In this document: piece by piece, positions 1 to 64,000 of the stretch
Numbering within the stretch: the first letter of the stretch is position 1
Layout: each line of letters opens with the position of its first letter
Origin: a bacterium HR21
GTDB taxonomy: Bacteria > Bacteroidota > Ignavibacteria > Kapaibacteriales > HRBIN21
NCBI GenBank assembly: GCA_002898295.1
Contig: BEHX01000009.1
Location: 1-64,000, forward strand
DNA length: 64,000 bases
Direction: 5' to 3'
Notes under the pieces: model-generated
What the model was told of the DNA's origin: nothing
What the model saw: only the letters and a program-made list of their open reading frames with translations
Database searches by the model: none
Translations under genes and position numbers: made by a program

Positions 1-372
1 AGCCATGCGCTGCTCGAAGATGACCATGCGCTCTTCGAAGTGGCGCTGTGCTTCTGCCAGGGCAGTGACAGCCTCCTCCAAGCGGGCAAGGCGCTCTTCA
101 GCGCGGCGCTGCGCTGCACTCAGCTCTGTAATGTGGGAGGAGAGGGTGTTGAGGAGGTGGGCGAGTTCCGCAAGGGTCTGCGTGGTCTGGACAAGGAACC
201 CCTGGGTTTGTGCAAGGGCGCTTTCGAAGTGTTCGAGCCGTTCACTGAGTGGGGCAAGCACATTCCGCACACCTTCGGTGAAGGCTTCGGCGAAAACTTC
301 TGTAACGACCCGCGCTTGTTCCTCGGAGAGCACCTGTCGGAGCCGTTCGTAGATTTTCAGCAGCTCTACCAT
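1..372 (-). CDS. Coiled-coil protein of unknown function (5' part only)
   Basis: This is the first 124 codons of a leftward gene that runs off the left edge. The ATG is at 372-370. The product starts MVELLKIYERLRQVLSEEQ and becomes a long heptad-rich, Glu/Ala/Leu/Arg/Gln-rich helix with repeated LxxLxE and RRAEERLARLEEA patterns and no membrane segment. Proteins of this type often carry a C-terminal nuclease-like domain (DUF3782 and related families), but that part would lie outside the window, so no function is assigned. It is divergent from lepA across about 117 bp. Confidence 0.7.
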   Translation of the reverse strand, partial: MVELLKIYERLRQVLSEEQARVVTEVFAEAFTEGVRNVLAPLSERLEHFESALAQTQGFLVQTTQTLAELAHLLNTLSSHITELSAAQRRAEERLARLEEAVTALAEAQRHFEERMVIFEQRMA

Positions 373-451
373 GCGTAGACCTGGTGATAAGCCCGCGGGG
401 CACAAGACGAATAAGGCGTGCGCCCAGGGCGACTTCCTCGGGGAGAGCCCC

Positions 452-459
452 TAATTTTG
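452..459 (+). promoter_or_regulatory. TAnnTTTG -7 promoter element upstream of lepA
   Basis: TAATTTTG matches the -7 consensus TAnnTTTG used by the primary sigma factor of Bacteroidota-type bacteria. Transcription would start near 466 and leave a leader of about 24 nt before the lepA ATG. I see no good TTTG or TTG at the -33 position, so the call rests on the -7 box and its location. An identical octamer precedes the tRNA-Glu gene. Confidence 0.5.
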
Positions 460-489
460 GCGTCCAGTGCGTGCACAGCGTCGTTGTCG

Positions 490-2301
490 ATGCCGCAGTT
501 GAAGCACATCCGGAACTTCTGCATTATCGCCCACATTGACCACGGGAAGTCGACGCTGGCGGATCGGCTACTGGAGCTGACCGGTACAGTGACGACCCGT
601 GAGATGGTCACTGACCAGATTCTCGACGACAATCCGTTGGAGCAGGAGCGGGGCATCACAATCAAACTCCACGCCGTGCAGATGCCCTATACAGCCCCTG
701 ATGGACAGACATACATCCTCAACCTCATTGACACTCCGGGGCATGTAGACTTCTCCTACGAAGTCTCCCGGTCCTTGGCAGCCTGTGAAGGGGCGCTCCT
801 GGTGGTGGACGCTACCCAAGGAGTAGAAGCGCAGACCATCAGCAATCTCTACTTGGCGGTTGATGCCGGGCTGGAGATTATCCCTGTCATCAACAAGATT
901 GACCTGCCCAACGCAGCCGATATGATTCCGGTTGTTCAGCAACAGCTCGTTGACCTCATCGGATGCCGTCCTGAGGAGATCCTCCTGGTATCGGCAAAAC
1001 ACGGCACAGGTGTAGAGCAGCTCCTGCAGGCGATCATTGAGCGGATTCCGCCTCCCACAGGCGATCCGGATGCTCCACTGCGGGCACTGATTTTCGATTC
1101 CATGTTCGATCCCTATCGGGGGGTAGTTGTCTACGTCCGGGTCTTCGATGGGACACTGCGGGAAGGGGATCGCGTGATGTTCTGGGCAACGCAGCAGGTA
1201 TATGAAGTGGACGAAGTCGGCGTCAAGCAGCTCAAGCGGCAGCGGACCGGGGAGCTGAGTGCTGGATTGGTGGGCTACTTCGTTGCGAACATCCGGCGAG
1301 TGCAGGACACCAAGGTGGGCGATACGGTCACGCTGGCGGAACGTCCGTGCGCGGAGCCGGTGCCGGGATTCCGGGAAGCCAAGCCGATGGTCTTCTGCGG
1401 TATTTACCCATCGGATGCTGAGGATTTCGAAGAGCTCCGGGATGCGCTGGCGAAGTTAGCGCTCAATGATGCAGCCATTGTCTATGAGCCGGAGACCTCA
1501 GCAGCGCTCGGATTCGGCTTCCGCTGCGGGTTTCTCGGGTTACTCCACATGGAGATCGTGCAGGAGCGCCTGGAGCGGGAATTCGGGCAGCAGATCGTGG
1601 TGACCGTCCCCAATGTCCGCTACCAGGTTCGGACGACCACTGGCAGCATCATCTCCGTGGATAATCCGGCGCAGATGCCCAACCCCTCGCAGATTGCCGA
1701 GATTGCCGAGCCTTACATCCGAGCCCAAATTATTACCCCGACGGACTACATCGGCGCCATCATGCAGCTGTGCATCGAGCGGCGTGGCACGCAGACCGGA
1801 ATGGCGTACCTGTCGCCGACACGGGTGGACCTCCAGTTTGAGCTCCCGCTGGCAGAGGTAATCTTCGATTTCTACGATAAGCTCAAGTCTGTCTCGCAGG
1901 GATATGCCTCGTTCGATTACGAGCATCTTGGCTATCGTCCGGGCGACCTGGTCAAGTTGGATATCCTCATCAATGGGGAGCCGGTGGATGCGCTCTCGAT
2001 GATCGTCCACCGGAGCCGTGCCTACGAGTGGGGGCGGAAGCTCTGTGCGAAGCTCCGGGAGCTTATTCCCCGACAGCTCTTCGAGGTGGTGATTCAGGCA
2101 GCGATTGGCTCCCGCGTCATTGCCCGGGAGACGATCAAGCCGTTGCGTAAGAATGTGCTGGCTAAGTGCTATGGGGGCGATGTCACGCGCAAACGCAAGC
2201 TCCTCGAGCGGCAGAAAGAGGGGAAGAAGCGGATGAAGCAGATCGGGCGTGTGGAGATCCCGCAGGAAGCCTTCCTGGCAGTATTGCGTATTGAGAAGTG
2301 A
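490..2301 (+). CDS. lepA: Elongation factor 4 (LepA), ribosomal back-translocase GTPase
   Basis: The product is a 603-aa translational GTPase that acts on stalled or mis-translocated ribosomes. The N-terminus has the G1 motif AHIDHGKST, followed by the GITIK switch I, DTPGH (G3) and NKIDLP (G4). EF-G-like domains follow, then the LepA-specific C-terminal domain with [15 protein letters not shown] near the end. The ATG at 490 fits the family start ([20 protein letters not shown]); a longer GTG-initiated frame from 418 adds 24 unconserved residues and was rejected. Length is normal for the family. It leads a lepA-lepB-type cluster and ends 15 bp before the first signal peptidase. Confidence 0.97.
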
Positions 2302-2316
2302 CCGGAGGAGACAGGC

Positions 2317-3258
2317 ATGGCATGGGTTGCCGAGGTTGTGCGCTCGATATGGGAGGAATACCGTCAGGAGCGGCGCCGCCGGAGAGCGCAGCGACGTAAG
2401 CCGCAGAACGCGGCAGAAGCGGTGTTCTCCTGGGTTCGGAGCTTGCTCGGAGCGTTGCTCGTGGTGATGATCCTCAATGGGCTGGCAATTGCCTCTTTCG
2501 TGGTGCCAACAGGCTCGATGGAGGGGACGGTGCGGGCGGGGGATTTCCTCTTTGTCAACCGCGTCGTCTTTAGCCCCTCGACACCGCAGATTATTCCCTT
2601 TGTGAACATCCCGTTGCCCTACATCCGCTTTCCTGGGCTACGGCAGCCCCAGCGTGGGGAAGTCATTGTCTTCATCTTCCCGGGCTACCGGGATGAGGTT
2701 GAGCCGCGGGAGTTCCAGTACTATCTGAAACGCTGTGTTGCCATTGCCGGCGATACCGTTGAAATCCGCAACAAACGCCTCTTCGTCAACGGCGTCGAGC
2801 AGCCGCTCCCGCCGCAGGCTCTGGTTACTAATCTCCCGCCACCGCCGGGCGATCAGTACCGGACATTCCCCCGCGGGCGGGGCTACACGCGGGATAACTA
2901 CGGACCCATCCGGGTCCCGAAACGGGGCGATACTATCTGGCTGAGCCTGACGAACTTGCTCGAATGGGATATCTTTATCCGCCGCGAGGGACACACAGTG
3001 ACCGTTCGCGACGGCGCTATCCTCATCGACGGGCGACCGACAACCTTCTACGTGGTCGAGCGTGACTACTGCTTCGGTCTGGGCGACAACCGTGACAACA
3101 GCGAAGATAGCCGCTATTGGGGCTTTATCCCAGTGGAGAATGTGGTCGGCAAGCCAATGATTGTCTACTGGTCGTGGGATCCGTTGATTCCGTTAGGTGC
3201 CTTTCTGCACAAGGTCGCCAGCATCCGCTGGGACCGCATCGGTCGGCAGGTAAGGTAG
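2317..3258 (+). CDS. lepB: Signal peptidase I (first of a tandem pair)
   Basis: This 313-aa membrane-anchored S26 peptidase removes signal peptides from exported proteins. After a basic cytoplasmic segment there is one membrane helix (about residues 40-62), then the catalytic Ser67 in VPTGSMEGT and the general-base Lys138 in YYLKRCVAIAGD. The GDNRDNSEDSRYWG signature lies near the C-terminus. Between the Lys box and the signature it has a long loop (about residues 150-235). A GGAGGAG ribosome binding site precedes the ATG. It sits 15 bp after lepA, the arrangement known from E. coli, and its stop codon abuts the second peptidase. Confidence 0.95.
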   Translation: MAWVAEVVRSIWEEYRQERRRRRAQRRKPQNAAEAVFSWVRSLLGALLVVMILNGLAIASFVVPTGSMEGTVRAGDFLFVNRVVFSPSTPQIIPFVNIPLPYIRFPGLRQPQRGEVIVFIFPGYRDEVEPREFQYYLKRCVAIAGDTVEIRNKRLFVNGVEQPLPPQALVTNLPPPPGDQYRTFPRGRGYTRDNYGPIRVPKRGDTIWLSLTNLLEWDIFIRREGHTVTVRDGAILIDGRPTTFYVVERDYCFGLGDNRDNSEDSRYWGFIPVENVVGKPMIVYWSWDPLIPLGAFLHKVASIRWDRIGRQVR

Positions 3259-4116
3259 ATGCGCGGGGTACTGAGCTTGCGTCTCAGCCATCGGTGGTGG
3301 ATCTCATGGGCTGGGCGTCTTTCCGTGCCGGAGTCACGAGTAGTAGACCCACGGTTTGGGAGTGCGCGCAAGCCCCTGCGGTGGTTCGATCTCCTCAGCG
3401 CTGCCGGTACGGCTGCTCTCGTTGGGGTGCTTCTGAAGCTCTTCGTGGTGGATGTCTCCCGCGTTCCTTCCGGCTCCATGGTGCCGGCATTGCTGCCTGG
3501 TGATTACGTGGTGGTGAGCAGAGTCGCCTATGGGGTAGGGCTGCCGCCCCGGCTGCCGCTTTTGGATGTGCGGCTCCCGACGGAGCTGCGCTGGTGGTAT
3601 CGCAGTCCGCACCGGTGGGATATCGTCGTGCTGGACTTCCCCGGTCTTCCTGGTCAGCAGCATCCCGATACACCGCAGTACTTCATCAAGCGGGTGGTGG
3701 GCTTGCCCGGTGATACACTCTGGTTTGCTGGGGATACGCTCGTCATCAACCACACGGCATATTGGCTCCCCGGGATGCGGGAGCCGCCGCGCCGCGTTGT
3801 GGTTCCTTACCGGGGTATGGTGCTGCGGCTAGCGCCGCAGACCGCTGAGCAATGGCTGCCGCTCCTGCAGCGGGAAGGTGTCCAGGTCGAGCTCCGGGGC
3901 GGTGTCGTTTACCGGGATGGCAGCCCGGTGGACTCCTATACCGTGCAGCAGGACTACTTCTTCGTCATGGGGGATAACTATCGCACCAGCTGGGATTCCC
4001 GCCATTGGGGTGTTGTACCGCGGAGCGCCGTTATCGGGAAGGCAGTGGCGATCTTCTACTCCCGGGACGAGAACGGACGGATTCGGTGGGCACGGATCGG
4101 GCGTCTGCTGCGTTGA
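3259..4116 (+). CDS. Signal peptidase I (second of a tandem pair)
   Basis: This is a 285-aa S26 signal peptidase that starts on the base after the stop codon of the first. It has one membrane segment (about residues 47-66), catalytic Ser73 in RVPSGSMVPALL, Lys144 in YFIKRVVGLPGD, and the GDNYRTSWDSRHWG signature. Both catalytic residues are present, so it should be active. It diverges strongly from its neighbour outside the boxes, so the pair looks like an old duplication with separate substrate ranges (inference). Translation is probably coupled to lepB. Its stop overlaps the hemW start (ATGA). Confidence 0.93.
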   Translation: MRGVLSLRLSHRWWISWAGRLSVPESRVVDPRFGSARKPLRWFDLLSAAGTAALVGVLLKLFVVDVSRVPSGSMVPALLPGDYVVVSRVAYGVGLPPRLPLLDVRLPTELRWWYRSPHRWDIVVLDFPGLPGQQHPDTPQYFIKRVVGLPGDTLWFAGDTLVINHTAYWLPGMREPPRRVVVPYRGMVLRLAPQTAEQWLPLLQREGVQVELRGGVVYRDGSPVDSYTVQQDYFFVMGDNYRTSWDSRHWGVVPRSAVIGKAVAIFYSRDENGRIRWARIGRLLR

Positions 4117-5426
4117 TGCGCGGGCTTTACATCCATATCCCCTTCTGCCAGCACAAGTGTAGCTACTGCGACTTCTACGCGGTAGAGCGCCTGGAGATGG
4201 TGGAACTCTTCGTGGAGGCGCTCTGCCGGGAGGTTGCCTTGCTACCGGAGAACTTTCCCGAAGCAGTGCAGGAGCCGATCGGCACGCTCTACTTCGGGGG
4301 TGGAACCCCTTCGCTCTTGGCGCCGCACCAGCTGGAGCGGATTCTCGCAGCTCTCCAGCGGGTCTTCCGCTTCGAGTCCAAGCTTGAATGGACTCTGGAA
4401 TGCAATCCCGGCACGGTTGACCGCCAGCGATTGCAAGCCTATCGGGCGGTCGGAGTCAATCGAATCAGCTTCGGAGTGCAGTCTTTGGCAGACGACGAGC
4501 TGCGTTTTCTGGAGCGTCTGCACTCGGCAGAAGATGCTTGCCAGGCAGTGGAATGGGCATTTCAGGCTGGCTTCGACAATGTGAATGTGGATCTCATGTT
4601 TGCGCTGCCTGGGCAGACGTTATTGTCATGGCAGCGGACGCTAGAGAGAGTCCGTGCTCTGGCGCCGCAGCACATCTCTGCCTATAGCCTCATCTGGGAG
4701 CCGGGAACGCCGCTTTACCGGCGGTGGCAACAGGGGCAGATCGCCCCTGTATCCGAAGAGCTCGAAAGTGCTCAGTATGAACTGGCTGCCTCGCTGCTGG
4801 AGCAGGACGGCTATGTGCACTATGAGGTCTCGAACTTCGCTCAGCCGGGATACGTGTGCCGGCATAACTTGCTCTACTGGCACGGTGAACAGTACGTTGC
4901 TCTGGGACCGGCGGCGCACGGCTATGTGAACGGGCGCCGGTATTGGAATGTCCGCAACCTGCGGCGCTATCTCGAGCTACTGCGCCAGGGCAAGCTCCCG
5001 ATTGCGGGAAGCGAGCAGCTCAGCGCCTACCAGCGGCTCGAGGAGGTGCTCTTCCTCGGACTGCGCTCCGATGGACTCCGCTTTGAGTCTATCCGCCGGG
5101 AGTTTGGGCTAGAGCTGGAAAGGGAAGCGCAGGAGCTCTTTCAGCGGTGGGATGAAGCGGGACTGCTGCGGCTCTGGACTCCGGAGCGGCTCTGGCTCAA
5201 TAGCCGGGGATATGCACTCTGCGACGAGCTAGCCGCTGAGCTGGTCGTGTTCGCCGAGCGCCTCTGGAAGCGGCGCTACGGTACAGACTCTATGCCGGGG
5301 GTGCTTCCTCTTCGGGTACTCGACGAGGAAGCTGTGCTCGGAGCTCTTCCGGGGTATGCACAGGCTGTTGACAGCTCCAGTTCGTGCACACGTATGCCGT
5401 CGCTTCCCCGCGGAGGGCATAAGTAG
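4116..5426 (+). CDS. hemW: Radical SAM heme chaperone HemW
   Basis: This 436-aa cytoplasmic radical SAM protein is of the HemN-like HemW group, which handles heme rather than oxidizing coproporphyrinogen. The cluster motif [15 protein letters not shown] gives CX3CX2C without the fourth Cys of true HemN. FGGGTPS, ECNPG and [11 protein letters not shown] follow, with a HemN C-terminal domain at about residues 290-390. The ATG at 4116 overlaps the previous stop as ATGA. The family usually ends near residue 390. The last 45 or so residues are unconserved and lie antisense to the end of the convergent DUF255 gene, a 137-bp overlap. Confidence 0.92.
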
Positions 5427-7374
5427 CGTAGGCAGGCGCCAGAGAGCGCAGCTCTTCCCATTGAGTTGCCGTTGCAGCTCCGAGCACAACCGTGCGAGGC
5501 AGGAATGAGCGATGGACTTCCCGGACAAGCGCGGCGAATCGCTCGCTCGGTTCGGGAGCAAGGCAGAGGACTTCCGTTGTCGGACCCAGCGCCATGTCGA
5601 GCGCTATCAACGTGGTGGGGAATGCCATCGGGACTTGCACAAGGGCGTCGGGCAGCCCGCCGAGAGCCTCTTCTGCCCATGTGTGCCAGAGAGGGTTACC
5701 CGTCATGTGTGCGAGCCGGAGGAAGCTCCAGCAGGCGATGGCAGAGCCGGCGGGGATTGCCCCATCGGCGTCATCGCGGTAGCGCAAGGGGAGTTCCGCC
5801 GCAGTCGGAGCGTTCGGGCAAAAGGCTCGGCGTGTGGCGTCCCAGAAGCGGTCGCGGAGTTCTTGTCCCAAGCGCACAGCTGCCTTCAGAAATCGGGGGT
5901 CGAAAGTAGTCTGGTATAGCTCCAGCATGCCCCACAGGAGGAAAGCGTAGTCATCGAGCAGTGCAGGGACTGCCCCTTCTCCCTCGGCATAGCGGTGGAA
6001 GAGTCTGCCGTGGGCATCCCATTGCTGGAGGAACCACTGCGCTACCTGCTGTGCCAGAGTAGTGAATTCGTCCTGACCGAAGACGCGGGCAGCCACTGCG
6101 AGGGCAGCCAGGAGCAGCCCGTTCCAATCGGTGAGCACTTTTTCGTCCCGCTGGGGAGGAATGCGCCGCTGGCGGTATGCAAAGAGCTTCGTGCGGATCG
6201 ACTCCCACCGCTGCTGGAGCGCTTCAGCGGTGGTGCCGAACTGGGCTGCCAGCACGTCCCATGGTGCTGTCTGGATGAGCAGATTGCGTCCGGTTCCCGG
6301 AACATTCCCTTCGGGTTCAACACCGAAGGCGAGGTGGAGGAAGTGCTCCTCCTCGGGGGATAGTAGGGCTTGCAGTTCCGCAGCGCTCCAGAGGTAGAAG
6401 GCGCCTTCTTCGCCGGCGCTGTCGGCATCTTCGGAGGTATAGAAAACGCCGTCGGGTGAGCGCAGAACACGCGTGCAGTAGGAGACAACCTCGCGCACGG
6501 TGCGTTCCCAGAGCGGGTTCGGGCGAATGGAGAAGGCTTCGGCGTAGAGCAGTATCAGCAGGGCTTGGTCAGAGAGCATTTTCTCAAAGTGTGGGATTCG
6601 CCAGCGTTCATCCGTGGCATAGCGATGGAAACCGAAGCCGACATGGTCGTAGATGCCGCCCAGGCGCATTGTCCGCAGGGTATGCTCGACCATTGTGAGC
6701 GCTTGCGGTATACCGGTTCGATACCACCAGCGCAGGAGGAAGAGCTGCTGTGGGACCATGGGGAATTTCGGAGCGCCGGCAAGACCACCGGAGCGCATGT
6801 CCCAGTTTTGCTCCAGCTGGGCGTAGCCATGCCGAAGGAGTTCGTCGGCGGGAGGCAGACCTGACAGTGGGCGGGAACGGCTCTGAAGTGCTTCCACGAG
6901 CTGTTCGGCATAGGAGAGGAGCTCTCCGCGGCGCTCTCTCCAGAGTTGGGCAATTTCCCGCAGGAGCCTCAAGAATCCCGGGCGTCCGTGGCGGTCGGAT
7001 TTCGGGAAGTACGTTCCGGCGAAAAAAGGCTTACCATCGGGCGTCAAGAACAGTGTCAGCGGCCAGCCGCCATGTCCGGTCAAGGCTTGGCAGACTTGCA
7101 TGGCGAAGGCATCCACGTCGGGGCGTTCTTCGCGGTCCACCTTGATAGGAACGAAGTGTGCGTTGAGGACTTCGGCGACCTCTGGGTCGGCGAAGGACTC
7201 CCGTTCCATGACATGGCACCAGTGGCATGCCGAGTACCCGATGGAGAGCAGGATAGGCTTGTCCTCGTGCTGTGCTCGGGCAAAAGCTTCCGGACCCCAA
7301 GGGTACCAGTCAACGGGGTTATCGGCGTGTTGGCGGAGGTAGAGGCTCTTTTCCTGGGCAAGTCGGTTAGGCAT
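5290..7374 (-). CDS. DUF255 thioredoxin-fold protein (YyaL/SPATA20 family)
   Basis: This 694-aa protein has the family architecture: an N-terminal thioredoxin-like domain (about residues 1-170) and a C-terminal (alpha/alpha)6-barrel resembling glycosidases. Diagnostic motifs are [26 protein letters not shown] (CxxC), [22 protein letters not shown] and FAGTYFP. The substrate of the family is unknown. The ATG at 7374 overlaps the end of the upstream DinB-like gene by 8 bp, so the two are probably co-translated. The 3' end overlaps hemW by 137 bp in the convergent direction. Confidence 0.92.
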
Positions 7375-7903
7375 CTGCGCGGCGGGGATGGTGGGCTTGC
7401 CAGAGGCGCAGCACGAGGATCAGCTGCCCGGCGTGGTAAGCGGCATGTTCGGCGATGTGGTGCAGGATAGTTGAGCGCCGGACCGGAATACGTCGGCGCC
7501 CAACGTAGCGCTGGCGGTAGAGAGCATCCGGTGCCAAGAGCCGGAGTCGCTGGCGAATGCCTTCGTGGAGAGCTTCTAGATCGGCAAGGAGGTCTTCCTT
7601 GCTCGGTAGCGGCTCCGGGAGCGTCCAGTCATGCTGTGCCTCGGCAGCTAGCGCCTCGTAGTCGGGATTGCGAGAGAAGGCATACGTTGCCAGCCGCTCA
7701 CTGGAGCAAATCACATGGTGGATGCGGCTCCCAATCGAAGGAATCCCCGGTGCGGGTTCCCACCAGAGCGCGTCCGCGGGGGTAGCTTCCAGATGCTCCC
7801 GCAGCCAGTAGAAGGCTTGCTCGAGGCTCTTGAAGAGATCCAGGAAGTGGTACTCCGTCGGATCAGCTGCTTCGGCATCGTCAGGGCGAAGCCACGGCTC
7901 CAT
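7367..7903 (-). CDS. DinB-like four-helix protein (metal-dependent thiol transferase fold)
   Basis: This 178-aa protein of the DinB/YfiT-like superfamily shows the helical-bundle pattern and the usual metal-binding histidines: one in [10 protein letters not shown] near residue 65 and an HxxxH in [14 protein letters not shown] near residue 155. Members include bacillithiol- or mycothiol-dependent transferases, which is suggestive because a BshA homologue is encoded at 32799-33944; the real substrate is unknown. Start chosen at the ATG at 7903 ([12 protein letters not shown]). A longer frame to 7972 begins at a non-ATG codon and adds no recognizable sequence. Its last 8 bp overlap the DUF255 gene. 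Confidence 0.8.
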
Positions 7904-8043
7904 GAGCTTGTCTCCCCATGCAGAAGACGGTCGGACGCAGTAGACGCTGAGCCTGGGGCGATATTTCCACAACCGTCAGCGAGCGTGACCGGCTTGCGGA
8001 AAGTTTTATAGTTTGAGCGGCGTCGGTATGCCTGGTCTGAGTC

Positions 8044-8781
8044 ATGCACAGGCGGACGGAAAGCTGGTGGAGTCCTCGGCTGGAGAAGCCGATGCCGATA
8101 GCTGTGTACGGGCACTTCGGGGTACCGATTCTGCTGTTTCCGACAGCGCTGGCGGATTTCCTCGAGTACGAGCGCTTCGGCGTTGTAGAGGCGCTCATTG
8201 CCTGGATTGAGCGGGGGGTCTGCAAGCTCTACACGATCAACAGCGTCAACGCTGAAAGCTGGCTCCATCCGACGCTCCCTCCGCGGGAACGCATTCTGCG
8301 CCATCTTGCCTACAACCGCTATGTCACCGAGGAAGTTGTTCCCTTCATCGAGGCAGATTGCCGGGGGAAAGTGCCGATCATCACGGCGGGAGCCTCCCTG
8401 GGAGCGTTCCATGCCGCCAATCTCTTCTTCCAGCGCCCAGACCTCTTCGAGGGCACCATTGCTCTGAGCGGGGTCTACAACCTCCAAGCATACAGCAACG
8501 GCTATTTCGACGACGATTGCTACTTCAACTCCCCGGTGCATTACCTGCCGAACTTGTCCGATACCTACTGGCTACCACTCCTGCAGCGCAAACGGCATAT
8601 CTACCTTGCGTGCGGGCAGGGGGCGTACGAGCGACCGGAGGCAACGCTGGAGCTGTCGGCAATCCTGACGGCAAAGGGCATCCCGCACGCTGCCCACATC
8701 TGGGGACCGGAGTACCCGCACGATTGGCAGACCTGGCGCGCGATGATGCCTTACTACGTCGAGCAGGTGTGTGGACGGTGA
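8044..8781 (+). CDS. Alpha/beta-hydrolase esterase (COG4947-like)
   Basis: This 245-aa cytoplasmic hydrolase has the nucleophile elbow GASLGAFHA (Ser near residue 119) and a late histidine in PEYPHDWQTW, typical of the putative esterase family. The N-terminal segment ESWWSPRLEKPMPIAVYGH matches the family's extended start, which supports the ATG at 8044 over the internal ATG at 8092. Natural substrates of the family are not established. It starts a rightward unit that continues, after 49 bp, with the YfhO-like membrane protein. Confidence 0.85.
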   Translation: MHRRTESWWSPRLEKPMPIAVYGHFGVPILLFPTALADFLEYERFGVVEALIAWIERGVCKLYTINSVNAESWLHPTLPPRERILRHLAYNRYVTEEVVPFIEADCRGKVPIITAGASLGAFHAANLFFQRPDLFEGTIALSGVYNLQAYSNGYFDDDCYFNSPVHYLPNLSDTYWLPLLQRKRHIYLACGQGAYERPEATLELSAILTAKGIPHAAHIWGPEYPHDWQTWRAMMPYYVEQVCGR

Positions 8782-8830
8782 GCCGGCTGGCTGCCTAATT
8801 TCGTACTGGTGCAACACGGAGGAGCAGGCT

Positions 8831-11353
8831 GTGACACCAGCAGCGCGGCGTTCCGAACGGCAGAGGGGAACACCAGAGCGGCAGTGGCTCAGCCGCCTGA
8901 TCCCGGAGCGCTACCATGACCTGGCGCTCTGTCTGCTCATCTGGGTGGCTCTCTGGGTTTTCCTGGCACCGGCGGTCTTCGGCGGAGGGGTTTTCGCTGC
9001 CTCGGACAATCTGGCGTCGTGGAGTTTCGGTCCATACCTGCAAGCGGCTCGTCGGGAGGGGACATTTCCGCAGTGGATTCCGTACATCTTCAGCGGTATG
9101 CCCTCGTTTGCCTCGTTGCTGGTGACCGGGACGCGGTGGTGGGATTTCCTCATGCAGCTCACCATTGGGCTGACGCAGCTGGTGGGGGATCTTCTCCGGA
9201 GCGATGCTGCCCGGGTTTCGTGCTTCTACATTGGCTATGGCATTGGCATGTACTGGCTGCTGCGGTTCCGTGGACATCAGCGCCTGGTTGCTTTCTGGGG
9301 TGCGCTGGCGGCGGTGTTCTCTACCTTCATCATCGCCTGGATTCTCATCGGGCACAACACGAAGCCCTGGGCGCTGATGACGCTCCCGTATGGGCTGCTG
9401 TTACTGGAACGGCTCCGGCAACGTTTCTCATTGCTGTGGGCGGCGCTGCTGGTAGTTGTCCTCCACGTCATGCTGCTCTCCGCCCACGTGCAGATGGTGT
9501 TCTACCTGGGGCTCTTCTACGCTGTCTACTTGCTCGTTGAGCTGCTGGTACGGGCGCTCCGGCGGGAAAACCCACTGGGCGTTCTTCGTGCCGGTGGGAT
9601 ACTGGTGGTTGCTTCCGGGATTGCTTTCGGGCTGTCGGCAGACCGGTTCCTGAGCACGTTGGAGTACACACCGTACTCGACACGGGGCAGCCTGCCGATC
9701 CATCTGGACTCTGCCCAGCGAGCAAAAGCGGCAGAAGGGGGGCTCGATTACGAGTACGCCACCAACTGGTCCTTCAGCCCGCAGGAGATGATTACGTTCC
9801 TGGTGCCGAACTTCTACGGCTTCGGGAAGCTGGAGTACCGGGGTCCGCTGAGTAATAATCGTCCGGTGATGCTCCACACGTACTGGGGGCAGATGCCGTT
9901 CACAGATGCGGCAAACTACATGGGCATTGCCGTGCTCTTGCTGGCGCTGTTCGGAGTGTGGCGGTTGCGGCGTGATCCCTTCGGGATTACCCTGGTGGGA
10001 GTGGCACTGCTGGGATTGCTACTCTCCTTTGGGAAGAACTTCCCGCTGGTGTTCGACCTGTTTTTCTACCACGTGCCGCTCTTCAACAAGTTCCGGGCGC
10101 CGAGCATGGCGCTGGTCCTCGTGCAGGTTGCTGTTCCGATTCTGGCGGCGGCAGGGCTTTCCACGGTGTTGGGCTGGCGCTGGCAGCCGGAGCCTGCAAC
10201 TCGGACATTCTTCCGCTGGGCATTCGGGGCGCTCGGTGTCTGGCTCCTTCTCGGGGTGATTGTCTGGGCATTCTTCGAACAGTCCTATCTCGAGGCGGTT
10301 GCTCGAAGCCCGATAGGTAAGCAGTATCCGCCGGCAATCCACGCCTTTATCTGGAGCCAGATGATCGAGGATTGGTTCATGACGACTTTCCTCGGGCTGG
10401 CAACTCTGGGGGTTCTCTGGCTCTTCGTTCGGGGACGACTCTCCTCGGAGCTGCTGGGCGTGCTGCTGGTAGGGCTTCTGCTTTGGGACCTCTGGCGAGT
10501 GGCACTCCGCCCGATGGAGCTCGAGCGCCGGAGACCGGAGGAGACGGTCTTCCGGCGGACCGATATCATCGACTTTCTCAAGCAGCAGCGCGGGCTTTTC
10601 CGTGTGGCGGATTTCGCAAGCGCAGTGCCGAATGCGAGCGCCTACTGGTTTCTGGAGAACATCCACGGCTACCACGCCGCTAAGCTCCGGGTATACCAGG
10701 ACATGCTCGATGTTGCGGGCAACGGCGGCGGCTCCGTGGTGCTCAATCCCTTCCTCTGGAACTTGCTCAATGTGCGCTTCGTCATCACCCCGGAGCCGCT
10801 TGCGGTGGAGCCGCTCCGGCTGCTGTTCCGCTCGCAGCAGACAGGGGCGTATCTCTACGAGAATCCGGCGGCACTGCCGCGGGCATTTTTCGTCGATAGT
10901 GTGGCTGTCTTGCCGCCGTTGGACATCCTGCGCCGTCTCCAGCGTGGAGACTTCGACCCACGCCGGGTTGCCTTTCTGGAGGCGCCGCTGCCAGAACGAA
11001 TTGAACCTGCTGGAGAAGGAGCCACCGCGCAGGTGCTTGTGCACAAAAACGAGTACATCAAACTGCACGTTACCGCGCCGGGACGGAATTTCCTGTTCGT
11101 GAGCGAGATTATCTATCCACCGGCGTGGCAGGCGACGATTGACGGGGAGCCGGTCCCGATCTACAAGACCAACTATGCATTTCGGGGCATCGTTGTACCA
11201 CCGGGGACACACACGGTGGAGTTTCGCTACCGCTCGCCGGCATTCGAACGGGGACGGCAGCTGAGCCTCGGACTCAACATCGGGGTACTGCTTGCCGTGG
11301 CTGCCGGAGCGTGGTTGGAGTGGCGGCGTCGGAAGCGCTCTGCCCTGCGCTGA
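8831..11353 (+). CDS. YfhO-like polytopic membrane protein (GT-C-type fold)
   Basis: This 840-aa inner-membrane protein has a dozen or more predicted helices between about residues 30 and 590 and a soluble C-terminal beta-domain ending before one last helix (about residues 810-828). The early loop has SDNLASWSFGPYL and GTFPQWIPYIFSGMPSF, resembling the first catalytic loop of lipid-linked-sugar glycosyltransferases. YfhO in Bacillus is linked to lipoteichoic acid glycosylation; here the acceptor is unknown. Start chosen at GTG 8831 because GGAGGA lies about 8 bp upstream; a GTG at 8771 would add 20 residues overlapping the esterase gene. Confidence 0.85.
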   Translation: MTPAARRSERQRGTPERQWLSRLIPERYHDLALCLLIWVALWVFLAPAVFGGGVFAASDNLASWSFGPYLQAARREGTFPQWIPYIFSGMPSFASLLVTGTRWWDFLMQLTIGLTQLVGDLLRSDAARVSCFYIGYGIGMYWLLRFRGHQRLVAFWGALAAVFSTFIIAWILIGHNTKPWALMTLPYGLLLLERLRQRFSLLWAALLVVVLHVMLLSAHVQMVFYLGLFYAVYLLVELLVRALRRENPLGVLRAGGILVVASGIAFGLSADRFLSTLEYTPYSTRGSLPIHLDSAQRAKAAEGGLDYEYATNWSFSPQEMITFLVPNFYGFGKLEYRGPLSNNRPVMLHTYWGQMPFTDAANYMGIAVLLLALFGVWRLRRDPFGITLVGVALLGLLLSFGKNFPLVFDLFFYHVPLFNKFRAPSMALVLVQVAVPILAAAGLSTVLGWRWQPEPATRTFFRWAFGALGVWLLLGVIVWAFFEQSYLEAVARSPIGKQYPPAIHAFIWSQMIEDWFMTTFLGLATLGVLWLFVRGRLSSELLGVLLVGLLLWDLWRVALRPMELERRRPEETVFRRTDIIDFLKQQRGLFRVADFASAVPNASAYWFLENIHGYHAAKLRVYQDMLDVAGNGGGSVVLNPFLWNLLNVRFVITPEPLAVEPLRLLFRSQQTGAYLYENPAALPRAFFVDSVAVLPPLDILRRLQRGDFDPRRVAFLEAPLPERIEPAGEGATAQVLVHKNEYIKLHVTAPGRNFLFVSEIIYPPAWQATIDGEPVPIYKTNYAFRGIVVPPGTHTVEFRYRSPAFERGRQLSLGLNIGVLLAVAAGAWLEWRRRKRSALR

Positions 11354-11418
11354 AGCACGGGCAGAGGGTCCTTCCTCGTCTTCCAGTCTGTAGTGTCCAC
11401 CGGGGATGTGCGGAGGCG

Positions 11419-12021
11419 ATGGTGGAGATTGCAGATGTCATTGAATGGTGCCGTCGTGAAGCACAGCGTCGGGGGTGGGTCGAGTTCTCACCAGAACTCC
11501 TCGCGCAGCTGACCCTTGAGCAGGCGCAGCAGCTTGCCCGGGCGCTGCAGGCAACCACTCTCATGCGGCTCCCCGAGCAGGAGATTGCCTTCTTCGAGTG
11601 GCTGCGTCAGGCAGACCCGGCGGTCTGGCAGGATCTCTGGGGCGATGCTGGCGAGGAACTCTACGTGGTCGGTATCTCCTTCCTGCCCTTCCTGCTCCGC
11701 GAGCCGCGGCGCGGCTTTCCGATCTGCGACCTGGTCAGCGTGGAGAACTACTACTTCACCCCAGCGCACATCACACCGGTGGAAGGGCAGGCGTTCCTGG
11801 AGGCAGCTCGGGAAGCCCTCTTGGAAGGAAAGCCGCTGACGCTGGCGCAGGAATTCTTGCTGGAGGTCAGCACCGGACCGCTCGATATCTGGCATTTTGC
11901 CTACCACCGCCACCTGCCTGTGGCTGCAGTCAAGGAAGCTGTTGCCGAGCTGGTTGCTGGCAAGGCATTGCTGCACTTCCGCTCAGCCGAGGACGTTGCC
12001 GAGTACGTCACCCTGGAGTAA
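11419..12021 (+). CDS. Conserved-looking protein of unknown function
   Basis: I do not recognize this 200-aa soluble protein. It starts MVEIADVIEWCRREAQ, is acidic and mostly helical, and has a central stretch EELYVVGISFLPFLLREPRRG followed by SVENYYFTP. There is no signal peptide or membrane helix. The ATG at 11419 is chosen over an upstream alternative start at 11311, which would overlap the YfhO-like gene. It ends 2 bp before the stop of the convergent beta-barrel gene. Confidence 0.65.
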   Translation: MVEIADVIEWCRREAQRRGWVEFSPELLAQLTLEQAQQLARALQATTLMRLPEQEIAFFEWLRQADPAVWQDLWGDAGEELYVVGISFLPFLLREPRRGFPICDLVSVENYYFTPAHITPVEGQAFLEAAREALLEGKPLTLAQEFLLEVSTGPLDIWHFAYHRHLPVAAVKEAVAELVAGKALLHFRSAEDVAEYVTLE

Positions 12022-12023
12022 AC

Positions 12024-16118
<4,095 letters not shown>

Positions 16119-16138
16119 GCCTGCTCATCGGCTGCGTG

Positions 16139-16813
16139 TTAGACATACGCGCGCCAGGTTCGGCGTCGGCGGAAGAGTGGTCCGAGCAGCATGCCAGCAA
16201 AGAAGCCACCGACGTGTGCCCACCATGCGACCCCACCCATATTCTCGGCGCTGAGCAGCATGCCGTTGTAGAGCTGCAACACGACCCAGAACCCCAGGAA
16301 GAGGAATGCGGGTACCTCCAGCGAAAGCAATGTGATGAAGAGCGGCACGATGGTGATGATACGTGAATGCGGGAAGAAGAGGAGGTATGCCCCCATCACC
16401 CCGGAGATTGCCCCGCTGGCACCCACTGTCGGGATCATCGAGCCTGGATTCGTCACCGCATGGGCAATAGCTGCGGCAATCCCGCACAGCAGGTAGAACA
16501 GCAGGAACCGCCCATGTCCGAGAGCATCTTCGACGTTGTCCCCGAAGAGCCATAAGTACCACATGTTGCCCAGGATGTGCGCGAAGCCACCGTGGAGAAA
16601 CATTGAGGTCAGCACCGGTTGCCAGCGCTCCCAGGAAAGGAGCGGTGCCTCAAAGAACGCTGCCGGGAAGAAGGCAAAGCGGTGCAGGAATTGCTCCATT
16701 GCCGCTTCTGGCAGCAGCACCTGGTAGAGGAAGACGAGCACATTTGCCCCAATCAGCCCGATGGTGATCCAGGGCTTTGAAGAAGAAGGAATCGTGTCGT
16801 ACAGAGGGAACAT
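16139..16813 (-). CDS. Rhomboid-family intramembrane serine protease
   Basis: This 224-aa inner-membrane protein has about six hydrophobic segments. The catalytic Ser is in VGASGAISG and the catalytic His in WWAHVGGFFAG; HILGNMWYLWLFGDNVED supplies the conserved loop and asparagine residues of the family. The substrate is unknown. The ATG at 16813 begins MFPLYDTIPSSS as in many family members; an upstream frame reading through fbp was rejected. The gene follows fbp by 22 bp and leads into the unknown-obgE-barrel series. Confidence 0.92.
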   Translation of the reverse strand: MFPLYDTIPSSSKPWITIGLIGANVLVFLYQVLLPEAAMEQFLHRFAFFPAAFFEAPLLSWERWQPVLTSMFLHGGFAHILGNMWYLWLFGDNVEDALGHGRFLLFYLLCGIAAAIAHAVTNPGSMIPTVGASGAISGVMGAYLLFFPHSRIITIVPLFITLLSLEVPAFLFLGFWVVLQLYNGMLLSAENMGGVAWWAHVGGFFAGMLLGPLFRRRRTWRAYV

Positions 16814-16835
16814 CGTGCTCCGGCGGGCTAGGCAA

Positions 16836-17909
16836 TTATACTGACACCACAGTCGGCTCTGAGCTTCCGCTGGAGTATTGTTGCCAGGGGTGGCGCCTTT
16901 GCAGGAACGCTTCTGCTTCGGCAACGTCTTCCGGGCTTCCCAAAAAGACGGGGCAGCGTTGGTTGAGCTCTTTTGGGGCGATATCCAGAATCCGGCGGAA
17001 GCCGTCCGAAGCGCGCCCGCCGGCCTGTTCGACCAGGAACGCCAGCGGATTGACCTCGTAGAGGAGGCGGAGCTTTCCGGAGGGGTGTATGCGATCGGCT
17101 GGGTACATGAAGATGCCACCGTAGTGGAGTACGCGGTGGACATCGGCGACGGCGGTCCCAACGTAGCGCAGCGAATACGGGCGCTGCCCATCGGCTGACG
17201 GAGTCTTCAGGTAGTCAATGTACTGCTGCAGCTCAGGGGCCCAGCGCTTGGCATTCCCTTCGTTGATGCTATACTGCTTGCCGCGCTGCGGGATGCGCAG
17301 TTTCTCGATGGTCAGGAAGAACTCCCCGAGAGTGGGATCGTAGGTGAAGACATCCACCCCGTTGCCCGTGCTGTAGACCAAGGTGACACTGCTGCCGTAG
17401 CAGACGTAGCCGGCGGCAACTTGCTCCGAGCCGGGACGCAGGAGGTCCTCAAGGGTCCCATCGGTTGTGGAGCTGGGGTCGCGGCGCCGGTAGATGGAGA
17501 AAATGGTGCCAATCGTCACGTTGACGTCAATGTTTGAGGAACCATCCAACGGGTCGAACACCAGGATGTACTTCCCGCGCGGGCGTCCTGGGGGCAGGTG
17601 GATGAGCCCGTCGCTTTCCTCCGATGCCATTGCGCAGAGGTGCCCTCCGGCTTCCATTGCCCGGATGATGACCTCGTTCGCGTAGGCGTCGAGCTTCCGC
17701 ACAGCTTCGCCGTAGACGTTGGTGGTGCCGGTTAACCCGAGGATGTCGTTGAGTCCGGCACGACTCACTTCACGGGCAATCAAGCGGAAGGCGAGCATCA
17801 GGTCGCGGAGCAGGCGGGAGAATTCCCCGGTAGCATGGGGATGCAAGTGTTCCTGCTCGGCAATGTGGCGTTCGATGGTGACCAGCCGCTGTGCTGTCAC
17901 AATTGCCAT
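16836..17909 (-). CDS. fbp: Fructose-1,6-bisphosphatase, class I
   Basis: This 357-aa cytoplasmic enzyme hydrolyses fructose-1,6-bisphosphate to fructose-6-phosphate in gluconeogenesis. Family motifs: LTGTTNVYGEAVRKLD near the N-terminus, SEESDG, the metal-binding FDPLDGSSNIDVN, the YVGTAVADVHR region and GKLRLLYEVNPLAFLVEQAGG (sugar-phosphate site). Length is normal. It lies 50 bp after the universal stress protein gene on the same strand and 22 bp before the rhomboid gene. PEP carboxykinase is encoded at 45778-47385, consistent with a gluconeogenic metabolism. Confidence 0.96.
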   Translation of the reverse strand: MAIVTAQRLVTIERHIAEQEHLHPHATGEFSRLLRDLMLAFRLIAREVSRAGLNDILGLTGTTNVYGEAVRKLDAYANEVIIRAMEAGGHLCAMASEESDGLIHLPPGRPRGKYILVFDPLDGSSNIDVNVTIGTIFSIYRRRDPSSTTDGTLEDLLRPGSEQVAAGYVCYGSSVTLVYSTGNGVDVFTYDPTLGEFFLTIEKLRIPQRGKQYSINEGNAKRWAPELQQYIDYLKTPSADGQRPYSLRYVGTAVADVHRVLHYGGIFMYPADRIHPSGKLRLLYEVNPLAFLVEQAGGRASDGFRRILDIAPKELNQRCPVFLGSPEDVAEAEAFLQRRHPWQQYSSGSSEPTVVSV

Positions 17910-17959
17910 TGCAGCCTGCGGTTTGTCAGACTCCTCGGCTCTGGAAGCACGTGTGCGAG

Positions 17960-18439
17960 CTATCCTCTGCTTTGCTCTCCCTGCGGGAGGCGGACTGCAA
18001 GAACAGGGCAGGGTGCTTTGCGCAGGACACGTTCAGTGGTACTCCCGAAGAGGAAGTGCTCCAATCCGCCTCGTCCGTGCGTTCCGATGCTGATGAGCCC
18101 GATGCCGTGTTCCTGGGCGTAGCGAACAATCTGCTCTGAGGCACGACCGTGCAGGATTTCTGCTCGGACGGCAAGTCCTTCTGCCCGCAGGGCTTCAACG
18201 AGTTTGTCCAGCTCTTGCTGAGCCATGCGGTGGAGCTCTTGTTCCAGTTCGGTGAGCCCAACCTGGGAATATCCCCACTCTGCTGGGTAGATGATGGGCT
18301 CGATGACGTGGAGGATATGGAGCGTTGCCCCCAACCGACGTGCCAGCTCTGCGGCGTATTCGAGGGCGTAGCGAGCATGGTCGGAGAAGTCCGTCGGGAC
18401 CAGAATGTCGGTGATTGGTTGCATCCAGTGCCGGGACAT
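17960..18439 (-). CDS. Universal stress protein (UspA family), ATP-binding type
   Basis: This 159-aa single-domain Usp starts with DILVPTDFSDHARYALEYA and carries the nucleotide-binding pattern GTHGRGGLEHFLFGSTTERV followed by APCPVLAV. These features fit the ATP-binding Usp subgroup. An alternative start is the ATG at 18424 (MQPITDILVPTD). A TAnnTTTG promoter box lies 20 bp upstream of the chosen ATG, so it probably opens the transcription unit that includes fbp. Confidence 0.93.
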   Translation of the reverse strand: MSRHWMQPITDILVPTDFSDHARYALEYAAELARRLGATLHILHVIEPIIYPAEWGYSQVGLTELEQELHRMAQQELDKLVEALRAEGLAVRAEILHGRASEQIVRYAQEHGIGLISIGTHGRGGLEHFLFGSTTERVLRKAPCPVLAVRLPQGEQSRG

Positions 18440-18458
18440 TGGTGAGACGAGCGCGGAG

Positions 18459-18466
18459 CAAAGTTA
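18459..18466 (-). promoter_or_regulatory. TAnnTTTG -7 promoter element upstream of the usp gene
   Basis: Read on the minus strand this is TAACTTTG, a full match to the FCB -7 consensus. The predicted transcript start near 18452 gives a leader of about 13 nt before the usp ATG. A TTG at a shorter-than-usual spacing (12 nt) lies upstream; no well-placed -33 box is visible. Confidence 0.45.
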
Positions 18467-18490
18467 GGGCTTCTTCCCCAATGCCGCATG

Positions 18491-19990
18491 CTACCAGCGG
18501 CGGAGGGCAAGACCATAGCGGCGCTGGATATGGAAGCGGGCGCGCTCGGCATCGGCTGCCGTGGCAAAGCCCCAGAGCTTGATGCGGAAGGCGGGTTCAC
18601 CATTGTGGACTATGGGTTCGTAGTAGGCGGCGTACCCTCGGGCTTCCCAGAGTTCGACCATGCGGAGAGCTTGCGCTTCGGTTGCCGCAGTGCCGGCAAG
18701 GAGCTCGTAGGGGAGCAATTCGGGGCGGAGCCAGCGGAGTTCGACTCGGCAATTTGAGCGCTGCTGATGGGGGGAGTTCTCAAAGTAGGAGAGTGGGCGG
18801 CGATTCCCTTCACTGCGCACGCGAAGCTGCCGCGAGGCAACGCCGAGCCGTAGGAGGCGGCGCCGGAGAGCCTGGACCCGCTGCAGCGCGAGCGCCTCAG
18901 CTGCCTTCTCGCTCTGCCCGCTGTGTCCGAGAAGTTCGACAACCTCCTGCGGATGTGCCCGGAGCCACTGTGCCAGGTCTTCCAGCAGGGGCTCGGTTTC
19001 CGGACCGATGGCGGTGTCGCCGGGCTCGAAGAAGCAGAGCGTCCGAAACAGCGGCACCTGCCCCGGGAGCGAATCCTCCACCTGGTACCGGAAAAAGACC
19101 CCGAGCTGCGCTGAGGAAAAGACAAGCTGGAGAACCCCGCACGGCGGTGGAGCCGGGAAGCGGAGACGATAGTGTACCTGCAGCCCGCGCACCAGCCAGC
19201 TCAGCTGCCAGGCAAGGATGTCTGGGGCTGCCACGGCGTTCCAGACGTAAATACCCCCGGTCCGGCACGCGAGAGCTTTCCAGAGAGCACGCTCGCCCAT
19301 CATTCCGCTCTGGAGAACGCAGATCGGGAGCGCCAGCTGGCGGGCACTCTCGATGACCTCCTCTGCGGAGACCAGAAACGACGCCTGATCCGATGCCTCG
19401 GTCAGCAGCACGAGAGCTCGGAGGCGCACCGAGGGTGCCTGCCGGCAGTACTCCAGAGCGGCTTGGAGAATGTGAAGTGGGGCGGCTGTTCCCGAAGGGG
19501 GAAGGATGAGCATCGTGTCAACGGCTGCTGCAGCGTGCCAGCCGGACACGGCGTGAATAGCATCGGCGCGGTAGCGGTACTGGACGACCACGAGCCGATC
19601 CTCGGGGCGAAGGTGCTGCACAACGGTTGCGAGCATCTCGCGGAGAGCCGCCGGCGAGAGGGTTGCCGCGGCTGAGCGATCTAAGCACAGCAACAGCTCC
19701 AGCGGTGGGGAAGTCTCAAGGGTCCCTTGCAGCGGTCCGAGTCGAGAAGTGTCTGCTGGGCACTGGATTGTCAGCTCCCAACTGGGGAGCGCAGGTGGAA
19801 CAGCTGCCCGTGTCCATAGGTGCGGGACCGTAATCCACGCCTGCCACTGCGTTGTATCCAGGGACAGCCGTACCAGCCAGGCTCCTTCCTGTCCGAGTGC
19901 GCCGGGTGCGCCGATAGCCACGCTGAGAAACGCAGAGACAGTCCTACACAGGCGAGGAAGCTTTCGTGAGCACCAGACGCCCTTCTGCAT
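18491..19990 (-). CDS. Secreted protein with VWA-like, OmpA-like and SPOR domains
   Basis: This 499-aa exported protein has a signal-peptide-like N-terminus (to about ...GAPGALGQ). A von Willebrand factor A-like region follows (about residues 85-280: [36 protein letters not shown]), with an incomplete metal-site DxSxS. Next is an OmpA-like peptidoglycan-binding domain (about residues 318-420: [40 protein letters not shown]), then a C-terminal SPOR-like segment ([16 protein letters not shown]...). Two peptidoglycan-directed modules suggest a periplasmic or cell-wall-bound protein. The start is uncertain: ATG at 19990 overlaps the clpB-like gene by 47 bp; a longer frame reaches 20029. Confidence 0.7.
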
Positions 19991-21266
19991 CGCGGTCAAC
20001 CAGGACCGTGTCACCGGCTGTAAACTCACCGGCGAGAATCTTCATCGCCAGCGGGTTTGCCACGAAGCGCTCCAATGCACGCCGGAGGGGACGAGCGCCG
20101 AACTGCGGGTCATAGCCAATAGTGGCCAGCCATTCCAGAGCAGCATCGGTGACCTGCAGGTCCAACCCGCGCTGGTGCACACGCTCCCGGAGGCGCTCCA
20201 ACTGGAGCTGAGCAATGCGTTTGACCTCTTCCCGGAGCAACGGTTTGAAGATGATGATCTCGTCAATGCGGTTGAGGAACTCCGGACGGAAACGCTGGCG
20301 AAGGAGCTCCAGAATCGGTTCCCGCAGTCGCTCCATCACTGCTTCCCGGTTAGCCTCGGAGAGATTCCCCATTGCCTCCTGGATCAGCTCAGTGCCGAGG
20401 TTCGAGGTCATGATGATGAGCGTGTTGCGGAAGTTGACCGTGCGCCCTTTCCCATCAGTGAGCCGACCGTCTTCGAGGACCTGCAACAGGACGTTGAAAA
20501 CTTCCGGATGCGCCTTCTCGATTTCGTCGAAGAGCACGACCGAGTACGGACGCGTGCGGACGGCTTCGGTCAGTTGTCCTCCCTCTTCGTAGCCTACGTA
20601 TCCAGGTGGGGCACCGATGAGGCGGGAGACGGAGTGTTTCTCCATGTACTCGCTCATGTCAATGCGGATCAGAGCGTTCTCATCGTCGAAGAGGAACTCT
20701 GCCAGCGCCCGAGCCATTTCGGTTTTGCCCACCCCGGTTGTGCCCAGGAAGATAAATGAGCCAATCGGACGGTTGGGGTCCTGGAGCCCAGCGCGGGAGC
20801 GGCGAATCGCGTTTGCAATGGCGCTCACGGCGTCCTCCTGGTCCACAATGCGCCGATGGAGGCGTTCTTCCATGTGAAGCAGCTTTTCCCGTTCGCCTTC
20901 CAGCATACGCTGTACGGGGATACCCGTCCAGCGAGCAACGATCTCGGCGATGTCTTCGGCATCTACCTCTTCTTTGAGCATACGCCCGGAGCGCTCCAGT
21001 TCTTCGGTATAGCGCTGCAGTTCGCGCTCCAGTTCGGGGATGCGCCCGTAGCGGATTTCAGCAACGCGACCGTAGTCGCCCCGTCGCTCGGCTTCCGCAG
21101 CTTCGATCCGAGCTTGCTCAATCTGCTCTTTGAGCGAGCGAATGTGCTGGAGGATTGCTTTCTCCCGTTCCCACCGTTGACGCAGCTGCTCGTATTCAGC
21201 CCGGAGGCGGGCAAGCTCGGCTTCAATCTCTTCGAGGCGCTTCTTCGTCGCAGTAGCGGCGTCCAT
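19944..21266 (-). CDS. N-terminally truncated ClpB: middle-domain part plus second AAA+ ring
   Basis: The 440-aa product aligns to only the C-terminal half of ClpB (about 860 aa). Residues 1-125 are the coiled-coil M-domain minus its first helix ([31 protein letters not shown]), ending in ARWTGIPV. The second AAA+ domain has Walker A GTTGVGKT (175-182; canonical GPTGVGKT), pore loop GYVG (222-225), Walker B VVLFDE (243-248), sensor-1 MTSNLG and arginine-finger region [10 protein letters not shown]. The N-domain and first ATPase domain are missing. A TGAGGAG site lies just upstream of the ATG, and the frame meets a stop at 21369-21371 with no NBD1 sequence between, so this is not a simple recent frameshift. 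Full-length ClpB may exist elsewhere. Confidence 0.88.
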
Positions 21267-21299
21267 CGGGATGCTCCTCAGTCTTCCACCGGGAGGCGC

Positions 21300-21339
21300 A
21301 GACGAACGTACTCCACTGTTGGGTGTACGCTGTTCGTCT
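21300..21339. promoter_or_regulatory. Inverted repeat between the divergent clpB-like and lemA genes
   Basis: AGACGAAC at 21300-21307 is repeated as its perfect complement GTTCGTCT at 21332-21339, with inner GTAC blocks at 21308-21311 and 21325-21328. The symmetry sits in the 118-bp divergent intergenic region and could be an operator for one or both genes. It does not match CIRCE. A chance or purely structural role is possible. Confidence 0.35.
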
Positions 21340-21384
21340 CTACGGCATGCTCGATGGTATCGGTGGACTCAGGAGGTCGTGTTC

Positions 21385-21942
21385 ATGGCGTGGATTGTGC
21401 TCCTTGTGCTGATCGCAGTGTTCCTCCTCTGGGCAATTTGGGCATATAACCGGCTGGTCAATTTGCGGAACCAGGTTGCCAACGGCTGGCGCCAGATTGA
21501 CGTGCAGCTGAAGCGGCGCTACGACTTGATCCCCAACTTGGTCAACACGGTCAAAGGCTACATGCAGTACGAACAGGAAACGCTCCGGCAGGTCATCGAG
21601 GCACGCAATCAAGCTGTGGCTGCCCGTGGGGTTGCTGAAGCAGCGCAGCGGGAAGCGGAGCTCTCCGGTGCTCTGGGGCGACTCTTCGCGCTGTTTGAGA
21701 ATTACCCCGAGCTGAAGGCAAACCAGAACGTGCTGCAGCTCCAGGAGGAGCTGACAAGCACAGAGAACAAAATCGCCTTTGCTCGGCAGTTCTACAACGA
21801 TGTGGCGACCAAGTACAACATCGCCCGGGAGACCTTCCCGAGCAACATCATCGCCACCCTCTTCCGTTTCCAGCCAGCGGAGCTCTTCGCTGTTGCCAAT
21901 GAGCAAGAGCGGGAGGTGCCCAAGGTTGATCTCCGCTTCTGA
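21385..21942 (+). CDS. lemA: LemA family membrane protein
   Basis: This 185-aa protein has one N-terminal membrane helix (AWIVLLVLIAVFLLWAIWAY) and a helical bundle with the family motifs YNRLVNLRNQVANGWRQIDVQ, RRYDLIPNLVNTVKGY, and LTSTENKIAFARQFYND. The function is not settled, but lemA and htpX are commonly adjacent, suggesting a role in membrane-protein quality control. AGGAGG lies upstream of the ATG at 21385; upstream in-frame starts lack support. It is divergent from the half-ClpB gene. Confidence 0.95.
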   Translation: MAWIVLLVLIAVFLLWAIWAYNRLVNLRNQVANGWRQIDVQLKRRYDLIPNLVNTVKGYMQYEQETLRQVIEARNQAVAARGVAEAAQREAELSGALGRLFALFENYPELKANQNVLQLQEELTSTENKIAFARQFYNDVATKYNIARETFPSNIIATLFRFQPAELFAVANEQEREVPKVDLRF

Positions 21943-21972
21943 GGTGTGGGAGTTGGATGAGGGCAGTAGGGC

Positions 21973-22899
21973 ATGAACATCTGGGAGCAGCAGGCACGGA
22001 ATCGCCGGAATACGCTGCTGCTGATTGCCCTCTTCGTTGCCGTGCTCGCTGCACTCGGTTACGGGGCTGATTGGTACTTCGGCAGCGGGGATTTCCCAGT
22101 GCTGACTGTTCTCGCCTTGATGATGGCAACAGGGCAGGCGCTGGTGGGCTACTTTGCCGGCGATAAAATCGCTCTGGCGCTCAGTAAAGCGCGCCCGGTG
22201 ACAGGGTCCACGTTCGCAGAGCGGCAGCTCATCAATGTGACCGAGGAGATAGCGATTGCCGCCGGGATACCAATGCCAAAGCTCTACATCGTTCCTGATC
22301 CGGACCCGAATGCGTTTGCCACCGGACGCTCCCCACAGCATGCCAGCATTGCCGTGACCGAGGGGCTGCTGCAGATGCTCTCCCGCGACGAACTGCAGGC
22401 GGTGGTGGCACATGAGATCGGGCACATCCGCAACTACGATATCCGCCTCATGACGCTGGTGGCGATCCTGCTGGGAACGGTCCTGATCTTGGCGGATATG
22501 GCGCGGCGTGCCCTCTTCTGGGGTGTGGGACGCCGAGATCGGCGGAGCGAAGCCAACGTAGTGCTTCTGGTAGTGTGGCTGCTGGTCAGCATCCTGGCAC
22601 CGATTGCCGCATACCTGATTGCTATGGCGGTTTCCCGCCAGCGTGAGTACTACGCCGATGCCACCAGCGCGGAGCTCACGCGCAACCCCGAAGCCCTGAT
22701 TCGGGCACTGCAGAAGATTGCCGCCGCTGTTCAACCCACGACGGCAATTCCACAGAGCTTGGCGCACATGTGTATTGAAGACCCGCGTGGGCGCTCCATC
22801 AATGAGAAGACGGGCTTCTGGAGCGAGCTTTTCGCTACCCATCCTCCACTGCATAAACGCATCGAAGCCCTGCGCCGTATGGCATACCTCCAGACCTGA
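21973..22899 (+). CDS. htpX: HtpX-like membrane zinc metalloprotease (M48)
   Basis: This 308-aa membrane protease degrades damaged membrane proteins. There are two N-terminal membrane helices, the zinc motif VVAHEIGHIRNYD (HExxH), two further hydrophobic segments and the third zinc ligand in SRQREYYADATSAELT. Length fits HtpX. It follows lemA by 30 bp, the usual pairing. A 16-bp tandem duplication covers its last codons and stop. Confidence 0.95.
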   Translation: MNIWEQQARNRRNTLLLIALFVAVLAALGYGADWYFGSGDFPVLTVLALMMATGQALVGYFAGDKIALALSKARPVTGSTFAERQLINVTEEIAIAAGIPMPKLYIVPDPDPNAFATGRSPQHASIAVTEGLLQMLSRDELQAVVAHEIGHIRNYDIRLMTLVAILLGTVLILADMARRALFWGVGRRDRRSEANVVLLVVWLLVSILAPIAAYLIAMAVSRQREYYADATSAELTRNPEALIRALQKIAAAVQPTTAIPQSLAHMCIEDPRGRSINEKTGFWSELFATHPPLHKRIEALRRMAYLQT

Positions 22900-22917
22900 G
22901 CACCTCCAGACCTGAGC
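22886..22917 (+). repeat. 16-bp tandem direct repeat over the htpX stop codon
   Basis: ACCTCCAGACCTGAGC occurs twice in direct succession (22886-22901 and 22902-22917). The first copy encodes the C-terminal residues and TGA stop of HtpX; the second lies just after it. It looks like a replication-slippage duplication. Confidence 0.8.
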
Positions 22918-22978
22918 CCGGGTCCCCACGGTTCGGACCGATGGGGATGTGGGGAGTGCCCTAATTGGGGCAAAAGTG

Positions 22979-22986
22979 TATTTTTG
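22979..22986 (+). promoter_or_regulatory. TAnnTTTG -7 promoter element upstream of the type IX cargo gene
   Basis: TATTTTTG matches TAnnTTTG. A start near 22993 would give a leader of about 30 nt before the ATG at 23023. No well-spaced -33 box is evident. Confidence 0.45.
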
Positions 22987-23022
22987 GGCAAGTGTCAGTC
23001 AATCAAGTCCGTGAGGTGTGTC

Positions 23023-26000
23023 ATGCGTTCGAGGCTAACTCTTGTGCTGGTCAACGCGCTGCTGGGGTTGTTCTGGGTGGCTCCGAGCTCTGCCCAGGAG
23101 AAGGTGGAAATCCTCGGGGGGCGTGAATACTGGCTGGGATTCCCGCACTCGTGGATCTATCCGACGGAGACTGCTCGCGGGATTTCCGCCCTCCAGCTCT
23201 GGGTTGCGTCGCGGGAGGCTGCTCGCGTCCGCGTCTACACCAACGGCGGGCAGATGCTCTACCAGGAATTCACTACGCAGCCCAAGAAGACGTTCGTCGT
23301 GGCGATCCCTATGGACCACATGAACATTGACCCCGGGGTGGCAGCCGACAAAGGCATCCGGGTTGTTGCCGATAAGCCAATTGTGGTCACCGGCTACGTC
23401 AGCTTCACCATTTCTGGGGAAGCCTTCATGTGCATCCCGGTCGAGGCGCTGGGGAAGCGCTACTTCACGCTGAACATGTACCAGGACTGCGTGGGCAATG
23501 ACTACCGCCCGGCGCAGATCCTCATCATCGCCACGCGGGATAATACCGTCGTGCGCTACTACCCGACGACAGAGACTAGCGACGGGGTGCGCCCCGGGCA
23601 GTACAAGGAAATTCGCCTCAGTAAGGGGCAGACCTACCTCATCAAAGCCAAAATTGACCCGCGCTACAACCAGGACTGGAAGACGGATCTGACGGGCACC
23701 TACATCGAAGCAAACGAGCCCATCGCCGTCATCTCCGGTCATACGAAGGGATCGTATCCCCGCTACTCCTGTACAATGCTTAGCACACCGGCGCACTTCA
23801 TGCGGAACTCGCTCATGGACATGATGTGGCCGGTGGAGCTCTGGGGGACGATGTATATCTCGGCGCCGATCATGTACAAGAACCGTCCTCGCAATGGGGT
23901 AGACATTGACGATGCGGGGGATTTGATCCGCTTCGTTGCCTCCGAGGATGGGACAATCATTGAGCAGCTACGGCAGGACGGTTCGCAGGAGTGGCAGCAG
24001 ATTAGCCCTCCGCTGCGGCGCGGACAGTGGTTCAATATCAGCGCCCAGGAGTACGCTGCCGCCTATCGGGCAAATAAGCCGATCCTGGTGGGGCAGTATG
24101 GGAAGGCGTGGCGCTTGACCGCAGTCAGCCCAATCATCGGGAAAGAAGAAGAACAGCCTCAGAACCCGCCACGGAATGGCGAGGGGATGCTCATGTGCTT
24201 GACCCCGCGTGAACGCTGGGCAACGTATACGACGTTCTACGCTCCGCCCGGCATGGACAACTTCTTCATGATCACCTTCGAGATGAGCCGAGTGGACGAC
24301 ATTTACTTCGATGGGGTCAAGCTGCGCAACAAGTTCAGTGGTGGCATCAAGCCGGTGCAGGGAACTCCGTACGGCTATGTGGTCGCCATCGTGACTCCGG
24401 GTGACCATACTGTGGAGAGCAAAAATGGGGCGCAGTTTGCCGTCTACGCTTACGGGAACCTGGATCTGAGCAAAAGCGGATTCGCCTACGGCTATCCGAC
24501 GGGCATCAATTACGCCACACCGTGTGCTGATACTGTGCTGATTACCGACCGGGAAGAGTGCGGCACGGTGACGGGAACGGTCGAGGTGCGTCCAACCACT
24601 CCTGTCACAGAGTGCGCTCGCCTCTTCTCCGTTGCGCTGGATTCGGCGGTCAACTACGAGCTCATTCTGCCCGAGGAGTTCCGCCCCAGCTACGACCAGC
24701 GCACGAGCTTCGAGTTGCGTCCTGTTGATCCTCGGCAGGATGCCTATGCCCGGCTGGAGGTTATTGCCAAGTCGGGCAAGCGAGTGGTCAAGGAGTACCG
24801 GTACATTGCCGAGGCAGTGGTGGCAGAACCCCCCGTGGTAGATTTCGGCACAGCTCCCTTCGGTGAGCCGGTGGAGCAGACCGTGACGCTGCGCAATCTC
24901 AAGCCGCGTCCGGCGACAATCAAGCAGCTCTACCTGCGTTCGCGGCTGGCCGAATTTGAGATTCTCTCGCCAACACCCCAGGACTTCCCCCTGGTTCTCC
25001 AGCCAGCTGGTACCCCGGGCGACCGGGTCGAGGTCCGGATTCGGGCAACGGCGCAGGTGCCGGAGCTCCGTGTGGATTCGCTCTACGCCGAGCTGAGCTG
25101 CTACCCGGTTCCCCTGGCTGAAGTGCGCATCCAGGGCAACGAGCCTATCATGTGGGTGGATGATGCCGACTTCGGTGCGGTCCCTGTCGGCACAGAACGG
25201 ATGCGGCAAGTGCGCATTGAAAGCCGCGGGCGCCTCCCGCTGCGCATCACCGCAGTAGACTGGGCCGATAAGGCACACTTCCGCACAGAGGGGCTGCTGG
25301 AAGCGCTCCCCTTGCAGATTGACCCTGGACAGAGCTACACGTTCCGTGTCTACTACAAGCCGGATGTCGCTGGTGTCCCGCACCAGACGCGGGCAACCTT
25401 CACGGTCAACGCGACCAAGATCAAGCTCTACTCCGATTGGCGCGGGACAGGCATCCAGGTCAACATCAGCATCCATGGCTATGACTGGGGCATCCGCCGG
25501 GTTGCCGATGCGTATGCGCAGCTGGATGACCCCACACTCGGCTATCGTGGGGAGGTCATCATCCGGGTCACGGGTAACACCGCCATCAACAATGTGGACG
25601 TGACGGTCGAGGATGCCTCCGGGTATCCGAACGATCGGCTGGCGTTCCGCGTAGACAAGACCAGCTTGCCGCCTCAGCTGCAGCCCGGTCAAGAAGTCCG
25701 CTTGCCGGCATACTTCAAGCCGTTGGAGGAGCGGGAGTACCGGGCACGGGTTGTTGTCCGGGGCTTCGATAATGGCGAACCGCGCGAGGCAGAAGATGAG
25801 CTCCGTGGCATCGGGGTGCAGCCGCACGTCGCGGCGGACGGGCGCGACTTTGGTACCCTCATGGTCGGGCAGAGCAAGCAGGATGAAGCCCCTGTCTACA
25901 GCCGGGGGACAATGGAGCTGACAGTGCGGGACTTCGAAATCGTCGGTCCCGATGCCAATGCCTTCCAGGTGGAGCCGAACTTCCTGCGTCAGGTGAGAGA

Positions 26001-27243
26001 CCAAGGGCTGAGAATCCCGCAGGGAGAGAGCGTCCAGGTTCCTGTGATCTTCACAGCGCTGCGGGTCGGTGAACACCGGGCGAATCTGCGAGTTATCTCC
26101 GATGCCCCGGAGACACCAGAGCCGGAGCTTATCGGACGAGGGATTTCGCAAGGGCTGGCAGCAACCGACTACGACTTTGGGCGTCACTTCGTGACTACCC
26201 GTGTGGAGAAGCAAGCCGCCGTCTTCGTCCGCAACACGGGAGCCGCGCGGGTCTATGTGGAGCGCATCGAGAAGGTCTCCGGGGATATCAATACCTTCGA
26301 TGTGCTGACCCCCGCAGGCTTCTGGATTGAACCCGAAAGCGAGTATCCCATTGATGTCGCCTTCGCCCCCGATGCTGAGCGGCGTTACCAGATGCAGATC
26401 CGCTACGTGACCAATATCGGCGATGCGTACTCTACCGTCTGGGGCGAAGGGCGCCGGGTCTACGGAGTAGTCCGCATTGGCGAATACCGCACGACACCAG
26501 GGCAGGAGCTGAATATCACGGTTGAACTCACGCGGCATCCCAATGGCGCTCTCCGTCCGGAGGACCGGGATGTGACCGATGGCGCTATCCAGAGCTTCGA
26601 AGCCCGGGTCTGGTACGATGAGCGAATGCTCGAGCCGGTCCTGGTGCCGGAGGCGATCTCCACGGTGGGGACTCTGACGGAAGGATGGACGGTGGAGTAC
26701 GTGCAGCCCTTGCCGAAGCACGTGCCACCGGGTGGAACTGAGCCAATGTCTGCCTTCCAGGTGAAGCTGAGCGGGACGACTCCGCTCCAACTGACACAGG
26801 ATGTCAACCCGCTTTTCCGCTTCCGGGCGCGAGCCTTTCTGGCTCCCTTCGATCGGAGCGCGCTTCCCTGCCAAATGGTACCGCTGGATCGCCCCTACGT
26901 GGTCATCGAAGAGCAGCCTGGGCTGGTTCGCTTGACGGTGCCGTGTGTGGAGAATCTGCGCCTGGTGCGGCTCAATCCAATGGGCTATAGCCTCCAGCAG
27001 GTAGTGCCGCAGCCAGCCCGCGGAGTTGTCCAGCTGCGCTACAGCATTGGCTATAGTGGCTGGACGCGGCTGGAGCTCTTCAACGCCATGGGCGAACGCG
27101 TCGCCATGCTGGTGGACCAAGAACAGCAAGCGGGCGAGTACGAGCTGACGCTCGATACACGGCTCTTCCCTGCCGGGGTTTACTACTACCGACTCAGCTC
27201 CGGACCGTATACCGAGACGCGGCGGCTCGATATCGTCAACTAG
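23023..27243 (+). CDS. Large exported protein with IgGFc-binding-like head, ASH-type repeats and type IX sorting domain
   Basis: This 1406-aa protein is predicted to be surface-exposed or secreted. The signal peptide ends near APSSAQ. Residues about 25-500 resemble the IgGFc-binding protein N-terminal domain (REYWLGFPHSW, a repeating beta-pattern). Then come at least four choice-of-anchor/ASH-like beta-repeats starting near residues 604, 709, 939 and 1047, each with a DFG core (VVDFGTAPFG, DADFGAVPVG, GRDFGTLMVG, DYDFGRHFV), and a cohesin-like region (about 1146-1290). The end is a type A C-terminal sorting domain (about 1330-1406: RLELFNAMGERVAML ... FPAGVYYYRLSSG). The ATG at 23023 has GAGGTG upstream; a TTG frame from 22984 was rejected. 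Confidence 0.85.
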   Translation: MRSRLTLVLVNALLGLFWVAPSSAQEKVEILGGREYWLGFPHSWIYPTETARGISALQLWVASREAARVRVYTNGGQMLYQEFTTQPKKTFVVAIPMDHMNIDPGVAADKGIRVVADKPIVVTGYVSFTISGEAFMCIPVEALGKRYFTLNMYQDCVGNDYRPAQILIIATRDNTVVRYYPTTETSDGVRPGQYKEIRLSKGQTYLIKAKIDPRYNQDWKTDLTGTYIEANEPIAVISGHTKGSYPRYSCTMLSTPAHFMRNSLMDMMWPVELWGTMYISAPIMYKNRPRNGVDIDDAGDLIRFVASEDGTIIEQLRQDGSQEWQQISPPLRRGQWFNISAQEYAAAYRANKPILVGQYGKAWRLTAVSPIIGKEEEQPQNPPRNGEGMLMCLTPRERWATYTTFYAPPGMDNFFMITFEMSRVDDIYFDGVKLRNKFSGGIKPVQGTPYGYVVAIVTPGDHTVESKNGAQFAVYAYGNLDLSKSGFAYGYPTGINYATPCADTVLITDREECGTVTGTVEVRPTTPVTECARLFSVALDSAVNYELILPEEFRPSYDQRTSFELRPVDPRQDAYARLEVIAKSGKRVVKEYRYIAEAVVAEPPVVDFGTAPFGEPVEQTVTLRNLKPRPATIKQLYLRSRLAEFEILSPTPQDFPLVLQPAGTPGDRVEVRIRATAQVPELRVDSLYAELSCYPVPLAEVRIQGNEPIMWVDDADFGAVPVGTERMRQVRIESRGRLPLRITAVDWADKAHFRTEGLLEALPLQIDPGQSYTFRVYYKPDVAGVPHQTRATFTVNATKIKLYSDWRGTGIQVNISIHGYDWGIRRVADAYAQLDDPTLGYRGEVIIRVTGNTAINNVDVTVEDASGYPNDRLAFRVDKTSLPPQLQPGQEVRLPAYFKPLEEREYRARVVVRGFDNGEPREAEDELRGIGVQPHVAADGRDFGTLMVGQSKQDEAPVYSRGTMELTVRDFEIVGPDANAFQVEPNFLRQVRDQGLRIPQGESVQVPVIFTALRVGEHRANLRVISDAPETPEPELIGRGISQGLAATDYDFGRHFVTTRVEKQAAVFVRNTGAARVYVERIEKVSGDINTFDVLTPAGFWIEPESEYPIDVAFAPDAERRYQMQIRYVTNIGDAYSTVWGEGRRVYGVVRIGEYRTTPGQELNITVELTRHPNGALRPEDRDVTDGAIQSFEARVWYDERMLEPVLVPEAISTVGTLTEGWTVEYVQPLPKHVPPGGTEPMSAFQVKLSGTTPLQLTQDVNPLFRFRARAFLAPFDRSALPCQMVPLDRPYVVIEEQPGLVRLTVPCVENLRLVRLNPMGYSLQQVVPQPARGVVQLRYSIGYSGWTRLELFNAMGERVAMLVDQEQQAGEYELTLDTRLFPAGVYYYRLSSGPYTETRRLDIVN

Positions 27244-27270
27244 ATCTGCCGCATTCCCAAGCAGCTCTGG

Positions 27271-27309
27271 GCAGGGGCACAGGACCTCCTGTGCCCCTGT
27301 CGTTTTCTT
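27271..27309 (+). terminator. Rho-independent terminator after the type IX cargo gene
   Basis: A 13-bp perfect inverted repeat (CAGGGGCACAGGA with TCCTGTGCCCCTG, 27272-27299) has a two-base centre and is followed by CGTTTTCTT. It lies 29 bp after the stop codon and ahead of a new promoter box, so it should end the upstream transcript. Confidence 0.85.
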
Positions 27310-27350
27310 ATCCCCAGGAGCAGATGCGGGAGGAATCTCCGGCTTTTCCG

Positions 27351-27358
27351 TAAGTTTG
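27351..27358 (+). promoter_or_regulatory. TAnnTTTG -7 promoter element upstream of the DUF971 gene
   Basis: TAAGTTTG matches TAnnTTTG and lies 14 bp before the ATG at 27373, directly downstream of a terminator. This placement suggests a short leader and an independent DUF971-hutU transcript. Confidence 0.5.
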
Positions 27359-27372
27359 AAGCCCGAGTGTGC

Positions 27373-27780
27373 ATGGCACGCCTTGTAGCAATTCGGCGAG
27401 TGCGTCCCCAGGTGCTCCAGTGTCTGTGGGATGACGGCTTGGCAGTGTACCTGCCGGTGGAGGTGCTGCGTGACCAATGCCCCTGTGCCTTTTGTCAAGG
27501 CGAACAGGTTTTCGACCGATATATCCTCCCGGTGCGGGTTGTAGCGCCGGGAATGTACGAGCTGCAAGCTCTGGAGCCAGTGGGGCACTATGGACTCCGG
27601 GCGGTGTGGAGAGACGGGCACAATACGGGAATTTATCCATGGGAGCTCCTGCGTCGGCTCTGTGAGGAATACGGGCAGCGGGAGCCGAGAGCGGATGATG
27701 TTCAGCAAACCGGTGCCGGTGATGAGCGTGCTCCAGAAGGAGAGTCTCCGAGCCCCTCGGGGGAGCCGACTGCATTGTAA
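27373..27780 (+). CDS. DUF971 (GBBH-like N-terminal domain) protein
   Basis: This 135-aa protein has the DUF971 fold: [12 protein letters not shown] with its cysteines, then [28 protein letters not shown]. Family members occur alone or fused to iron-sulfur carriers or hydroxylases, and their role is not firmly known. The last 30 or so residues are Pro/Glu/Ser-rich and overlap the start of hutU by up to 86 bp in another frame. The ATG at 27373 is preferred to an upstream alternative start at 27367. Confidence 0.85.
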
Positions 27781-29389
27781 GAACTGGCAAATCGAGGCAG
27801 CCTACCGGATGCTGCTGAATAATCTGGACCCGGAGGTTGCCGAAAAGCCAGAGGAGCTCATTGTCTACGGCGGAATGGGCAAGGCAGCACGGAATTGGGA
27901 GTGCCTCCGTGCTATTCTGCGCTGCTTACAGGAGCTTGAGCCAGATGAGACGTTGCTGGTACAGTCGGGGAAACCCGTCGGGATTGTGCGCACCTATGAG
28001 GATGCTCCCCGGGTCATTATTGCCAATAGCAACTTGGTACCGAAGTGGGCAACCTGGGAGGAATTCCGGCGCCTGGATGCGCTCGGGCTTATCATGTACG
28101 GGCAGATGACAGCAGGATCGTGGATTTACATCGGGACGCAGGGCATTCTGCAAGGAACCTACGAGACCTTTGCTGCTTGTGCCCGACAGCATTTCGGAGG
28201 CTCCCTTCGAGGACGCTTCCTGCTGACCGCGGGGATGGGTGGCATGGGCGGAGCGCAGCCTCTGGCAGGGGTCATGAATGGAGCCGCGGTGCTCTGCGTG
28301 GAGGTGGACCACGAGCGCATCGAGCGCCGAGTTCGGACAGGGTACTGCCAGTACAAGCTGTACGACCTGGACGAAGCCTTGGAGCGCATCGAGCAGGCGC
28401 GCAGCCGGGGTGAGCCTATCTCCATCGGGCTTGTCGGCAATGCGGCGGAAGTGCATCCGGAAATCCTCCGCCGAGGTATCGTCCCGGATGTGGTCACGGA
28501 CCAGACCGCAGCGCATGATCCCTTGAACGGCTACTATCCGGCAGGGTATACGAAAGCGGAAGCCGACGAGCTCCGGCGCCGCGACCCGGATCGGTATTTG
28601 GAAGAGGCCTATCGCTCCATTGCCATCCATGTCCGAACAATGCTGGAGTTTCAAAAGCGTGGGGCTGTTGTCTTCGACTACGGGAACAATATCCGCGGCA
28701 TTGCCAAGGAGTACGGTGGAGTGGAGGAAGCTTTTTCCTTCCCGGGCTTCGTCCCAGCCTATATCCGTCCCTTGTTCTGCGAGGGGCGGGGTCCGTTCCG
28801 GTGGGTGGTCTTGTCTGGTGACCCGAACGATTTGGCTGTGACGGACCGAGCGATTCTGGAGCTCTTCCCGCATGATGAGGTTTTGCAGCGCTGGATCCCG
28901 CAGGCGCAGCAGTACGTGAAGTTTCAAGGGTTGCCAGCGCGGATTTGCTGGCTCGGCTACGGTGAGCGCGCCGAAGCGGGAAAGCTCTTCAACTGGCTGG
29001 TGCGGACTGGGCGGGTCTCCGCTCCGATCGTCATCGGGCGTGATCATCTCGATTGCGGCTCGGTTGCCTCCCCGTATCGGGAGACCGAAGGGATGCTGGA
29101 TGGCTCCGATGCTATTGCCGATTGGGTGTATTTCAACTTCGCCCTCAACGCCATTGGTGGGGCAACCTGGGTATCGTTCCATCACGGTGGTGGAGTGGGC
29201 ATGGGGCTGTCGCTCCATGCTGGCATGGTGATTGTTGCAGACGGAACTCCGGAAGCCGAACGGCGGTTAGAACGGGTGCTGACGTATGATCCGCTGATTG
29301 GTATTTTGCGTCACGCTGATGCAGGGTATGACCGAGCGCGGCAGACGGCGCGCCGCTTTGGTCTTCGTATCCCGATGGCGTCAGAGTGA
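27695..29389 (+). CDS. hutU: Urocanate hydratase (urocanase)
   Basis: This is the NAD-dependent second enzyme of histidine degradation (urocanate to imidazolone propionate). The 564-aa product shows [25 protein letters not shown] near the N-terminus, the NAD-binding [17 protein letters not shown], and the active-site cysteine block [16 protein letters not shown]. Start is uncertain: ATG at 27695 has GGAG upstream, while ATGs at 27698 and 27722 are also possible; all overlap the DUF971 gene. Neither hutH, hutI nor hutG is in the window, so the rest of the pathway must be elsewhere or absent. Confidence 0.95.
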
Positions 29390-29482
29390 CGCACCCTTGT
29401 AACGAGAATGTCACAGCCTGTGTCTAAACGACAGACCATGGTCAAGCGTCCAACAACGCAGCAACAGCAGGAGTCTCACGCC

Positions 29483-30145
29483 ATGACAGGACAGATGTCA
29501 GCCGCACCGCAGCCCAAGCGGCGTCGCAGGGGGCGAGCACAACTTGCCCCGGAGCAGGTCCCGCCGGAGCGCCAAGAGCAGTACAAGGCGCTGGTAGCGG
29601 AAATCGAGCGCCTCTACCGGACCGAGCGGAAGCGCTTCCTGGGCTTCATCCGGCAGAGGGTTCGGACACAGGAGGAGGCGGAAGATATCTTGCAGGATGT
29701 CTTCGCTAACGTCCTGGCAGCGGCAGCAACGGTGGAGGGACCTATCGAGAACGTTGCCTCCTGGGTCTTTACTGCCGTGCGCAACCGTATCATTGACTCC
29801 TACCGGAAGAAGCGCACGGAGAGCTTCTCCGACGTGCAAACACCGGCCCAGCAGGAGGAGGGAATGGAGAGCTTCGAGAACTTGCTGCCTGACTGGCATT
29901 ACGGACCGGAACGAGAGCACATCCGCAAGCTCATCTGGGAGGCAATCCAGGAGGGGCTGGCAGAGTTGCCCCCGGAGCAGCGAGAGGTCTTTGTCAAAAA
30001 CGAGTTTGAAGGCGTCTCCTTCCGCGAAATGGCAGAGGAGACAGGCATCAACATCAACACACTGCTGGCACGGAAGCGCTATGCAGTCCTGCACCTGCGC
30101 AAGAAGCTCAAGCCGCTCTACGACGAGCTCATGAGCCAGAACTGA
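29483..30145 (+). CDS. RNA polymerase sigma factor, sigma-70/ECF family
   Basis: This 220-aa sigma factor has region 2 with EEAEDILQDVFANVLAAAA and VFTAVRNRIIDSYRKKRTE, and region 4 with LPPEQREVFVKNEFEGVSFREMAEETGIN followed by TLLARKRYAVLHLRKKL. The N-terminal basic tail (KRRRRGRAQ) is longer than usual. AGGAG lies about 9 bp before the ATG at 29483; the frame also contains ATGs at 29408 and 29438 without good ribosome binding sites. No anti-sigma gene is adjacent. A strong terminator follows. Confidence 0.88.
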   Translation: MTGQMSAAPQPKRRRRGRAQLAPEQVPPERQEQYKALVAEIERLYRTERKRFLGFIRQRVRTQEEAEDILQDVFANVLAAAATVEGPIENVASWVFTAVRNRIIDSYRKKRTESFSDVQTPAQQEEGMESFENLLPDWHYGPEREHIRKLIWEAIQEGLAELPPEQREVFVKNEFEGVSFREMAEETGININTLLARKRYAVLHLRKKLKPLYDELMSQN

Positions 30146-30166
30146 GCCAGTGCGGAGAAATCCTCG

Positions 30167-30208
30167 GCGGCTTGTGTCAGCCTCGGACACAAGCCGCTTT
30201 TCTTTTTC
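30167..30208 (+). terminator. Rho-independent terminator after the sigma factor gene
   Basis: A 12-bp stem (arms 30167-30178 and 30186-30197, GCGGCTTGTGTC-like and its complement) with a 7-nt loop is followed by TTTTCTTTTT. It lies about 20 bp after the stop codon. Confidence 0.9.
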
Positions 30209-30268
30209 CCCAAACGCACCCGAGCGCTTCGTACGTCATAGCCCCCGAGTCTGAGCCTCCGACTACGT

Positions 30269-31420
30269 ATGCGAGCAACGGTCGCCATTATTGACACCGA
30301 ACAACTCCGTCGCAACTTCCGTCTCCTGCGTCGGCATGTGGAACCCGCGGCTGTCCTAGCAATTGTCAAAGCGAATGCGTACGGACATGGCTTGGTGGAG
30401 TGTGCGGAGCTGTTCCGGCAAGAAGGTGCAGCCATGTTAGGGGTGGCGTACGTGCAGGAAGGCATACAGCTCCGGCAGGCGGGGAATCCGCTCCCTATCG
30501 TTGTGTTGACACCCCCGCAGGCAGATGAGGCGGCGCTCTACTGCCGCTTTGAGCTGCAGCCGCTTGCCTGCTCGCTGCCGGTCATGGAACAGATGGCGGC
30601 GCAAGCGCGGCGCTTTGGAGTCCGCCTCCGTGTCCATGTTGCCGTGGATACGGGCATGCACCGTGAGGGCATTCCACCGAGCGAAGTCCGGGACTTTCTG
30701 CAGCGGCTCTCCGAGCTGGAGGGATTGGAGGTGGTCGGGCTCTGCACCCACTTTGCTACCGCTGATGAGGCTGATCCGAGCTTCTTCTGGGAACAGTGGC
30801 GACAGTTCCGTGACCTTGTCCGCGAGCTTGAAGCGGCGGGCTACCACATCCCCTATATCCATGCTGCGAACTCGGCGGCTGCTGTTCGTTTCCCGGAGGC
30901 TCGCTGGACGATGGTGCGACCGGGCATCCTCCTTTATGGGTATCAGCCCTGGCAGGGTGGGGAAAAGCTCCCGGTCAAGCCGGTGTTGCAGTGGAAAAGC
31001 CGCGTCGTTGCCGTGCGCCGTATCCGCTCAGGTGAGGGAGTGAGCTACCACCGACTCTACCGCGCTCGGCAGGAGACAACAATTGTGACAGTCCCTGTCG
31101 GCTATGCTGATGGCTATCGCTACGGTCTGACAGGGCGGGCAGAATGCCTCATCCATGGCAAGCGCTTCCCCGTTGTGGGAGCAATCTGCATGGACGAAAT
31201 CCTGGTCGATGTTGGTCAAGAGCCCGTCCAGCTCGGGGACGAAGTGGTGCTCCTGGGTGAGCAGGGTGAGAGTGCTCTCTGGGCAGAGGAGCTTGCCTGT
31301 TGGCTACGAACGATTCCGTACGAAGTCCTTGCGGGCATCAGCTCCAGGGTGCCGCGTCTTTACCTTCAGGCGCAGGTGGATGCGACCGAGCAGCTATCGA
31401 GTACGCTTGCCCGAGTTTGA
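30269..31420 (+). CDS. alr: Alanine racemase
   Basis: This 383-aa PLP enzyme makes D-alanine for peptidoglycan. The PLP lysine lies in IVKANAYGHG (Lys34). The N-terminal TIM barrel contains HVAVDTGMHREG; the C-terminal domain has the catalytic tyrosine in GEGVSYHRLYRA and the GAICMDEILVDV block. It opens a coupled set with scpA (41-bp overlap) and scpB. Length and start are normal. Confidence 0.96.
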   Translation: MRATVAIIDTEQLRRNFRLLRRHVEPAAVLAIVKANAYGHGLVECAELFRQEGAAMLGVAYVQEGIQLRQAGNPLPIVVLTPPQADEAALYCRFELQPLACSLPVMEQMAAQARRFGVRLRVHVAVDTGMHREGIPPSEVRDFLQRLSELEGLEVVGLCTHFATADEADPSFFWEQWRQFRDLVRELEAAGYHIPYIHAANSAAAVRFPEARWTMVRPGILLYGYQPWQGGEKLPVKPVLQWKSRVVAVRRIRSGEGVSYHRLYRARQETTIVTVPVGYADGYRYGLTGRAECLIHGKRFPVVGAICMDEILVDVGQEPVQLGDEVVLLGEQGESALWAEELACWLRTIPYEVLAGISSRVPRLYLQAQVDATEQLSSTLARV

Positions 31421-32141
31421 GGGACCGCTGGATGTACTGCTCTTCTTCGTGCAGCGGGAGGAGCTGCCTATCGAAGCAGTTCCGATTGCCCGCCTGGTGG
31501 AGCAATTCATAGCGTATATCCGGTGGGCAGAGGAGCTGGACCTGGAGCTGGCAGCGGAGTTTTTTGACATCGCTGCCGAGCTTCTCCTCATCAAAGCGCG
31601 CTGGCTGTTGCGTCCTCCCGGTGAACGTGGTGCTCCGGAGAAGGAGGAGCCCACCGTTGGGGAGACACCGGAACCGCTTTGGGAGCGCCTGGCTGAGTAT
31701 CGGCGCTACAAGTTTGCAGGAGCGTACCTGCGCCGACGCCTGTATGAGGCGCCGCCCTTCTACGTGCGTACTCTTCCGCTGCGCTGGAAGCCCTGCGGGG
31801 ATGGGGGATGGGAGAACGCGACACGGGAAGCCCTTGTGGAGGCTCTCCGTGAGCTGATGCGCCGGCTCGGACGCGCTGTTTCTCCACTCTCTGTGCCGGA
31901 AGAGCCGGCAGTGGCAGAGTATGCAACCCTCCTGTTGCAATGGGTGCGGCGTTCCGGGCGGGTGTTCTTCTCCGCCCTGCTCCGAGGGCGCTCACGGATG
32001 GAGGTGGTTGTCCTCTTCCTAGCCCTGCTGGAGCTGGCGCACCGAGGGCAGGTGAGCATCGAGCAAGAAGAGCCCTTTGCCGATATCCTTCTCAGCGCGG
32101 AAGTTCCACAGCTCCAGGAGTCTACCCATGGAGGCAACTGA
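31380..32141 (+). CDS. scpA: Segregation and condensation protein A
   Basis: This 253-aa kleisin subunit of the SMC-ScpAB condensin begins RPSSYRVRLPEFEGPLDVLLFF, the family N-terminal signature, has DLELAAEFFDIAAELLLIKARWLL in the SMC-binding helical region and a C-terminal winged-helix-like end (SRMEVVVLFLALLELAHRGQV). The ATG at 31380 lies inside the 3' end of alr (41-bp overlap, different frame). It overlaps scpB by 14 bp. Confidence 0.93.
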   Translation: MRPSSYRVRLPEFEGPLDVLLFFVQREELPIEAVPIARLVEQFIAYIRWAEELDLELAAEFFDIAAELLLIKARWLLRPPGERGAPEKEEPTVGETPEPLWERLAEYRRYKFAGAYLRRRLYEAPPFYVRTLPLRWKPCGDGGWENATREALVEALRELMRRLGRAVSPLSVPEEPAVAEYATLLLQWVRRSGRVFFSALLRGRSRMEVVVLFLALLELAHRGQVSIEQEEPFADILLSAEVPQLQESTHGGN

Positions 32142-32802
32142 GGGCACACTGTCCCGTGTGGTGGAGGCGATTCTTTTTGCGGCAGAGGAGCCTTTGAGCC
32201 CGAGCGAGCTGGTCCTGCGGACATGCGCTGCTGCGGGGTTGCCTGCTGGAGCATTCCGAGAGGAAGAGCTTCTCGAAGTGATTGACAAGCTCAATGCAGA
32301 GCTGCAGGCAACGGGGCGCCCGTATCGAGTTGTGCACAGCGCTGGCAGGTACGTATTGGCGGCAACTCCGGAGGCGGCACAGTGGCTGGAACGGGCGTTT
32401 GCGGGGAAGGCACGACGGCGGCTTTCCCAGGCAGCGCTGGAAGTGTTGGCAATTGTGGCATATCGGCAACCGATTACCCGGGCGGAAATCGACACCATCC
32501 GCGGGGTAAGCTCTGCAGAGGTTGTCCAATCGCTCGTCGAGCGGGGGTTGCTGGCGGTCGTCGGGCGCGCTGCTGCTCCGGGACGTCCGGCACTTTACGG
32601 AACTACTGCGCAGTTTCTCACGCTCTTCGGGCTGACCTCGTTGGAGGAATTACCACCACTGGAGGAGCTCGAACACATGGCTTCCCCCGAGCTCTTTGAG
32701 CCGGCACACCAGGAGCTTCTCGATGCCCAGCTGCACCAGCTGCGCCTGTTCAGCCGTGCGCCCGAACGCACAGCATCCGGGGACGCATCCGAAGAAGCTT
32801 AG
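32128..32802 (+). CDS. scpB: Segregation and condensation protein B
   Basis: This 224-aa partner of ScpA has two winged-helix domains: VVEAILFAAEEPLSPSELV in the first and LSQAALEVLAIVAYRQPITRAEIDTIRGV in the second, then RPALYGTTAQFLTLFGL. The ATG at 32128 with CCAGGAG upstream is chosen over an in-frame start at 32077. Its stop overlaps the stop of convergent bshA by 4 bp. Confidence 0.94.
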   Translation: MEATEGTLSRVVEAILFAAEEPLSPSELVLRTCAAAGLPAGAFREEELLEVIDKLNAELQATGRPYRVVHSAGRYVLAATPEAAQWLERAFAGKARRRLSQAALEVLAIVAYRQPITRAEIDTIRGVSSAEVVQSLVERGLLAVVGRAAAPGRPALYGTTAQFLTLFGLTSLEELPPLEELEHMASPELFEPAHQELLDAQLHQLRLFSRAPERTASGDASEEA

Positions 32803-33944
32803 AGCGAAATCCGTTCCTGTTCCAAGACCCGTTGGTAGAGCCGCTCGTAGAGCGGGACGATGAGTTCTGTATCGAACTCCAAAGCCCGTTGGCGAGCACG
32901 CTCCCGGAAGAGCTGGTGTTTCTTCGGATTGCTGAGCAATTCCAGGCAGTACCGCGCCATGCGGTCGATGTCACCAATCTCTGCCAGAAAGCCTGTCTCA
33001 CCGTGGCGGACAACTTCCGGGATGCCACCGGCGGTCGTCGCCACAACCGGTACACCACAGCTCATTGCCTCCAGCGCTGCCAATCCGAAGCTCTCCGATT
33101 GGCTTGGCAGCAGGAAGATATCAGCAATGGAGAGCAGTTCAGGCGTTACGGGCTGTTTCCCCAAGCAGCGGACGTGCTCATCGACCCCGAGCTGGCGTGC
33201 GAGGCGCTCTGCTTCGCTGCGCTCAGGACCATCGCCGATGAGAATCAGCTTGGCAGGTACAGCAGAGCGGACCTCTGCCAGAATCCGCACGGTGTCGGGC
33301 GAGCGCTTGACCGGTCGAAAGTTGGACACGTGCAGCAGGATGTATTCCCCCTGCGGGGCAAACTGCCGGCGGAGCTCTGGGTTCGGATGTGGGACGAAGG
33401 TACGAGTGTCCACGAAGTTCGGAATGACCTCGATAGGGCGCTGGATGAGGAATTGGTGGCGGGTCTTCTCTGCCAGAAACGAGGAGACCGCCGTGACGGC
33501 ATCAGAGTGTTCCAGGGAGAAGCGCACAACGGGATAGAAGCTGGGCTCGAGCCCGACCAGGGTGATATCGGTGCCGTGCAGCGTGGTGATGACCGGGAGC
33601 ATCATGCCGTGGTGTTCCCACAGCATCCGCTGCGCCAGGTAGCCGCTGATCGCGTGTGGAATAGCATAGTGGACATGCAGGATGTCGAGCCGCTCGTAGC
33701 GGGCAACGTCAACGAGCTTGCCCGCCAGCGCCAGCGAGTAGAGCTGGAACTCGAAAAGCGGGTAGTTCGGCAGCTCCACCTCGTGGAAGAAGATGTTGTC
33801 GTGGAAAGCGTCTAAACGCCAGGGTAAGGCGTATGTGATGAAATGCACCCGGTACCCGCGCCGTGCCAGTGCCTTGCCCAGCTCTGTGGCAACGACGCCG
33901 CTACCGCCGTAGGTCGGATAGCAGACGATGCCGATATGCAGCAT
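32799..33944 (-). CDS. bshA: N-acetyl-alpha-D-glucosaminyl L-malate synthase (BshA), GT4 glycosyltransferase
   Basis: This 381-aa enzyme joins GlcNAc from UDP-GlcNAc to L-malate, the first step of bacillithiol synthesis. The BshA N-terminus CYPTYGGSGVVATELGKALA is present, then HFITYALPWRL, TTLHGTDITLVG and the GT4 donor site SESFGLAALEAMSCGVPVV. The ATG at 33944 (MLHIGIVCYP) has AGAGG upstream. Length fits BshA. bshB and bshC are not in the window. It converges on scpB; about 215 bp with no recognized element separate it from the divergent Omp85-like gene. Confidence 0.9.
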   Translation of the reverse strand: MLHIGIVCYPTYGGSGVVATELGKALARRGYRVHFITYALPWRLDAFHDNIFFHEVELPNYPLFEFQLYSLALAGKLVDVARYERLDILHVHYAIPHAISGYLAQRMLWEHHGMMLPVITTLHGTDITLVGLEPSFYPVVRFSLEHSDAVTAVSSFLAEKTRHQFLIQRPIEVIPNFVDTRTFVPHPNPELRRQFAPQGEYILLHVSNFRPVKRSPDTVRILAEVRSAVPAKLILIGDGPERSEAERLARQLGVDEHVRCLGKQPVTPELLSIADIFLLPSQSESFGLAALEAMSCGVPVVATTAGGIPEVVRHGETGFLAEIGDIDRMARYCLELLSNPKKHQLFRERARQRALEFDTELIVPLYERLYQRVLEQERISL

Positions 33945-34159
33945 GGGAACCTCTGCCGTGGGGTTGGGGGACATGCGTGTGCCGATGCGGCTCGAACGGC
34001 TTGCCTGCTTCTGGGTCGGGCTATTTCGACGCACAGGTGGTTGCTGCATTGGGGCGCACCCGCCGTGGTGCTCTGCGGTGGTCTGCACGCTGGTAGAGAC
34101 TCCCGCCGGTGGTGGCGGAGAAGGTCTACGGTCCAGCAGTATCCCATCGGGAGGAGGTG

Positions 34160-35860
34160 ATGGGCAGGAGAGCTGGGAGCGTGCGGAGAGCCGGATGCGT
34201 ATGGTTGGGGATGGGAATCCTTTTGGCAGGGAGCCTACCGTTGAGAGCAGCCGATAGTGTCTGGGTTGCTGGGGTTGAGGTTCGCTCAGGGATTGAGGGA
34301 CTTGCTGAGGTCCGGCTCTGCCTCCAGCCGCGGCAACGCTATCCCTGGGAGCGCTTCCGGGAGTGTGTCCGTGAGGATAGTCTCCGGCTTCTCCGGTGGG
34401 TACAGGAGCAGGGCTATTGGTTTGCACGGCTCTCTCTCCGGTGGGATGCTCAGCAGGGGTGGATGTGCTACGAGCTGGAGCCGGGTCAGAGAGTGCGTAT
34501 TGGCGCCGTGCGGGTGACCGTTGTACCCGATACACCTGCTGCTCTCGAGCAGCCGCTCCGGTGGAGCGCTGAGCAGGTCTTGGCTGGGGCAGCTTCCCGG
34601 AGCCGGGTTGAGGCGTTTTTGGACACGCTCCTCCGCAGTGCTATGGCTGCCGGTTATCCCGAAGCGTGGGCTGATATTGCAGAAGTGCGGCTTGCAGGAA
34701 CCGAAGTGGAGCTCCGTGTTGTGCTCTCTCTTGGGGAGCCAGCTACTGCCGATACGCTGCTTTTCCAGGGTGTGGAGCCGACGGGGATAGGCTTCCTGCA
34801 ACGGTGGGTGGCTCTCCCGAGCAAGGCGCCGGTTTCCGAAGACATGCTGCGGGCAGCGCAGAAGCGCCTGGAACAGCTGGGCTGGCTGGAGCTGGTGGAA
34901 CCTCCACAGCTTTTCCGTATAGCCGACGGGCGCTGGGGAGTGCTCTTCCGCGTGCGTGAGCGTGCCACCGCACGATTCGATGGATTTCTCGGCTATGCCC
35001 CGGCAGCGGGTTGGAACGGCATGCTCCAGGCGCGGCTGGATAATCTCTTCGGTACGGGGCGCTCCGGGACTCTGCGGTGGTACCGGGCGGGAGCGCAGCT
35101 GCAGGAGCTTCTGCTCCAGTACGAGGAGCCGTTTCCGCCGTTTGCCCTGATACGCGGACGCTTTGAGATGCGGCAGCACGACACGCTCTACACCGAAGTG
35201 GGTTGGGAGCTGGGGTTTCGATGGCTGGGGACGCTCGCTCACGGATGGTGGCTGGAACTGGTCGGAGGACGGCGTCGAGTTGAGCCCTCGGGGGTTGCAT
35301 CTCTTGCACCGAGCCTGAGTTGGTATGGCGGTGTGGGAGCCGAATTGCAGCGCTTGCAGCCCCGGGACAATCCCGTCCGTGGCGTGCTGCTCCGGGTGTT
35401 CCCCACTGTACGGTGGCAGCGCGTTTTGGGCTCCTCACAGGGACAGCGCGGGCGCTTCGCTTCGGCGCTCGATGCCGAGGTCTTTCTCCCGGTGCGGTTC
35501 CCCTTCGTGGTGCGTCTCCATGGGCATGGGCGCCTGCTGTGGGGCAGGACATTGCAGCGGGAGGAATTCTACCGGCTCGGGGGTGTCCAGACGCTGCGGG
35601 GCTATCGGGAAGCCCAGTTCCTCAGCCCCCGGGCAGGCTGGGGTGGGATCGAAGGACGGTGGGTGCTGGGAGGGCACGACCATGTGGGGGCTTTCGTCGA
35701 GCTCGGCTGGATTGATTCTGTCGGGTGGCGCCACGGGTTCGGATTGCAGTGGCAGTTCCACACAGCCGTGGGAGTGCTCCAGCTCTCCCTGGCTTGGGGC
35801 AGGGATGACCGGCTGCAGGAGGCAAAACTCGGGGTCAGAGTGCTCGATGGAGCGCTCTAG
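34160..35860 (+). CDS. Omp85-family outer-membrane protein (BamA/TamA-like)
   Basis: This 566-aa protein has a signal peptide ending near LPLRAAD, about three POTRA-like beta-alpha segments (about residues 30-270, for example VRLCLQPRQRYPWERFREC and APVSEDMLRAAQKRLEQLGW) and a beta-barrel with the conserved loop-6 motif GGVQTLRGYRE near residue 480. It is shorter than canonical BamA, suggesting a TamA-like or specialized assembly or secretion role. GGAGGAGG lies just upstream of the ATG. dacB starts inside its last codons. Confidence 0.82.
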   Translation: MGRRAGSVRRAGCVWLGMGILLAGSLPLRAADSVWVAGVEVRSGIEGLAEVRLCLQPRQRYPWERFRECVREDSLRLLRWVQEQGYWFARLSLRWDAQQGWMCYELEPGQRVRIGAVRVTVVPDTPAALEQPLRWSAEQVLAGAASRSRVEAFLDTLLRSAMAAGYPEAWADIAEVRLAGTEVELRVVLSLGEPATADTLLFQGVEPTGIGFLQRWVALPSKAPVSEDMLRAAQKRLEQLGWLELVEPPQLFRIADGRWGVLFRVRERATARFDGFLGYAPAAGWNGMLQARLDNLFGTGRSGTLRWYRAGAQLQELLLQYEEPFPPFALIRGRFEMRQHDTLYTEVGWELGFRWLGTLAHGWWLELVGGRRRVEPSGVASLAPSLSWYGGVGAELQRLQPRDNPVRGVLLRVFPTVRWQRVLGSSQGQRGRFASALDAEVFLPVRFPFVVRLHGHGRLLWGRTLQREEFYRLGGVQTLRGYREAQFLSPRAGWGGIEGRWVLGGHDHVGAFVELGWIDSVGWRHGFGLQWQFHTAVGVLQLSLAWGRDDRLQEAKLGVRVLDGAL

Positions 35861-37361
35861 CAACGCAATTTCGCGCCGTCCAATGCCTGGCTTGTGCCGA
35901 CATAGCTGCTATCTGGGGCTGCTCATCTTCCTGGCTGGCATTGTGCCGCTCTGGGGGTGGTGTTCGCGGGAGGATAGTACTGCTGCTCTCAGTGCATTGC
36001 GGGCGCGAGTGCAGGCGCTGGTAGAACAGCTGCAGCAGCGCGCACGTGTCGGGGTGCTCGTCAGTGATGTTGCCGGGCGACGCTATTTCGAACACGGGGC
36101 AGAGCAATTGCTGGTTCCTGCCTCCGTGACGAAGCTCTTCTGGAGTGTGGCGGCGCTGGCAGTGTTGGGGGATTCCGCTGTGATTCGCACAGCCCTCTAC
36201 GCCGATGCCTTGCCGAGGGCTGATGGGACGCTCTCTGGGAACCTCTACCTTGTTGGCGGCGGAGATGCCCTGCTGACAGTGCAGGAGCTCGAAGAACTGG
36301 CAGCGCAGCTGGTCCGGCGTGGTGTCCGGCGCATTACCGGCGCGGTGCTGGGCGATGGGACGCTCTTCGATGGGCAGCGTACTCGGCTCCAGTATAGCGG
36401 CGATAGCGACCCGGTCGAGCCGCTACCCCCGATTACAGCGCTGGGCTTCAATCGAAATGAGGTGCGGGTGCTCGTTAGCGCCACCGGCAGGAGGGTGACG
36501 GCGCAGACAATCCCGGTTTCTCCTGGGTTTGTGGTGGATGTCTCGGGCGTGCGCATCCGAAAGGGTGCCCGGCGAGGACGGCAGCGAGTGGTTCTCTCTG
36601 CCCGGAGTGTGATGCGCAGAGGGGTTCAGTACATCGTCGTCTCCGGATGGATTGCGGCTCGGGGGACATGGTCACTGGGAGTGCCAATGGAGAAACCGGA
36701 GGTTGCCGCGGCAGCGACCCTTGTTCAGCGGCTCCGGGCAGCGGGAATCCGCGTTGAGGGTGGCTTCGGCGAAGGGAAGTGCCCACCGGGGGCAACGCTC
36801 CTGGGGCTATGGGAGCGCCCGCTGGCGGAATTGCTGGCAGCGGTCAACAAGGAGAGTGACAACTTCGTTGCTGAACACCTCTTCAAACTGCTCGGCGCGC
36901 GAGCTGCAGGCAGCGGGACTCATGCAGAACGAGCGCGGCGGCTGCTGCAGGCACTCCTCTCCCGCTGGGGAATCCCGTGCCAGGGATGTGCGCTCTGGGA
37001 TGGGTCCGGGCTTTCGCGCCGCAATCGAGTCAGTGCCGCCGATGTGGTCGGGATGCTGCGCGCGGTGTTTCAGCTCCCGATTGCCGATGCCCTGTGCCGG
37101 AGTTTGTCTATTGCCGGGGTTGATGGGACACTCAAGCAGCGCCTGCAACAGACACAAGCCCAAGCTCGGGTATGGGCAAAGACAGGAACGCTGCGCAACG
37201 CCAGTGCTCTGGCAGGCTATGTTCTGACGGCGGACGGGGATCCGCTGGTCTTTGCCATTTTGAGCTTCGGGGTGGTGTCTCGCGCAAAAGCGTTAGAGGA
37301 TTCGCTGGTGGCAACCCTTGCCCGCTTCTCCTTCTGTGGGGCGGGGACTCAGAGCCGGTAG
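35847..37361 (+). CDS. dacB: D-alanyl-D-alanine carboxypeptidase/endopeptidase (PBP4, peptidase S13)
   Basis: This 504-aa periplasmic enzyme cleaves D-Ala-D-Ala peptides or cross-links in peptidoglycan. The serine-protease motifs are SVTK (near residue 95), ESDN, and KTGT near the C-terminus, with the large S13 insertion domain between the first two. The N-terminal hydrophobic segment (LGLLIFLAGIVPLWG) is followed by a Cys, so it may be a lipoprotein. Start could be ATG 35847, overlapping the Omp85-like gene by 14 bp, or ATG 35883. The 3' end overlaps the convergent acyltransferase gene by 13 bp. Confidence 0.92.
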   Translation: MERSSNAISRRPMPGLCRHSCYLGLLIFLAGIVPLWGWCSREDSTAALSALRARVQALVEQLQQRARVGVLVSDVAGRRYFEHGAEQLLVPASVTKLFWSVAALAVLGDSAVIRTALYADALPRADGTLSGNLYLVGGGDALLTVQELEELAAQLVRRGVRRITGAVLGDGTLFDGQRTRLQYSGDSDPVEPLPPITALGFNRNEVRVLVSATGRRVTAQTIPVSPGFVVDVSGVRIRKGARRGRQRVVLSARSVMRRGVQYIVVSGWIAARGTWSLGVPMEKPEVAAAATLVQRLRAAGIRVEGGFGEGKCPPGATLLGLWERPLAELLAAVNKESDNFVAEHLFKLLGARAAGSGTHAERARRLLQALLSRWGIPCQGCALWDGSGLSRRNRVSAADVVGMLRAVFQLPIADALCRSLSIAGVDGTLKQRLQQTQAQARVWAKTGTLRNASALAGYVLTADGDPLVFAILSFGVVSRAKALEDSLVATLARFSFCGAGTQSR

Positions 37362-38005
37362 CGCTGATACAGGGAGGGCAGGGACCCCCCGGAGAGGAGG
37401 TGCTGCTGGTAATTGTAAAGCGAGAGCAACCGCTGACTGCACCGGTGGACCAGGGTCGCCGGAGTATGGTGCGGATCCCACAGCTCCGGCTCTCCGATCA
37501 AGAGGTAGCATGCCGGATCGGTCTGCAGCAGGTGGTAGCTCCAGACAACCGGAGCCAAGGCGATGGGGGTGGGGGACGAATGTACGAGATCGGCGCAGCT
37601 CCAGAGGGCTTCTGTCTCACCGATGCTCAGAACAGTTCCCGTTGCGAAGACCCACAGGACCGTTCTGGGATGGAGCAGGCGCGGCAGGAGTCCGGGCAGT
37701 AGCTCTTGGACGGCAGGGAGATTATCCCACGGGAAGATGACCGCACCCAAGAAGCGCAGCATGCGCAGGTGTTGCAACTGCTGTGGGTGGATGAGGAAGA
37801 GGCTACGGAGTCGGAAGAAGCGCTGCGAGAGTACCACCGCCAACGCGACGTCGCTCCAGCCATTGTGCGAGCAGTAGAGCAGAAGGGGAGTCCGAGCCGA
37901 ACCATTCCGCCACGGACGCAGATGGTGGCTACCGGCAATGTAAATCTGCGGGAAGAGGTGCCGAAGGCGGCGCCGGAGGCGCTCTGTCAACATCCAGCGG
38001 AGCAT
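37349..38005 (-). CDS. PlsC-like acyltransferase
   Basis: This 218-aa protein carries the acyltransferase HX4D motif in CSHNGWSDVALAV near residue 46, with a basic N-terminus and a hydrophobic stretch (LRSLFLIHPQQL). The second family motif, normally a PEGT-type loop, appears as VFATGTV, so the enzyme is divergent and its acyl acceptor is unknown. Start is uncertain: ATG 38005 has GGAGGG about 12 bp upstream, ATG 37993 is next. The gene is divergent from mnmA and convergent with dacB (13-bp overlap). Confidence 0.7.
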   Translation of the reverse strand: MLRWMLTERLRRRLRHLFPQIYIAGSHHLRPWRNGSARTPLLLYCSHNGWSDVALAVVLSQRFFRLRSLFLIHPQQLQHLRMLRFLGAVIFPWDNLPAVQELLPGLLPRLLHPRTVLWVFATGTVLSIGETEALWSCADLVHSSPTPIALAPVVWSYHLLQTDPACYLLIGEPELWDPHHTPATLVHRCSQRLLSLYNYQQHLLSGGSLPSLYQRYRL

Positions 38006-38082
38006 CCGCTCTGCACGCCCTCCACGGCTGCTGCAGGTGGTTCGTCTCTGCGCCCAGGAAATTACGGAGTCAGACCAAACAA

Positions 38083-39258
38083 ATGCGCCGGAAGCGTACA
38101 CGGGTGCTCGTTGGAATGTCCGGAGGGGTGGACTCCTCCGTAGCGGCAGCATTGTTGCTGGAGCAGGGCTACGAGGTGATCGGAGTCACCATCAAGACCT
38201 ACAACTACGAGGAGGTCGGTGGCAACGTTGGCAATGAGTCCAGCTGCTGCTCGCTGGAGGGCATCAATGATGCGCGGCGGGTCTGCCTGCTGCTGGGTAT
38301 CCCGCACCTCGTGGTGGACTTCACTGAGCCCTTCCGGCAGCAGATCATCGAGGGGTTTGTGGAGGAGTACTTCCGTGGGCGCACGCCGAACCCGTGTGTG
38401 CGGTGTAATCGTGCCATCAAGTGGGCAGAGCTCCTGCGCAAGGCGGATGCTCTCGGGGCGGAGTACATCGCTACGGGGCACTACGCGCGGCTCTTCTACG
38501 ATGCAGACCGCGGGCGCTATCGGCTTCTGCGTGGGCGCGACACCCGCAAGGACCAGTCCTATGCCCTCTGGATGCTGCCTCAGGAGTTCCTGGCACGCAC
38601 GCTCTTCCCACTCGGGGAGCTGACAAAGGAGCAGGTGCGGCAGGAGGCGCAGCGGCGAGGACTGCCGATTGCCCAGAAGGCAGAGAGCTTCGAGCTGTGT
38701 TTTGTGCCCGATAACGACTACCGCCGCTTCTTGCGGCAGTATGCTCCGGAGCGTTCCGAGCGCCTCCGTGGCGGGATCATTCTCCGCGACGGGCGCCCTG
38801 TGGGGCGGCATGAGGGCTATCCTTTCTACACCATTGGGCAGCGACGTGGACTGGGAATCTCGGCTCCGGAGCCCCTCTACGTGCTCGACATCCTGCCGCA
38901 GGACAATGTCCTGGTAGTCGGTCCGGAGTCACAGCTCTACCACCAGGGACTCGTTGCCCGGGAAGTCAACCTCGTTGCCGTCGAGGCGCTTCCCCCGGAG
39001 GGGATCCGCTGTACGGCAAAGATTCGCTACAAGGACGAGGGCGGAATGGCAACCGCCTGGCAGGATACCGAGGGACGGCTCTGGGTTCGTTTCGATACCC
39101 CGCGGCGGGCAATTACACCGGGACAGTCCGTCGTCCTCTACGATGGGCAGGAGCTTCTCGGAGGCGGTGTCATCGAAGCGTGGTGTGACGAATTTCCAGA
39201 GGCTTTCCCCGCGGTGCACAACGCCCAGGACACGGTGCCTGCGGCAGGCTACTCGTAA
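38083..39258 (+). CDS. mnmA: tRNA-specific 2-thiouridylase
   Basis: This 391-aa enzyme thiolates U34 of tRNA-Lys, Glu and Gln using a persulfide donor. The ATP-pyrophosphatase motif GMSGGVDSS is at the N-terminus, catalytic Cys residues occur in TPNPCVRCN and ESFELCFV, and GHYAR plus the TIGQRRGLGI block are conserved. tRNA-Glu(UUC), one of its substrates, is encoded at 61065-61136. It ends with a 10-bp overlap of the convergent ABC permease gene. Confidence 0.96.
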   Translation: MRRKRTRVLVGMSGGVDSSVAAALLLEQGYEVIGVTIKTYNYEEVGGNVGNESSCCSLEGINDARRVCLLLGIPHLVVDFTEPFRQQIIEGFVEEYFRGRTPNPCVRCNRAIKWAELLRKADALGAEYIATGHYARLFYDADRGRYRLLRGRDTRKDQSYALWMLPQEFLARTLFPLGELTKEQVRQEAQRRGLPIAQKAESFELCFVPDNDYRRFLRQYAPERSERLRGGIILRDGRPVGRHEGYPFYTIGQRRGLGISAPEPLYVLDILPQDNVLVVGPESQLYHQGLVAREVNLVAVEALPPEGIRCTAKIRYKDEGGMATAWQDTEGRLWVRFDTPRRAITPGQSVVLYDGQELLGGGVIEAWCDEFPEAFPAVHNAQDTVPAAGYS

Positions 39259-40490
39259 CGCAGGGCGGCAATTGGGTCCAGACGAGCAGCCCGCAGTGCC
39301 GGAGCCCATCCGGCCAGAATCCCTGCGGTGAACGCCACAGCGAGGGCAATCCCGACGTGTTGCGGCGGAATGTACGACGTCAAAAACTCCGCCTCCGGAA
39401 ATGCATGGGCAATACCGAAGGCGAGAAGGTTCCCCAGCATCAGCGCACCAACCGCTCCAGCACTGCAGAGGAGTCCTGCTTCCACGAGGAACTGCAGGGC
39501 AATGGAGCTCCGGCGTGCCCCCACAGCCTTCCGAATCCCGATCTCAGCAGTGCGCTCCACAACGGAGACGAACATGATGTTGACAATCCCGATGATGCCC
39601 ACCAGGAACGAGAGCATAGACATCCCGAGCCCGACCCCCCAGACCGCTTGCCGCAACCCCGCAATTTCCTCACGGAACGCCTGTGTTTCGTTGATTGCGA
39701 AATCATCGGGAGCCTCTGGCGCCAGATTGCGAATGCGCCGCATCAGTCCCCGAATCTCGTCCCGCACCTCCTCCATGCGCTCCTCTGAGCCCGCCTTGAC
39801 GGCAATGGAGAACGAGCGATTCGCGCTCCCGAAAAGGTGTAAGAAGGTTGGCAGGGGAATCAGGATTTGCTTGTCCACGAATTGGATGAACGTCGTGCCC
39901 CGCTTCTCGATGACGCCGATGACCTGGAAGGGATGCCCGGCAATGCGGATTGTCTTCCCGAGAGGGTTCTCGGCAGGGAAGAGCTGCTGGGCAACGGCAT
40001 AGCCCAGGACAGCAACCCGTGCACTGGTCCGATCTTCGCTTGGGGAGAAGAAACGCCCGTGTTCGACAGCTCCGGCAGGGGTGCGCCCGTAGTCGCTCAG
40101 TGTCCCCATGACGGGGACGTCTGTGGTGGATTGGTCTCGGTACGCTATGCGTAGCCCCCAGGCTCGGACCAGAGGGACGGCAAGCTCAGCGCCGGTCAGT
40201 TCCTCAACGAGTGCTCGGGCTTGGGCGTAGGTGATGTTCTTGCGTGAGCGCACCTCTGTCCAGCGGGTTCGTCCGCTCCAGTCCCACTTGTCCACGTAGA
40301 GCATGTCCGGACCGATGAGCGTGATGGTGCGCTCCAGAGCTGTGTCCAAGCCGGAGAGGAACCAACCCATGAGCGACACGAAGAGCACGCCGATCGCAAT
40401 TCCGACACTGGTCAAGAGCGAGCGGAAGAAGTTTGCCCGGATGGCGTCCAATGCGACCGCAACGGCTTCACGCAATTCGCTCAGCGTCAT
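39249..40490 (-). CDS. ABC transporter permease, MacB/FtsX type
   Basis: This 413-aa inner-membrane permease has the MacB architecture: one N-terminal helix ([21 protein letters not shown]), a large periplasmic domain (about residues 50-280) and three C-terminal helices with [19 protein letters not shown], the coupling segment. It is encoded separately from its ATPase. The ATG at 40490 overlaps the ATPase gene by 23 bp. It is the last gene of a six-gene operon starting at 45625. Confidence 0.93.
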
Positions 40491-41214
40491 CGGTGCTCTG
40501 GAGGGCTTTCTGACCAGAGATGGGCGTGGGGTTGAGGGCATCATCTTCGATGAGTCCGTCGCGGATGCGCACGATGCGGCGTGCATAGCGCGCCACGTGC
40601 TCCTCGTGGGTGACGATGACGAGCGTATTCCCGCGCTGCCACAGTTCAGTGAACAGGCGCATGATGTCATTGCCCGTTGCTGTGTCCAAGTTGCCCGTCG
40701 GTTCGTCTGCCAAGATGAGCGAGGGCTCAATGACGAGTGCACGGGCAATAGCCACCCGCTGACGCTGTCCACCGGAGAGCTCGTTGGGGCGGTGGAAGAG
40801 GCGGTTACCCAGACCGACGGCTTCCAGAGCCTGGCGTGCCCGACGGCGGCGCTCCTCTGCGGGAACTCCTGCGTAGATGAGCGGGAGCTCTACATTCTTC
40901 AGCGCTGTTGCTCGCGGCAGGAGGTTGAAGGTCTGGAAGACAAAGCCGATTTCCCGGTTCCGGATGCGTGCCAGCTCATCATCGTCGAGCCGGCTGACAT
41001 CCTGCCCGCGGAACAGGTAGCGCCCTGAGGTCGGAGTATCCAAGCAGCCGAGGATGTGCATCAGGGTGGATTTGCCCGAACCCGATGGTCCCATGATGGC
41101 GACGTACTCATTCGCGTCGATGCGGAGCGAGATCCCGCGCAGGGCATGGACCTCTTCTGCCCCAAGCCGGTAGACCTTCGTGACGTTTTCCAGCACGATC
41201 AGTGGGTGCTTCAT
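40468..41214 (-). CDS. ABC transporter ATP-binding protein, MacB/LolD type
   Basis: This 248-aa ATPase has Walker [10 protein letters not shown], the signature [14 protein letters not shown] and Walker [10 protein letters not shown], plus an H-loop (VTHEEHVA). It would power the adjacent MacB-type permease in a tripartite efflux or export system. The ATG overlaps the adaptor stop (ATGA at 41211-41214), implying translational coupling. Confidence 0.95.
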
Positions 41215-42440
41215 GAGCCGCGCCGTGGGGAAGTTCGTGGTGGAGACTGCACAATGACCGGAATGCCATCCCGGAGCAAGCGGCTGATGGCGTGGTAGCT
41301 CCCCGTGATGACCTGCGTGCCTTCGTGGAGTCCCTGGCGGATTTCAATGTAGTTGCGGTCGCTGATGCCTGTCTCTACCTGGACCATGCGGGCACGCCCA
41401 TTGTCGTGGATGAAGACCACCGTTGGGGGACGCCTCCGGGCAGAGGCGGTGGTGTCGGCGGTGTCCACTCGAACGGTGACGGCTTGCAGGGGGACGGCAA
41501 GCACATTGTGCCGTGTCTCTGTGCGGATTTCCGCGTTGCAGCTCATCCCCGGGCGCAGCCGGGGATCCGGGTTGAGCAGGAGGATTTTGACCTCAAAGCT
41601 GACAACCTGGTCCTGCGTACCGACTTGCCCGACCTTGGGAGAGTGGGCAATTTCGGTGACAACCCCGATGAAGCTCTGTTCCGGGAGAGCATCCACGGTC
41701 ACTTCTGCTGTGTCGCCGAGCTTGACCAAGGGGATGTCGTTTTCGTTGACGTCGACAACGGCGGTCAGGCGCCGCAGGTCGGCAATGCGGAGGAGTTCTG
41801 TGCCCTGCATTTGAGCTGTGCCGACGACTTTCTCGCCGAGCTTGACGGAGAGCGAGGTCACAATGCCGTCCATTGGGGCGTAGAGTGCAGTCCGTGAGAG
41901 CTGCAGCTGTGCCTGTCGGTGAGCGGCGCGGGCACGCTCGTACTCAGCAGCCGCAGCCTTGTAGCGGTTCAGGGCTTGCTCATGGGCGGTCCGAGCTTGG
42001 TCCAGCTCCTGCTTGGAGGCAAAGCCACGCCGGTATAGCTCGGTGACCCGTTCCAACTCCGATCGGGCGCGCTCCCATTCAGCTTTGGCAGCTTCCGTAG
42101 TCATTCGTGCCGCCTCGGCTGCCGCGGCGAACTGCTCAAGCTGTGACTGCGCAATATCGGGGCGAATCCGCACCAGGAGCTGACCTCGTCGGACCGTATC
42201 GCCTTCCTGGACAGTTAGCTCGATGATTTCCCCACTGGCTTCCGAGCTGAGCTTGACTTCCGTCTCCGGGCGGATGGTCCCGGTGGCACTCACCGTTTGC
42301 GTGATTGTTCGGCGTTGGACGGGCTCTACCGTTACGGCAACGGCATCGGTACCTTTGCCGGAGAAAAACACCGCCAGCACGAGCACAAGGATAACCCCGA
42401 TTCCACCGACGAGAAGCCAGCGACGGCGTTTCGCAGACAT
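41211..42440 (-). CDS. Membrane fusion protein (MacA-like periplasmic adaptor)
   Basis: This 409-aa protein has an N-terminal membrane anchor ([18 protein letters not shown]), a barrel-sandwich segment ([19 protein letters not shown]), a coiled-coil hairpin (about residues 95-195), and C-terminal beta-barrel domains. It links the ABC pair to TolC. The ATG at 42440 is the natural start (MSAKRRRW); a longer frame runs back into the tolC-like gene. It follows that gene by 11 bp. Confidence 0.93.
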
Positions 42441-42451
42441 GACAGCACGGA

Positions 42452-43789
42452 TTACGGTTCGACTGTCCCAAGGACAAAACGGAGCTGTGCCTGAGCAGCA
42501 AGGCAATCGTAGGTGAGTCCAATGAGGGTAACAACGGCGGAGAGACGCTGCGCTTCGGCAGCGAAGTATTCAAGCTGTGTAGCGGCACCGATGTCGTACC
42601 GCTGCCGGACACTCTCCGCGGCGATTTCCGCAGCACGGACAGAGCGTTGGGCAGCCTCCAGTTGGGAGGCCAGCCCTTCGAGTGTGAGCACAGCCGTTTG
42701 CAGCTCGGTGGCGATGTTCTGGCGCAGTTTCTCCAGCTCGCTCTCTGCCTGCCGGAGCTGGAGTTCGGCGCTCTGTATCTGCGCGTTCGTGCGGAAGTTC
42801 TCAAATAAGGGGACACTGAGCTGCACGCCGACAAATGTCCGTCCGAGCTGACTGAAGTCCCGCAGAGCACTGTTTGCCCAACTCCATCCCCCGCTTGCAG
42901 TCAACTGGGGGAAATAGCCACTGCGAGCGGTCATCTGGAGGGCTCGGGCTGCTTCCAGGCGGTGCTGCGCGGCGCGATAGTCGTGCCGGTGCTGGAGGGC
43001 GTACTGGAGCATTTCGGGGAAGTTCCCCCATTGCCGGGCAACGGCGCGGACGTCTTCCGGCGCAAGGGAATCCGGGATGGAAGGATCAGCGAATTCGACC
43101 ACTTCGGTGGGAGATACTCCAATGAGCCCGCGCAGGCGTGCAACGGCAAGGTCATATTGGTGCTTTGCTTGGAGCCACTCGACTTCCCGCTTGGATAGCT
43201 CTGCTTCTTGTGCATACACGGCTGACGCCGGCTGGCGCCCGACCTCAATCAGGGCGCGGAGGCGTTCGAGCTCCTGCCGAGCAAGGTCATAGGAGCGCTG
43301 CCGGACGGCGATGAGACGTTCGGCTTTCAAGACTTCCATGTACTGCCGGATAACCTCGGTGGCAACGCGCTGGCGAGCGGAGCTGAGCGCTGCCTCGGCG
43401 GCGGCAACGGAGGCTTGTGCGCGCTGGAAAGCCCCTTCCCGCTCGAAGCCGTTGAAGAGTGTGTAGCTCCCGATAAGGCTGAGACTATAGGCGTTCGGGT
43501 CCACCGATGGCAGTCGAATGACCTGACCACCTACGTTGATGCTGCGTCCTCCCTCGACATTGAGCTGCCGCGTGTAGCCGGCAGAGAGGGTCAGTGTGGG
43601 TAAGTACGCACCGAATGCCGCGGTCAGCTCCGCTCCAGCGGCGGCAAGCTGTGCCTGTGCTACCTGGATATCCGGGTGTGTTGCCAGCGCTCGTTGGAGA
43701 CAATCGCTGAGGCTGAGCCGCTTGCCTGGCGCCTGTGCCAGGAGCACCATGGGAATGGCTCCCCAACTGAGCACAGTGGACCACCTCAT
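42452..43789 (-). CDS. TolC-family outer-membrane efflux protein
   Basis: This 445-aa protein has a signal peptide (to about LLAQ) and two repeated OEP domains with long helical hairpins: LSLSDCLQRALATHPDIQVAQ opens the first and VRAVARQWGNFPEMLQYALQHR the second. SYTLFNGFEREG and VQLSVPLFENFRTNAQI are the paired barrel-strand motifs. It gives the exporter its outer-membrane channel. The ATG at 43789 is chosen; a longer frame to 43951 overlaps the upstream gene. Confidence 0.94.
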   Translation of the reverse strand: MRWSTVLSWGAIPMVLLAQAPGKRLSLSDCLQRALATHPDIQVAQAQLAAAGAELTAAFGAYLPTLTLSAGYTRQLNVEGGRSINVGGQVIRLPSVDPNAYSLSLIGSYTLFNGFEREGAFQRAQASVAAAEAALSSARQRVATEVIRQYMEVLKAERLIAVRQRSYDLARQELERLRALIEVGRQPASAVYAQEAELSKREVEWLQAKHQYDLAVARLRGLIGVSPTEVVEFADPSIPDSLAPEDVRAVARQWGNFPEMLQYALQHRHDYRAAQHRLEAARALQMTARSGYFPQLTASGGWSWANSALRDFSQLGRTFVGVQLSVPLFENFRTNAQIQSAELQLRQAESELEKLRQNIATELQTAVLTLEGLASQLEAAQRSVRAAEIAAESVRQRYDIGAATQLEYFAAEAQRLSAVVTLIGLTYDCLAAQAQLRFVLGTVEP

Positions 43790-43814
43790 GCGCAGGCTCC
43801 TCTTGATCCGACAT

Positions 43815-44693
43815 CTACCGCCGAGACTTCCGGGCAGGATGCGGCACAGACGGGACAGCAGGAGACGAACTCTGCCGGAGGTTCGTACGCCGTTCCTGCA
43901 GGCGGTACCAGAGGTTGAGGTAGTGCAGCCCGTGCTGCTCCCTTCCTTCAAGGGAGAGAGCGAGGCGAATTTCCTGCGTCACGTATGCCCACACCGGAAT
44001 CCCTTCCGCGGCAAGCAGGAAGCGTCCAAAGGCATTGACAACAGCGCGAGCACTCAGCAGGCTGTCCCGTACAAACCACCCCGTCCCAGTTGTAACGTAC
44101 TCGATGGCAGTGCAGCGGAAGCCGAGGGTGTCTACCGACGGGAATCGGCGCAGCAGCGCCGTCCGAAGAAAGCGCGGGGCGGGGGTCCCGTTTTCCCACA
44201 GTTCCAGGCTATCCTGGAGCAGCCAGGATTCGTGCAGGCGAATACACTGCTCGGCAAGCGGGATGAGGAACGGCAGCTGGAATGCCCCGCCCGGGCAGAC
44301 ACGTGAAGCCCCCTCCGGGGAGTGTGCCTCGAGGCGACGTCCCAGGCTGTCGAGCTGCAAGATGGTCGGACGTCGCTCACAGGGCGACTCCGGACGCATA
44401 CTCCGCAAAGTGTCCATGCGCTCCTGTGCCAGAAACTCCGTCGGGATAAGCCGGAGCCAGTATGTCCCATCGCTCCCGACCGAGTCGCAGATGAGCCAGA
44501 GTAGCTCGTAGCGTTCGCGCCACAGTGGTGCTCGCTGCCCGATGAGGATGCTATCCTGCGCTTCGACCCGATAGATGAGCGTATCGCCGGGCAGGAAGCG
44601 GTACCGCAGGCAGAGCGTGTCGGGCAAAATAGACCGCTGCGCTCCAAACCCGCCTGCTGGCAGGAGCAACAGCAGAGCACAGAACAGCATCAT
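43815..44693 (-). CDS. Secreted protein of unknown function in the exporter operon
   Basis: This 292-aa protein has a signal peptide (MMLFCALLLLLPAGGFGAQ) and a beta-rich body with the opening RYRFLPGDTLIYRVEAQDS. It resembles in layout the product of the gene directly upstream, so the two may be distant paralogs. No catalytic motif is seen. Its ATG overlaps the upstream stop (ATGA), and the TolC gene follows after 25 bp. It could be cargo or a periplasmic partner of the exporter. Confidence 0.65.
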   Translation of the reverse strand: MMLFCALLLLLPAGGFGAQRSILPDTLCLRYRFLPGDTLIYRVEAQDSILIGQRAPLWRERYELLWLICDSVGSDGTYWLRLIPTEFLAQERMDTLRSMRPESPCERRPTILQLDSLGRRLEAHSPEGASRVCPGGAFQLPFLIPLAEQCIRLHESWLLQDSLELWENGTPAPRFLRTALLRRFPSVDTLGFRCTAIEYVTTGTGWFVRDSLLSARAVVNAFGRFLLAAEGIPVWAYVTQEIRLALSLEGREQHGLHYLNLWYRLQERRTNLRQSSSPAVPSVPHPARKSRR

Positions 44694-45625
44694 CGGTGGC
44701 GGAGAAGGCTGCTGGCTTTTACGGTGACCGAACCCAGGAGCTCAACCTGTCCGACCACGGTAGTGGTCAATTCAAGCTGCAGCGCGCGGGTTACGATGAC
44801 CGGCATTCCCGTCCCCACCTCCACGTATGCAAGGGCGCTTCCTTGCCCTGAGCCGTCGCCAGTTACGGTCCCCCAGCCCTTTTGCTCAACTGTTGAGCGA
44901 AGCGTGAACGATTCGATCGCCGTGCGGATACGGGCACAGTGCTTGCCCAATGTATCCACCAGCGCTTCCAGCGTGTTGGTTGCCTTCAGGTGGCGGATGG
45001 AACGACCGCGGGCATTCTCGTCCTCGCTTACCAGCGTGTCCCGCTCTTCGACTGTCCATTGGTGTCCGGGCATGACCAGCGTATCGGGCAGCCGGACAAG
45101 GAGGAGCGGCTTGTTGAGCCAGTCGCCCCGCCAAGCAAACGGGGTGCGGTACAAACTCAGCAAGAAGCTACTATCGCGCACGTCCTCCGATTGCGTCAGT
45201 AATCGCCCGGAGGGGAGCAGGATGTATGTCACCACGATCCCCCCGTGAGAGGAGGTGAACACCGTGTCTTCCAGGGCAGTGTCTTCGAACTTCCGGGAGA
45301 GCGCCACGGAATCGAGCTGCATGCTCAGATGCAGCGTGTCTGCAGAGCGCACCACACGGTAGCGGAGCGGCATGCGTCGGGCAATGGTAAGCGTTGTTGT
45401 CTCGCCCCCACCCATACCCAGGAAGCTCTGCTCCTGTGTCACGGAGTCCTCTTGCTCGTAGAACCACTCGCTGCCCTCTGGTGGAGCGTAGCGCAGAAGG
45501 AGAGGCGATGGCGGGGATTGCAGCGCACGGTGCTTCTGCGCCCACAGTGGGCAAGCAAATGCCAAAAGCATACAGAGCAGTCCGCGGTGCCACCGAGTCC
45601 GAGAAGAGCAGGAGAGCGGGAGCAT
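44690..45625 (-). CDS. Secreted protein of unknown function heading the exporter operon
   Basis: This 311-aa protein has a signal peptide ending near CPLWAQ and a beta-rich body starting LRYAPPEGSEWFYEQEDS, with alternating short strands and many Thr/Ser/Val. It recalls the loosely defined DUF6263-type fold (two repeats, GxxxxT patterns), but this is a weak impression. ATG 45625 (MLPLSCSS) is preferred to an upstream start at 45664. It is the first gene of the operon. Confidence 0.65.
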   Translation of the reverse strand: MLPLSCSSRTRWHRGLLCMLLAFACPLWAQKHRALQSPPSPLLLRYAPPEGSEWFYEQEDSVTQEQSFLGMGGGETTTLTIARRMPLRYRVVRSADTLHLSMQLDSVALSRKFEDTALEDTVFTSSHGGIVVTYILLPSGRLLTQSEDVRDSSFLLSLYRTPFAWRGDWLNKPLLLVRLPDTLVMPGHQWTVEERDTLVSEDENARGRSIRHLKATNTLEALVDTLGKHCARIRTAIESFTLRSTVEQKGWGTVTGDGSGQGSALAYVEVGTGMPVIVTRALQLELTTTVVGQVELLGSVTVKASSLLRHR

Positions 45626-45777
45626 GGGGGAAGGCGTGTCGTTGAACAAGACAACCGACCACAAAATACGGCAGGATTCCGAGAGCCGGGGAGGATGAGC
45701 TGCTGCCGGATAACGGAGCAGGGAAAATCCCGATTTTTGTGCCGTCCTCGGGTCGTTTCAGCAGCAGAAGGGCATCC

Positions 45778-47385
45778 ATGACACCGCCGGAATCCCTTCG
45801 GCAGTGGCTGCAACGCAATGGGTTGCAGCACGTCGGTGCGGTCTACTACAACCTCTCTCCTGCTGAGCTCTACGAGCATGCGCTTCGCAATGGTGAAGGG
45901 GTGCTCTCAGCCCATGGGGCGCTCCTGGTGGTGACGGCGCCGTATACCGGGCGGAGCGCCAATGACAAGTTCATCGTGGAGGAGCCGAGCAGCCGCGAGC
46001 ACATCTGGTGGGGAAAGGTCAATCGCCCCTTTGCTCCGGAGAGCTTTGCGGCGCTGAAGGCGCGGTTGCTGGCATACTTCCAAGGGCGTCCGCTCTACGT
46101 TCGGGATTGCTACGGTGGGGCAGACCCGCGCTATCGGCTCCGGGTGCGTATCCTCACCGAGCGGGCATGGCACAGCCTGTTTGCCTACAACATGTTCATC
46201 CCGGCTGAGCCTGCCGAGGAAGGAGCCGAGCCGGATTTCGTCATCCTCCACGCTCCCGGCTTCAAGACCGTGCCGGAACTGGACCGGACACGCTCGGAGG
46301 TGGTCATCCTCATCAACTTCGCCGAACGTCTGGCGCTGATTGCCGGAACGGCATATGCCGGCGAGATCAAGAAGACGGTCTTCACTGTGCTCAACTACCT
46401 GTTGCCGCTCCGTGGCGTTTTCCCCATGCACTGTGCAGCCAACGTGGGCAAGGAAGGTGATGTGGCACTCTTCTTTGGGCTATCGGGCACGGGGAAGACC
46501 TCGCTTTCTACTGACCCGGAGCGGGCACTCATTGGCGATGATGAGCACGGCTGGGGGGAAGATGGGGTGTTCAACTTCGAGAACGGCTGCTATGCCAAGG
46601 TCATCAATCTCTCGCCCGAAGCAGAGCCGATCATCTACGCCCTGACACGCCGCTTCGGGACTGTTTTGGAGAATGTCGTCTATGACCCGGTCAGCCGCGA
46701 AGTCGACTACGCCGATGCGAGCATTACGGAGAATACCCGCGGCTCGTACTCGCGCTATGTCATGGACAACGTCGTGCCGGATAACCGCGGCGGACACCCT
46801 CGCCACATCTTCTTCCTCACCTGCGATGCCTTCGGTGTCATGCCGCCGATTTCCCGCTTGACACCGGCGCAGGCGATGTACCACTTCCTCTCCGGCTTCA
46901 CGGCAAAGGTTGCGGGGACGGAGCGAGGGGTGACGGACCCAGTGCCGACCTTCAGCACCTGTTTCGGTGCACCGTTCATGGTGCACTATCCGTGGGTCTA
47001 TGCGCGCATGTTGGCAGAGCGGATGGAACGGCACGGGAGCCGGGTATGGCTGGTCAATACGGGGTGGATCGGCGGCGGATTTGGAGTGGGCAAGCGCATC
47101 AGTATTGCGCACACGCGAGCGCTCCTGCGGGCAGCCCTGAGTGGAGCTCTGGATGCAGTACCGTATGTCCGCGAGCCCTTTTTCGGACTGGAAGTTCCCA
47201 CCGCCTGCCCCGGGGTGCCGGCAGAGATTCTCCAGCCGCGACAGCTGTGGAGTGATCCGGCAGCGTACGATGAAACGGCTCGCCGTCTGCAGCGCCTCTT
47301 TGCCGAGAACTTCCAGCAGTTCCAGGGGGTTCTCGATGGAGACCTCCTCCACGATATCCCGGCTGAGCTGGTTGCTGTCCGCTAG
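45778..47385 (+). CDS. pckA: Phosphoenolpyruvate carboxykinase (ATP)
   Basis: This 535-aa enzyme converts oxaloacetate and ATP to PEP, the entry step of gluconeogenesis. Conserved blocks are [13 protein letters not shown], the ATP-binding P-loop [11 protein letters not shown], the metal-binding DDEHGW motif, and [21 protein letters not shown] lies later. Length is typical. The ATG at 45778 has AGAAGG upstream. Together with fbp it indicates gluconeogenic growth. Confidence 0.97.
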
Positions 47386-47394
47386 GGGGAACAG

Positions 47395-48405
47395 ATGCGG
47401 AGCATAGACCCGGCAACGCTCTCGTACCGGGAACGGCACCAGCTGGTCTTGAGCGGGATTGCCCCCCGTCCGATTGCCCTTGTTGCTACTCAGGACCGGC
47501 AGGGGCGGGTGAATCTGGCGCCCTTCAGCTTCTTCAATGCTTTTGCTTCGCATCCTCCCATCGTCGCCATCGGTCCGGCGCATTCTCTGCGGACGATGGA
47601 GCCGAAAGACACCCTGGTCAACCTGCTGGAGACGGGCGAGTGTACCATCAGTGTGGTCACTGCCCGGATTGCTGAGCAGGTCAATTTGGCATCGGCAGAG
47701 TATGCGCCCGGGGTGGATGAATTTGTCAAAGCTGGGCTGACGAAGCGTCCCAGCCAGCGGGTGCGTCCGCCGGGAGTGGCGGAATCGCCCTACATCATGG
47801 AGTGCGTTCTCTTGGAGCACATTCCGCTGGCGCGCGACCGTGGGGGAAATGGGAATCTGGTCATTCTGGAAGTGGTGCTCTTCCACGTTGCTGAGTCGGT
47901 GTTCGTCGAAGGGCGCATTGACCCGAACCGGATGCAGCTGGTAGGGCGTCTGGGATATGACTGGTACTGCCATGCCTTCGGAGAGGCGCTCCGGAAGATT
48001 CCGCGCCCGGTCGGCTGCGGTATTGGTGTGGATGCGCTCCCGGAGCCAATTCGGCGGAGTCCGATCCTGACAGGGGAGGACCTGGCATTGCTGGCTAGTG
48101 TGGAACAGCTCCCGGAGCCAGAGCCGGGCTTCCCAAGCTTCCCCGAGGGAATCAGCGCTGATGATGTGGAAATCGAGCTCGCCGCTGGGGAGCCGCTCCG
48201 GGCTCTCTATGCCCTGCTGCAGAGTCCCGTGGAGGGAGAGCAGCGCTGGATCATGCTGCAGCGGATTGCCCGCGGGTTCCTGCAGCAGCGCCGTGTGCGA
48301 GAAGCTTGGCAGACACTCCTGCTCCAGCCCGGGGTTGCCTCCGCGCAGAGTGCTACGGCGTCAACCACGGAGTCGGCTGCCGCGGCGCGTAGAGCGCCTC
48401 AATGA
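47395..48405 (+). CDS. Flavin reductase-like FMN-binding protein with C-terminal extension
   Basis: This 336-aa protein has an N-terminal flavin reductase-like split-barrel domain (about residues 15-200: SGIAPRPIALVATQDRQGRVNLAPFSFFNAF, and a conserved EYAPGVDEF segment). The remaining 130 residues are helical with an Ala/Ser-rich tail. Its substrate is unknown. It follows pckA by 9 bp. The tail overlaps the end of the acyl-CoA synthetase gene by 53 bp in the convergent direction. Confidence 0.83.
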   Translation: MRSIDPATLSYRERHQLVLSGIAPRPIALVATQDRQGRVNLAPFSFFNAFASHPPIVAIGPAHSLRTMEPKDTLVNLLETGECTISVVTARIAEQVNLASAEYAPGVDEFVKAGLTKRPSQRVRPPGVAESPYIMECVLLEHIPLARDRGGNGNLVILEVVLFHVAESVFVEGRIDPNRMQLVGRLGYDWYCHAFGEALRKIPRPVGCGIGVDALPEPIRRSPILTGEDLALLASVEQLPEPEPGFPSFPEGISADDVEIELAAGEPLRALYALLQSPVEGEQRWIMLQRIARGFLQQRRVREAWQTLLLQPGVASAQSATASTTESAAAARRAPQ

Positions 48406-50170
48406 GCTCGGCGTACTTGTGTTCTACGGCGCTGCGACGGACCTTGAGCGTTGGGGTAAGCTCGCCTTCCTCGATGGAAAACGGTTTCGGTAGCACAGCG
48501 AAGCGGCGTACCTGCTCGTAGCGTGCCAGCGGACGCTGCAGCCGTTGAATTTCCTGCCAGAGCAATTCCAAAACCTGGGGATGACGGAGAAGGCTTTCGC
48601 GGTCTGCGACGGCAATGCCGTGCTCTGATGCCCATGTGGAGAGCGCTTCGAACTCCGGGACGATGAGAGCTGTACAGTACGGGCGCCGGTCCCCGATGAG
48701 AAGGCACTGGTCAATGTAGGGGCTGCGGCACAGGAGCTGCTCGATGGGCTGTGGGGCAATGTTTTTTCCCCCGCTGCTGACGAACAGGTGCTTCTTGCGG
48801 TCGGTGATCACCAGATTGCCACGGGCGCTCCAGCTCCCGATATCCCCAGTGTGGAGCCACCCGTCGGCATCGATCACTGCTTCGGTAGCGTCGGGGTCCT
48901 TCCAGTAACCGAGCATGATGTTCGGACCACGGGCCAGGATTTCCCCGTCCTCTGCGAGGCGAATCTCCACGTTGTCCAATGGCTTCCCGACCGTTCCCAG
49001 CTCGATGTCATCGAGTCGGTTGACTGTCAGCACAGGGGCGGCTTCGGTCAGCCCATAGCCTTCCAGGATAGGGATACCAATGGCGCAGAAGAATGCTCCA
49101 ACATCCACCGCGAGCGCTGCCCCACCGGAGACGAAGAAGCGCAAGCGTCCTCCGAAGCGTTCCCGGATTTTCCGGAGGACCAGTTGGTCTGCCAGCCTGT
49201 GGGAAAGACGCAGCCGAGCTGCAAGCTGGCGCCGTTGGCGGGCATGCCAGCTTTGGTGCCCAACCTGGAGCGCCCAGCGGATGAGGTGCTGGCGTGCAGG
49301 AGGTTCCTTGGCAATGGCTGTGAGAATCCGAGCCTGTGCCCGCTCGAAGAGTCGCGGAACACTTGTCATCACGGTCGGGCGTACTTCCAGAATGTTCTGC
49401 GGCACGGTTTCGATGGACTCTGCAAACGCGATGGTTGCCCCAGCGGCGAAGGCGCTGTAGTAGCCTGTTGTGCGCTCGTACGAATGACTGAGCGGCAGGT
49501 ATGACAGGAGTACATCTGTGTGGTCAATCGGTACGGCACGGAGCGCTGCCTGGATGTTTGCCACAACGTTGGCATGGGTGAGCATGACCCCCTTCGGAGT
49601 TCCGGTCGTGCCGCTGGTGTAGATGAGCGTCAGCAGGTCCTCAGGACGTACCTGTTGCGCTGTTGCCAGGTACTCGTGGCGCAGCAGTGTGTGGTCTTCT
49701 GGCACACTGCCGAGGAGCTCACGCCAGGAAAGCACGGGCTCTTCGACGGGGTCCTCGCTGAAGAGGATGGCATGCTGGACGTGCCCAAGGCGATGCCAAA
49801 CACTGCGGAGTTTGATCCATTGGAACCGGTTGGAGACGAAGACGGCAACAGCCTCGCTGTGGTCGAAGATGTATTCCAGCTGCTCGGCGGTCAGAGTCGG
49901 GAAAGCTGGGACGCTCACGGCCCCGAGCCCGGCCAGCGCCAAGTCTGCCACAATCCATTCGAGCCGATTTTCGGAGACAATTCCCACCCGACTTCGGGGA
50001 CCGATACCGAGAGAACGCAATGCTGCTGCACACCGGAAGACCTGGTCTGCCAGCTCTGCGTATGTGATGGGGTGATACGCTCCGTGCTGCCGAACGAGGA
50101 AAGCAGCTTTGCGTTCCCCAAAGCGCTCGGTCACGTGTAGGAACAGCTCCGGTATCGTCCGGAAGGTCAT
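48353..50170 (-). CDS. Long-chain acyl-CoA synthetase (AMP-forming)
   Basis: This 605-aa adenylate-forming enzyme activates fatty acids. The ATP-binding motif IYTSGTTGTPKGVMLTHANV is clear, then GYGLTEAAPVLTVN and the hinge GDIGSWSARGNLVITDRKKHL. It belongs to the FAA1/long-chain group (LIVPEFEAL near the C-terminus). A TAnnTTTG box lies about 30 bp upstream. Its 3' end overlaps the convergent flavin reductase-like gene by 53 bp. Confidence 0.94.
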   Translation of the reverse strand: MTFRTIPELFLHVTERFGERKAAFLVRQHGAYHPITYAELADQVFRCAAALRSLGIGPRSRVGIVSENRLEWIVADLALAGLGAVSVPAFPTLTAEQLEYIFDHSEAVAVFVSNRFQWIKLRSVWHRLGHVQHAILFSEDPVEEPVLSWRELLGSVPEDHTLLRHEYLATAQQVRPEDLLTLIYTSGTTGTPKGVMLTHANVVANIQAALRAVPIDHTDVLLSYLPLSHSYERTTGYYSAFAAGATIAFAESIETVPQNILEVRPTVMTSVPRLFERAQARILTAIAKEPPARQHLIRWALQVGHQSWHARQRRQLAARLRLSHRLADQLVLRKIRERFGGRLRFFVSGGAALAVDVGAFFCAIGIPILEGYGLTEAAPVLTVNRLDDIELGTVGKPLDNVEIRLAEDGEILARGPNIMLGYWKDPDATEAVIDADGWLHTGDIGSWSARGNLVITDRKKHLFVSSGGKNIAPQPIEQLLCRSPYIDQCLLIGDRRPYCTALIVPEFEALSTWASEHGIAVADRESLLRHPQVLELLWQEIQRLQRPLARYEQVRRFAVLPKPFSIEEGELTPTLKVRRSAVEHKYAELIEALYAPRQPTPWLTP

Positions 50171-50199
50171 CGGTGCAGCGATGCACGGTGTAACTGTAC

Positions 50200-50207
50200 C
50201 AAATATA
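50200..50207 (-). promoter_or_regulatory. TAnnTTTG -7 promoter element upstream of the acyl-CoA synthetase gene
   Basis: On the minus strand the octamer is TATATTTG. A start near 50193 gives a leader of about 23 nt. No convincing -33 box is seen. Confidence 0.5.
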
Positions 50208-50251
50208 GCGGCTCCGCAGTAGATGGGCGGCGTTCGTCTCTAGGACACGCA

Positions 50252-50683
50252 ATGGTGTGGTATCAACGGCGAATTCAGCTTGCGCCCAAAGCGCGGGGCA
50301 TCCACTTGGTGACGCAGGAAATTCTGCAGCAGCTTCCCGAGCTGCAGCGCCTGCGGGTGGGAATGCTTCACTTGTTCTTGCAGCATACAAGCGCTAGTTT
50401 GGCGCTTAATGAGAATGCAGACCCCGCAGTGCGCACGGATCTCGAGCGCTTCCTGCGCCGTCTGGTTCCAGAAGATGAGCGGCTGTACGAGCATACGGTG
50501 GAAGGACCCGATGACATGACCTCACACATCAAGAGCGTGCTCATCGGCTGCTCGGTGCTCATCCCCGTGGTCGATGGGCGTCTGGGGCTTGGGACATGGC
50601 AGGGAATCTACCTATGTGAACATCGCGAGCGTGCCCGGGCACGCACGATCCTGGCAACGGTATGGGGAGAGGAACGTGCATGA
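50252..50683 (+). CDS. YjbQ/UPF0047 family protein
   Basis: This 143-aa small enzyme of the YjbQ family carries the family blocks LHLFLQHTSASLALNENADP and DDMTSHIKSVLIG with the conserved metal-binding histidines, followed by LGLGTWQGIYLCEHR. E. coli YjbQ has weak thiamine phosphate synthase activity; its physiological role is not settled. It starts the inositol cluster and its stop overlaps the next ATG (ATGA). Confidence 0.94.
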   Translation: MVWYQRRIQLAPKARGIHLVTQEILQQLPELQRLRVGMLHLFLQHTSASLALNENADPAVRTDLERFLRRLVPEDERLYEHTVEGPDDMTSHIKSVLIGCSVLIPVVDGRLGLGTWQGIYLCEHRERARARTILATVWGEERA

Positions 50684-51555
50684 GCGGGGAAGCTCTGGCG
50701 GAGCGCTCTCGTGCATGGCGCCCGGTCGAGATTGAGGAACCAACGAATCGGTGGATCATCCATCCGCTCAGTTGGGGAGTTGCGCGGTGGTGTGCCCGCC
50801 GGGGAATCCATCCCGACGTGGTATCCCTGATCGGGCTCTGCTGCGGGATTGGAGCGGCAGTAGCATATGGATCGTGGCACAAGGGCTGGACGTGTGGGGT
50901 TGGATTCCTCTGCATGCTGCTCTGGCATGTCTTCGATGGTGCCGATGGGCAAGTAGCTCGGCTGACTGGACGGGCATCTGAATGGGGCAAAGTCATGGAT
51001 GGACTCTGCGATCACGGGACGTTCGTTGCACTGTACGGTGCGTTGAGCTGGTCGTTGCTCCCGCTCATGGGAGCAGAAGCGGTGCTCCTGGCAGCAGCAG
51101 CGGGGATAAGCCACTTTGTCCAGGCGACGGCCTATGAACGGCAGCGCCAGCTTTACGAGTTCATCGTTCTGGGAAAGCCGGCTCTTACGGCGGCGGTGGC
51201 GCACATCCCGTGGGCGGTTCGATGGCTCTATCGGCTCTATCTGGCGGTTCAGCGTGGACTCAGCGGGGAGAAGCGCCTCTTGGCGCTCGTTGCCCACCAG
51301 CCTGCCTCAATGGAGCAGCTTCGTCAGCTCTATCGCCAGATGTTCCGTCCAGTTGTGGCAGGATGGTCGGCATTGAGCTCGAACTATCGCACCCTTGTCC
51401 TATTTGCCGCATGTTGTGGTGGATCCCCTGCGGCGTTCTTCTGGTGGGAACTCCTGGGACTCAATGCGGTGCTGCTGGCGCTGCTGCTCTGGACCCACCG
51501 TCGGCAGCGGCGGTGGACAGAGCGTATACGGGAGGAAAGTGCTCAACGTCTCTGA
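50680..51555 (+). CDS. CDP-alcohol phosphotransferase (candidate inositol-phosphodiester synthase)
   Basis: This 291-aa membrane enzyme has the full CDP-alcohol phosphotransferase signature in FDGADGQVARLTGRASEWGK and VMDGLCD (DxxDGxxARx8Gx3Dx3D), near residues 90-115. Six or so hydrophobic segments surround it. Family members exchange CMP of a CDP-alcohol for an alcohol. In a cluster with inositol-phosphate synthase and a cytidylyltransferase, it is predicted to use CDP-inositol (DIPP synthase-like), but a lipid substrate (phosphatidylinositol-type) is equally possible. The ATG overlaps the yjbQ stop (ATGA). Confidence 0.85.
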   Translation: MSGEALAERSRAWRPVEIEEPTNRWIIHPLSWGVARWCARRGIHPDVVSLIGLCCGIGAAVAYGSWHKGWTCGVGFLCMLLWHVFDGADGQVARLTGRASEWGKVMDGLCDHGTFVALYGALSWSLLPLMGAEAVLLAAAAGISHFVQATAYERQRQLYEFIVLGKPALTAAVAHIPWAVRWLYRLYLAVQRGLSGEKRLLALVAHQPASMEQLRQLYRQMFRPVVAGWSALSSNYRTLVLFAACCGGSPAAFFWWELLGLNAVLLALLLWTHRRQRRWTERIREESAQRL

Positions 51556-51585
51556 ACCCGATCGGACACACGGGGTAGTAGCAGC

Positions 51586-52902
51586 ATGATGGTGGCTGAG
51601 GGGATGATTCTTCCGCATGCTGGACGTCTGCTGGTGCTGCTGCCAGGCCTCGGGGCAGTGGCAACGACATTCCTGGCAGGGGTTGAGGCAATTCGGCGGA
51701 AGCTTGCCTATCCGTTCGGGGCACTCTCCCAGATCGGGGAGCTTGAAGGTGAAGACAACGAACGGCGGCGGATTCCTGAGGCGCTTCCTCTGGCGCCTCT
51801 GGAGGATTTAGTCTTTGCCGGCTGGGATATCTTCCCGGAGGATGCCTACGAGGCTGCGCGTCAGGCAGCGGTGCTCTCTGAACAGGACTTGGCAGCTGTG
51901 GAGGACTTTCTCCGCTCCATTCGTCCGATGCCAGCTGTCTTCGATCCGCAGTACGTACGGCGCCTGGATGGTCCTCATGTCAAGCGGGCGCCAACCAAGC
52001 GCCATCTGGCAGAAGCGCTCATTGAGGACATCGAGCGGGCTCGGGAAGAGATGAACGCGGATCGGGCAGTGATGATTTGGTGTGCCTCAACCGAGGTATA
52101 TACCCCGCCGGGAAAGTGCCACGAATCGCTGCGGGCGTTTGAGGCAGCGCTGGAAGCAAATGACCCAGCAATTCCGCCTTCTCAGATTTACGCCTACGCT
52201 GCTCTCAAGGCGGGGGTGCCCTATGCGAACGGAGCCCCGAATATTTCCGCTGATATCCCAGCTCTGGAAGAGCTGGCAGAACTCCAGCGTGTGCCGGTAG
52301 CGGGAAAGGATTTCAAGACGGGGCAGACCTTTTTGAAGACGGTCATCGCCCCGGCACTACGGCGCCGCTTGCTGGGAGTTCAGGGCTGGTTTTCGGTCAA
52401 CATTCTGGGTAATCGCGACGGCTGGGTCCTGGAAGATGAGGGTAGCTTCCGCTCGAAAGAGGTAACCAAGACCGGGGTATTGGAAGGATTGCTCCCGGCG
52501 GAGCGGTATCCGGAGCTTTACGGGGAGCTGTACCACAAGGTGCGCATCCATTACTACCCACCCCGTGGGGATGCAAAGGAGAGCTGGGATGCCATTGACA
52601 TTGTTGGCTGGATGGGGTATCCGATGCACATCAAGGTCAACTTCCAGTGCCGTGATTCGATTCTGGCCGCACCGATTGTGCTGGACCTGGCGCTCTTCCT
52701 CGATCTTGCCCAGCGGGCAGGGTGGTATGGCGTACAGTCCTGGCTGAGTTTCTACTTCAAAAGTCCCCATGTGCCTCCGGGAGAGCCGGTGGAGCATGAC
52801 CTTTTCCTGCAATACGAGAAGCTCCACCAGGCTCTCCGGAGCCTTGCACGGATGGCTCTCACCTCTTCGTTCCAGGATTGTGCCGGATGGGACAGGCGGT
52901 GA
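51586..52902 (+). CDS. ino1: Myo-inositol-1-phosphate synthase
   Basis: This 438-aa NAD-dependent enzyme isomerizes glucose-6-phosphate to inositol-1-phosphate. The Rossmann motif LPGLGAVATTFLAG is at the N-terminus, followed by CASTEVY, VPYANGAPNISADIP, the catalytic lysine region GKDFKTGQTFLKT and the tetramer region GWFSVNILGNRDGWVL. ATGs at 51586, 51589 and 51604 are possible starts; the first is chosen. It lies 30 bp after the CDP-alcohol phosphotransferase and overlaps the nucleotidyltransferase by 16 bp. Confidence 0.95.
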   Translation: MMVAEGMILPHAGRLLVLLPGLGAVATTFLAGVEAIRRKLAYPFGALSQIGELEGEDNERRRIPEALPLAPLEDLVFAGWDIFPEDAYEAARQAAVLSEQDLAAVEDFLRSIRPMPAVFDPQYVRRLDGPHVKRAPTKRHLAEALIEDIERAREEMNADRAVMIWCASTEVYTPPGKCHESLRAFEAALEANDPAIPPSQIYAYAALKAGVPYANGAPNISADIPALEELAELQRVPVAGKDFKTGQTFLKTVIAPALRRRLLGVQGWFSVNILGNRDGWVLEDEGSFRSKEVTKTGVLEGLLPAERYPELYGELYHKVRIHYYPPRGDAKESWDAIDIVGWMGYPMHIKVNFQCRDSILAAPIVLDLALFLDLAQRAGWYGVQSWLSFYFKSPHVPPGEPVEHDLFLQYEKLHQALRSLARMALTSSFQDCAGWDRR

Positions 52903-53624
52903 TTCTGGCAGCGGGATTGGGCTCCCGCCTTGCTCCATGGACGCCTCTGCCGAAGCCGCTGGTGCCCGTCGGTGGCAGACCTCTCCTGCTGTGGGCACTC
53001 CAGGCAGCCGAGCAGGCCGGCTGCACGGAGGCGATCCTGGTGCTCGGGTATCGGGCACAGGAGATCTGGGATGCCGTGACAGCACATTACACGGGACCGC
53101 TCCGGCTGCGCTCGGTCTATAACCCGGAGTTCCGCAAACAGAATGGGCTTTCTGTCCTGGCAGCACGCCCGTACGTTGAGCATCCCTTCCTGCTGCTGAT
53201 GGCTGACCATCTGATCGAACCTGCGGCTGTCGGGCGCTTTCGCTCTCGGCGGACCCTTGTCCAAGGAGCTCTGCTGGTGGTGGACTCCCGGTTGGAGCAG
53301 GTTGTCGACCTTGCCGATGCAACGAAGGTGCAGGTCCACAACGGACAAGTGCGTGCCATTGGGAAAGAGCTGGTGGAGTACAATGCCGTGGATACAGGCA
53401 TCTTCCTGGCAACAGCCGATTTGCTGGATGCCCTTGCCGCAGTTGCAGGCAGCCGCGGCGATGCCTCTCTGACCGATGGGGTGCGCGAGCTGGTGCACCG
53501 AGGACTCATGTATGCGGAAGAGCTCGGCGACTACTTCTGGCAGGATGTGGATACTGCGGAAACCTACGCCGTTGCCGAGCGGTGGGCTCAGCAGTTCATG
53601 TCCCAGAAGCATTCCGGGAGCTGA
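52887..53624 (+). CDS. Sugar-phosphate nucleotidyltransferase, IPCT-like (inositol-phosphate cytidylyltransferase)
   Basis: This 245-aa protein has the nucleotidyltransferase motif ILAAGLGSRLAPWT, the lysine of PLPKPLVPVGG, and an NGLSVLAA plus LLMADHLIEP pair typical of the inositol-1-phosphate cytidylyltransferase branch; DLADATKVQVHNGQVRAIGK and VEYNAVDTGIFLA further resemble the IPCT half of IPCT/DIPPS enzymes. The assignment comes from family resemblance and context, not from a known structure. The ATG at 52887 overlaps ino1 by 16 bp. Confidence 0.8.
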   Translation: MGQAVILAAGLGSRLAPWTPLPKPLVPVGGRPLLLWALQAAEQAGCTEAILVLGYRAQEIWDAVTAHYTGPLRLRSVYNPEFRKQNGLSVLAARPYVEHPFLLLMADHLIEPAAVGRFRSRRTLVQGALLVVDSRLEQVVDLADATKVQVHNGQVRAIGKELVEYNAVDTGIFLATADLLDALAAVAGSRGDASLTDGVRELVHRGLMYAEELGDYFWQDVDTAETYAVAERWAQQFMSQKHSGS

Positions 53625-53695
53625 TACAGGGTCGGCGACTTTTCGCGAAGTTTGTGCCCGTCGTAGGGAAATGTCTCACAGCGGTGGAGGATGCC

Positions 53696-54052
53696 GTGCG
53701 GTTCTCCCAAGTACTTCCTGGCACTCTGACTGTATTGCTCCTCAGCACGCTCATGCTGGGAGGGTGTACGCCCAAGATTACGCAGGAACAGCTTCAACGG
53801 CTGCGGGAGTTGCGGGCACAGGAACGGCAGTTGACGCAGAACATTCAGCAAAAGGAAGCCGATAAGGGTCGGCTCCAGCGGGAAATCAGCAGTCGGCAGG
53901 GTGAGCTCGGGCAATGTCAAGACAAAAAGCGGTTCGTCCAGGAGAAGCTCGCAGCCTGGCCGAACGTCTGGCCCAATTACACCCCGCCCTCGGCGCAGGA
54001 TACCGTCGCCGCGCCGGGTGTAGAGGTCCGAACGGGGAAGAAGCCACGGTAA
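53696..54052 (+). CDS. Coiled-coil lipoprotein
   Basis: This 118-aa protein starts at a GTG at 53696 with GGAGG about 6 bp upstream, giving the signal MRFSQVLPGTLTVLLLSTLMLGGC with the lipobox LGGC. The mature part is a charged coiled coil (ITQEQLQRLRELRAQERQ...) followed by a flexible tail ending TGKKPR. Starts further upstream in the frame lack support. It probably pairs with the next gene (24 bp away) in the envelope. Confidence 0.75.
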   Translation: MRFSQVLPGTLTVLLLSTLMLGGCTPKITQEQLQRLRELRAQERQLTQNIQQKEADKGRLQREISSRQGELGQCQDKKRFVQEKLAAWPNVWPNYTPPSAQDTVAAPGVEVRTGKKPR

Positions 54053-54076
54053 AGTGTTGCACAAGAGGGGATAGCT

Positions 54077-54898
54077 ATGACACGATGGCTGCTTGTTGGA
54101 ATGAGCCTGACCGTGGCGGTTGCCGCAGCGCAGCAGCGTGAACTGCAAGCGGAGAAGCCCGATGAGCAGTTGACCAAAGCGGAAGCTGAGCAGCGTATTC
54201 GCGAGTGGGAAGAGAAAGTTGCCCGTCTGCAGGCGCAATACCAGGCGAGCAGTGCGGAAGTCCAGCAACTGGAAGCCCGGCTGGGTCAGCTTGCCAATGA
54301 TATCCGGCGCTGTAACGACGAGCTTTACGCCTTGCTGGGTGTGACCGACGCCGATATCGAACGGTTCCGGCAGCAGCTCGGGGTTCTCGAAGGGCGGACA
54401 CGCCAGTATCGCGGTCTGTCCGATGAGGCTCTCATCGAGCGGCGGGCAGAGATTGCTGCGCTGGAAGCAGAGCTCAATGCCCTGCGCGGGCAGAAGATTG
54501 CCCTGCTACCTGAGTTCTACAACCGTATCATCGAGCTGGCGCGGGAGATCCGTGGGCTTTACCGTGAGCCCAAGGAAAAGACGTATACTGTCGGGACGTG
54601 GGCCCGCGACCGCGACTGCCTCTGGAACATTTCCGGCAAGCCGGATATCTACGGCGATCCGTTCCAGTGGGTGAAAATCTGGCAAGCGAACACGGATCAG
54701 ATTCGCAACCCCGATCTCATCTACCCTGGGCAGGTCTTGCGCGTCCCGCCGCCAGGACCAAAAACACCGGAGGAGCTCAAGGCAGAACGTGCGTACTACC
54801 GGAAGAAGCGGCTTGAACAGCAGCGCGCAGCGGAAGCCGCCGCTACCCAGCCGACAACAACACCGCAGCAAGAGGCGCAACCGAAGCGGGGGAACTGA
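54077..54898 (+). CDS. Periplasmic coiled-coil protein with LysM-like domain
   Basis: This 273-aa protein has a signal peptide (to about AVAAAQ), a long coiled coil (about residues 30-165), a LysM-like domain (about residues 168-230: TYTVGTWARDRDCLWNISGKP, IYPGQVLRVP), and a Pro/Thr/Gln-rich tail. LysM suggests peptidoglycan binding. AAGAGGGG precedes the ATG. With the preceding lipoprotein it may form an envelope tether. A terminator follows. Confidence 0.8.
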   Translation: MTRWLLVGMSLTVAVAAAQQRELQAEKPDEQLTKAEAEQRIREWEEKVARLQAQYQASSAEVQQLEARLGQLANDIRRCNDELYALLGVTDADIERFRQQLGVLEGRTRQYRGLSDEALIERRAEIAALEAELNALRGQKIALLPEFYNRIIELAREIRGLYREPKEKTYTVGTWARDRDCLWNISGKPDIYGDPFQWVKIWQANTDQIRNPDLIYPGQVLRVPPPGPKTPEELKAERAYYRKKRLEQQRAAEAAATQPTTTPQQEAQPKRGN

Positions 54899-54922
54899 GT
54901 TGAGGTCTGCTGTGGCTGTGCA

Positions 54923-54970
54923 GCGCCCTCTCTGTTCCCGGGATAGCGGGGAAGGGAGGGCGCGTTTTCT
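54923..54970 (+). terminator. Rho-independent terminator after the LysM gene
   Basis: The arms GCGCCCTC (54923-54930) and GAGGGCGC (54956-54963) form a stem that extends imperfectly inward (CTGTTCCC with GGGAAGG), followed by GTTTTCTCTC. It sits 24 bp after the stop codon. Confidence 0.75.
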
Positions 54971-55021
54971 CTCACTGCGTCTGTTCGTCGTTCGTTTCTA
55001 GCCATGGCATAACTTGAGTCG

Positions 55022-56050
55022 ATGGCACGACGCGCCTTGTCCTCAATGGCACAGCATGACCTGCTTGAACGGCGCATTGTCCTGGAGGACGTCGATCCGC
55101 TTGCGCTTCTCGGGGCAAATGACCATCACCTCCGGCTCATCGAGCAGCGACTCGGCGGTTCTGTAGTTGTTCGGGGCAACACCGTGATCCTGCGCGGGGA
55201 ACCGGATGAAGTCTCTGCTCTGGAAGCGCTCTTCCAGGAGCTGCTCTACCTATTGCGCCGCAATGGACGGCTCTCCGTAGAGGATGTGGCCACGGTGGTA
55301 GATGTTATCGCCGTAGAGAATTTCCCGCCTACCCGCTCCGACGAGGAGATTATCTTCCTGGGACGGCAAGGACCGATCCGCGCCCGGACTCCGAAGCAGC
55401 TGGAGTACTGGCAGAAAGTACAGACCCACGATGTTGTCTTCGCCATTGGACCGGCAGGGACCGGCAAGACATACCTGGCAGTGGCAATGGCGCTGGCAGC
55501 CTTGCGCCGCAACGAAGTCTCGCGCCTGATCCTCTCGCGCCCTGCTGTAGAAGCAGGGGAGTCGCTTGGCTTCTTGCCAGGAGACTTGCAGGAGAAGGTG
55601 GATCCGTACTTGCGTCCGCTCACCGATGCCCTACTGGAGATGCTCGGTCCGGACAAGCTGCGGAGCATGCTCGAGCGGCGCATCATCGAGGTTATCCCCC
55701 TGGCGTACATGCGGGGACGGACACTCAACAACGCCTTCCTCATCCTGGACGAGGCGCAGAACACGACCATCGGGCAGATGAAGATGTTCCTGACCCGTCT
55801 GGGGCGTCACTCGAAGGCGGTTGTCACCGGGGATGTGACCCAGATTGATTTGGGCAATCCAGCGCTTTCGGGCTTGCTCGATGTGCAAACGGTCTTGCAA
55901 GGCGTCCCCGGGATTGCGTTTGTGTATTTCGAGCGCTGTGACATTGTGCGTCACCCGCTGGTTGCCAGTATTGTCGAGGCATACGAGCGCTCCCGGCAGC
56001 TCCGCCGCGCTCGCGACGCTGAGGGCTCTGCCTCGACCAACGGGCAATGA
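55022..56050 (+). CDS. phoH: PhoH-like ATPase
   Basis: This 342-aa ATPase has an N-terminal KH-like region (HHLRLIEQRLGGSVVVRGN) and a P-loop domain with GPAGTGKTYLAVAMA, FLPGDLQEKVDPYLRPLTDAL, LILDEAQNTT and GDVTQIDL. Its role is probably in RNA metabolism or ribosome quality control. It overlaps cdaA by 4 bp (ATGA). The ATG at 55022 is the annotated start; 55046 is an alternative. Confidence 0.94.
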   Translation: MARRALSSMAQHDLLERRIVLEDVDPLALLGANDHHLRLIEQRLGGSVVVRGNTVILRGEPDEVSALEALFQELLYLLRRNGRLSVEDVATVVDVIAVENFPPTRSDEEIIFLGRQGPIRARTPKQLEYWQKVQTHDVVFAIGPAGTGKTYLAVAMALAALRRNEVSRLILSRPAVEAGESLGFLPGDLQEKVDPYLRPLTDALLEMLGPDKLRSMLERRIIEVIPLAYMRGRTLNNAFLILDEAQNTTIGQMKMFLTRLGRHSKAVVTGDVTQIDLGNPALSGLLDVQTVLQGVPGIAFVYFERCDIVRHPLVASIVEAYERSRQLRRARDAEGSASTNGQ

Positions 56051-56841
56051 TTGAGCTACTCCGCATCGGCTTTTTCCGCTTCACACTGGCAGATCTCCTG
56101 GATATCGCGGCAGTCACGGCGCTGTTCTACGGGCTCTATCGGCTCTTTCGCGAAACGCTGGTTCTGCCTGTGTTGTTGGGATTTGTAGTGCTGTTGCTGC
56201 TCGGCTTTATCGTGGAGATAGCGGAGCTGGCGGCAGTGGGCTGGATCGTCCGAACGTTGTCGGCGGTGTGGTTGCTTGCCTTCATTGTGCTATTCCAGCC
56301 AGAGCTCCGTCGGATTCTGGTCCGGATGGCGCGGTCGCGTCTTTTGCACTTCCTCGTGCGCTCGCCTGTTCTGCCGGTTCTCGACGAGGTGGTTGAGGCA
56401 GCCTCCGAAATGGCGGAAAAGCACATCGGGGCGCTCATTGTCTTTGCGGGTTCGCAGAGCACTCGGCTGGTGGTCGAGACAGGGGTGCCTTTGCAAGCAG
56501 TGGTCTCCAAGGAGCTGCTTTTGGCTATCTTCAACCCGAGGTCGCCGCTGCACGATGGAGCTGTTGTCATCGAAGGGCGTACGGTCGTGGCAGCTCGCTG
56601 TATTCTGCCCTTGAGTGCGACTACCCATGTTTCCGGACAGCCTCTCGGGACGCGCCATCGGGCAGCGCTGGGGCTCAGTGAGCAGGTAGATGCTGTGGTG
56701 GTAGTCGTCTCTGAAGAGACGGGGCAGATTTCTCTGGCTCACAGTGGGCGTTTAGAGCAGGGGCTGTCGCCGGCGCGTTTGCGGGAACGCCTCGGGGAGT
56801 TGCTCGGAGCAGAGGACGAACTCTATGCGGGTAGGCAATGA
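56047..56841 (+). CDS. cdaA: Diadenylate cyclase CdaA (c-di-AMP synthase)
   Basis: This 264-aa membrane enzyme makes c-di-AMP from ATP. Three N-terminal membrane helices are followed by the DAC domain with LHDGAVVIEG (DGA motif) and LGTRHRAALG (RHR motif). Between them AARCILPLSA is conserved. No cdaR gene is next to it, unlike in Firmicutes. It starts at ATGA overlapping phoH and its stop overlaps pcm the same way. Confidence 0.96.
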   Translation: MIELLRIGFFRFTLADLLDIAAVTALFYGLYRLFRETLVLPVLLGFVVLLLLGFIVEIAELAAVGWIVRTLSAVWLLAFIVLFQPELRRILVRMARSRLLHFLVRSPVLPVLDEVVEAASEMAEKHIGALIVFAGSQSTRLVVETGVPLQAVVSKELLLAIFNPRSPLHDGAVVIEGRTVVAARCILPLSATTHVSGQPLGTRHRAALGLSEQVDAVVVVVSEETGQISLAHSGRLEQGLSPARLRERLGELLGAEDELYAGRQ

Positions 56842-57530
56842 CTCCGCCGACCACACACCGCATTGATCCCTATGCCGAGCTGCGGCATGCGCTTGTGGAG
56901 CACCTGCGGCAGCGGGGTATCCGCGACGAGCGCGTCTTAGCAGCGATGGAGAAGCTCCCTCGGGAGCTTTTTGTCCATCCTGCTTTCATCCACCGAGCAT
57001 ACGAGGATGTGGCACTCCCGCTTGGTTATAACCAAACGATCTCGCAACCGTATACCGTTGCCTTCATGACCTCGCTGCTGGAAGTGCAGCCTGGCGATAA
57101 GGTCTTGGAGATCGGGACTGGCAGCGGGTATCAGGCAGCGCTGCTCGCGCTGATGGGGGCGCGGGTCTACACGGTTGAGCGGCAGTGGGAGCTTTACCAG
57201 CGGGCTCGTCAGCTCTTTGTACGGCTGGGATTGCCAATCCAGACCCGCTTCGGGGATGGGAGCCTCGGCTGGGCAGAGCATGCACCGTACGACGGCATCA
57301 TCGTCACTGCCGGTGCTCCGCACGTCCCTAAGCCGTTGATGGAACAGCTTGCTCATGGAGGGCGGCTTGTTATCCCTGTCGGTGGGACGCAGTCGCAGGT
57401 GCTGCTACGTCTGCGGCGCCTCTCGGAGAGCGAATACGAAACGGAGGAGTTCGGGGAGTTTCGCTTTGTCCCACTTATCGGCAGAGAGGGGTGGCACGGG
57501 AGAGCCGACCAAGGGTCCTCGTCCTCGTAG
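56838..57530 (+). CDS. pcm: Protein-L-isoaspartate O-methyltransferase
   Basis: This 230-aa enzyme repairs isoaspartyl residues in damaged proteins using SAM. It has LGYNQTISQPYTVAFMTSLL, motif I VLEIGTGSGYQAALLA and the PYDGIIVTAGAPHVPKPL block. Length is typical. It overlaps cdaA by 4 bp and miaA by 40 bp. Confidence 0.94.
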   Translation: MTPPTTHRIDPYAELRHALVEHLRQRGIRDERVLAAMEKLPRELFVHPAFIHRAYEDVALPLGYNQTISQPYTVAFMTSLLEVQPGDKVLEIGTGSGYQAALLALMGARVYTVERQWELYQRARQLFVRLGLPIQTRFGDGSLGWAEHAPYDGIIVTAGAPHVPKPLMEQLAHGGRLVIPVGGTQSQVLLRLRRLSESEYETEEFGEFRFVPLIGREGWHGRADQGSSSS

Positions 57531-58561
57531 GGGCAACCGCGTCGGGGAAGACCGCGACAATCCTGCACCTTGCTCAGGAGCTCCCGCTGGAGGTGATCTC
57601 GGCGGACTCTCGCCAGATTTATCGCTACTTGGACATTGGCACGGCGAAACCCACGCAGGAGGAGCGCCGGCGGGTTCCTCACCATTGCGTGGATATCCGC
57701 AACCCTGACGAAACCTATAGCGCTGGGGAATTTGCCGCCGATGCGCTCCGTCTCATCCCGGCTCTCTGGGCACGTGGCAAGCTTCCCTGTGTTGTGGGCG
57801 GTTCGGGCTTCTACATCCATGCTCTCTGCTACGGGCTCTTCGAGCAGCCACCGCTACCTCTGCTGCGGGCAGTCCGGCAGGAGCTGCAGGCACGTCTGCA
57901 GCGGGAGGGGCGGGAAGCGCTCTACGAGGAGCTGCAACGGGTCGATCCGGTCTCCGCGGCTCGGTATCCTGACCGCAATCCCCAGCGTATCCTGCGAGCA
58001 CTGGAGTTCTACTACGCTACCGGCATTCCTCTCTCGCGTGCCCACCAGCTTTTGCCGCCGACGGAGCGCCCGTTCCAGACCTTCTGGGTTGGGCTCGCGT
58101 GGGAGCGTCGGCAGCTCTACGAGCGCATCAATCGGCGGGCGGAATGGATGTGGCAGAATGGGCTGGTGGAGGAAACCGCCCGTGTCCTGTCCATGGGCTA
58201 CGCCCCTGATGCTCCAGGGCTGAACACGCATGGCTACAAGGAGTGTATTGCCTACCTTGCAGGGCAGCTGTCAGCAGCAGAAGCCCTGGCACTCATGCAG
58301 CGCCGGACTCGGCAGTACGCCAAGCGACAGCTGACGTGGTTCCGCCGCTATGACCACATCCATTGGATTGCCGCAGACCCCAACCCGGCGGTGACCGCCG
58401 CTCGTCTCAAAGAACTTCTCCAGCGGTGGCTCCCGGAGCACGTTCGGGCGTGTTCCCTCCCTGAGGCAGGAAGCGGCGATGCACGTACACCAGCAGGAAA
58501 TAGTTCTCAGCAAACCGGCGGGCACGAGTCCGAAATGATGCCGCCAGGACGTACGGTCTGA
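57491..58561 (+). CDS. miaA: tRNA dimethylallyltransferase
   Basis: This 356-aa enzyme adds a dimethylallyl group to A37 of tRNAs reading UNN codons. Motifs: P-loop LVGATASGKTATI, ISADSRQIYRYLDIGTAKP, VVGGSGFYI and the tRNA-binding RRTRQYAKRQLTWFRR. It starts at GTG 57491, inside pcm (40-bp overlap). The usual end is near residue 310; about 45 extra residues (DARTPAGNSSQQTGG...) are unconserved and lie antisense to the convergent glycosyltransferase gene (155-bp overlap). Confidence 0.93.
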   Translation: MARESRPRVLVLVGATASGKTATILHLAQELPLEVISADSRQIYRYLDIGTAKPTQEERRRVPHHCVDIRNPDETYSAGEFAADALRLIPALWARGKLPCVVGGSGFYIHALCYGLFEQPPLPLLRAVRQELQARLQREGREALYEELQRVDPVSAARYPDRNPQRILRALEFYYATGIPLSRAHQLLPPTERPFQTFWVGLAWERRQLYERINRRAEWMWQNGLVEETARVLSMGYAPDAPGLNTHGYKECIAYLAGQLSAAEALALMQRRTRQYAKRQLTWFRRYDHIHWIAADPNPAVTAARLKELLQRWLPEHVRACSLPEAGSGDARTPAGNSSQQTGGHESEMMPPGRTV

Positions 58562-60056
58562 AGCGGGCATCCTGCACCAGAGCCTGTGCCTCTGCATTGA
58601 GAAGGAGGCGGTCTTCGCGACGGCTCTTGAAGACAAAGGCGGCAGGGGAACGGGCAAAGATGTAGGACACAATGAGGCTGTCCCGTGGTGTCCCGCTCCA
58701 GTGGTGGCGTGCGAGGAAGCGGTCGTTGAGCCGCCCACCGTCGAGCGTGCGAAAGCCCGTCAGGAAGGGAATCAGTCCCGCATCTGGGTAGACAACAATC
58801 CAGGAGTCAGGCGGGAGGTGGCGGCGCAGGAAGGCAGCCGCAGCGGCGTGTTCGTCCCGGAGAAGGTGCTGGTAATCCCGGAGAAATTTCCGCTCGCCCC
58901 AGCGCCACAGTCCTCCGTGGACAGCAAGCTGCAGGATGAGGAGTCCAATAGCTAGTTGGCGAACTCGACGCAAGCGCAGCGGATGCTCCCCGGAGGTTGC
59001 TTCCAGCGCGCGGAAACCCTGTTCTGCCGCCGCAGCTGCCAGACATAGTCCCAGCGGATAGAGCATTGCCCAGAAGCGGTGGGCGTAGTTCATCTGCAAG
59101 GTGGAGCGGGAGTACTCCAGGAGCAGCACAGCCGTGCTCCCCGCTAGCAACAGCCCCAGCAGGAAGAGCTTCCCATACCGCTCTTGCAGCAGCTCGGTCC
59201 AGCGTTCCCACTCTCCAATGCCAGCTAGCAGTGCGATGAGCAGTGCTACTGCCCAGTACTGGAGGGCGAATTCCAGGAACGAGAGGAGCGCTGCCCAGCC
59301 CAAGCCCGATGCTTGCTTGGCAAAGTATGTGTTGGGCAGAAGTTCCCCGTAGAGGTGCCATCGCCAGAGATTCACCCCGAGGAAGGGCACGAGGAAGACA
59401 CCCGTCCCGGACAGGAGCAGGGTGCGGGGAAGGTGGAAGCGGATGCCGAGAATCTTAGAACCAGTCGGACGGAGGATGAGCGCAAGGGTCAGAGACAGGG
59501 CAAAGAGCACGCCTTCCGGACGCACTAACGCCGTAGCTAAGAAGATCCCAAAGGTCGCTGAAGCAGCGCCGAACCTTACGCGTTCGGACTGTAGCAGGCG
59601 CACGGTGAGCCAGACCGAGGCGCTCAGGAGCGCGACCCACACCATGGTTTCCAGCCCGCTGAGAGCATGCGGGAAGAGGAATGCAGCGCTGAAGTACAGT
59701 GCAGCAGTGCCTGCCCGTACCAACGGGCGGACACGGAGCTCTTGGAGCAGGAGGAGCATGAATATGCCCGCAGCCCCGTAGGAAGCTATCCCGACGAGCT
59801 TTGCCAGTGTCGGGAGCGGTATTCCCAGAGCGTGTCCCGCTGTCAACAGAGCAAGGTACAGCGTTCCGGTATAGCCTTCAACCGGTGGTTCGCCAGGGTT
59901 CCACGTGGGAATCCCAGTTGCTAGCCAGGTGCGGGCGTAGCGGAAGAGGATGTAGGCATCGTCAACGGTCCATCCAGGGGCTTGCCACAGAGTGAACAGG
60001 GCGTATGCGATGGACAGAGCAATGAGCGCTCCCGAGCAGCTCCGTTCAGAGAGCAT
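58407..60056 (-). CDS. GT-C-type polytopic membrane glycosyltransferase
   Basis: This 549-aa inner-membrane protein has about a dozen helices. The first periplasmic loop has WTVDDAYILFRYARTWLATG (DD motif) followed by NPGEPPVEGYTGTLYLALL, the hallmark of GT-C enzymes related to arabinofuranosyltransferases. A soluble C-terminal domain starts near residue 430. The donor is probably a polyprenyl-phosphate sugar. It begins 2 bp after the epimerase gene and its 3' end overlaps miaA by 155 bp. Confidence 0.8.
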   Translation of the reverse strand: MLSERSCSGALIALSIAYALFTLWQAPGWTVDDAYILFRYARTWLATGIPTWNPGEPPVEGYTGTLYLALLTAGHALGIPLPTLAKLVGIASYGAAGIFMLLLLQELRVRPLVRAGTAALYFSAAFLFPHALSGLETMVWVALLSASVWLTVRLLQSERVRFGAASATFGIFLATALVRPEGVLFALSLTLALILRPTGSKILGIRFHLPRTLLLSGTGVFLVPFLGVNLWRWHLYGELLPNTYFAKQASGLGWAALLSFLEFALQYWAVALLIALLAGIGEWERWTELLQERYGKLFLLGLLLAGSTAVLLLEYSRSTLQMNYAHRFWAMLYPLGLCLAAAAAEQGFRALEATSGEHPLRLRRVRQLAIGLLILQLAVHGGLWRWGERKFLRDYQHLLRDEHAAAAAFLRRHLPPDSWIVVYPDAGLIPFLTGFRTLDGGRLNDRFLARHHWSGTPRDSLIVSYIFARSPAAFVFKSRREDRLLLNAEAQALVQDARFRPYVLAASFRTRARRFAENYFLLVYVHRRFLPQGGNTPERAPGATAGEVL

Positions 60057-60058
60057 GG

Positions 60059-61036
60059 CTAGAGGTCTGCCACAGCGATGTGCTCCAGTTCAGGGCGATG
60101 GCGGAGGTGCCATTCGACCAGATAGCGCACACCCTCTGCGAAGGGTGTCTGGGGAGTCCACCCCAAGAGTGCTTGAGCGCGGGAGATATCGGCTTCGGTT
60201 GCAGGGACATCGGCCGGATGTGCCGGGCGAAACACCAGCTGTGGGCGGCGTCCGAGCAGCTCCCCCAGGAAAGCGATGGCGTCCACCAAGCGTACTCGAT
60301 GGCTGTTGCCCAAGTTGATGATTGCGTAGCCCAGCGGGCGGAGGGCTCGGATGGTGCCCTCGGCGATGTCGTCGACGTATGTGAAGTCCCGTTCCTGGGT
60401 TCCATCACCGAAGATTTCCAGCGGCTCTCCCCGCAGCAGGCGCTCGGTAAAGATGTAAAGGCTCATGTCCGGACGTCCTGCCGGACCGTAGACGGTGAAG
60501 TAGCGCAGCACGGTGATATCAAGCCCATAGAGCGTGTGGTATGTCGCGCACAGCAGTTCGGCAGCGCGCTTGGAGGCAGCATAAGGGGAAAGCGGGCGAT
60601 CCGAGGCGTCCTCTTCCCGAAACGGTGGGGTACCGGCGCCGTAGACGCTCGACGTTGATGCCAGCACGAACTTTGGAATCTGGAGCCGGCGACATAGCTC
60701 CAGCAGGTTCAGCGTGCCAGTGAGGTTCGTCGCATAGTAGTCCCATGGGTCCTGGAGGCTCTGCCGCACACCAGCACGGGCGGCGAGGTTGAGGATGGCA
60801 TCAGGATGTACACGTTCCAGCAGCGACTCCAGCGCCGCGCGGTCAGTGATATCCGCACGTATGAACTGGAACGAAGGGAACGCCTGCAGACGGTGGAGGC
60901 GCCAGAGCTTCAGGCGCGGATCGTAAGCAGCGTTGAGATTATCAATACCAACGACAGTAGCCCCCTGCTGCAAAAGCCGTTCGCTTGTCTTCCACCCAAT
61001 GAACCCAGCACAGCCAGTGACCACGTACGTCGGCAT
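60059..61036 (-). CDS. NAD-dependent epimerase, UDP-glucuronate 4-epimerase-like
   Basis: This 325-aa SDR enzyme has the NAD motif TGCAGFIGWKTSERLL, the catalytic SPYAASKRAAE (YxxxK) and late motifs FGDGTQERDFTYVDDIAEG. It most resembles UDP-glucuronate 4-epimerases (TVYGPAGRPDMSLYIFTERLL), but GalE-like or dehydratase activity is possible. It lies 28 bp downstream of the tRNA-Glu gene on the same strand and 2 bp before the GT-C glycosyltransferase, so the three probably share a transcript. Confidence 0.92.
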   Translation of the reverse strand: MPTYVVTGCAGFIGWKTSERLLQQGATVVGIDNLNAAYDPRLKLWRLHRLQAFPSFQFIRADITDRAALESLLERVHPDAILNLAARAGVRQSLQDPWDYYATNLTGTLNLLELCRRLQIPKFVLASTSSVYGAGTPPFREEDASDRPLSPYAASKRAAELLCATYHTLYGLDITVLRYFTVYGPAGRPDMSLYIFTERLLRGEPLEIFGDGTQERDFTYVDDIAEGTIRALRPLGYAIINLGNSHRVRLVDAIAFLGELLGRRPQLVFRPAHPADVPATEADISRAQALLGWTPQTPFAEGVRYLVEWHLRHRPELEHIAVADL

Positions 61037-61064
61037 GCCCTGCGCGTGCGCCTCCGCACTGGAG

Positions 61065-61136
61065 TGCCCCCAACGGGATTCGAACCCGTACCGCCACCTT
61101 GAAAGAGTGGTGACCTAACCCTTAGTCGATGGGGGC
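61065..61136 (-). tRNA. tRNA-Glu (anticodon UUC)
   Basis: Read on the minus strand, a 7-bp acceptor stem (GCCCCCA with TGGGGGC) closes a normal cloverleaf. The anticodon stem is CCACT with GGTGG and the loop CTTTCAA places TTC at the anticodon. The T arm is ACGGG-TTCGAAT-CCCGT. The discriminator is A and CCA is not encoded. The length is 72 nt. It lies 28 bp before the epimerase gene. Confidence 0.95.
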
Positions 61137-61150
61137 GTGGAAGGCTTGCG

Positions 61151-61158
61151 CAAAATTA
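61151..61158 (-). promoter_or_regulatory. TAnnTTTG -7 promoter element upstream of tRNA-Glu
   Basis: On the minus strand the octamer is TAATTTTG, identical to the lepA box. It lies about 14 bp before the tRNA 5' end and between the tRNA and the terminator of the upstream ECF operon. It could also serve the epimerase-glycosyltransferase genes. Confidence 0.55.
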
Positions 61159-61182
61159 GGGCAAATCCCGAGAAAGGCTCGC

Positions 61183-61225
61183 CGAAAAAAGAACGACCGG
61201 CTTTGCCGGGGTGGCAAAACCGGTC
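61183..61225 (-). terminator. Rho-independent terminator after the ECF sigma operon
   Basis: The arms at 61195-61207 and 61213-61225 (GACCGGCTTTGCC and, in complement, GACCGGTTTTGCC) pair over 13 bp with one G-T position. On the minus strand the stem is followed by CGTTCTTTTTTCGG, so it terminates leftward transcription about 135 bp after the Spy-like gene. Confidence 0.85.
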
Positions 61226-61359
61226 ACACAACCCACGTCCGACGCTGCACATTGCCACGGGCACAAAATTCGCAGCCCTCTCCCCCGACTCGGAGTGCTC
61301 ATTTCGGGAACGGTTGTCTTTGGGGCACAAACGGTACTCTTTCGGCAGCGGGCGGTGCT

Positions 61360-61875
61360 TCAGGGTTTCTGCTGCCGTTTCGGGAAACGGTGGAGGTGGC
61401 GGAAAACCGCCCGCTCAACTTCCCGAGGGAAGCGGTACTCGAAGAGAATGTAGCGGGCAAACTGCTCCTCGGAGAGCAAGGGGCGGAGAGCTTCGGTGCG
61501 ATGCTGGAGGAGCTGCAAGAGTTCCTTCTGCTGACGCAGCATCTCTTGCAGAGAGCGTTGGCGTTCTTCCGGAGAGGTAGGGTTCTGCAGTGCCAATGCA
61601 AGGCGTTGGGCAGTATTGTCGAGTTGCTGCAGGAGGCTATCAATCCGGCGGTTGTATACTGTGTAGCGTGCCAGGAATTGGCTCCCGGTGCTCTCATCGA
61701 GTCGGAGCTCTTCCAGCAAGCGGAGAATTTTCCAGCGTTCCAGTCGCTGCTTTGCCTGTTTCCATGCCGCGCCCGCTTCCTGCAGCGCTTCAGGAGCTGG
61801 AGGGGCTTGTGCCCAGCATACCAGTGCTGCGGCAACGAACAGGACACTATGGATGCTACCAAGCTTCATCGGCAT
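61360..61875 (-). CDS. Secreted helical protein (Spy/CpxP-like layout)
   Basis: This 171-aa exported protein has a signal peptide ending near ALVCWAQ and an entirely helical, Gln/Arg/Leu-rich mature part with RYILFEYRFPREVERAV near the end. The pattern recalls periplasmic Spy/CpxP-type chaperones or metal sensors, but no LTxxQ motif is obvious, so the identification is tentative. Start at ATG 61875 or 61869. It follows the anti-sigma gene with a 20-bp overlap. Confidence 0.65.
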   Translation of the reverse strand: MPMKLGSIHSVLFVAAALVCWAQAPPAPEALQEAGAAWKQAKQRLERWKILRLLEELRLDESTGSQFLARYTVYNRRIDSLLQQLDNTAQRLALALQNPTSPEERQRSLQEMLRQQKELLQLLQHRTEALRPLLSEEQFARYILFEYRFPREVERAVFRHLHRFPKRQQKP

Positions 61876-62422
61876 GCGTGCTATCGGCGAGGACCGGTAT
61901 TTCCTCCATCGCAGAGGCAGTCAGAGTCAGAGGTGAAGCCGCCAGATTCGGACTGGGGGGCAATCCCGAAGTCCAGTAGGTGAACGAAAGCAGCCCCTCG
62001 GCATACGGCAGGGGTTCGGAATCCTCCACAGCTGTGCTGAGCTGTGGGACAGGCTCGTACACCGGCGCAGACGAAGGCGAGGTCCACCAGAAGGCGAACA
62101 GAGCCAGAGCAAGGGTTGGGAGGAGGAACAGCACAACCGGTTTCCACCACGCACGGTGCTGCCGTTCTACTTCGCGGGCTTTCCAGCGGTTGAGAACGAG
62201 CACCGAGAGGATGCTCGACCGGTGCTCCAGCTCGCGCAGGTATTCCATGGACTCCAGGCGCTCAAAGACGGCGCGCAATTCCTCAACTTCCCGCAGCAGC
62301 TCTGGATAGCGGTGGAGCTGGCGCTCGACCTCACGGGCTTCTTCCGGGGAGAGTCGCCCGAAGGCGTAGTCGGGCACCATCTGTTCGAGGCGGCGCCGGT
62401 CATATGTCCGCTGCGTGTCCAT
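61856..62422 (-). CDS. Anti-sigma factor (membrane-anchored, no zinc finger)
   Basis: This 188-aa protein has a cytoplasmic N-terminal domain with the anti-sigma pattern MVPDYAFGRLSPEEAREVERQL, RYPELLREVEELRAVFERL, one membrane helix (PVVLFLLPTLALALFAFWW) and a periplasmic part. The HxxxCxxC zinc motif is absent. Overlap with the sigma gene (23 bp) supports a sigma/anti-sigma pair. The ATG at 62422 with GGAG upstream is chosen; a longer frame reaches 62458. Confidence 0.82.
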   Translation of the reverse strand: MDTQRTYDRRRLEQMVPDYAFGRLSPEEAREVERQLHRYPELLREVEELRAVFERLESMEYLRELEHRSSILSVLVLNRWKAREVERQHRAWWKPVVLFLLPTLALALFAFWWTSPSSAPVYEPVPQLSTAVEDSEPLPYAEGLLSFTYWTSGLPPSPNLAASPLTLTASAMEEIPVLADSTHADEAW

Positions 62423-63035
62423 TGCGTCTCCGAAGGGCTTGCCGGAAGTCATCTGCATACGGACCTGTGAGCAGCGCCTTGGCGATCTTACGGACGGCCA
62501 GGAAGTAGTTCGCTTTGAGCCCCCCGATGCTGGTGCCGAGCATCTGTGAGATTTCCTCGTACGAGAGCCCTTCGATGTAGCGCAAGACGAAGGTTTCGCG
62601 CTGTTTCTCTGGCAGCTGCGCCAAGACGTGGTGGAAGTAGCGCTCGAACTCTTCCCGCTCGTGGAGTTGGTCAGGGGTCAGGCTCGGGGAGGCAGGCTCG
62701 GTATCCTCAGGGAAGGCTTCGTCCCAGCGCAGCCAGGATTTGAGCTTGCGTTGCCGGAGCATGCTCAGCGCAGTGCGCACGGTGATGCGGTAGAGCCAGG
62801 TGCGGACACTGCTGCGGTGTTCGAAGCGGTGGAGATTGGCGAAGGCTTTCAGGAAGACTTCCTGTGCGGCATCTTGAGCGTCTTCGTGGCGTCCCAAGTA
62901 CCGGTATGCGACGCTGTAGACGAAACGCTGGTAGCGTCGCACCAATTGTGCGGCTGCCAGTTCCCGATCGCCGTGACAGAACTCCTGGATGAGCTCCTCA
63001 TCGCTGGCAAGGCTCAGCGCTGCTGGCTGTGGCAT
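62400..63035 (-). CDS. ECF RNA polymerase sigma factor (RpoE-like)
   Basis: This 211-aa sigma factor has region 2 (LGRHEDAQDAAQEVFLKAFAN, SSVRTWLYRITVRTALSMLR) and region 4 (LPEKQRETFVLRYIEGLSYEEISQMLGTSIGGLKANYFLAVRK). It is paired with the overlapping anti-sigma gene. GGGAG lies 7 bp upstream of the ATG. A possible ECF-type promoter lies 30 bp upstream, suggesting autoregulation. Confidence 0.93.
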   Translation of the reverse strand: MPQPAALSLASDEELIQEFCHGDRELAAAQLVRRYQRFVYSVAYRYLGRHEDAQDAAQEVFLKAFANLHRFEHRSSVRTWLYRITVRTALSMLRQRKLKSWLRWDEAFPEDTEPASPSLTPDQLHEREEFERYFHHVLAQLPEKQRETFVLRYIEGLSYEEISQMLGTSIGGLKANYFLAVRKIAKALLTGPYADDFRQALRRRNGHAADI

Positions 63036-63062
63036 GGTTCTGTCTCCCTTGAGTGCACGGCG

Positions 63063-63091
63063 TTAGACAGTGTCTCTGGCGGAGAGGTTTA
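63063..63091 (-). promoter_or_regulatory. Possible ECF-type promoter of the sigma operon
   Basis: On the minus strand TAAACC at 63091-63086 (a -35 AAC-type box) is followed after about 18 nt by GTCTAA at 63068-63063. Both are reminiscent of ECF sigma promoters, but the spacing is a little long and no consensus for this sigma factor is known. Confidence 0.3.
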
Positions 63092-63097
63092 GCCCCA

Positions 63098-63574
63098 TCA
63101 GCGCAGGACTTCCAGGATTTCGTACTCCATCACTCCGGCGGGGACCTGGATGCGAATCCGCTCGCCGGCGCTTTTGCCTAGCAGTGCCTTCCCCAGCGGG
63201 GAGGAGACAGAGAGTTTGTTCCGCTCAAAGTCGGCTTCTTCTGGGCTGACCAGGGTGTATTCCACGATAGAGCCGGTTTTGCAGTTGCGTAGTCGGACGG
63301 TCGAGAGGATGTAAATCTTGCCGTCGTTGGGCAGCTCTTTCGGGTCCAGGATTCGTGCCCGAGCCAGGATGCGTTCCAGGCGGGCGATGCGCATTTCGAG
63401 CATCTCCTGCGCCTGCAGGGCGGCGTCGTAGTCGGCGTTTTCGGAGAGATCCCCGTGCGAGCGAGCGTCGGCAATTTTCTGCGCGATCTCCCGCCGACCC
63501 TGGCTCCGCAGCTGTTTGAGCTCGGCTTGCAGCTCTTCGAAGCGCTCGCGGGTCAGGTAGATGACCTCAGACAT
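63098..63574 (-). CDS. greA: Transcription elongation factor GreA
   Basis: This 158-aa factor rescues backtracked RNA polymerase. It has an N-terminal coiled coil ([21 protein letters not shown]) with the acidic tip [17 protein letters not shown] and a C-terminal FKBP-like domain ([19 protein letters not shown]). The start at ATG 63574 gives the canonical length. It overlaps the RibA end by 8 bp and precedes the ECF sigma gene by 62 bp. Confidence 0.96.
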
Positions 63575-64000
63575 GGCTGTCCGACGTGCAGTACGGGGTT
63601 GGTTCAACTTCTTCTGGCTCAAGGGGGCTCGGGGGAAGATGCCCGACGGTGAGCCAGTGTCCGAGCTTGTGCTGCTTTGCCAGCAAGTAGCTCCAGTTCC
63701 AGTCGTTGGGTTCAATCTCAATGGGGACACGCTCGACGATTTCCAGCCCGTAGGCTTCCAATCCCACGACTTTCCGCGGGTTGTTTGTCAGCAGGCGCAT
63801 TTTGCGGACCCCGAGCTGGCGCAGAATCTGGGCACCGATGCCGTAGTCGCGCAGGTCCGGTTTGAAGCCCAGACGTTGGTTCGCTTCAACGGTATCCAGT
63901 CCTTGCTCTTGCAGGGCATAGGCGCGGATCTTGTTCCCCAGCCCAATGCCACGCCCTTCCTGTTGCATGTAGAGCAGGACGCCCTTGCCTTCGCGTTCGA
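63567..64000 (-). CDS. ribA: GTP cyclohydrolase II (RibA or RibBA), C-terminal part
   Basis: The 3' end of a leftward gene that enters from the right edge. The product reads [23 protein letters not shown], then [15 protein letters not shown], and [16 protein letters not shown]: the RibA domain, which makes the first committed riboflavin precursor. Whether it is fused to RibB (DHBP synthase) cannot be told here. It overlaps greA by 8 bp. Confidence 0.93.

Follow-up and report, generated by a model that had tools for sequence, protein, structure and literature searches.

The window, the 64,000-nucleotide stretch of DNA analyzed here, carries on its plus strand an open reading frame (23023-27243) for a large modular protein (Table 1). 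Read from ATG 23023, the product has 1406 residues, and read from an alternative TTG at 22984, it has 1419. We favored the ATG because a GAGG precedes it at a spacing of six bases (judged by eye). Further upstream lies a TAnnTTTG box, which we take to be a promoter type of Bacteroidota. The box was kept in five of six congeneric upstream regions (the window, L047, L048, L049, and L050); the exception, L017, had no TAnnTTTG within 120 bases upstream. A GTG stands 20 bases upstream of the box and is replaced by TTG in L047, L049, and L050. An earlier sequence-only reading had given the gene its own promoter box and placed it before a terminator. The box holds up among the congeners, but by number alone TAnnTTTG is no commoner in the window than expected by chance (7 versus 6.9), and scanning of the region revealed no sigma-70-type site on the plus strand. 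After the gene comes a terminator-like hairpin with a T-rich run, and the segment holding it (27244-27320) folds with a z score of -4.14. Terminator-like sites in the scanned region numbered 2 against a shuffle mean of 2.3, i.e., no excess.

Table 1. Features of the gene and its product (residue numbers count from ATG 23023)
Feature	Positions	Strand	Basis
TATTTTTG, promoter box of the -7 type (TAnnTTTG); its end lies 36 bases ahead of the ATG	22979..22986	+	
GAGG, possible ribosome binding site	23013..23016	+	read from sequence
Coding sequence, 1406 aa	23023..27243	+	
Leader, residues 1-24, signal-peptide-like, SSA end before QE	23023..23094	+	by eye
Start of head, residues 25-133	23095..23421	+	0 families matched
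IgGFc_binding (PF17517), residues 134-478	23422..24456	+	E 4.9e-43
Residues 495-600, conserved cysteines 501, 513, and 531	24505..24822	+	0 families matched
ASH-type repeat 1, DFG 607, weak alone	24802..25161	+	TMEM131_like_N 0.0012, ASH 0.037
ASH-type repeat 2, DFG 716	25138..25443	+	ASH 2.8e-5
ASH-like repeat 3, DWG 821, weak alone	25420..25842	+	Ig_CFAP65 0.00062, about last third only
ASH-type repeat 4, DFG 942	25810..26142	+	HYDIN_VesB 9.5e-6
ASH-type repeat 5, DFG 1051	26128..26466	+	ASH 0.0011
Cohesin-like module, residues 1144-1276	26452..26850	+	PF00963 matches of orthologues and model fold
Type IX (type A) sorting domain, C-terminal, residues 1328-1402	27004..27228	+	TIGR04183
Terminator-like hairpin (intrinsic), then T-rich run	27270..27301	+	

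The preceding plus-strand frame (21973-22899) had been named htpX. It encodes an M48 peptidase over the Pfam cut-off; all eight NCBIfam HtpX models that matched it (best E value, 7.6e-94) fell below their own cut-offs. With Pfam matches to M48, LemA, and AAA_2 with ClpB_D2-small, the surroundings are of an htpX/lemA/clpB type, and this arrangement was kept in four of four congeneric loci and in none of 14 stretches of other families. Families f2 and f4 had some other neighbors in common (KDO transferase N-terminal, enoyl-CoA hydratase, NAGPA, and NamZ profiles). We rejected a function guessed from the neighbors, as the surroundings were not kept in those 14 stretches and the neighbors of f2 and f4 gave no clear hint. 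We also rejected a long antisense frame (23968-27708) as a gene: just 2 of the 1406 sense codons of the window gene are TTA, CTA, or TCA, and four congeneric copies have 12, 9, 4, and 20 stops in the antisense frame versus 2 in the window copy. In L049, 1151 antisense codons in a row nevertheless remain free of stops.

The leader, whose letters vary among relatives, is followed by a head dominated by the PF17517 match, which scored 147.9 bits against a cut-off of 25.6 and covered positions 2 to 297 of the 297-position profile. All 25 aligned orthologues matched the same family (E up to 1; best, 9e-52). The label of an IgGFc-binding-like head is therefore right as the name of a sequence family, but it says nothing on IgG, and no analysis that we ran gave support for IgG binding. 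A SGHxC...CNHLVE stretch present in the paralogue L059 and its relative L082 occurred in none of the 25 orthologue heads, and 22 of them had SGH[TV]K in its place. Judged by its sequence, the head is a divergent PF17517 lineage. Comparison of a head profile with solved structures by sequence gave nothing of use (best E value, 1.3). An AlphaFold2 model of the head, built from five sequences (the window and L047 to L050), was set aside at a pLDDT of 42.5 and a pTM of 0.30.

PF17517 bears the name of a human mucus protein, yet it matched in all 61 genomes of the order searched, several of which had at least 20 matches, with no more than 22 candidates scored. The divergent head lineage was present in 32 of the 61, and the protein is conserved across families of the order; named relatives of the genome include "Ca. 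Kapabacteria" MAGs. The 1.83-Mb genome has five PF17517 genes, each of which pairs in the tree with genes of other families. The tree was built on frames of at least 500 residues from 20 loci and the window, with heads that scored more than 40 bits and exceeded 250 residues; for genome G008, seven of eight PF17517 candidates were scored, and the orthologue and five paralogue stretches were taken. Some readings made by eye found no support: a 257-aa gene beside L059, read as cohesin-like with a tail, is supported by no Pfam or NCBIfam model, and neither a barrel in L059 nor a cohesin part in the dockerin protein of L077 has Pfam support.

The orthologue alignment (n = 25) omitted duplicates (L015, L016, and L018, which are the genes of L047 to L049; L070, L071, and L076, which are those of L036, L039, and L041) and truncated copies (L019 and L050 and, at the 3' end, L038 and L043). 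It also omitted L024 (start unsettled), L035 (642 N at its start), and L040 (cut; the L072 copy was used). Scored in blocks of 50 residues in 20 distant orthologues, identity to the query was 0.40 to 0.58 over residues 101 to 500 and 0.21 to 0.34 over residues 601 to 1300, and it reached 0.43 in the tail (residues 1351 to 1400). No other long part of the protein is as well conserved as the head, which is expected if the head carries the function.

Between head and tail lie five Ig-like segments that belong with the ASH, HYDIN, and choice-of-anchor-D repeats; four of them have a DFG core and one has DWG, in agreement with the four or more DFG-core repeats first read from the letters. In the window protein, choice_anch_D matched three stretches (85.7 bits versus an NCBIfam cut-off of 45), as did HYDIN_VesB (55 versus 25.5), and ASH, HYDIN_VesB, and Cep192_D4 were all above their Pfam cut-offs. 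HYDIN_VesB matched 25 of 25 orthologues at E values up to 1. The window protein alone matched no solved structure by sequence (E up to 1); the profile of the 25 orthologues matched solved HYDIN chains (best E value, 8.8e-32).

The C-terminal sorting domain passed the NCBIfam cut-off for TIGR04183 (28.1 versus 23 bits) but missed the Pfam cut-off for PF18962, or Por_Secre_tail (20.9 versus 27 bits). PF18962 matched all 25 orthologues at E values up to 1 (best, 1e-12), and FlgD_ig matched 7 of them at the same threshold. A model of the C-terminal part (pLDDT, 60.6; pTM, 0.40; most of the tail at 67 to 78 per block), to be read with caution, aligned over model residues of about 194 to 282 with PorU (6za2_A; Z, 9.1; rmsd, 2.5; 87 aligned), the mirolase tail (8qb1_A; 8.3; 2.4; 77), and the NucA tail (8glk_D; 7.5; 2.6; 74), and other Ig-like proteins matched as well. 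An S-layer protein (Z, 9.4) topped these matches, complement C5 reached 9.3, and GbpA and the biofilm protein RbmA share this common fold. Because the S-layer protein and C5 match as well as type IX tails do, a sorting role cannot be read from the fold by itself. Foldseek agreed with the Z-score matches (8glk_D at rmsd 3.8 and TMt 0.63; 8qb1_A at 4.7 and 0.59); its top matches, mostly multidomain at an rmsd of 16 or more, were set aside. A four-sequence profile of the C-terminal part gave nothing of use against solved structures (best E value, 1.1).

The same genome encodes SprA (943.4 bits over three pieces; cut-off, 200), PorU (710; cut-off, 420), and, adjoining PorU on contig C1, PorV (294.8; cut-off, 90), and 14 of its 22 tail matches were over the cut-off. 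Neither TIGR03517 nor PF12081 gave a match for GldM; among the control genomes, TIGR03517 matched none and PF12081 matched one, under the cut-off. The reading as a type IX cargo from an FCB bacterium is supported by the TIGR04183 score, by the likeness of the tail model to solved type IX tails, and by the SprA, PorU, and PorV genes. This reading was to be abandoned if the genome lacked type IX genes or the tail failed its profile; the three genes are there, and the tail passes the NCBIfam profile, although not the Pfam one.

We think it reasonably probable that the gene encodes a type IX (type A) surface protein whose stalk presents a ligand-binding head for attachment or recognition. The gene would be transcribed from its own promoter, the leader would take the protein across the inner membrane, and SprA with PorV would move it through the outer membrane. 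PorU would then trim the C-terminal domain, leaving the protein fixed to the cell surface. The five Ig-like segments and the cohesin-like module would make up the stalk, with the divergent IgGFc_binding-type head placed farthest from the cell, where it may bind a glycan, a glycoprotein, or another cell's surface. The original suggestion of a surface adhesin or matrix component fits this predicted architecture.

Rather unlikely, in our estimate, is a structural envelope or matrix protein, in which repeats and head pack into a sheath, layer, or biofilm scaffold with no specific ligand. The long stalk of Ig-like repeats would suit such a role, the five PF17517 genes kept in 1.83 Mb could be layer components, and the tail model is like Ig-like modules of the S-layer protein, GbpA, and RbmA. 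However, at such Z scores an Ig-like fold picks up many proteins that are not related, and conservation is concentrated in the head and not in the repeats.

Of the domain labels, cohesin has the weakest basis. PF00963 matched 4 of 25 orthologue segments (best, 7.9e-5) but neither the segment of the window protein (E up to 10) nor anything else in the genome, and we therefore call the module cohesin-like instead of cohesin, keeping the first reading to that extent. The model of the C-terminal part aligned moderately to Clostridium thermocellum scaffoldin structures (4fl4_L: Z, 6.9; rmsd, 3.6; 101 aligned; 3kcp_A: 6.8; 3.2; 100) through model residues 20 to 152, where pLDDT is about 26 to 71 per block. 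A third cohesin match (2w1n; Z, 7.9) was set aside at an rmsd of 18.8, and the best match of a segment profile to solved structures (an ABC transporter component; E value, 0.028) was judged to be chance. We consider it very unlikely that the module binds a dockerin partner so that head and partner form one cellulosome-like complex. The genome has two dockerin matches (C4:143336-143545, 24.5 bits; C10:10502-10630, 23.0 bits), but both are barely over the cut-off of 22.9, the module is single, and it is among the least conserved parts of the protein (identity of 0.23 at residues 1151 to 1250). In favor of such docking, Cloacimonadota MAGs are inferred to encode a scaffoldin-like protein that has cohesins and, at its C terminus, a cell-attachment domain (PMC8542988).

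A wider account is similarly improbable. It would have at least five old PF17517 lineages form an order-wide, ancestral, mucus-protein-like coat, most of them type IX tailed and one apparently barrel joined; the window head, without the cysteine stretch of the barrel-linked lineage, would have taken a new binding role, and the cohesin-like module would dock a dockerin protein encoded elsewhere in this genome. Least probable of all is a periplasmic protein whose last 80 residues are a FlgD_ig-type domain with no sorting role, to which the missed PF18962 cut-off, the FlgD_ig matches, and the GldM result (with weak or silent controls) would be agreeable but against which stand the TIGR04183 score, PF18962 in every orthologue, the match of the tail model to solved type IX tails, and the presence in the genome of SprA, PorU, and PorV and of 14 tail matches, out of 22, over the cut-off.

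The head, with its deep orthologue alignment, would be a reasonable target for structure determination and a ligand screen. In the open-licence PMC literature, we found no paper linking IgGFc-binding with type IX secretion or bacterial homologs of FCGBP with Bacteroidetes, and no ligand, assay, or function stated for bacterial PF17517 heads; passages of PMC8857248 do not treat secretion in Kapabacteria. The window protein is conserved, otherwise ordinary for its known kind, and part of a set of several related proteins in a bacterial group about which little is known.

Gingipains and mirolase are type A cargo of type IX secretion; the window protein is like such cargo in its TIGR04183 tail, with a fold like those of PorU and mirolase, but differs in that Pfam and NCBIfam matched no enzyme domain in it. 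Cellulosomal scaffoldin cohesins may resemble the module, given a middling fold match on a model of modest confidence and the four orthologues with PF00963, whereas the window module is single copy and without a PF00963 match. The head shares with FCGBP and bacterial PF17517 proteins a nearly full-length PF17517 domain, and a review describes N-terminal domains of some bacterial proteins as homologous to that of FCGBP (PMC9354016). FCGBP continues with vWD/TIL repeats, whereas the window protein continues with ASH repeats, then a cohesin-like module, and ends in a type IX tail. The repeats are like those of choice-of-anchor D, ASH, and HYDIN proteins (three choice_anch_D stretches and the match to HYDIN chains), and here they would serve as the stalk of an exported bacterial protein.

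PF17517 matched residues 134 to 478 of the window protein in a profile search, confirming the IgGFc-binding-like head proposed in the sequence-only reading. Residues 25 to 133 and 495 to 600 gave no profile match when scanned alone, and conservation along the protein peaks within residues 101 to 500. Five Ig-like segments occupy residues ~594 to 1148, four with a DFG core and one with DWG, in agreement with the at least four DFG-core beta repeats described earlier. Segments 2, 4, and 5 each matched ASH or HYDIN profiles alone (E of 0.0011 or better); the matches of segments 1 and 3 on their own were weaker. A profile of the Ig-like region from 25 orthologues matched solved HYDIN at 8.8e-32.

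The C-terminal 75 residues passed the cutoff of TIGR04183 but missed that of PF18962. The predicted model of the tail matched the type IX tails of PorU, mirolase, and NucA (Z of 9.1, 8.3, and 7.5), but it scored as high or higher against other Ig-like proteins (S-layer protein, Z of 9.4; complement C5, Z of 9.3), so the fold match alone is no proof of sorting. In line with the earlier description of the protein as type IX cargo, SprA (943.4 bits over three pieces), PorU (710 bits), and the adjoining PorV (294.8 bits) are present in the genome (1.83 Mb, 17 contigs, 95.21% complete), where 14 of 22 TIGR04183 matches exceed the cutoff. GldM was unmatched in this genome with TIGR03517 or PF12081, although the TIGR03517 result does not show absence. 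Beside clear SprA, PorU, and PorV, this perhaps reflects a divergent motor or a gene absent from the incomplete assembly.

Type IX cargo bearing a leader and tail of this kind is exported, PorU removes the tail, and the protein becomes fixed to the cell surface; the window protein would follow this route. As its tail is C-terminal, its head would face away from the cell, carried by a stalk of Ig-like modules. The conservation of the head suggests that it may bind a ligand, and we lean towards a surface-anchored, ligand-binding protein. That the protein would instead be a structural layer or matrix component seems rather unlikely.

The cohesin-like region noted earlier held in part. PF00963 was unmatched in the window protein and throughout its genome but matched 4 of 25 orthologous segments (best E, 7.9e-5), and model residues 20 to 152 aligned with two scaffoldin chains at Z of 6.9 and 6.8, which may mean merely a common arrangement. 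Judged from sequence and predicted structure, the module appears cohesin-like and was not filed as cohesin. Two dockerin matches, just over the cutoff, occur elsewhere in the genome, so docking might take place; we give little credence to a docking role or to a non-type-IX protein.

The window protein is encoded by one uninterrupted open frame, with its stop ending at 27243. The start proposed earlier, ATG 23023, was preferred over TTG 22984 because GAGG precedes it and the resulting leader ends in SSA before QE (by eye). As to the terminator and htpX neighbor noted earlier, a strong hairpin and T-rich run lie 3' of the stop, and the gene 5' of the ORF encodes an M48 peptidase close to HtpX. 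TAnnTTTG stands 29 to 36 bases 5' of the ATG in five of six congeneric loci (mean column identity of the five aligned upstream regions, 48%) and is absent from the sixth, L017. Over the whole window the motif occurs no more often than expected by chance; therefore, only its conservation counts. A long antisense ORF over the gene was rejected: the sense gene has almost no TTA, CTA, or TCA codons, which accounts for the open antisense frame. Within the genus, a nearby OmpA-domain ORF has evolved much faster than its neighbors.

Close relatives of the window protein are encoded in four named MAG records (Candidatus Kapabacteria, Candidatus Kapaibacterium sp. SKYG35, and Bacteroidota twice), on which basis we place the window's genome in this group. 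We searched 61 genomes (its own, 5 of its genus, and 55 of its order), and all 61 matched both the window protein and the PF17517-head profile. Among the matches listed, window-type heads exceeded 550 bits in 32 genomes, G046 had a partial one (352.7 bits), and the remaining heads reached at most 335.6 bits. Given this clear gap, the window's lineage was assigned to families f1, f2, f4, and f10 of the order and to part of f3 and f9; it was not seen in f5 to f8 among the matches listed. Second copies of the window-type head occur in shorter frames in five f2 genomes. Of 296 genomes sampled from the phylum, 68 had PF17517 at E of ≤0.001 (67 over the cutoff); among the matches listed, 25 came from the window's order, 3 from elsewhere in its class, and 40 were others. 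None of the 20 genomes listed from the 228 negatives belongs to the order.

The genome has five PF17517 genes. In a midpoint-rooted tree of 22 heads, the window head grouped with 11 others (support, 100/100), L059 with L082 (100/99), L061 with L079 (100/99), L060 with L081 and L083 (100/99), and L062 with one head from L072 (99/97), L059 to L062 being the own-genome paralogues; the deep branches joining lineages are weak (62/96), and the L080 branch is very long. Each own-genome head thus clusters with heads of other families in the order, which is most simply explained if at least five PF17517 lineages predate the split of those families. Three paralogues passed the cutoff for HYDIN-type repeats; their tails scored 20.1, 18.6, and 18.5 against the NCBIfam cutoff of 23 in a protein scan, and two passed it in a genome search (24.5 and 23.1). 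The fifth gene, in L059, has a PF17517 match only, with no sorting-tail match. Of the 25 same-order genomes listed, 20 have their best PF17517 match (in G016, the second best) in an open frame of 788 to 832 residues; among these frames, grouping with L059 was shown only for L082 of G008. The L059 and L082 heads carry SGHxC...CNHLVE, which the 25 heads from the window's lineage all lack; 22 of the 25 have SGH[TV]K. The second half of SGHxC...CNHLVE is partly kept in L062, L060, L081, and one head from L072; four other tree heads had no such site with the pattern used.

Coordinates and characteristics of features in the window, its genome, and related genomes
Feature	Location	Strand	Size (aa)	Characteristics
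OmpA-domain ORF	window 18491-20029	-		OmpA, 44.9 bits; weaker VWA and SPOR matches; 42-55% best-segment identity within genus
Other genes	window 16839-22896			76-92% identity within genus
Antisense ORF (rejected)	window 23968-27708	-	1246	
PF17517 paralogue	L059:4679-7057 (own genome, C2)	-	792	Head, residues 132-429; C-terminus resembles outer-membrane barrel (by eye)
Gene directly 5' of paralogue	L059:7045-7818	-	257	Cohesin-like plus type IX tail by eye; no Pfam/NCBIfam support
Gene with dockerin match	L077:895-2202 (own genome, C4)	-	435	Dockerin, 23.1 vs 22.9 bits; two DxNxDG-like motifs (by eye)
Gene adjoining window orthologue, f4 genome	L065:12123-16232	+	1370	Four Ig_3 stretches (E 8.2e-44); Por_Secre_tail 26 vs cutoff 27 bits
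Related gene, second f4 genome	L066:3266-7486	-		
Second window-type heads, f2 (genome:contig:position)	G006:C7:89169, G034:C24:825088, G044:C86:414, G058:C175:2729, G029:C3:7131		831-945	G029 copy: three internal stops

In the open-licence PMC literature we found no study of this kind of protein. Each of its modules is already known and has a Pfam or NCBIfam model, the type IX export route is likewise known, and the window protein is a well-conserved member of its kind.
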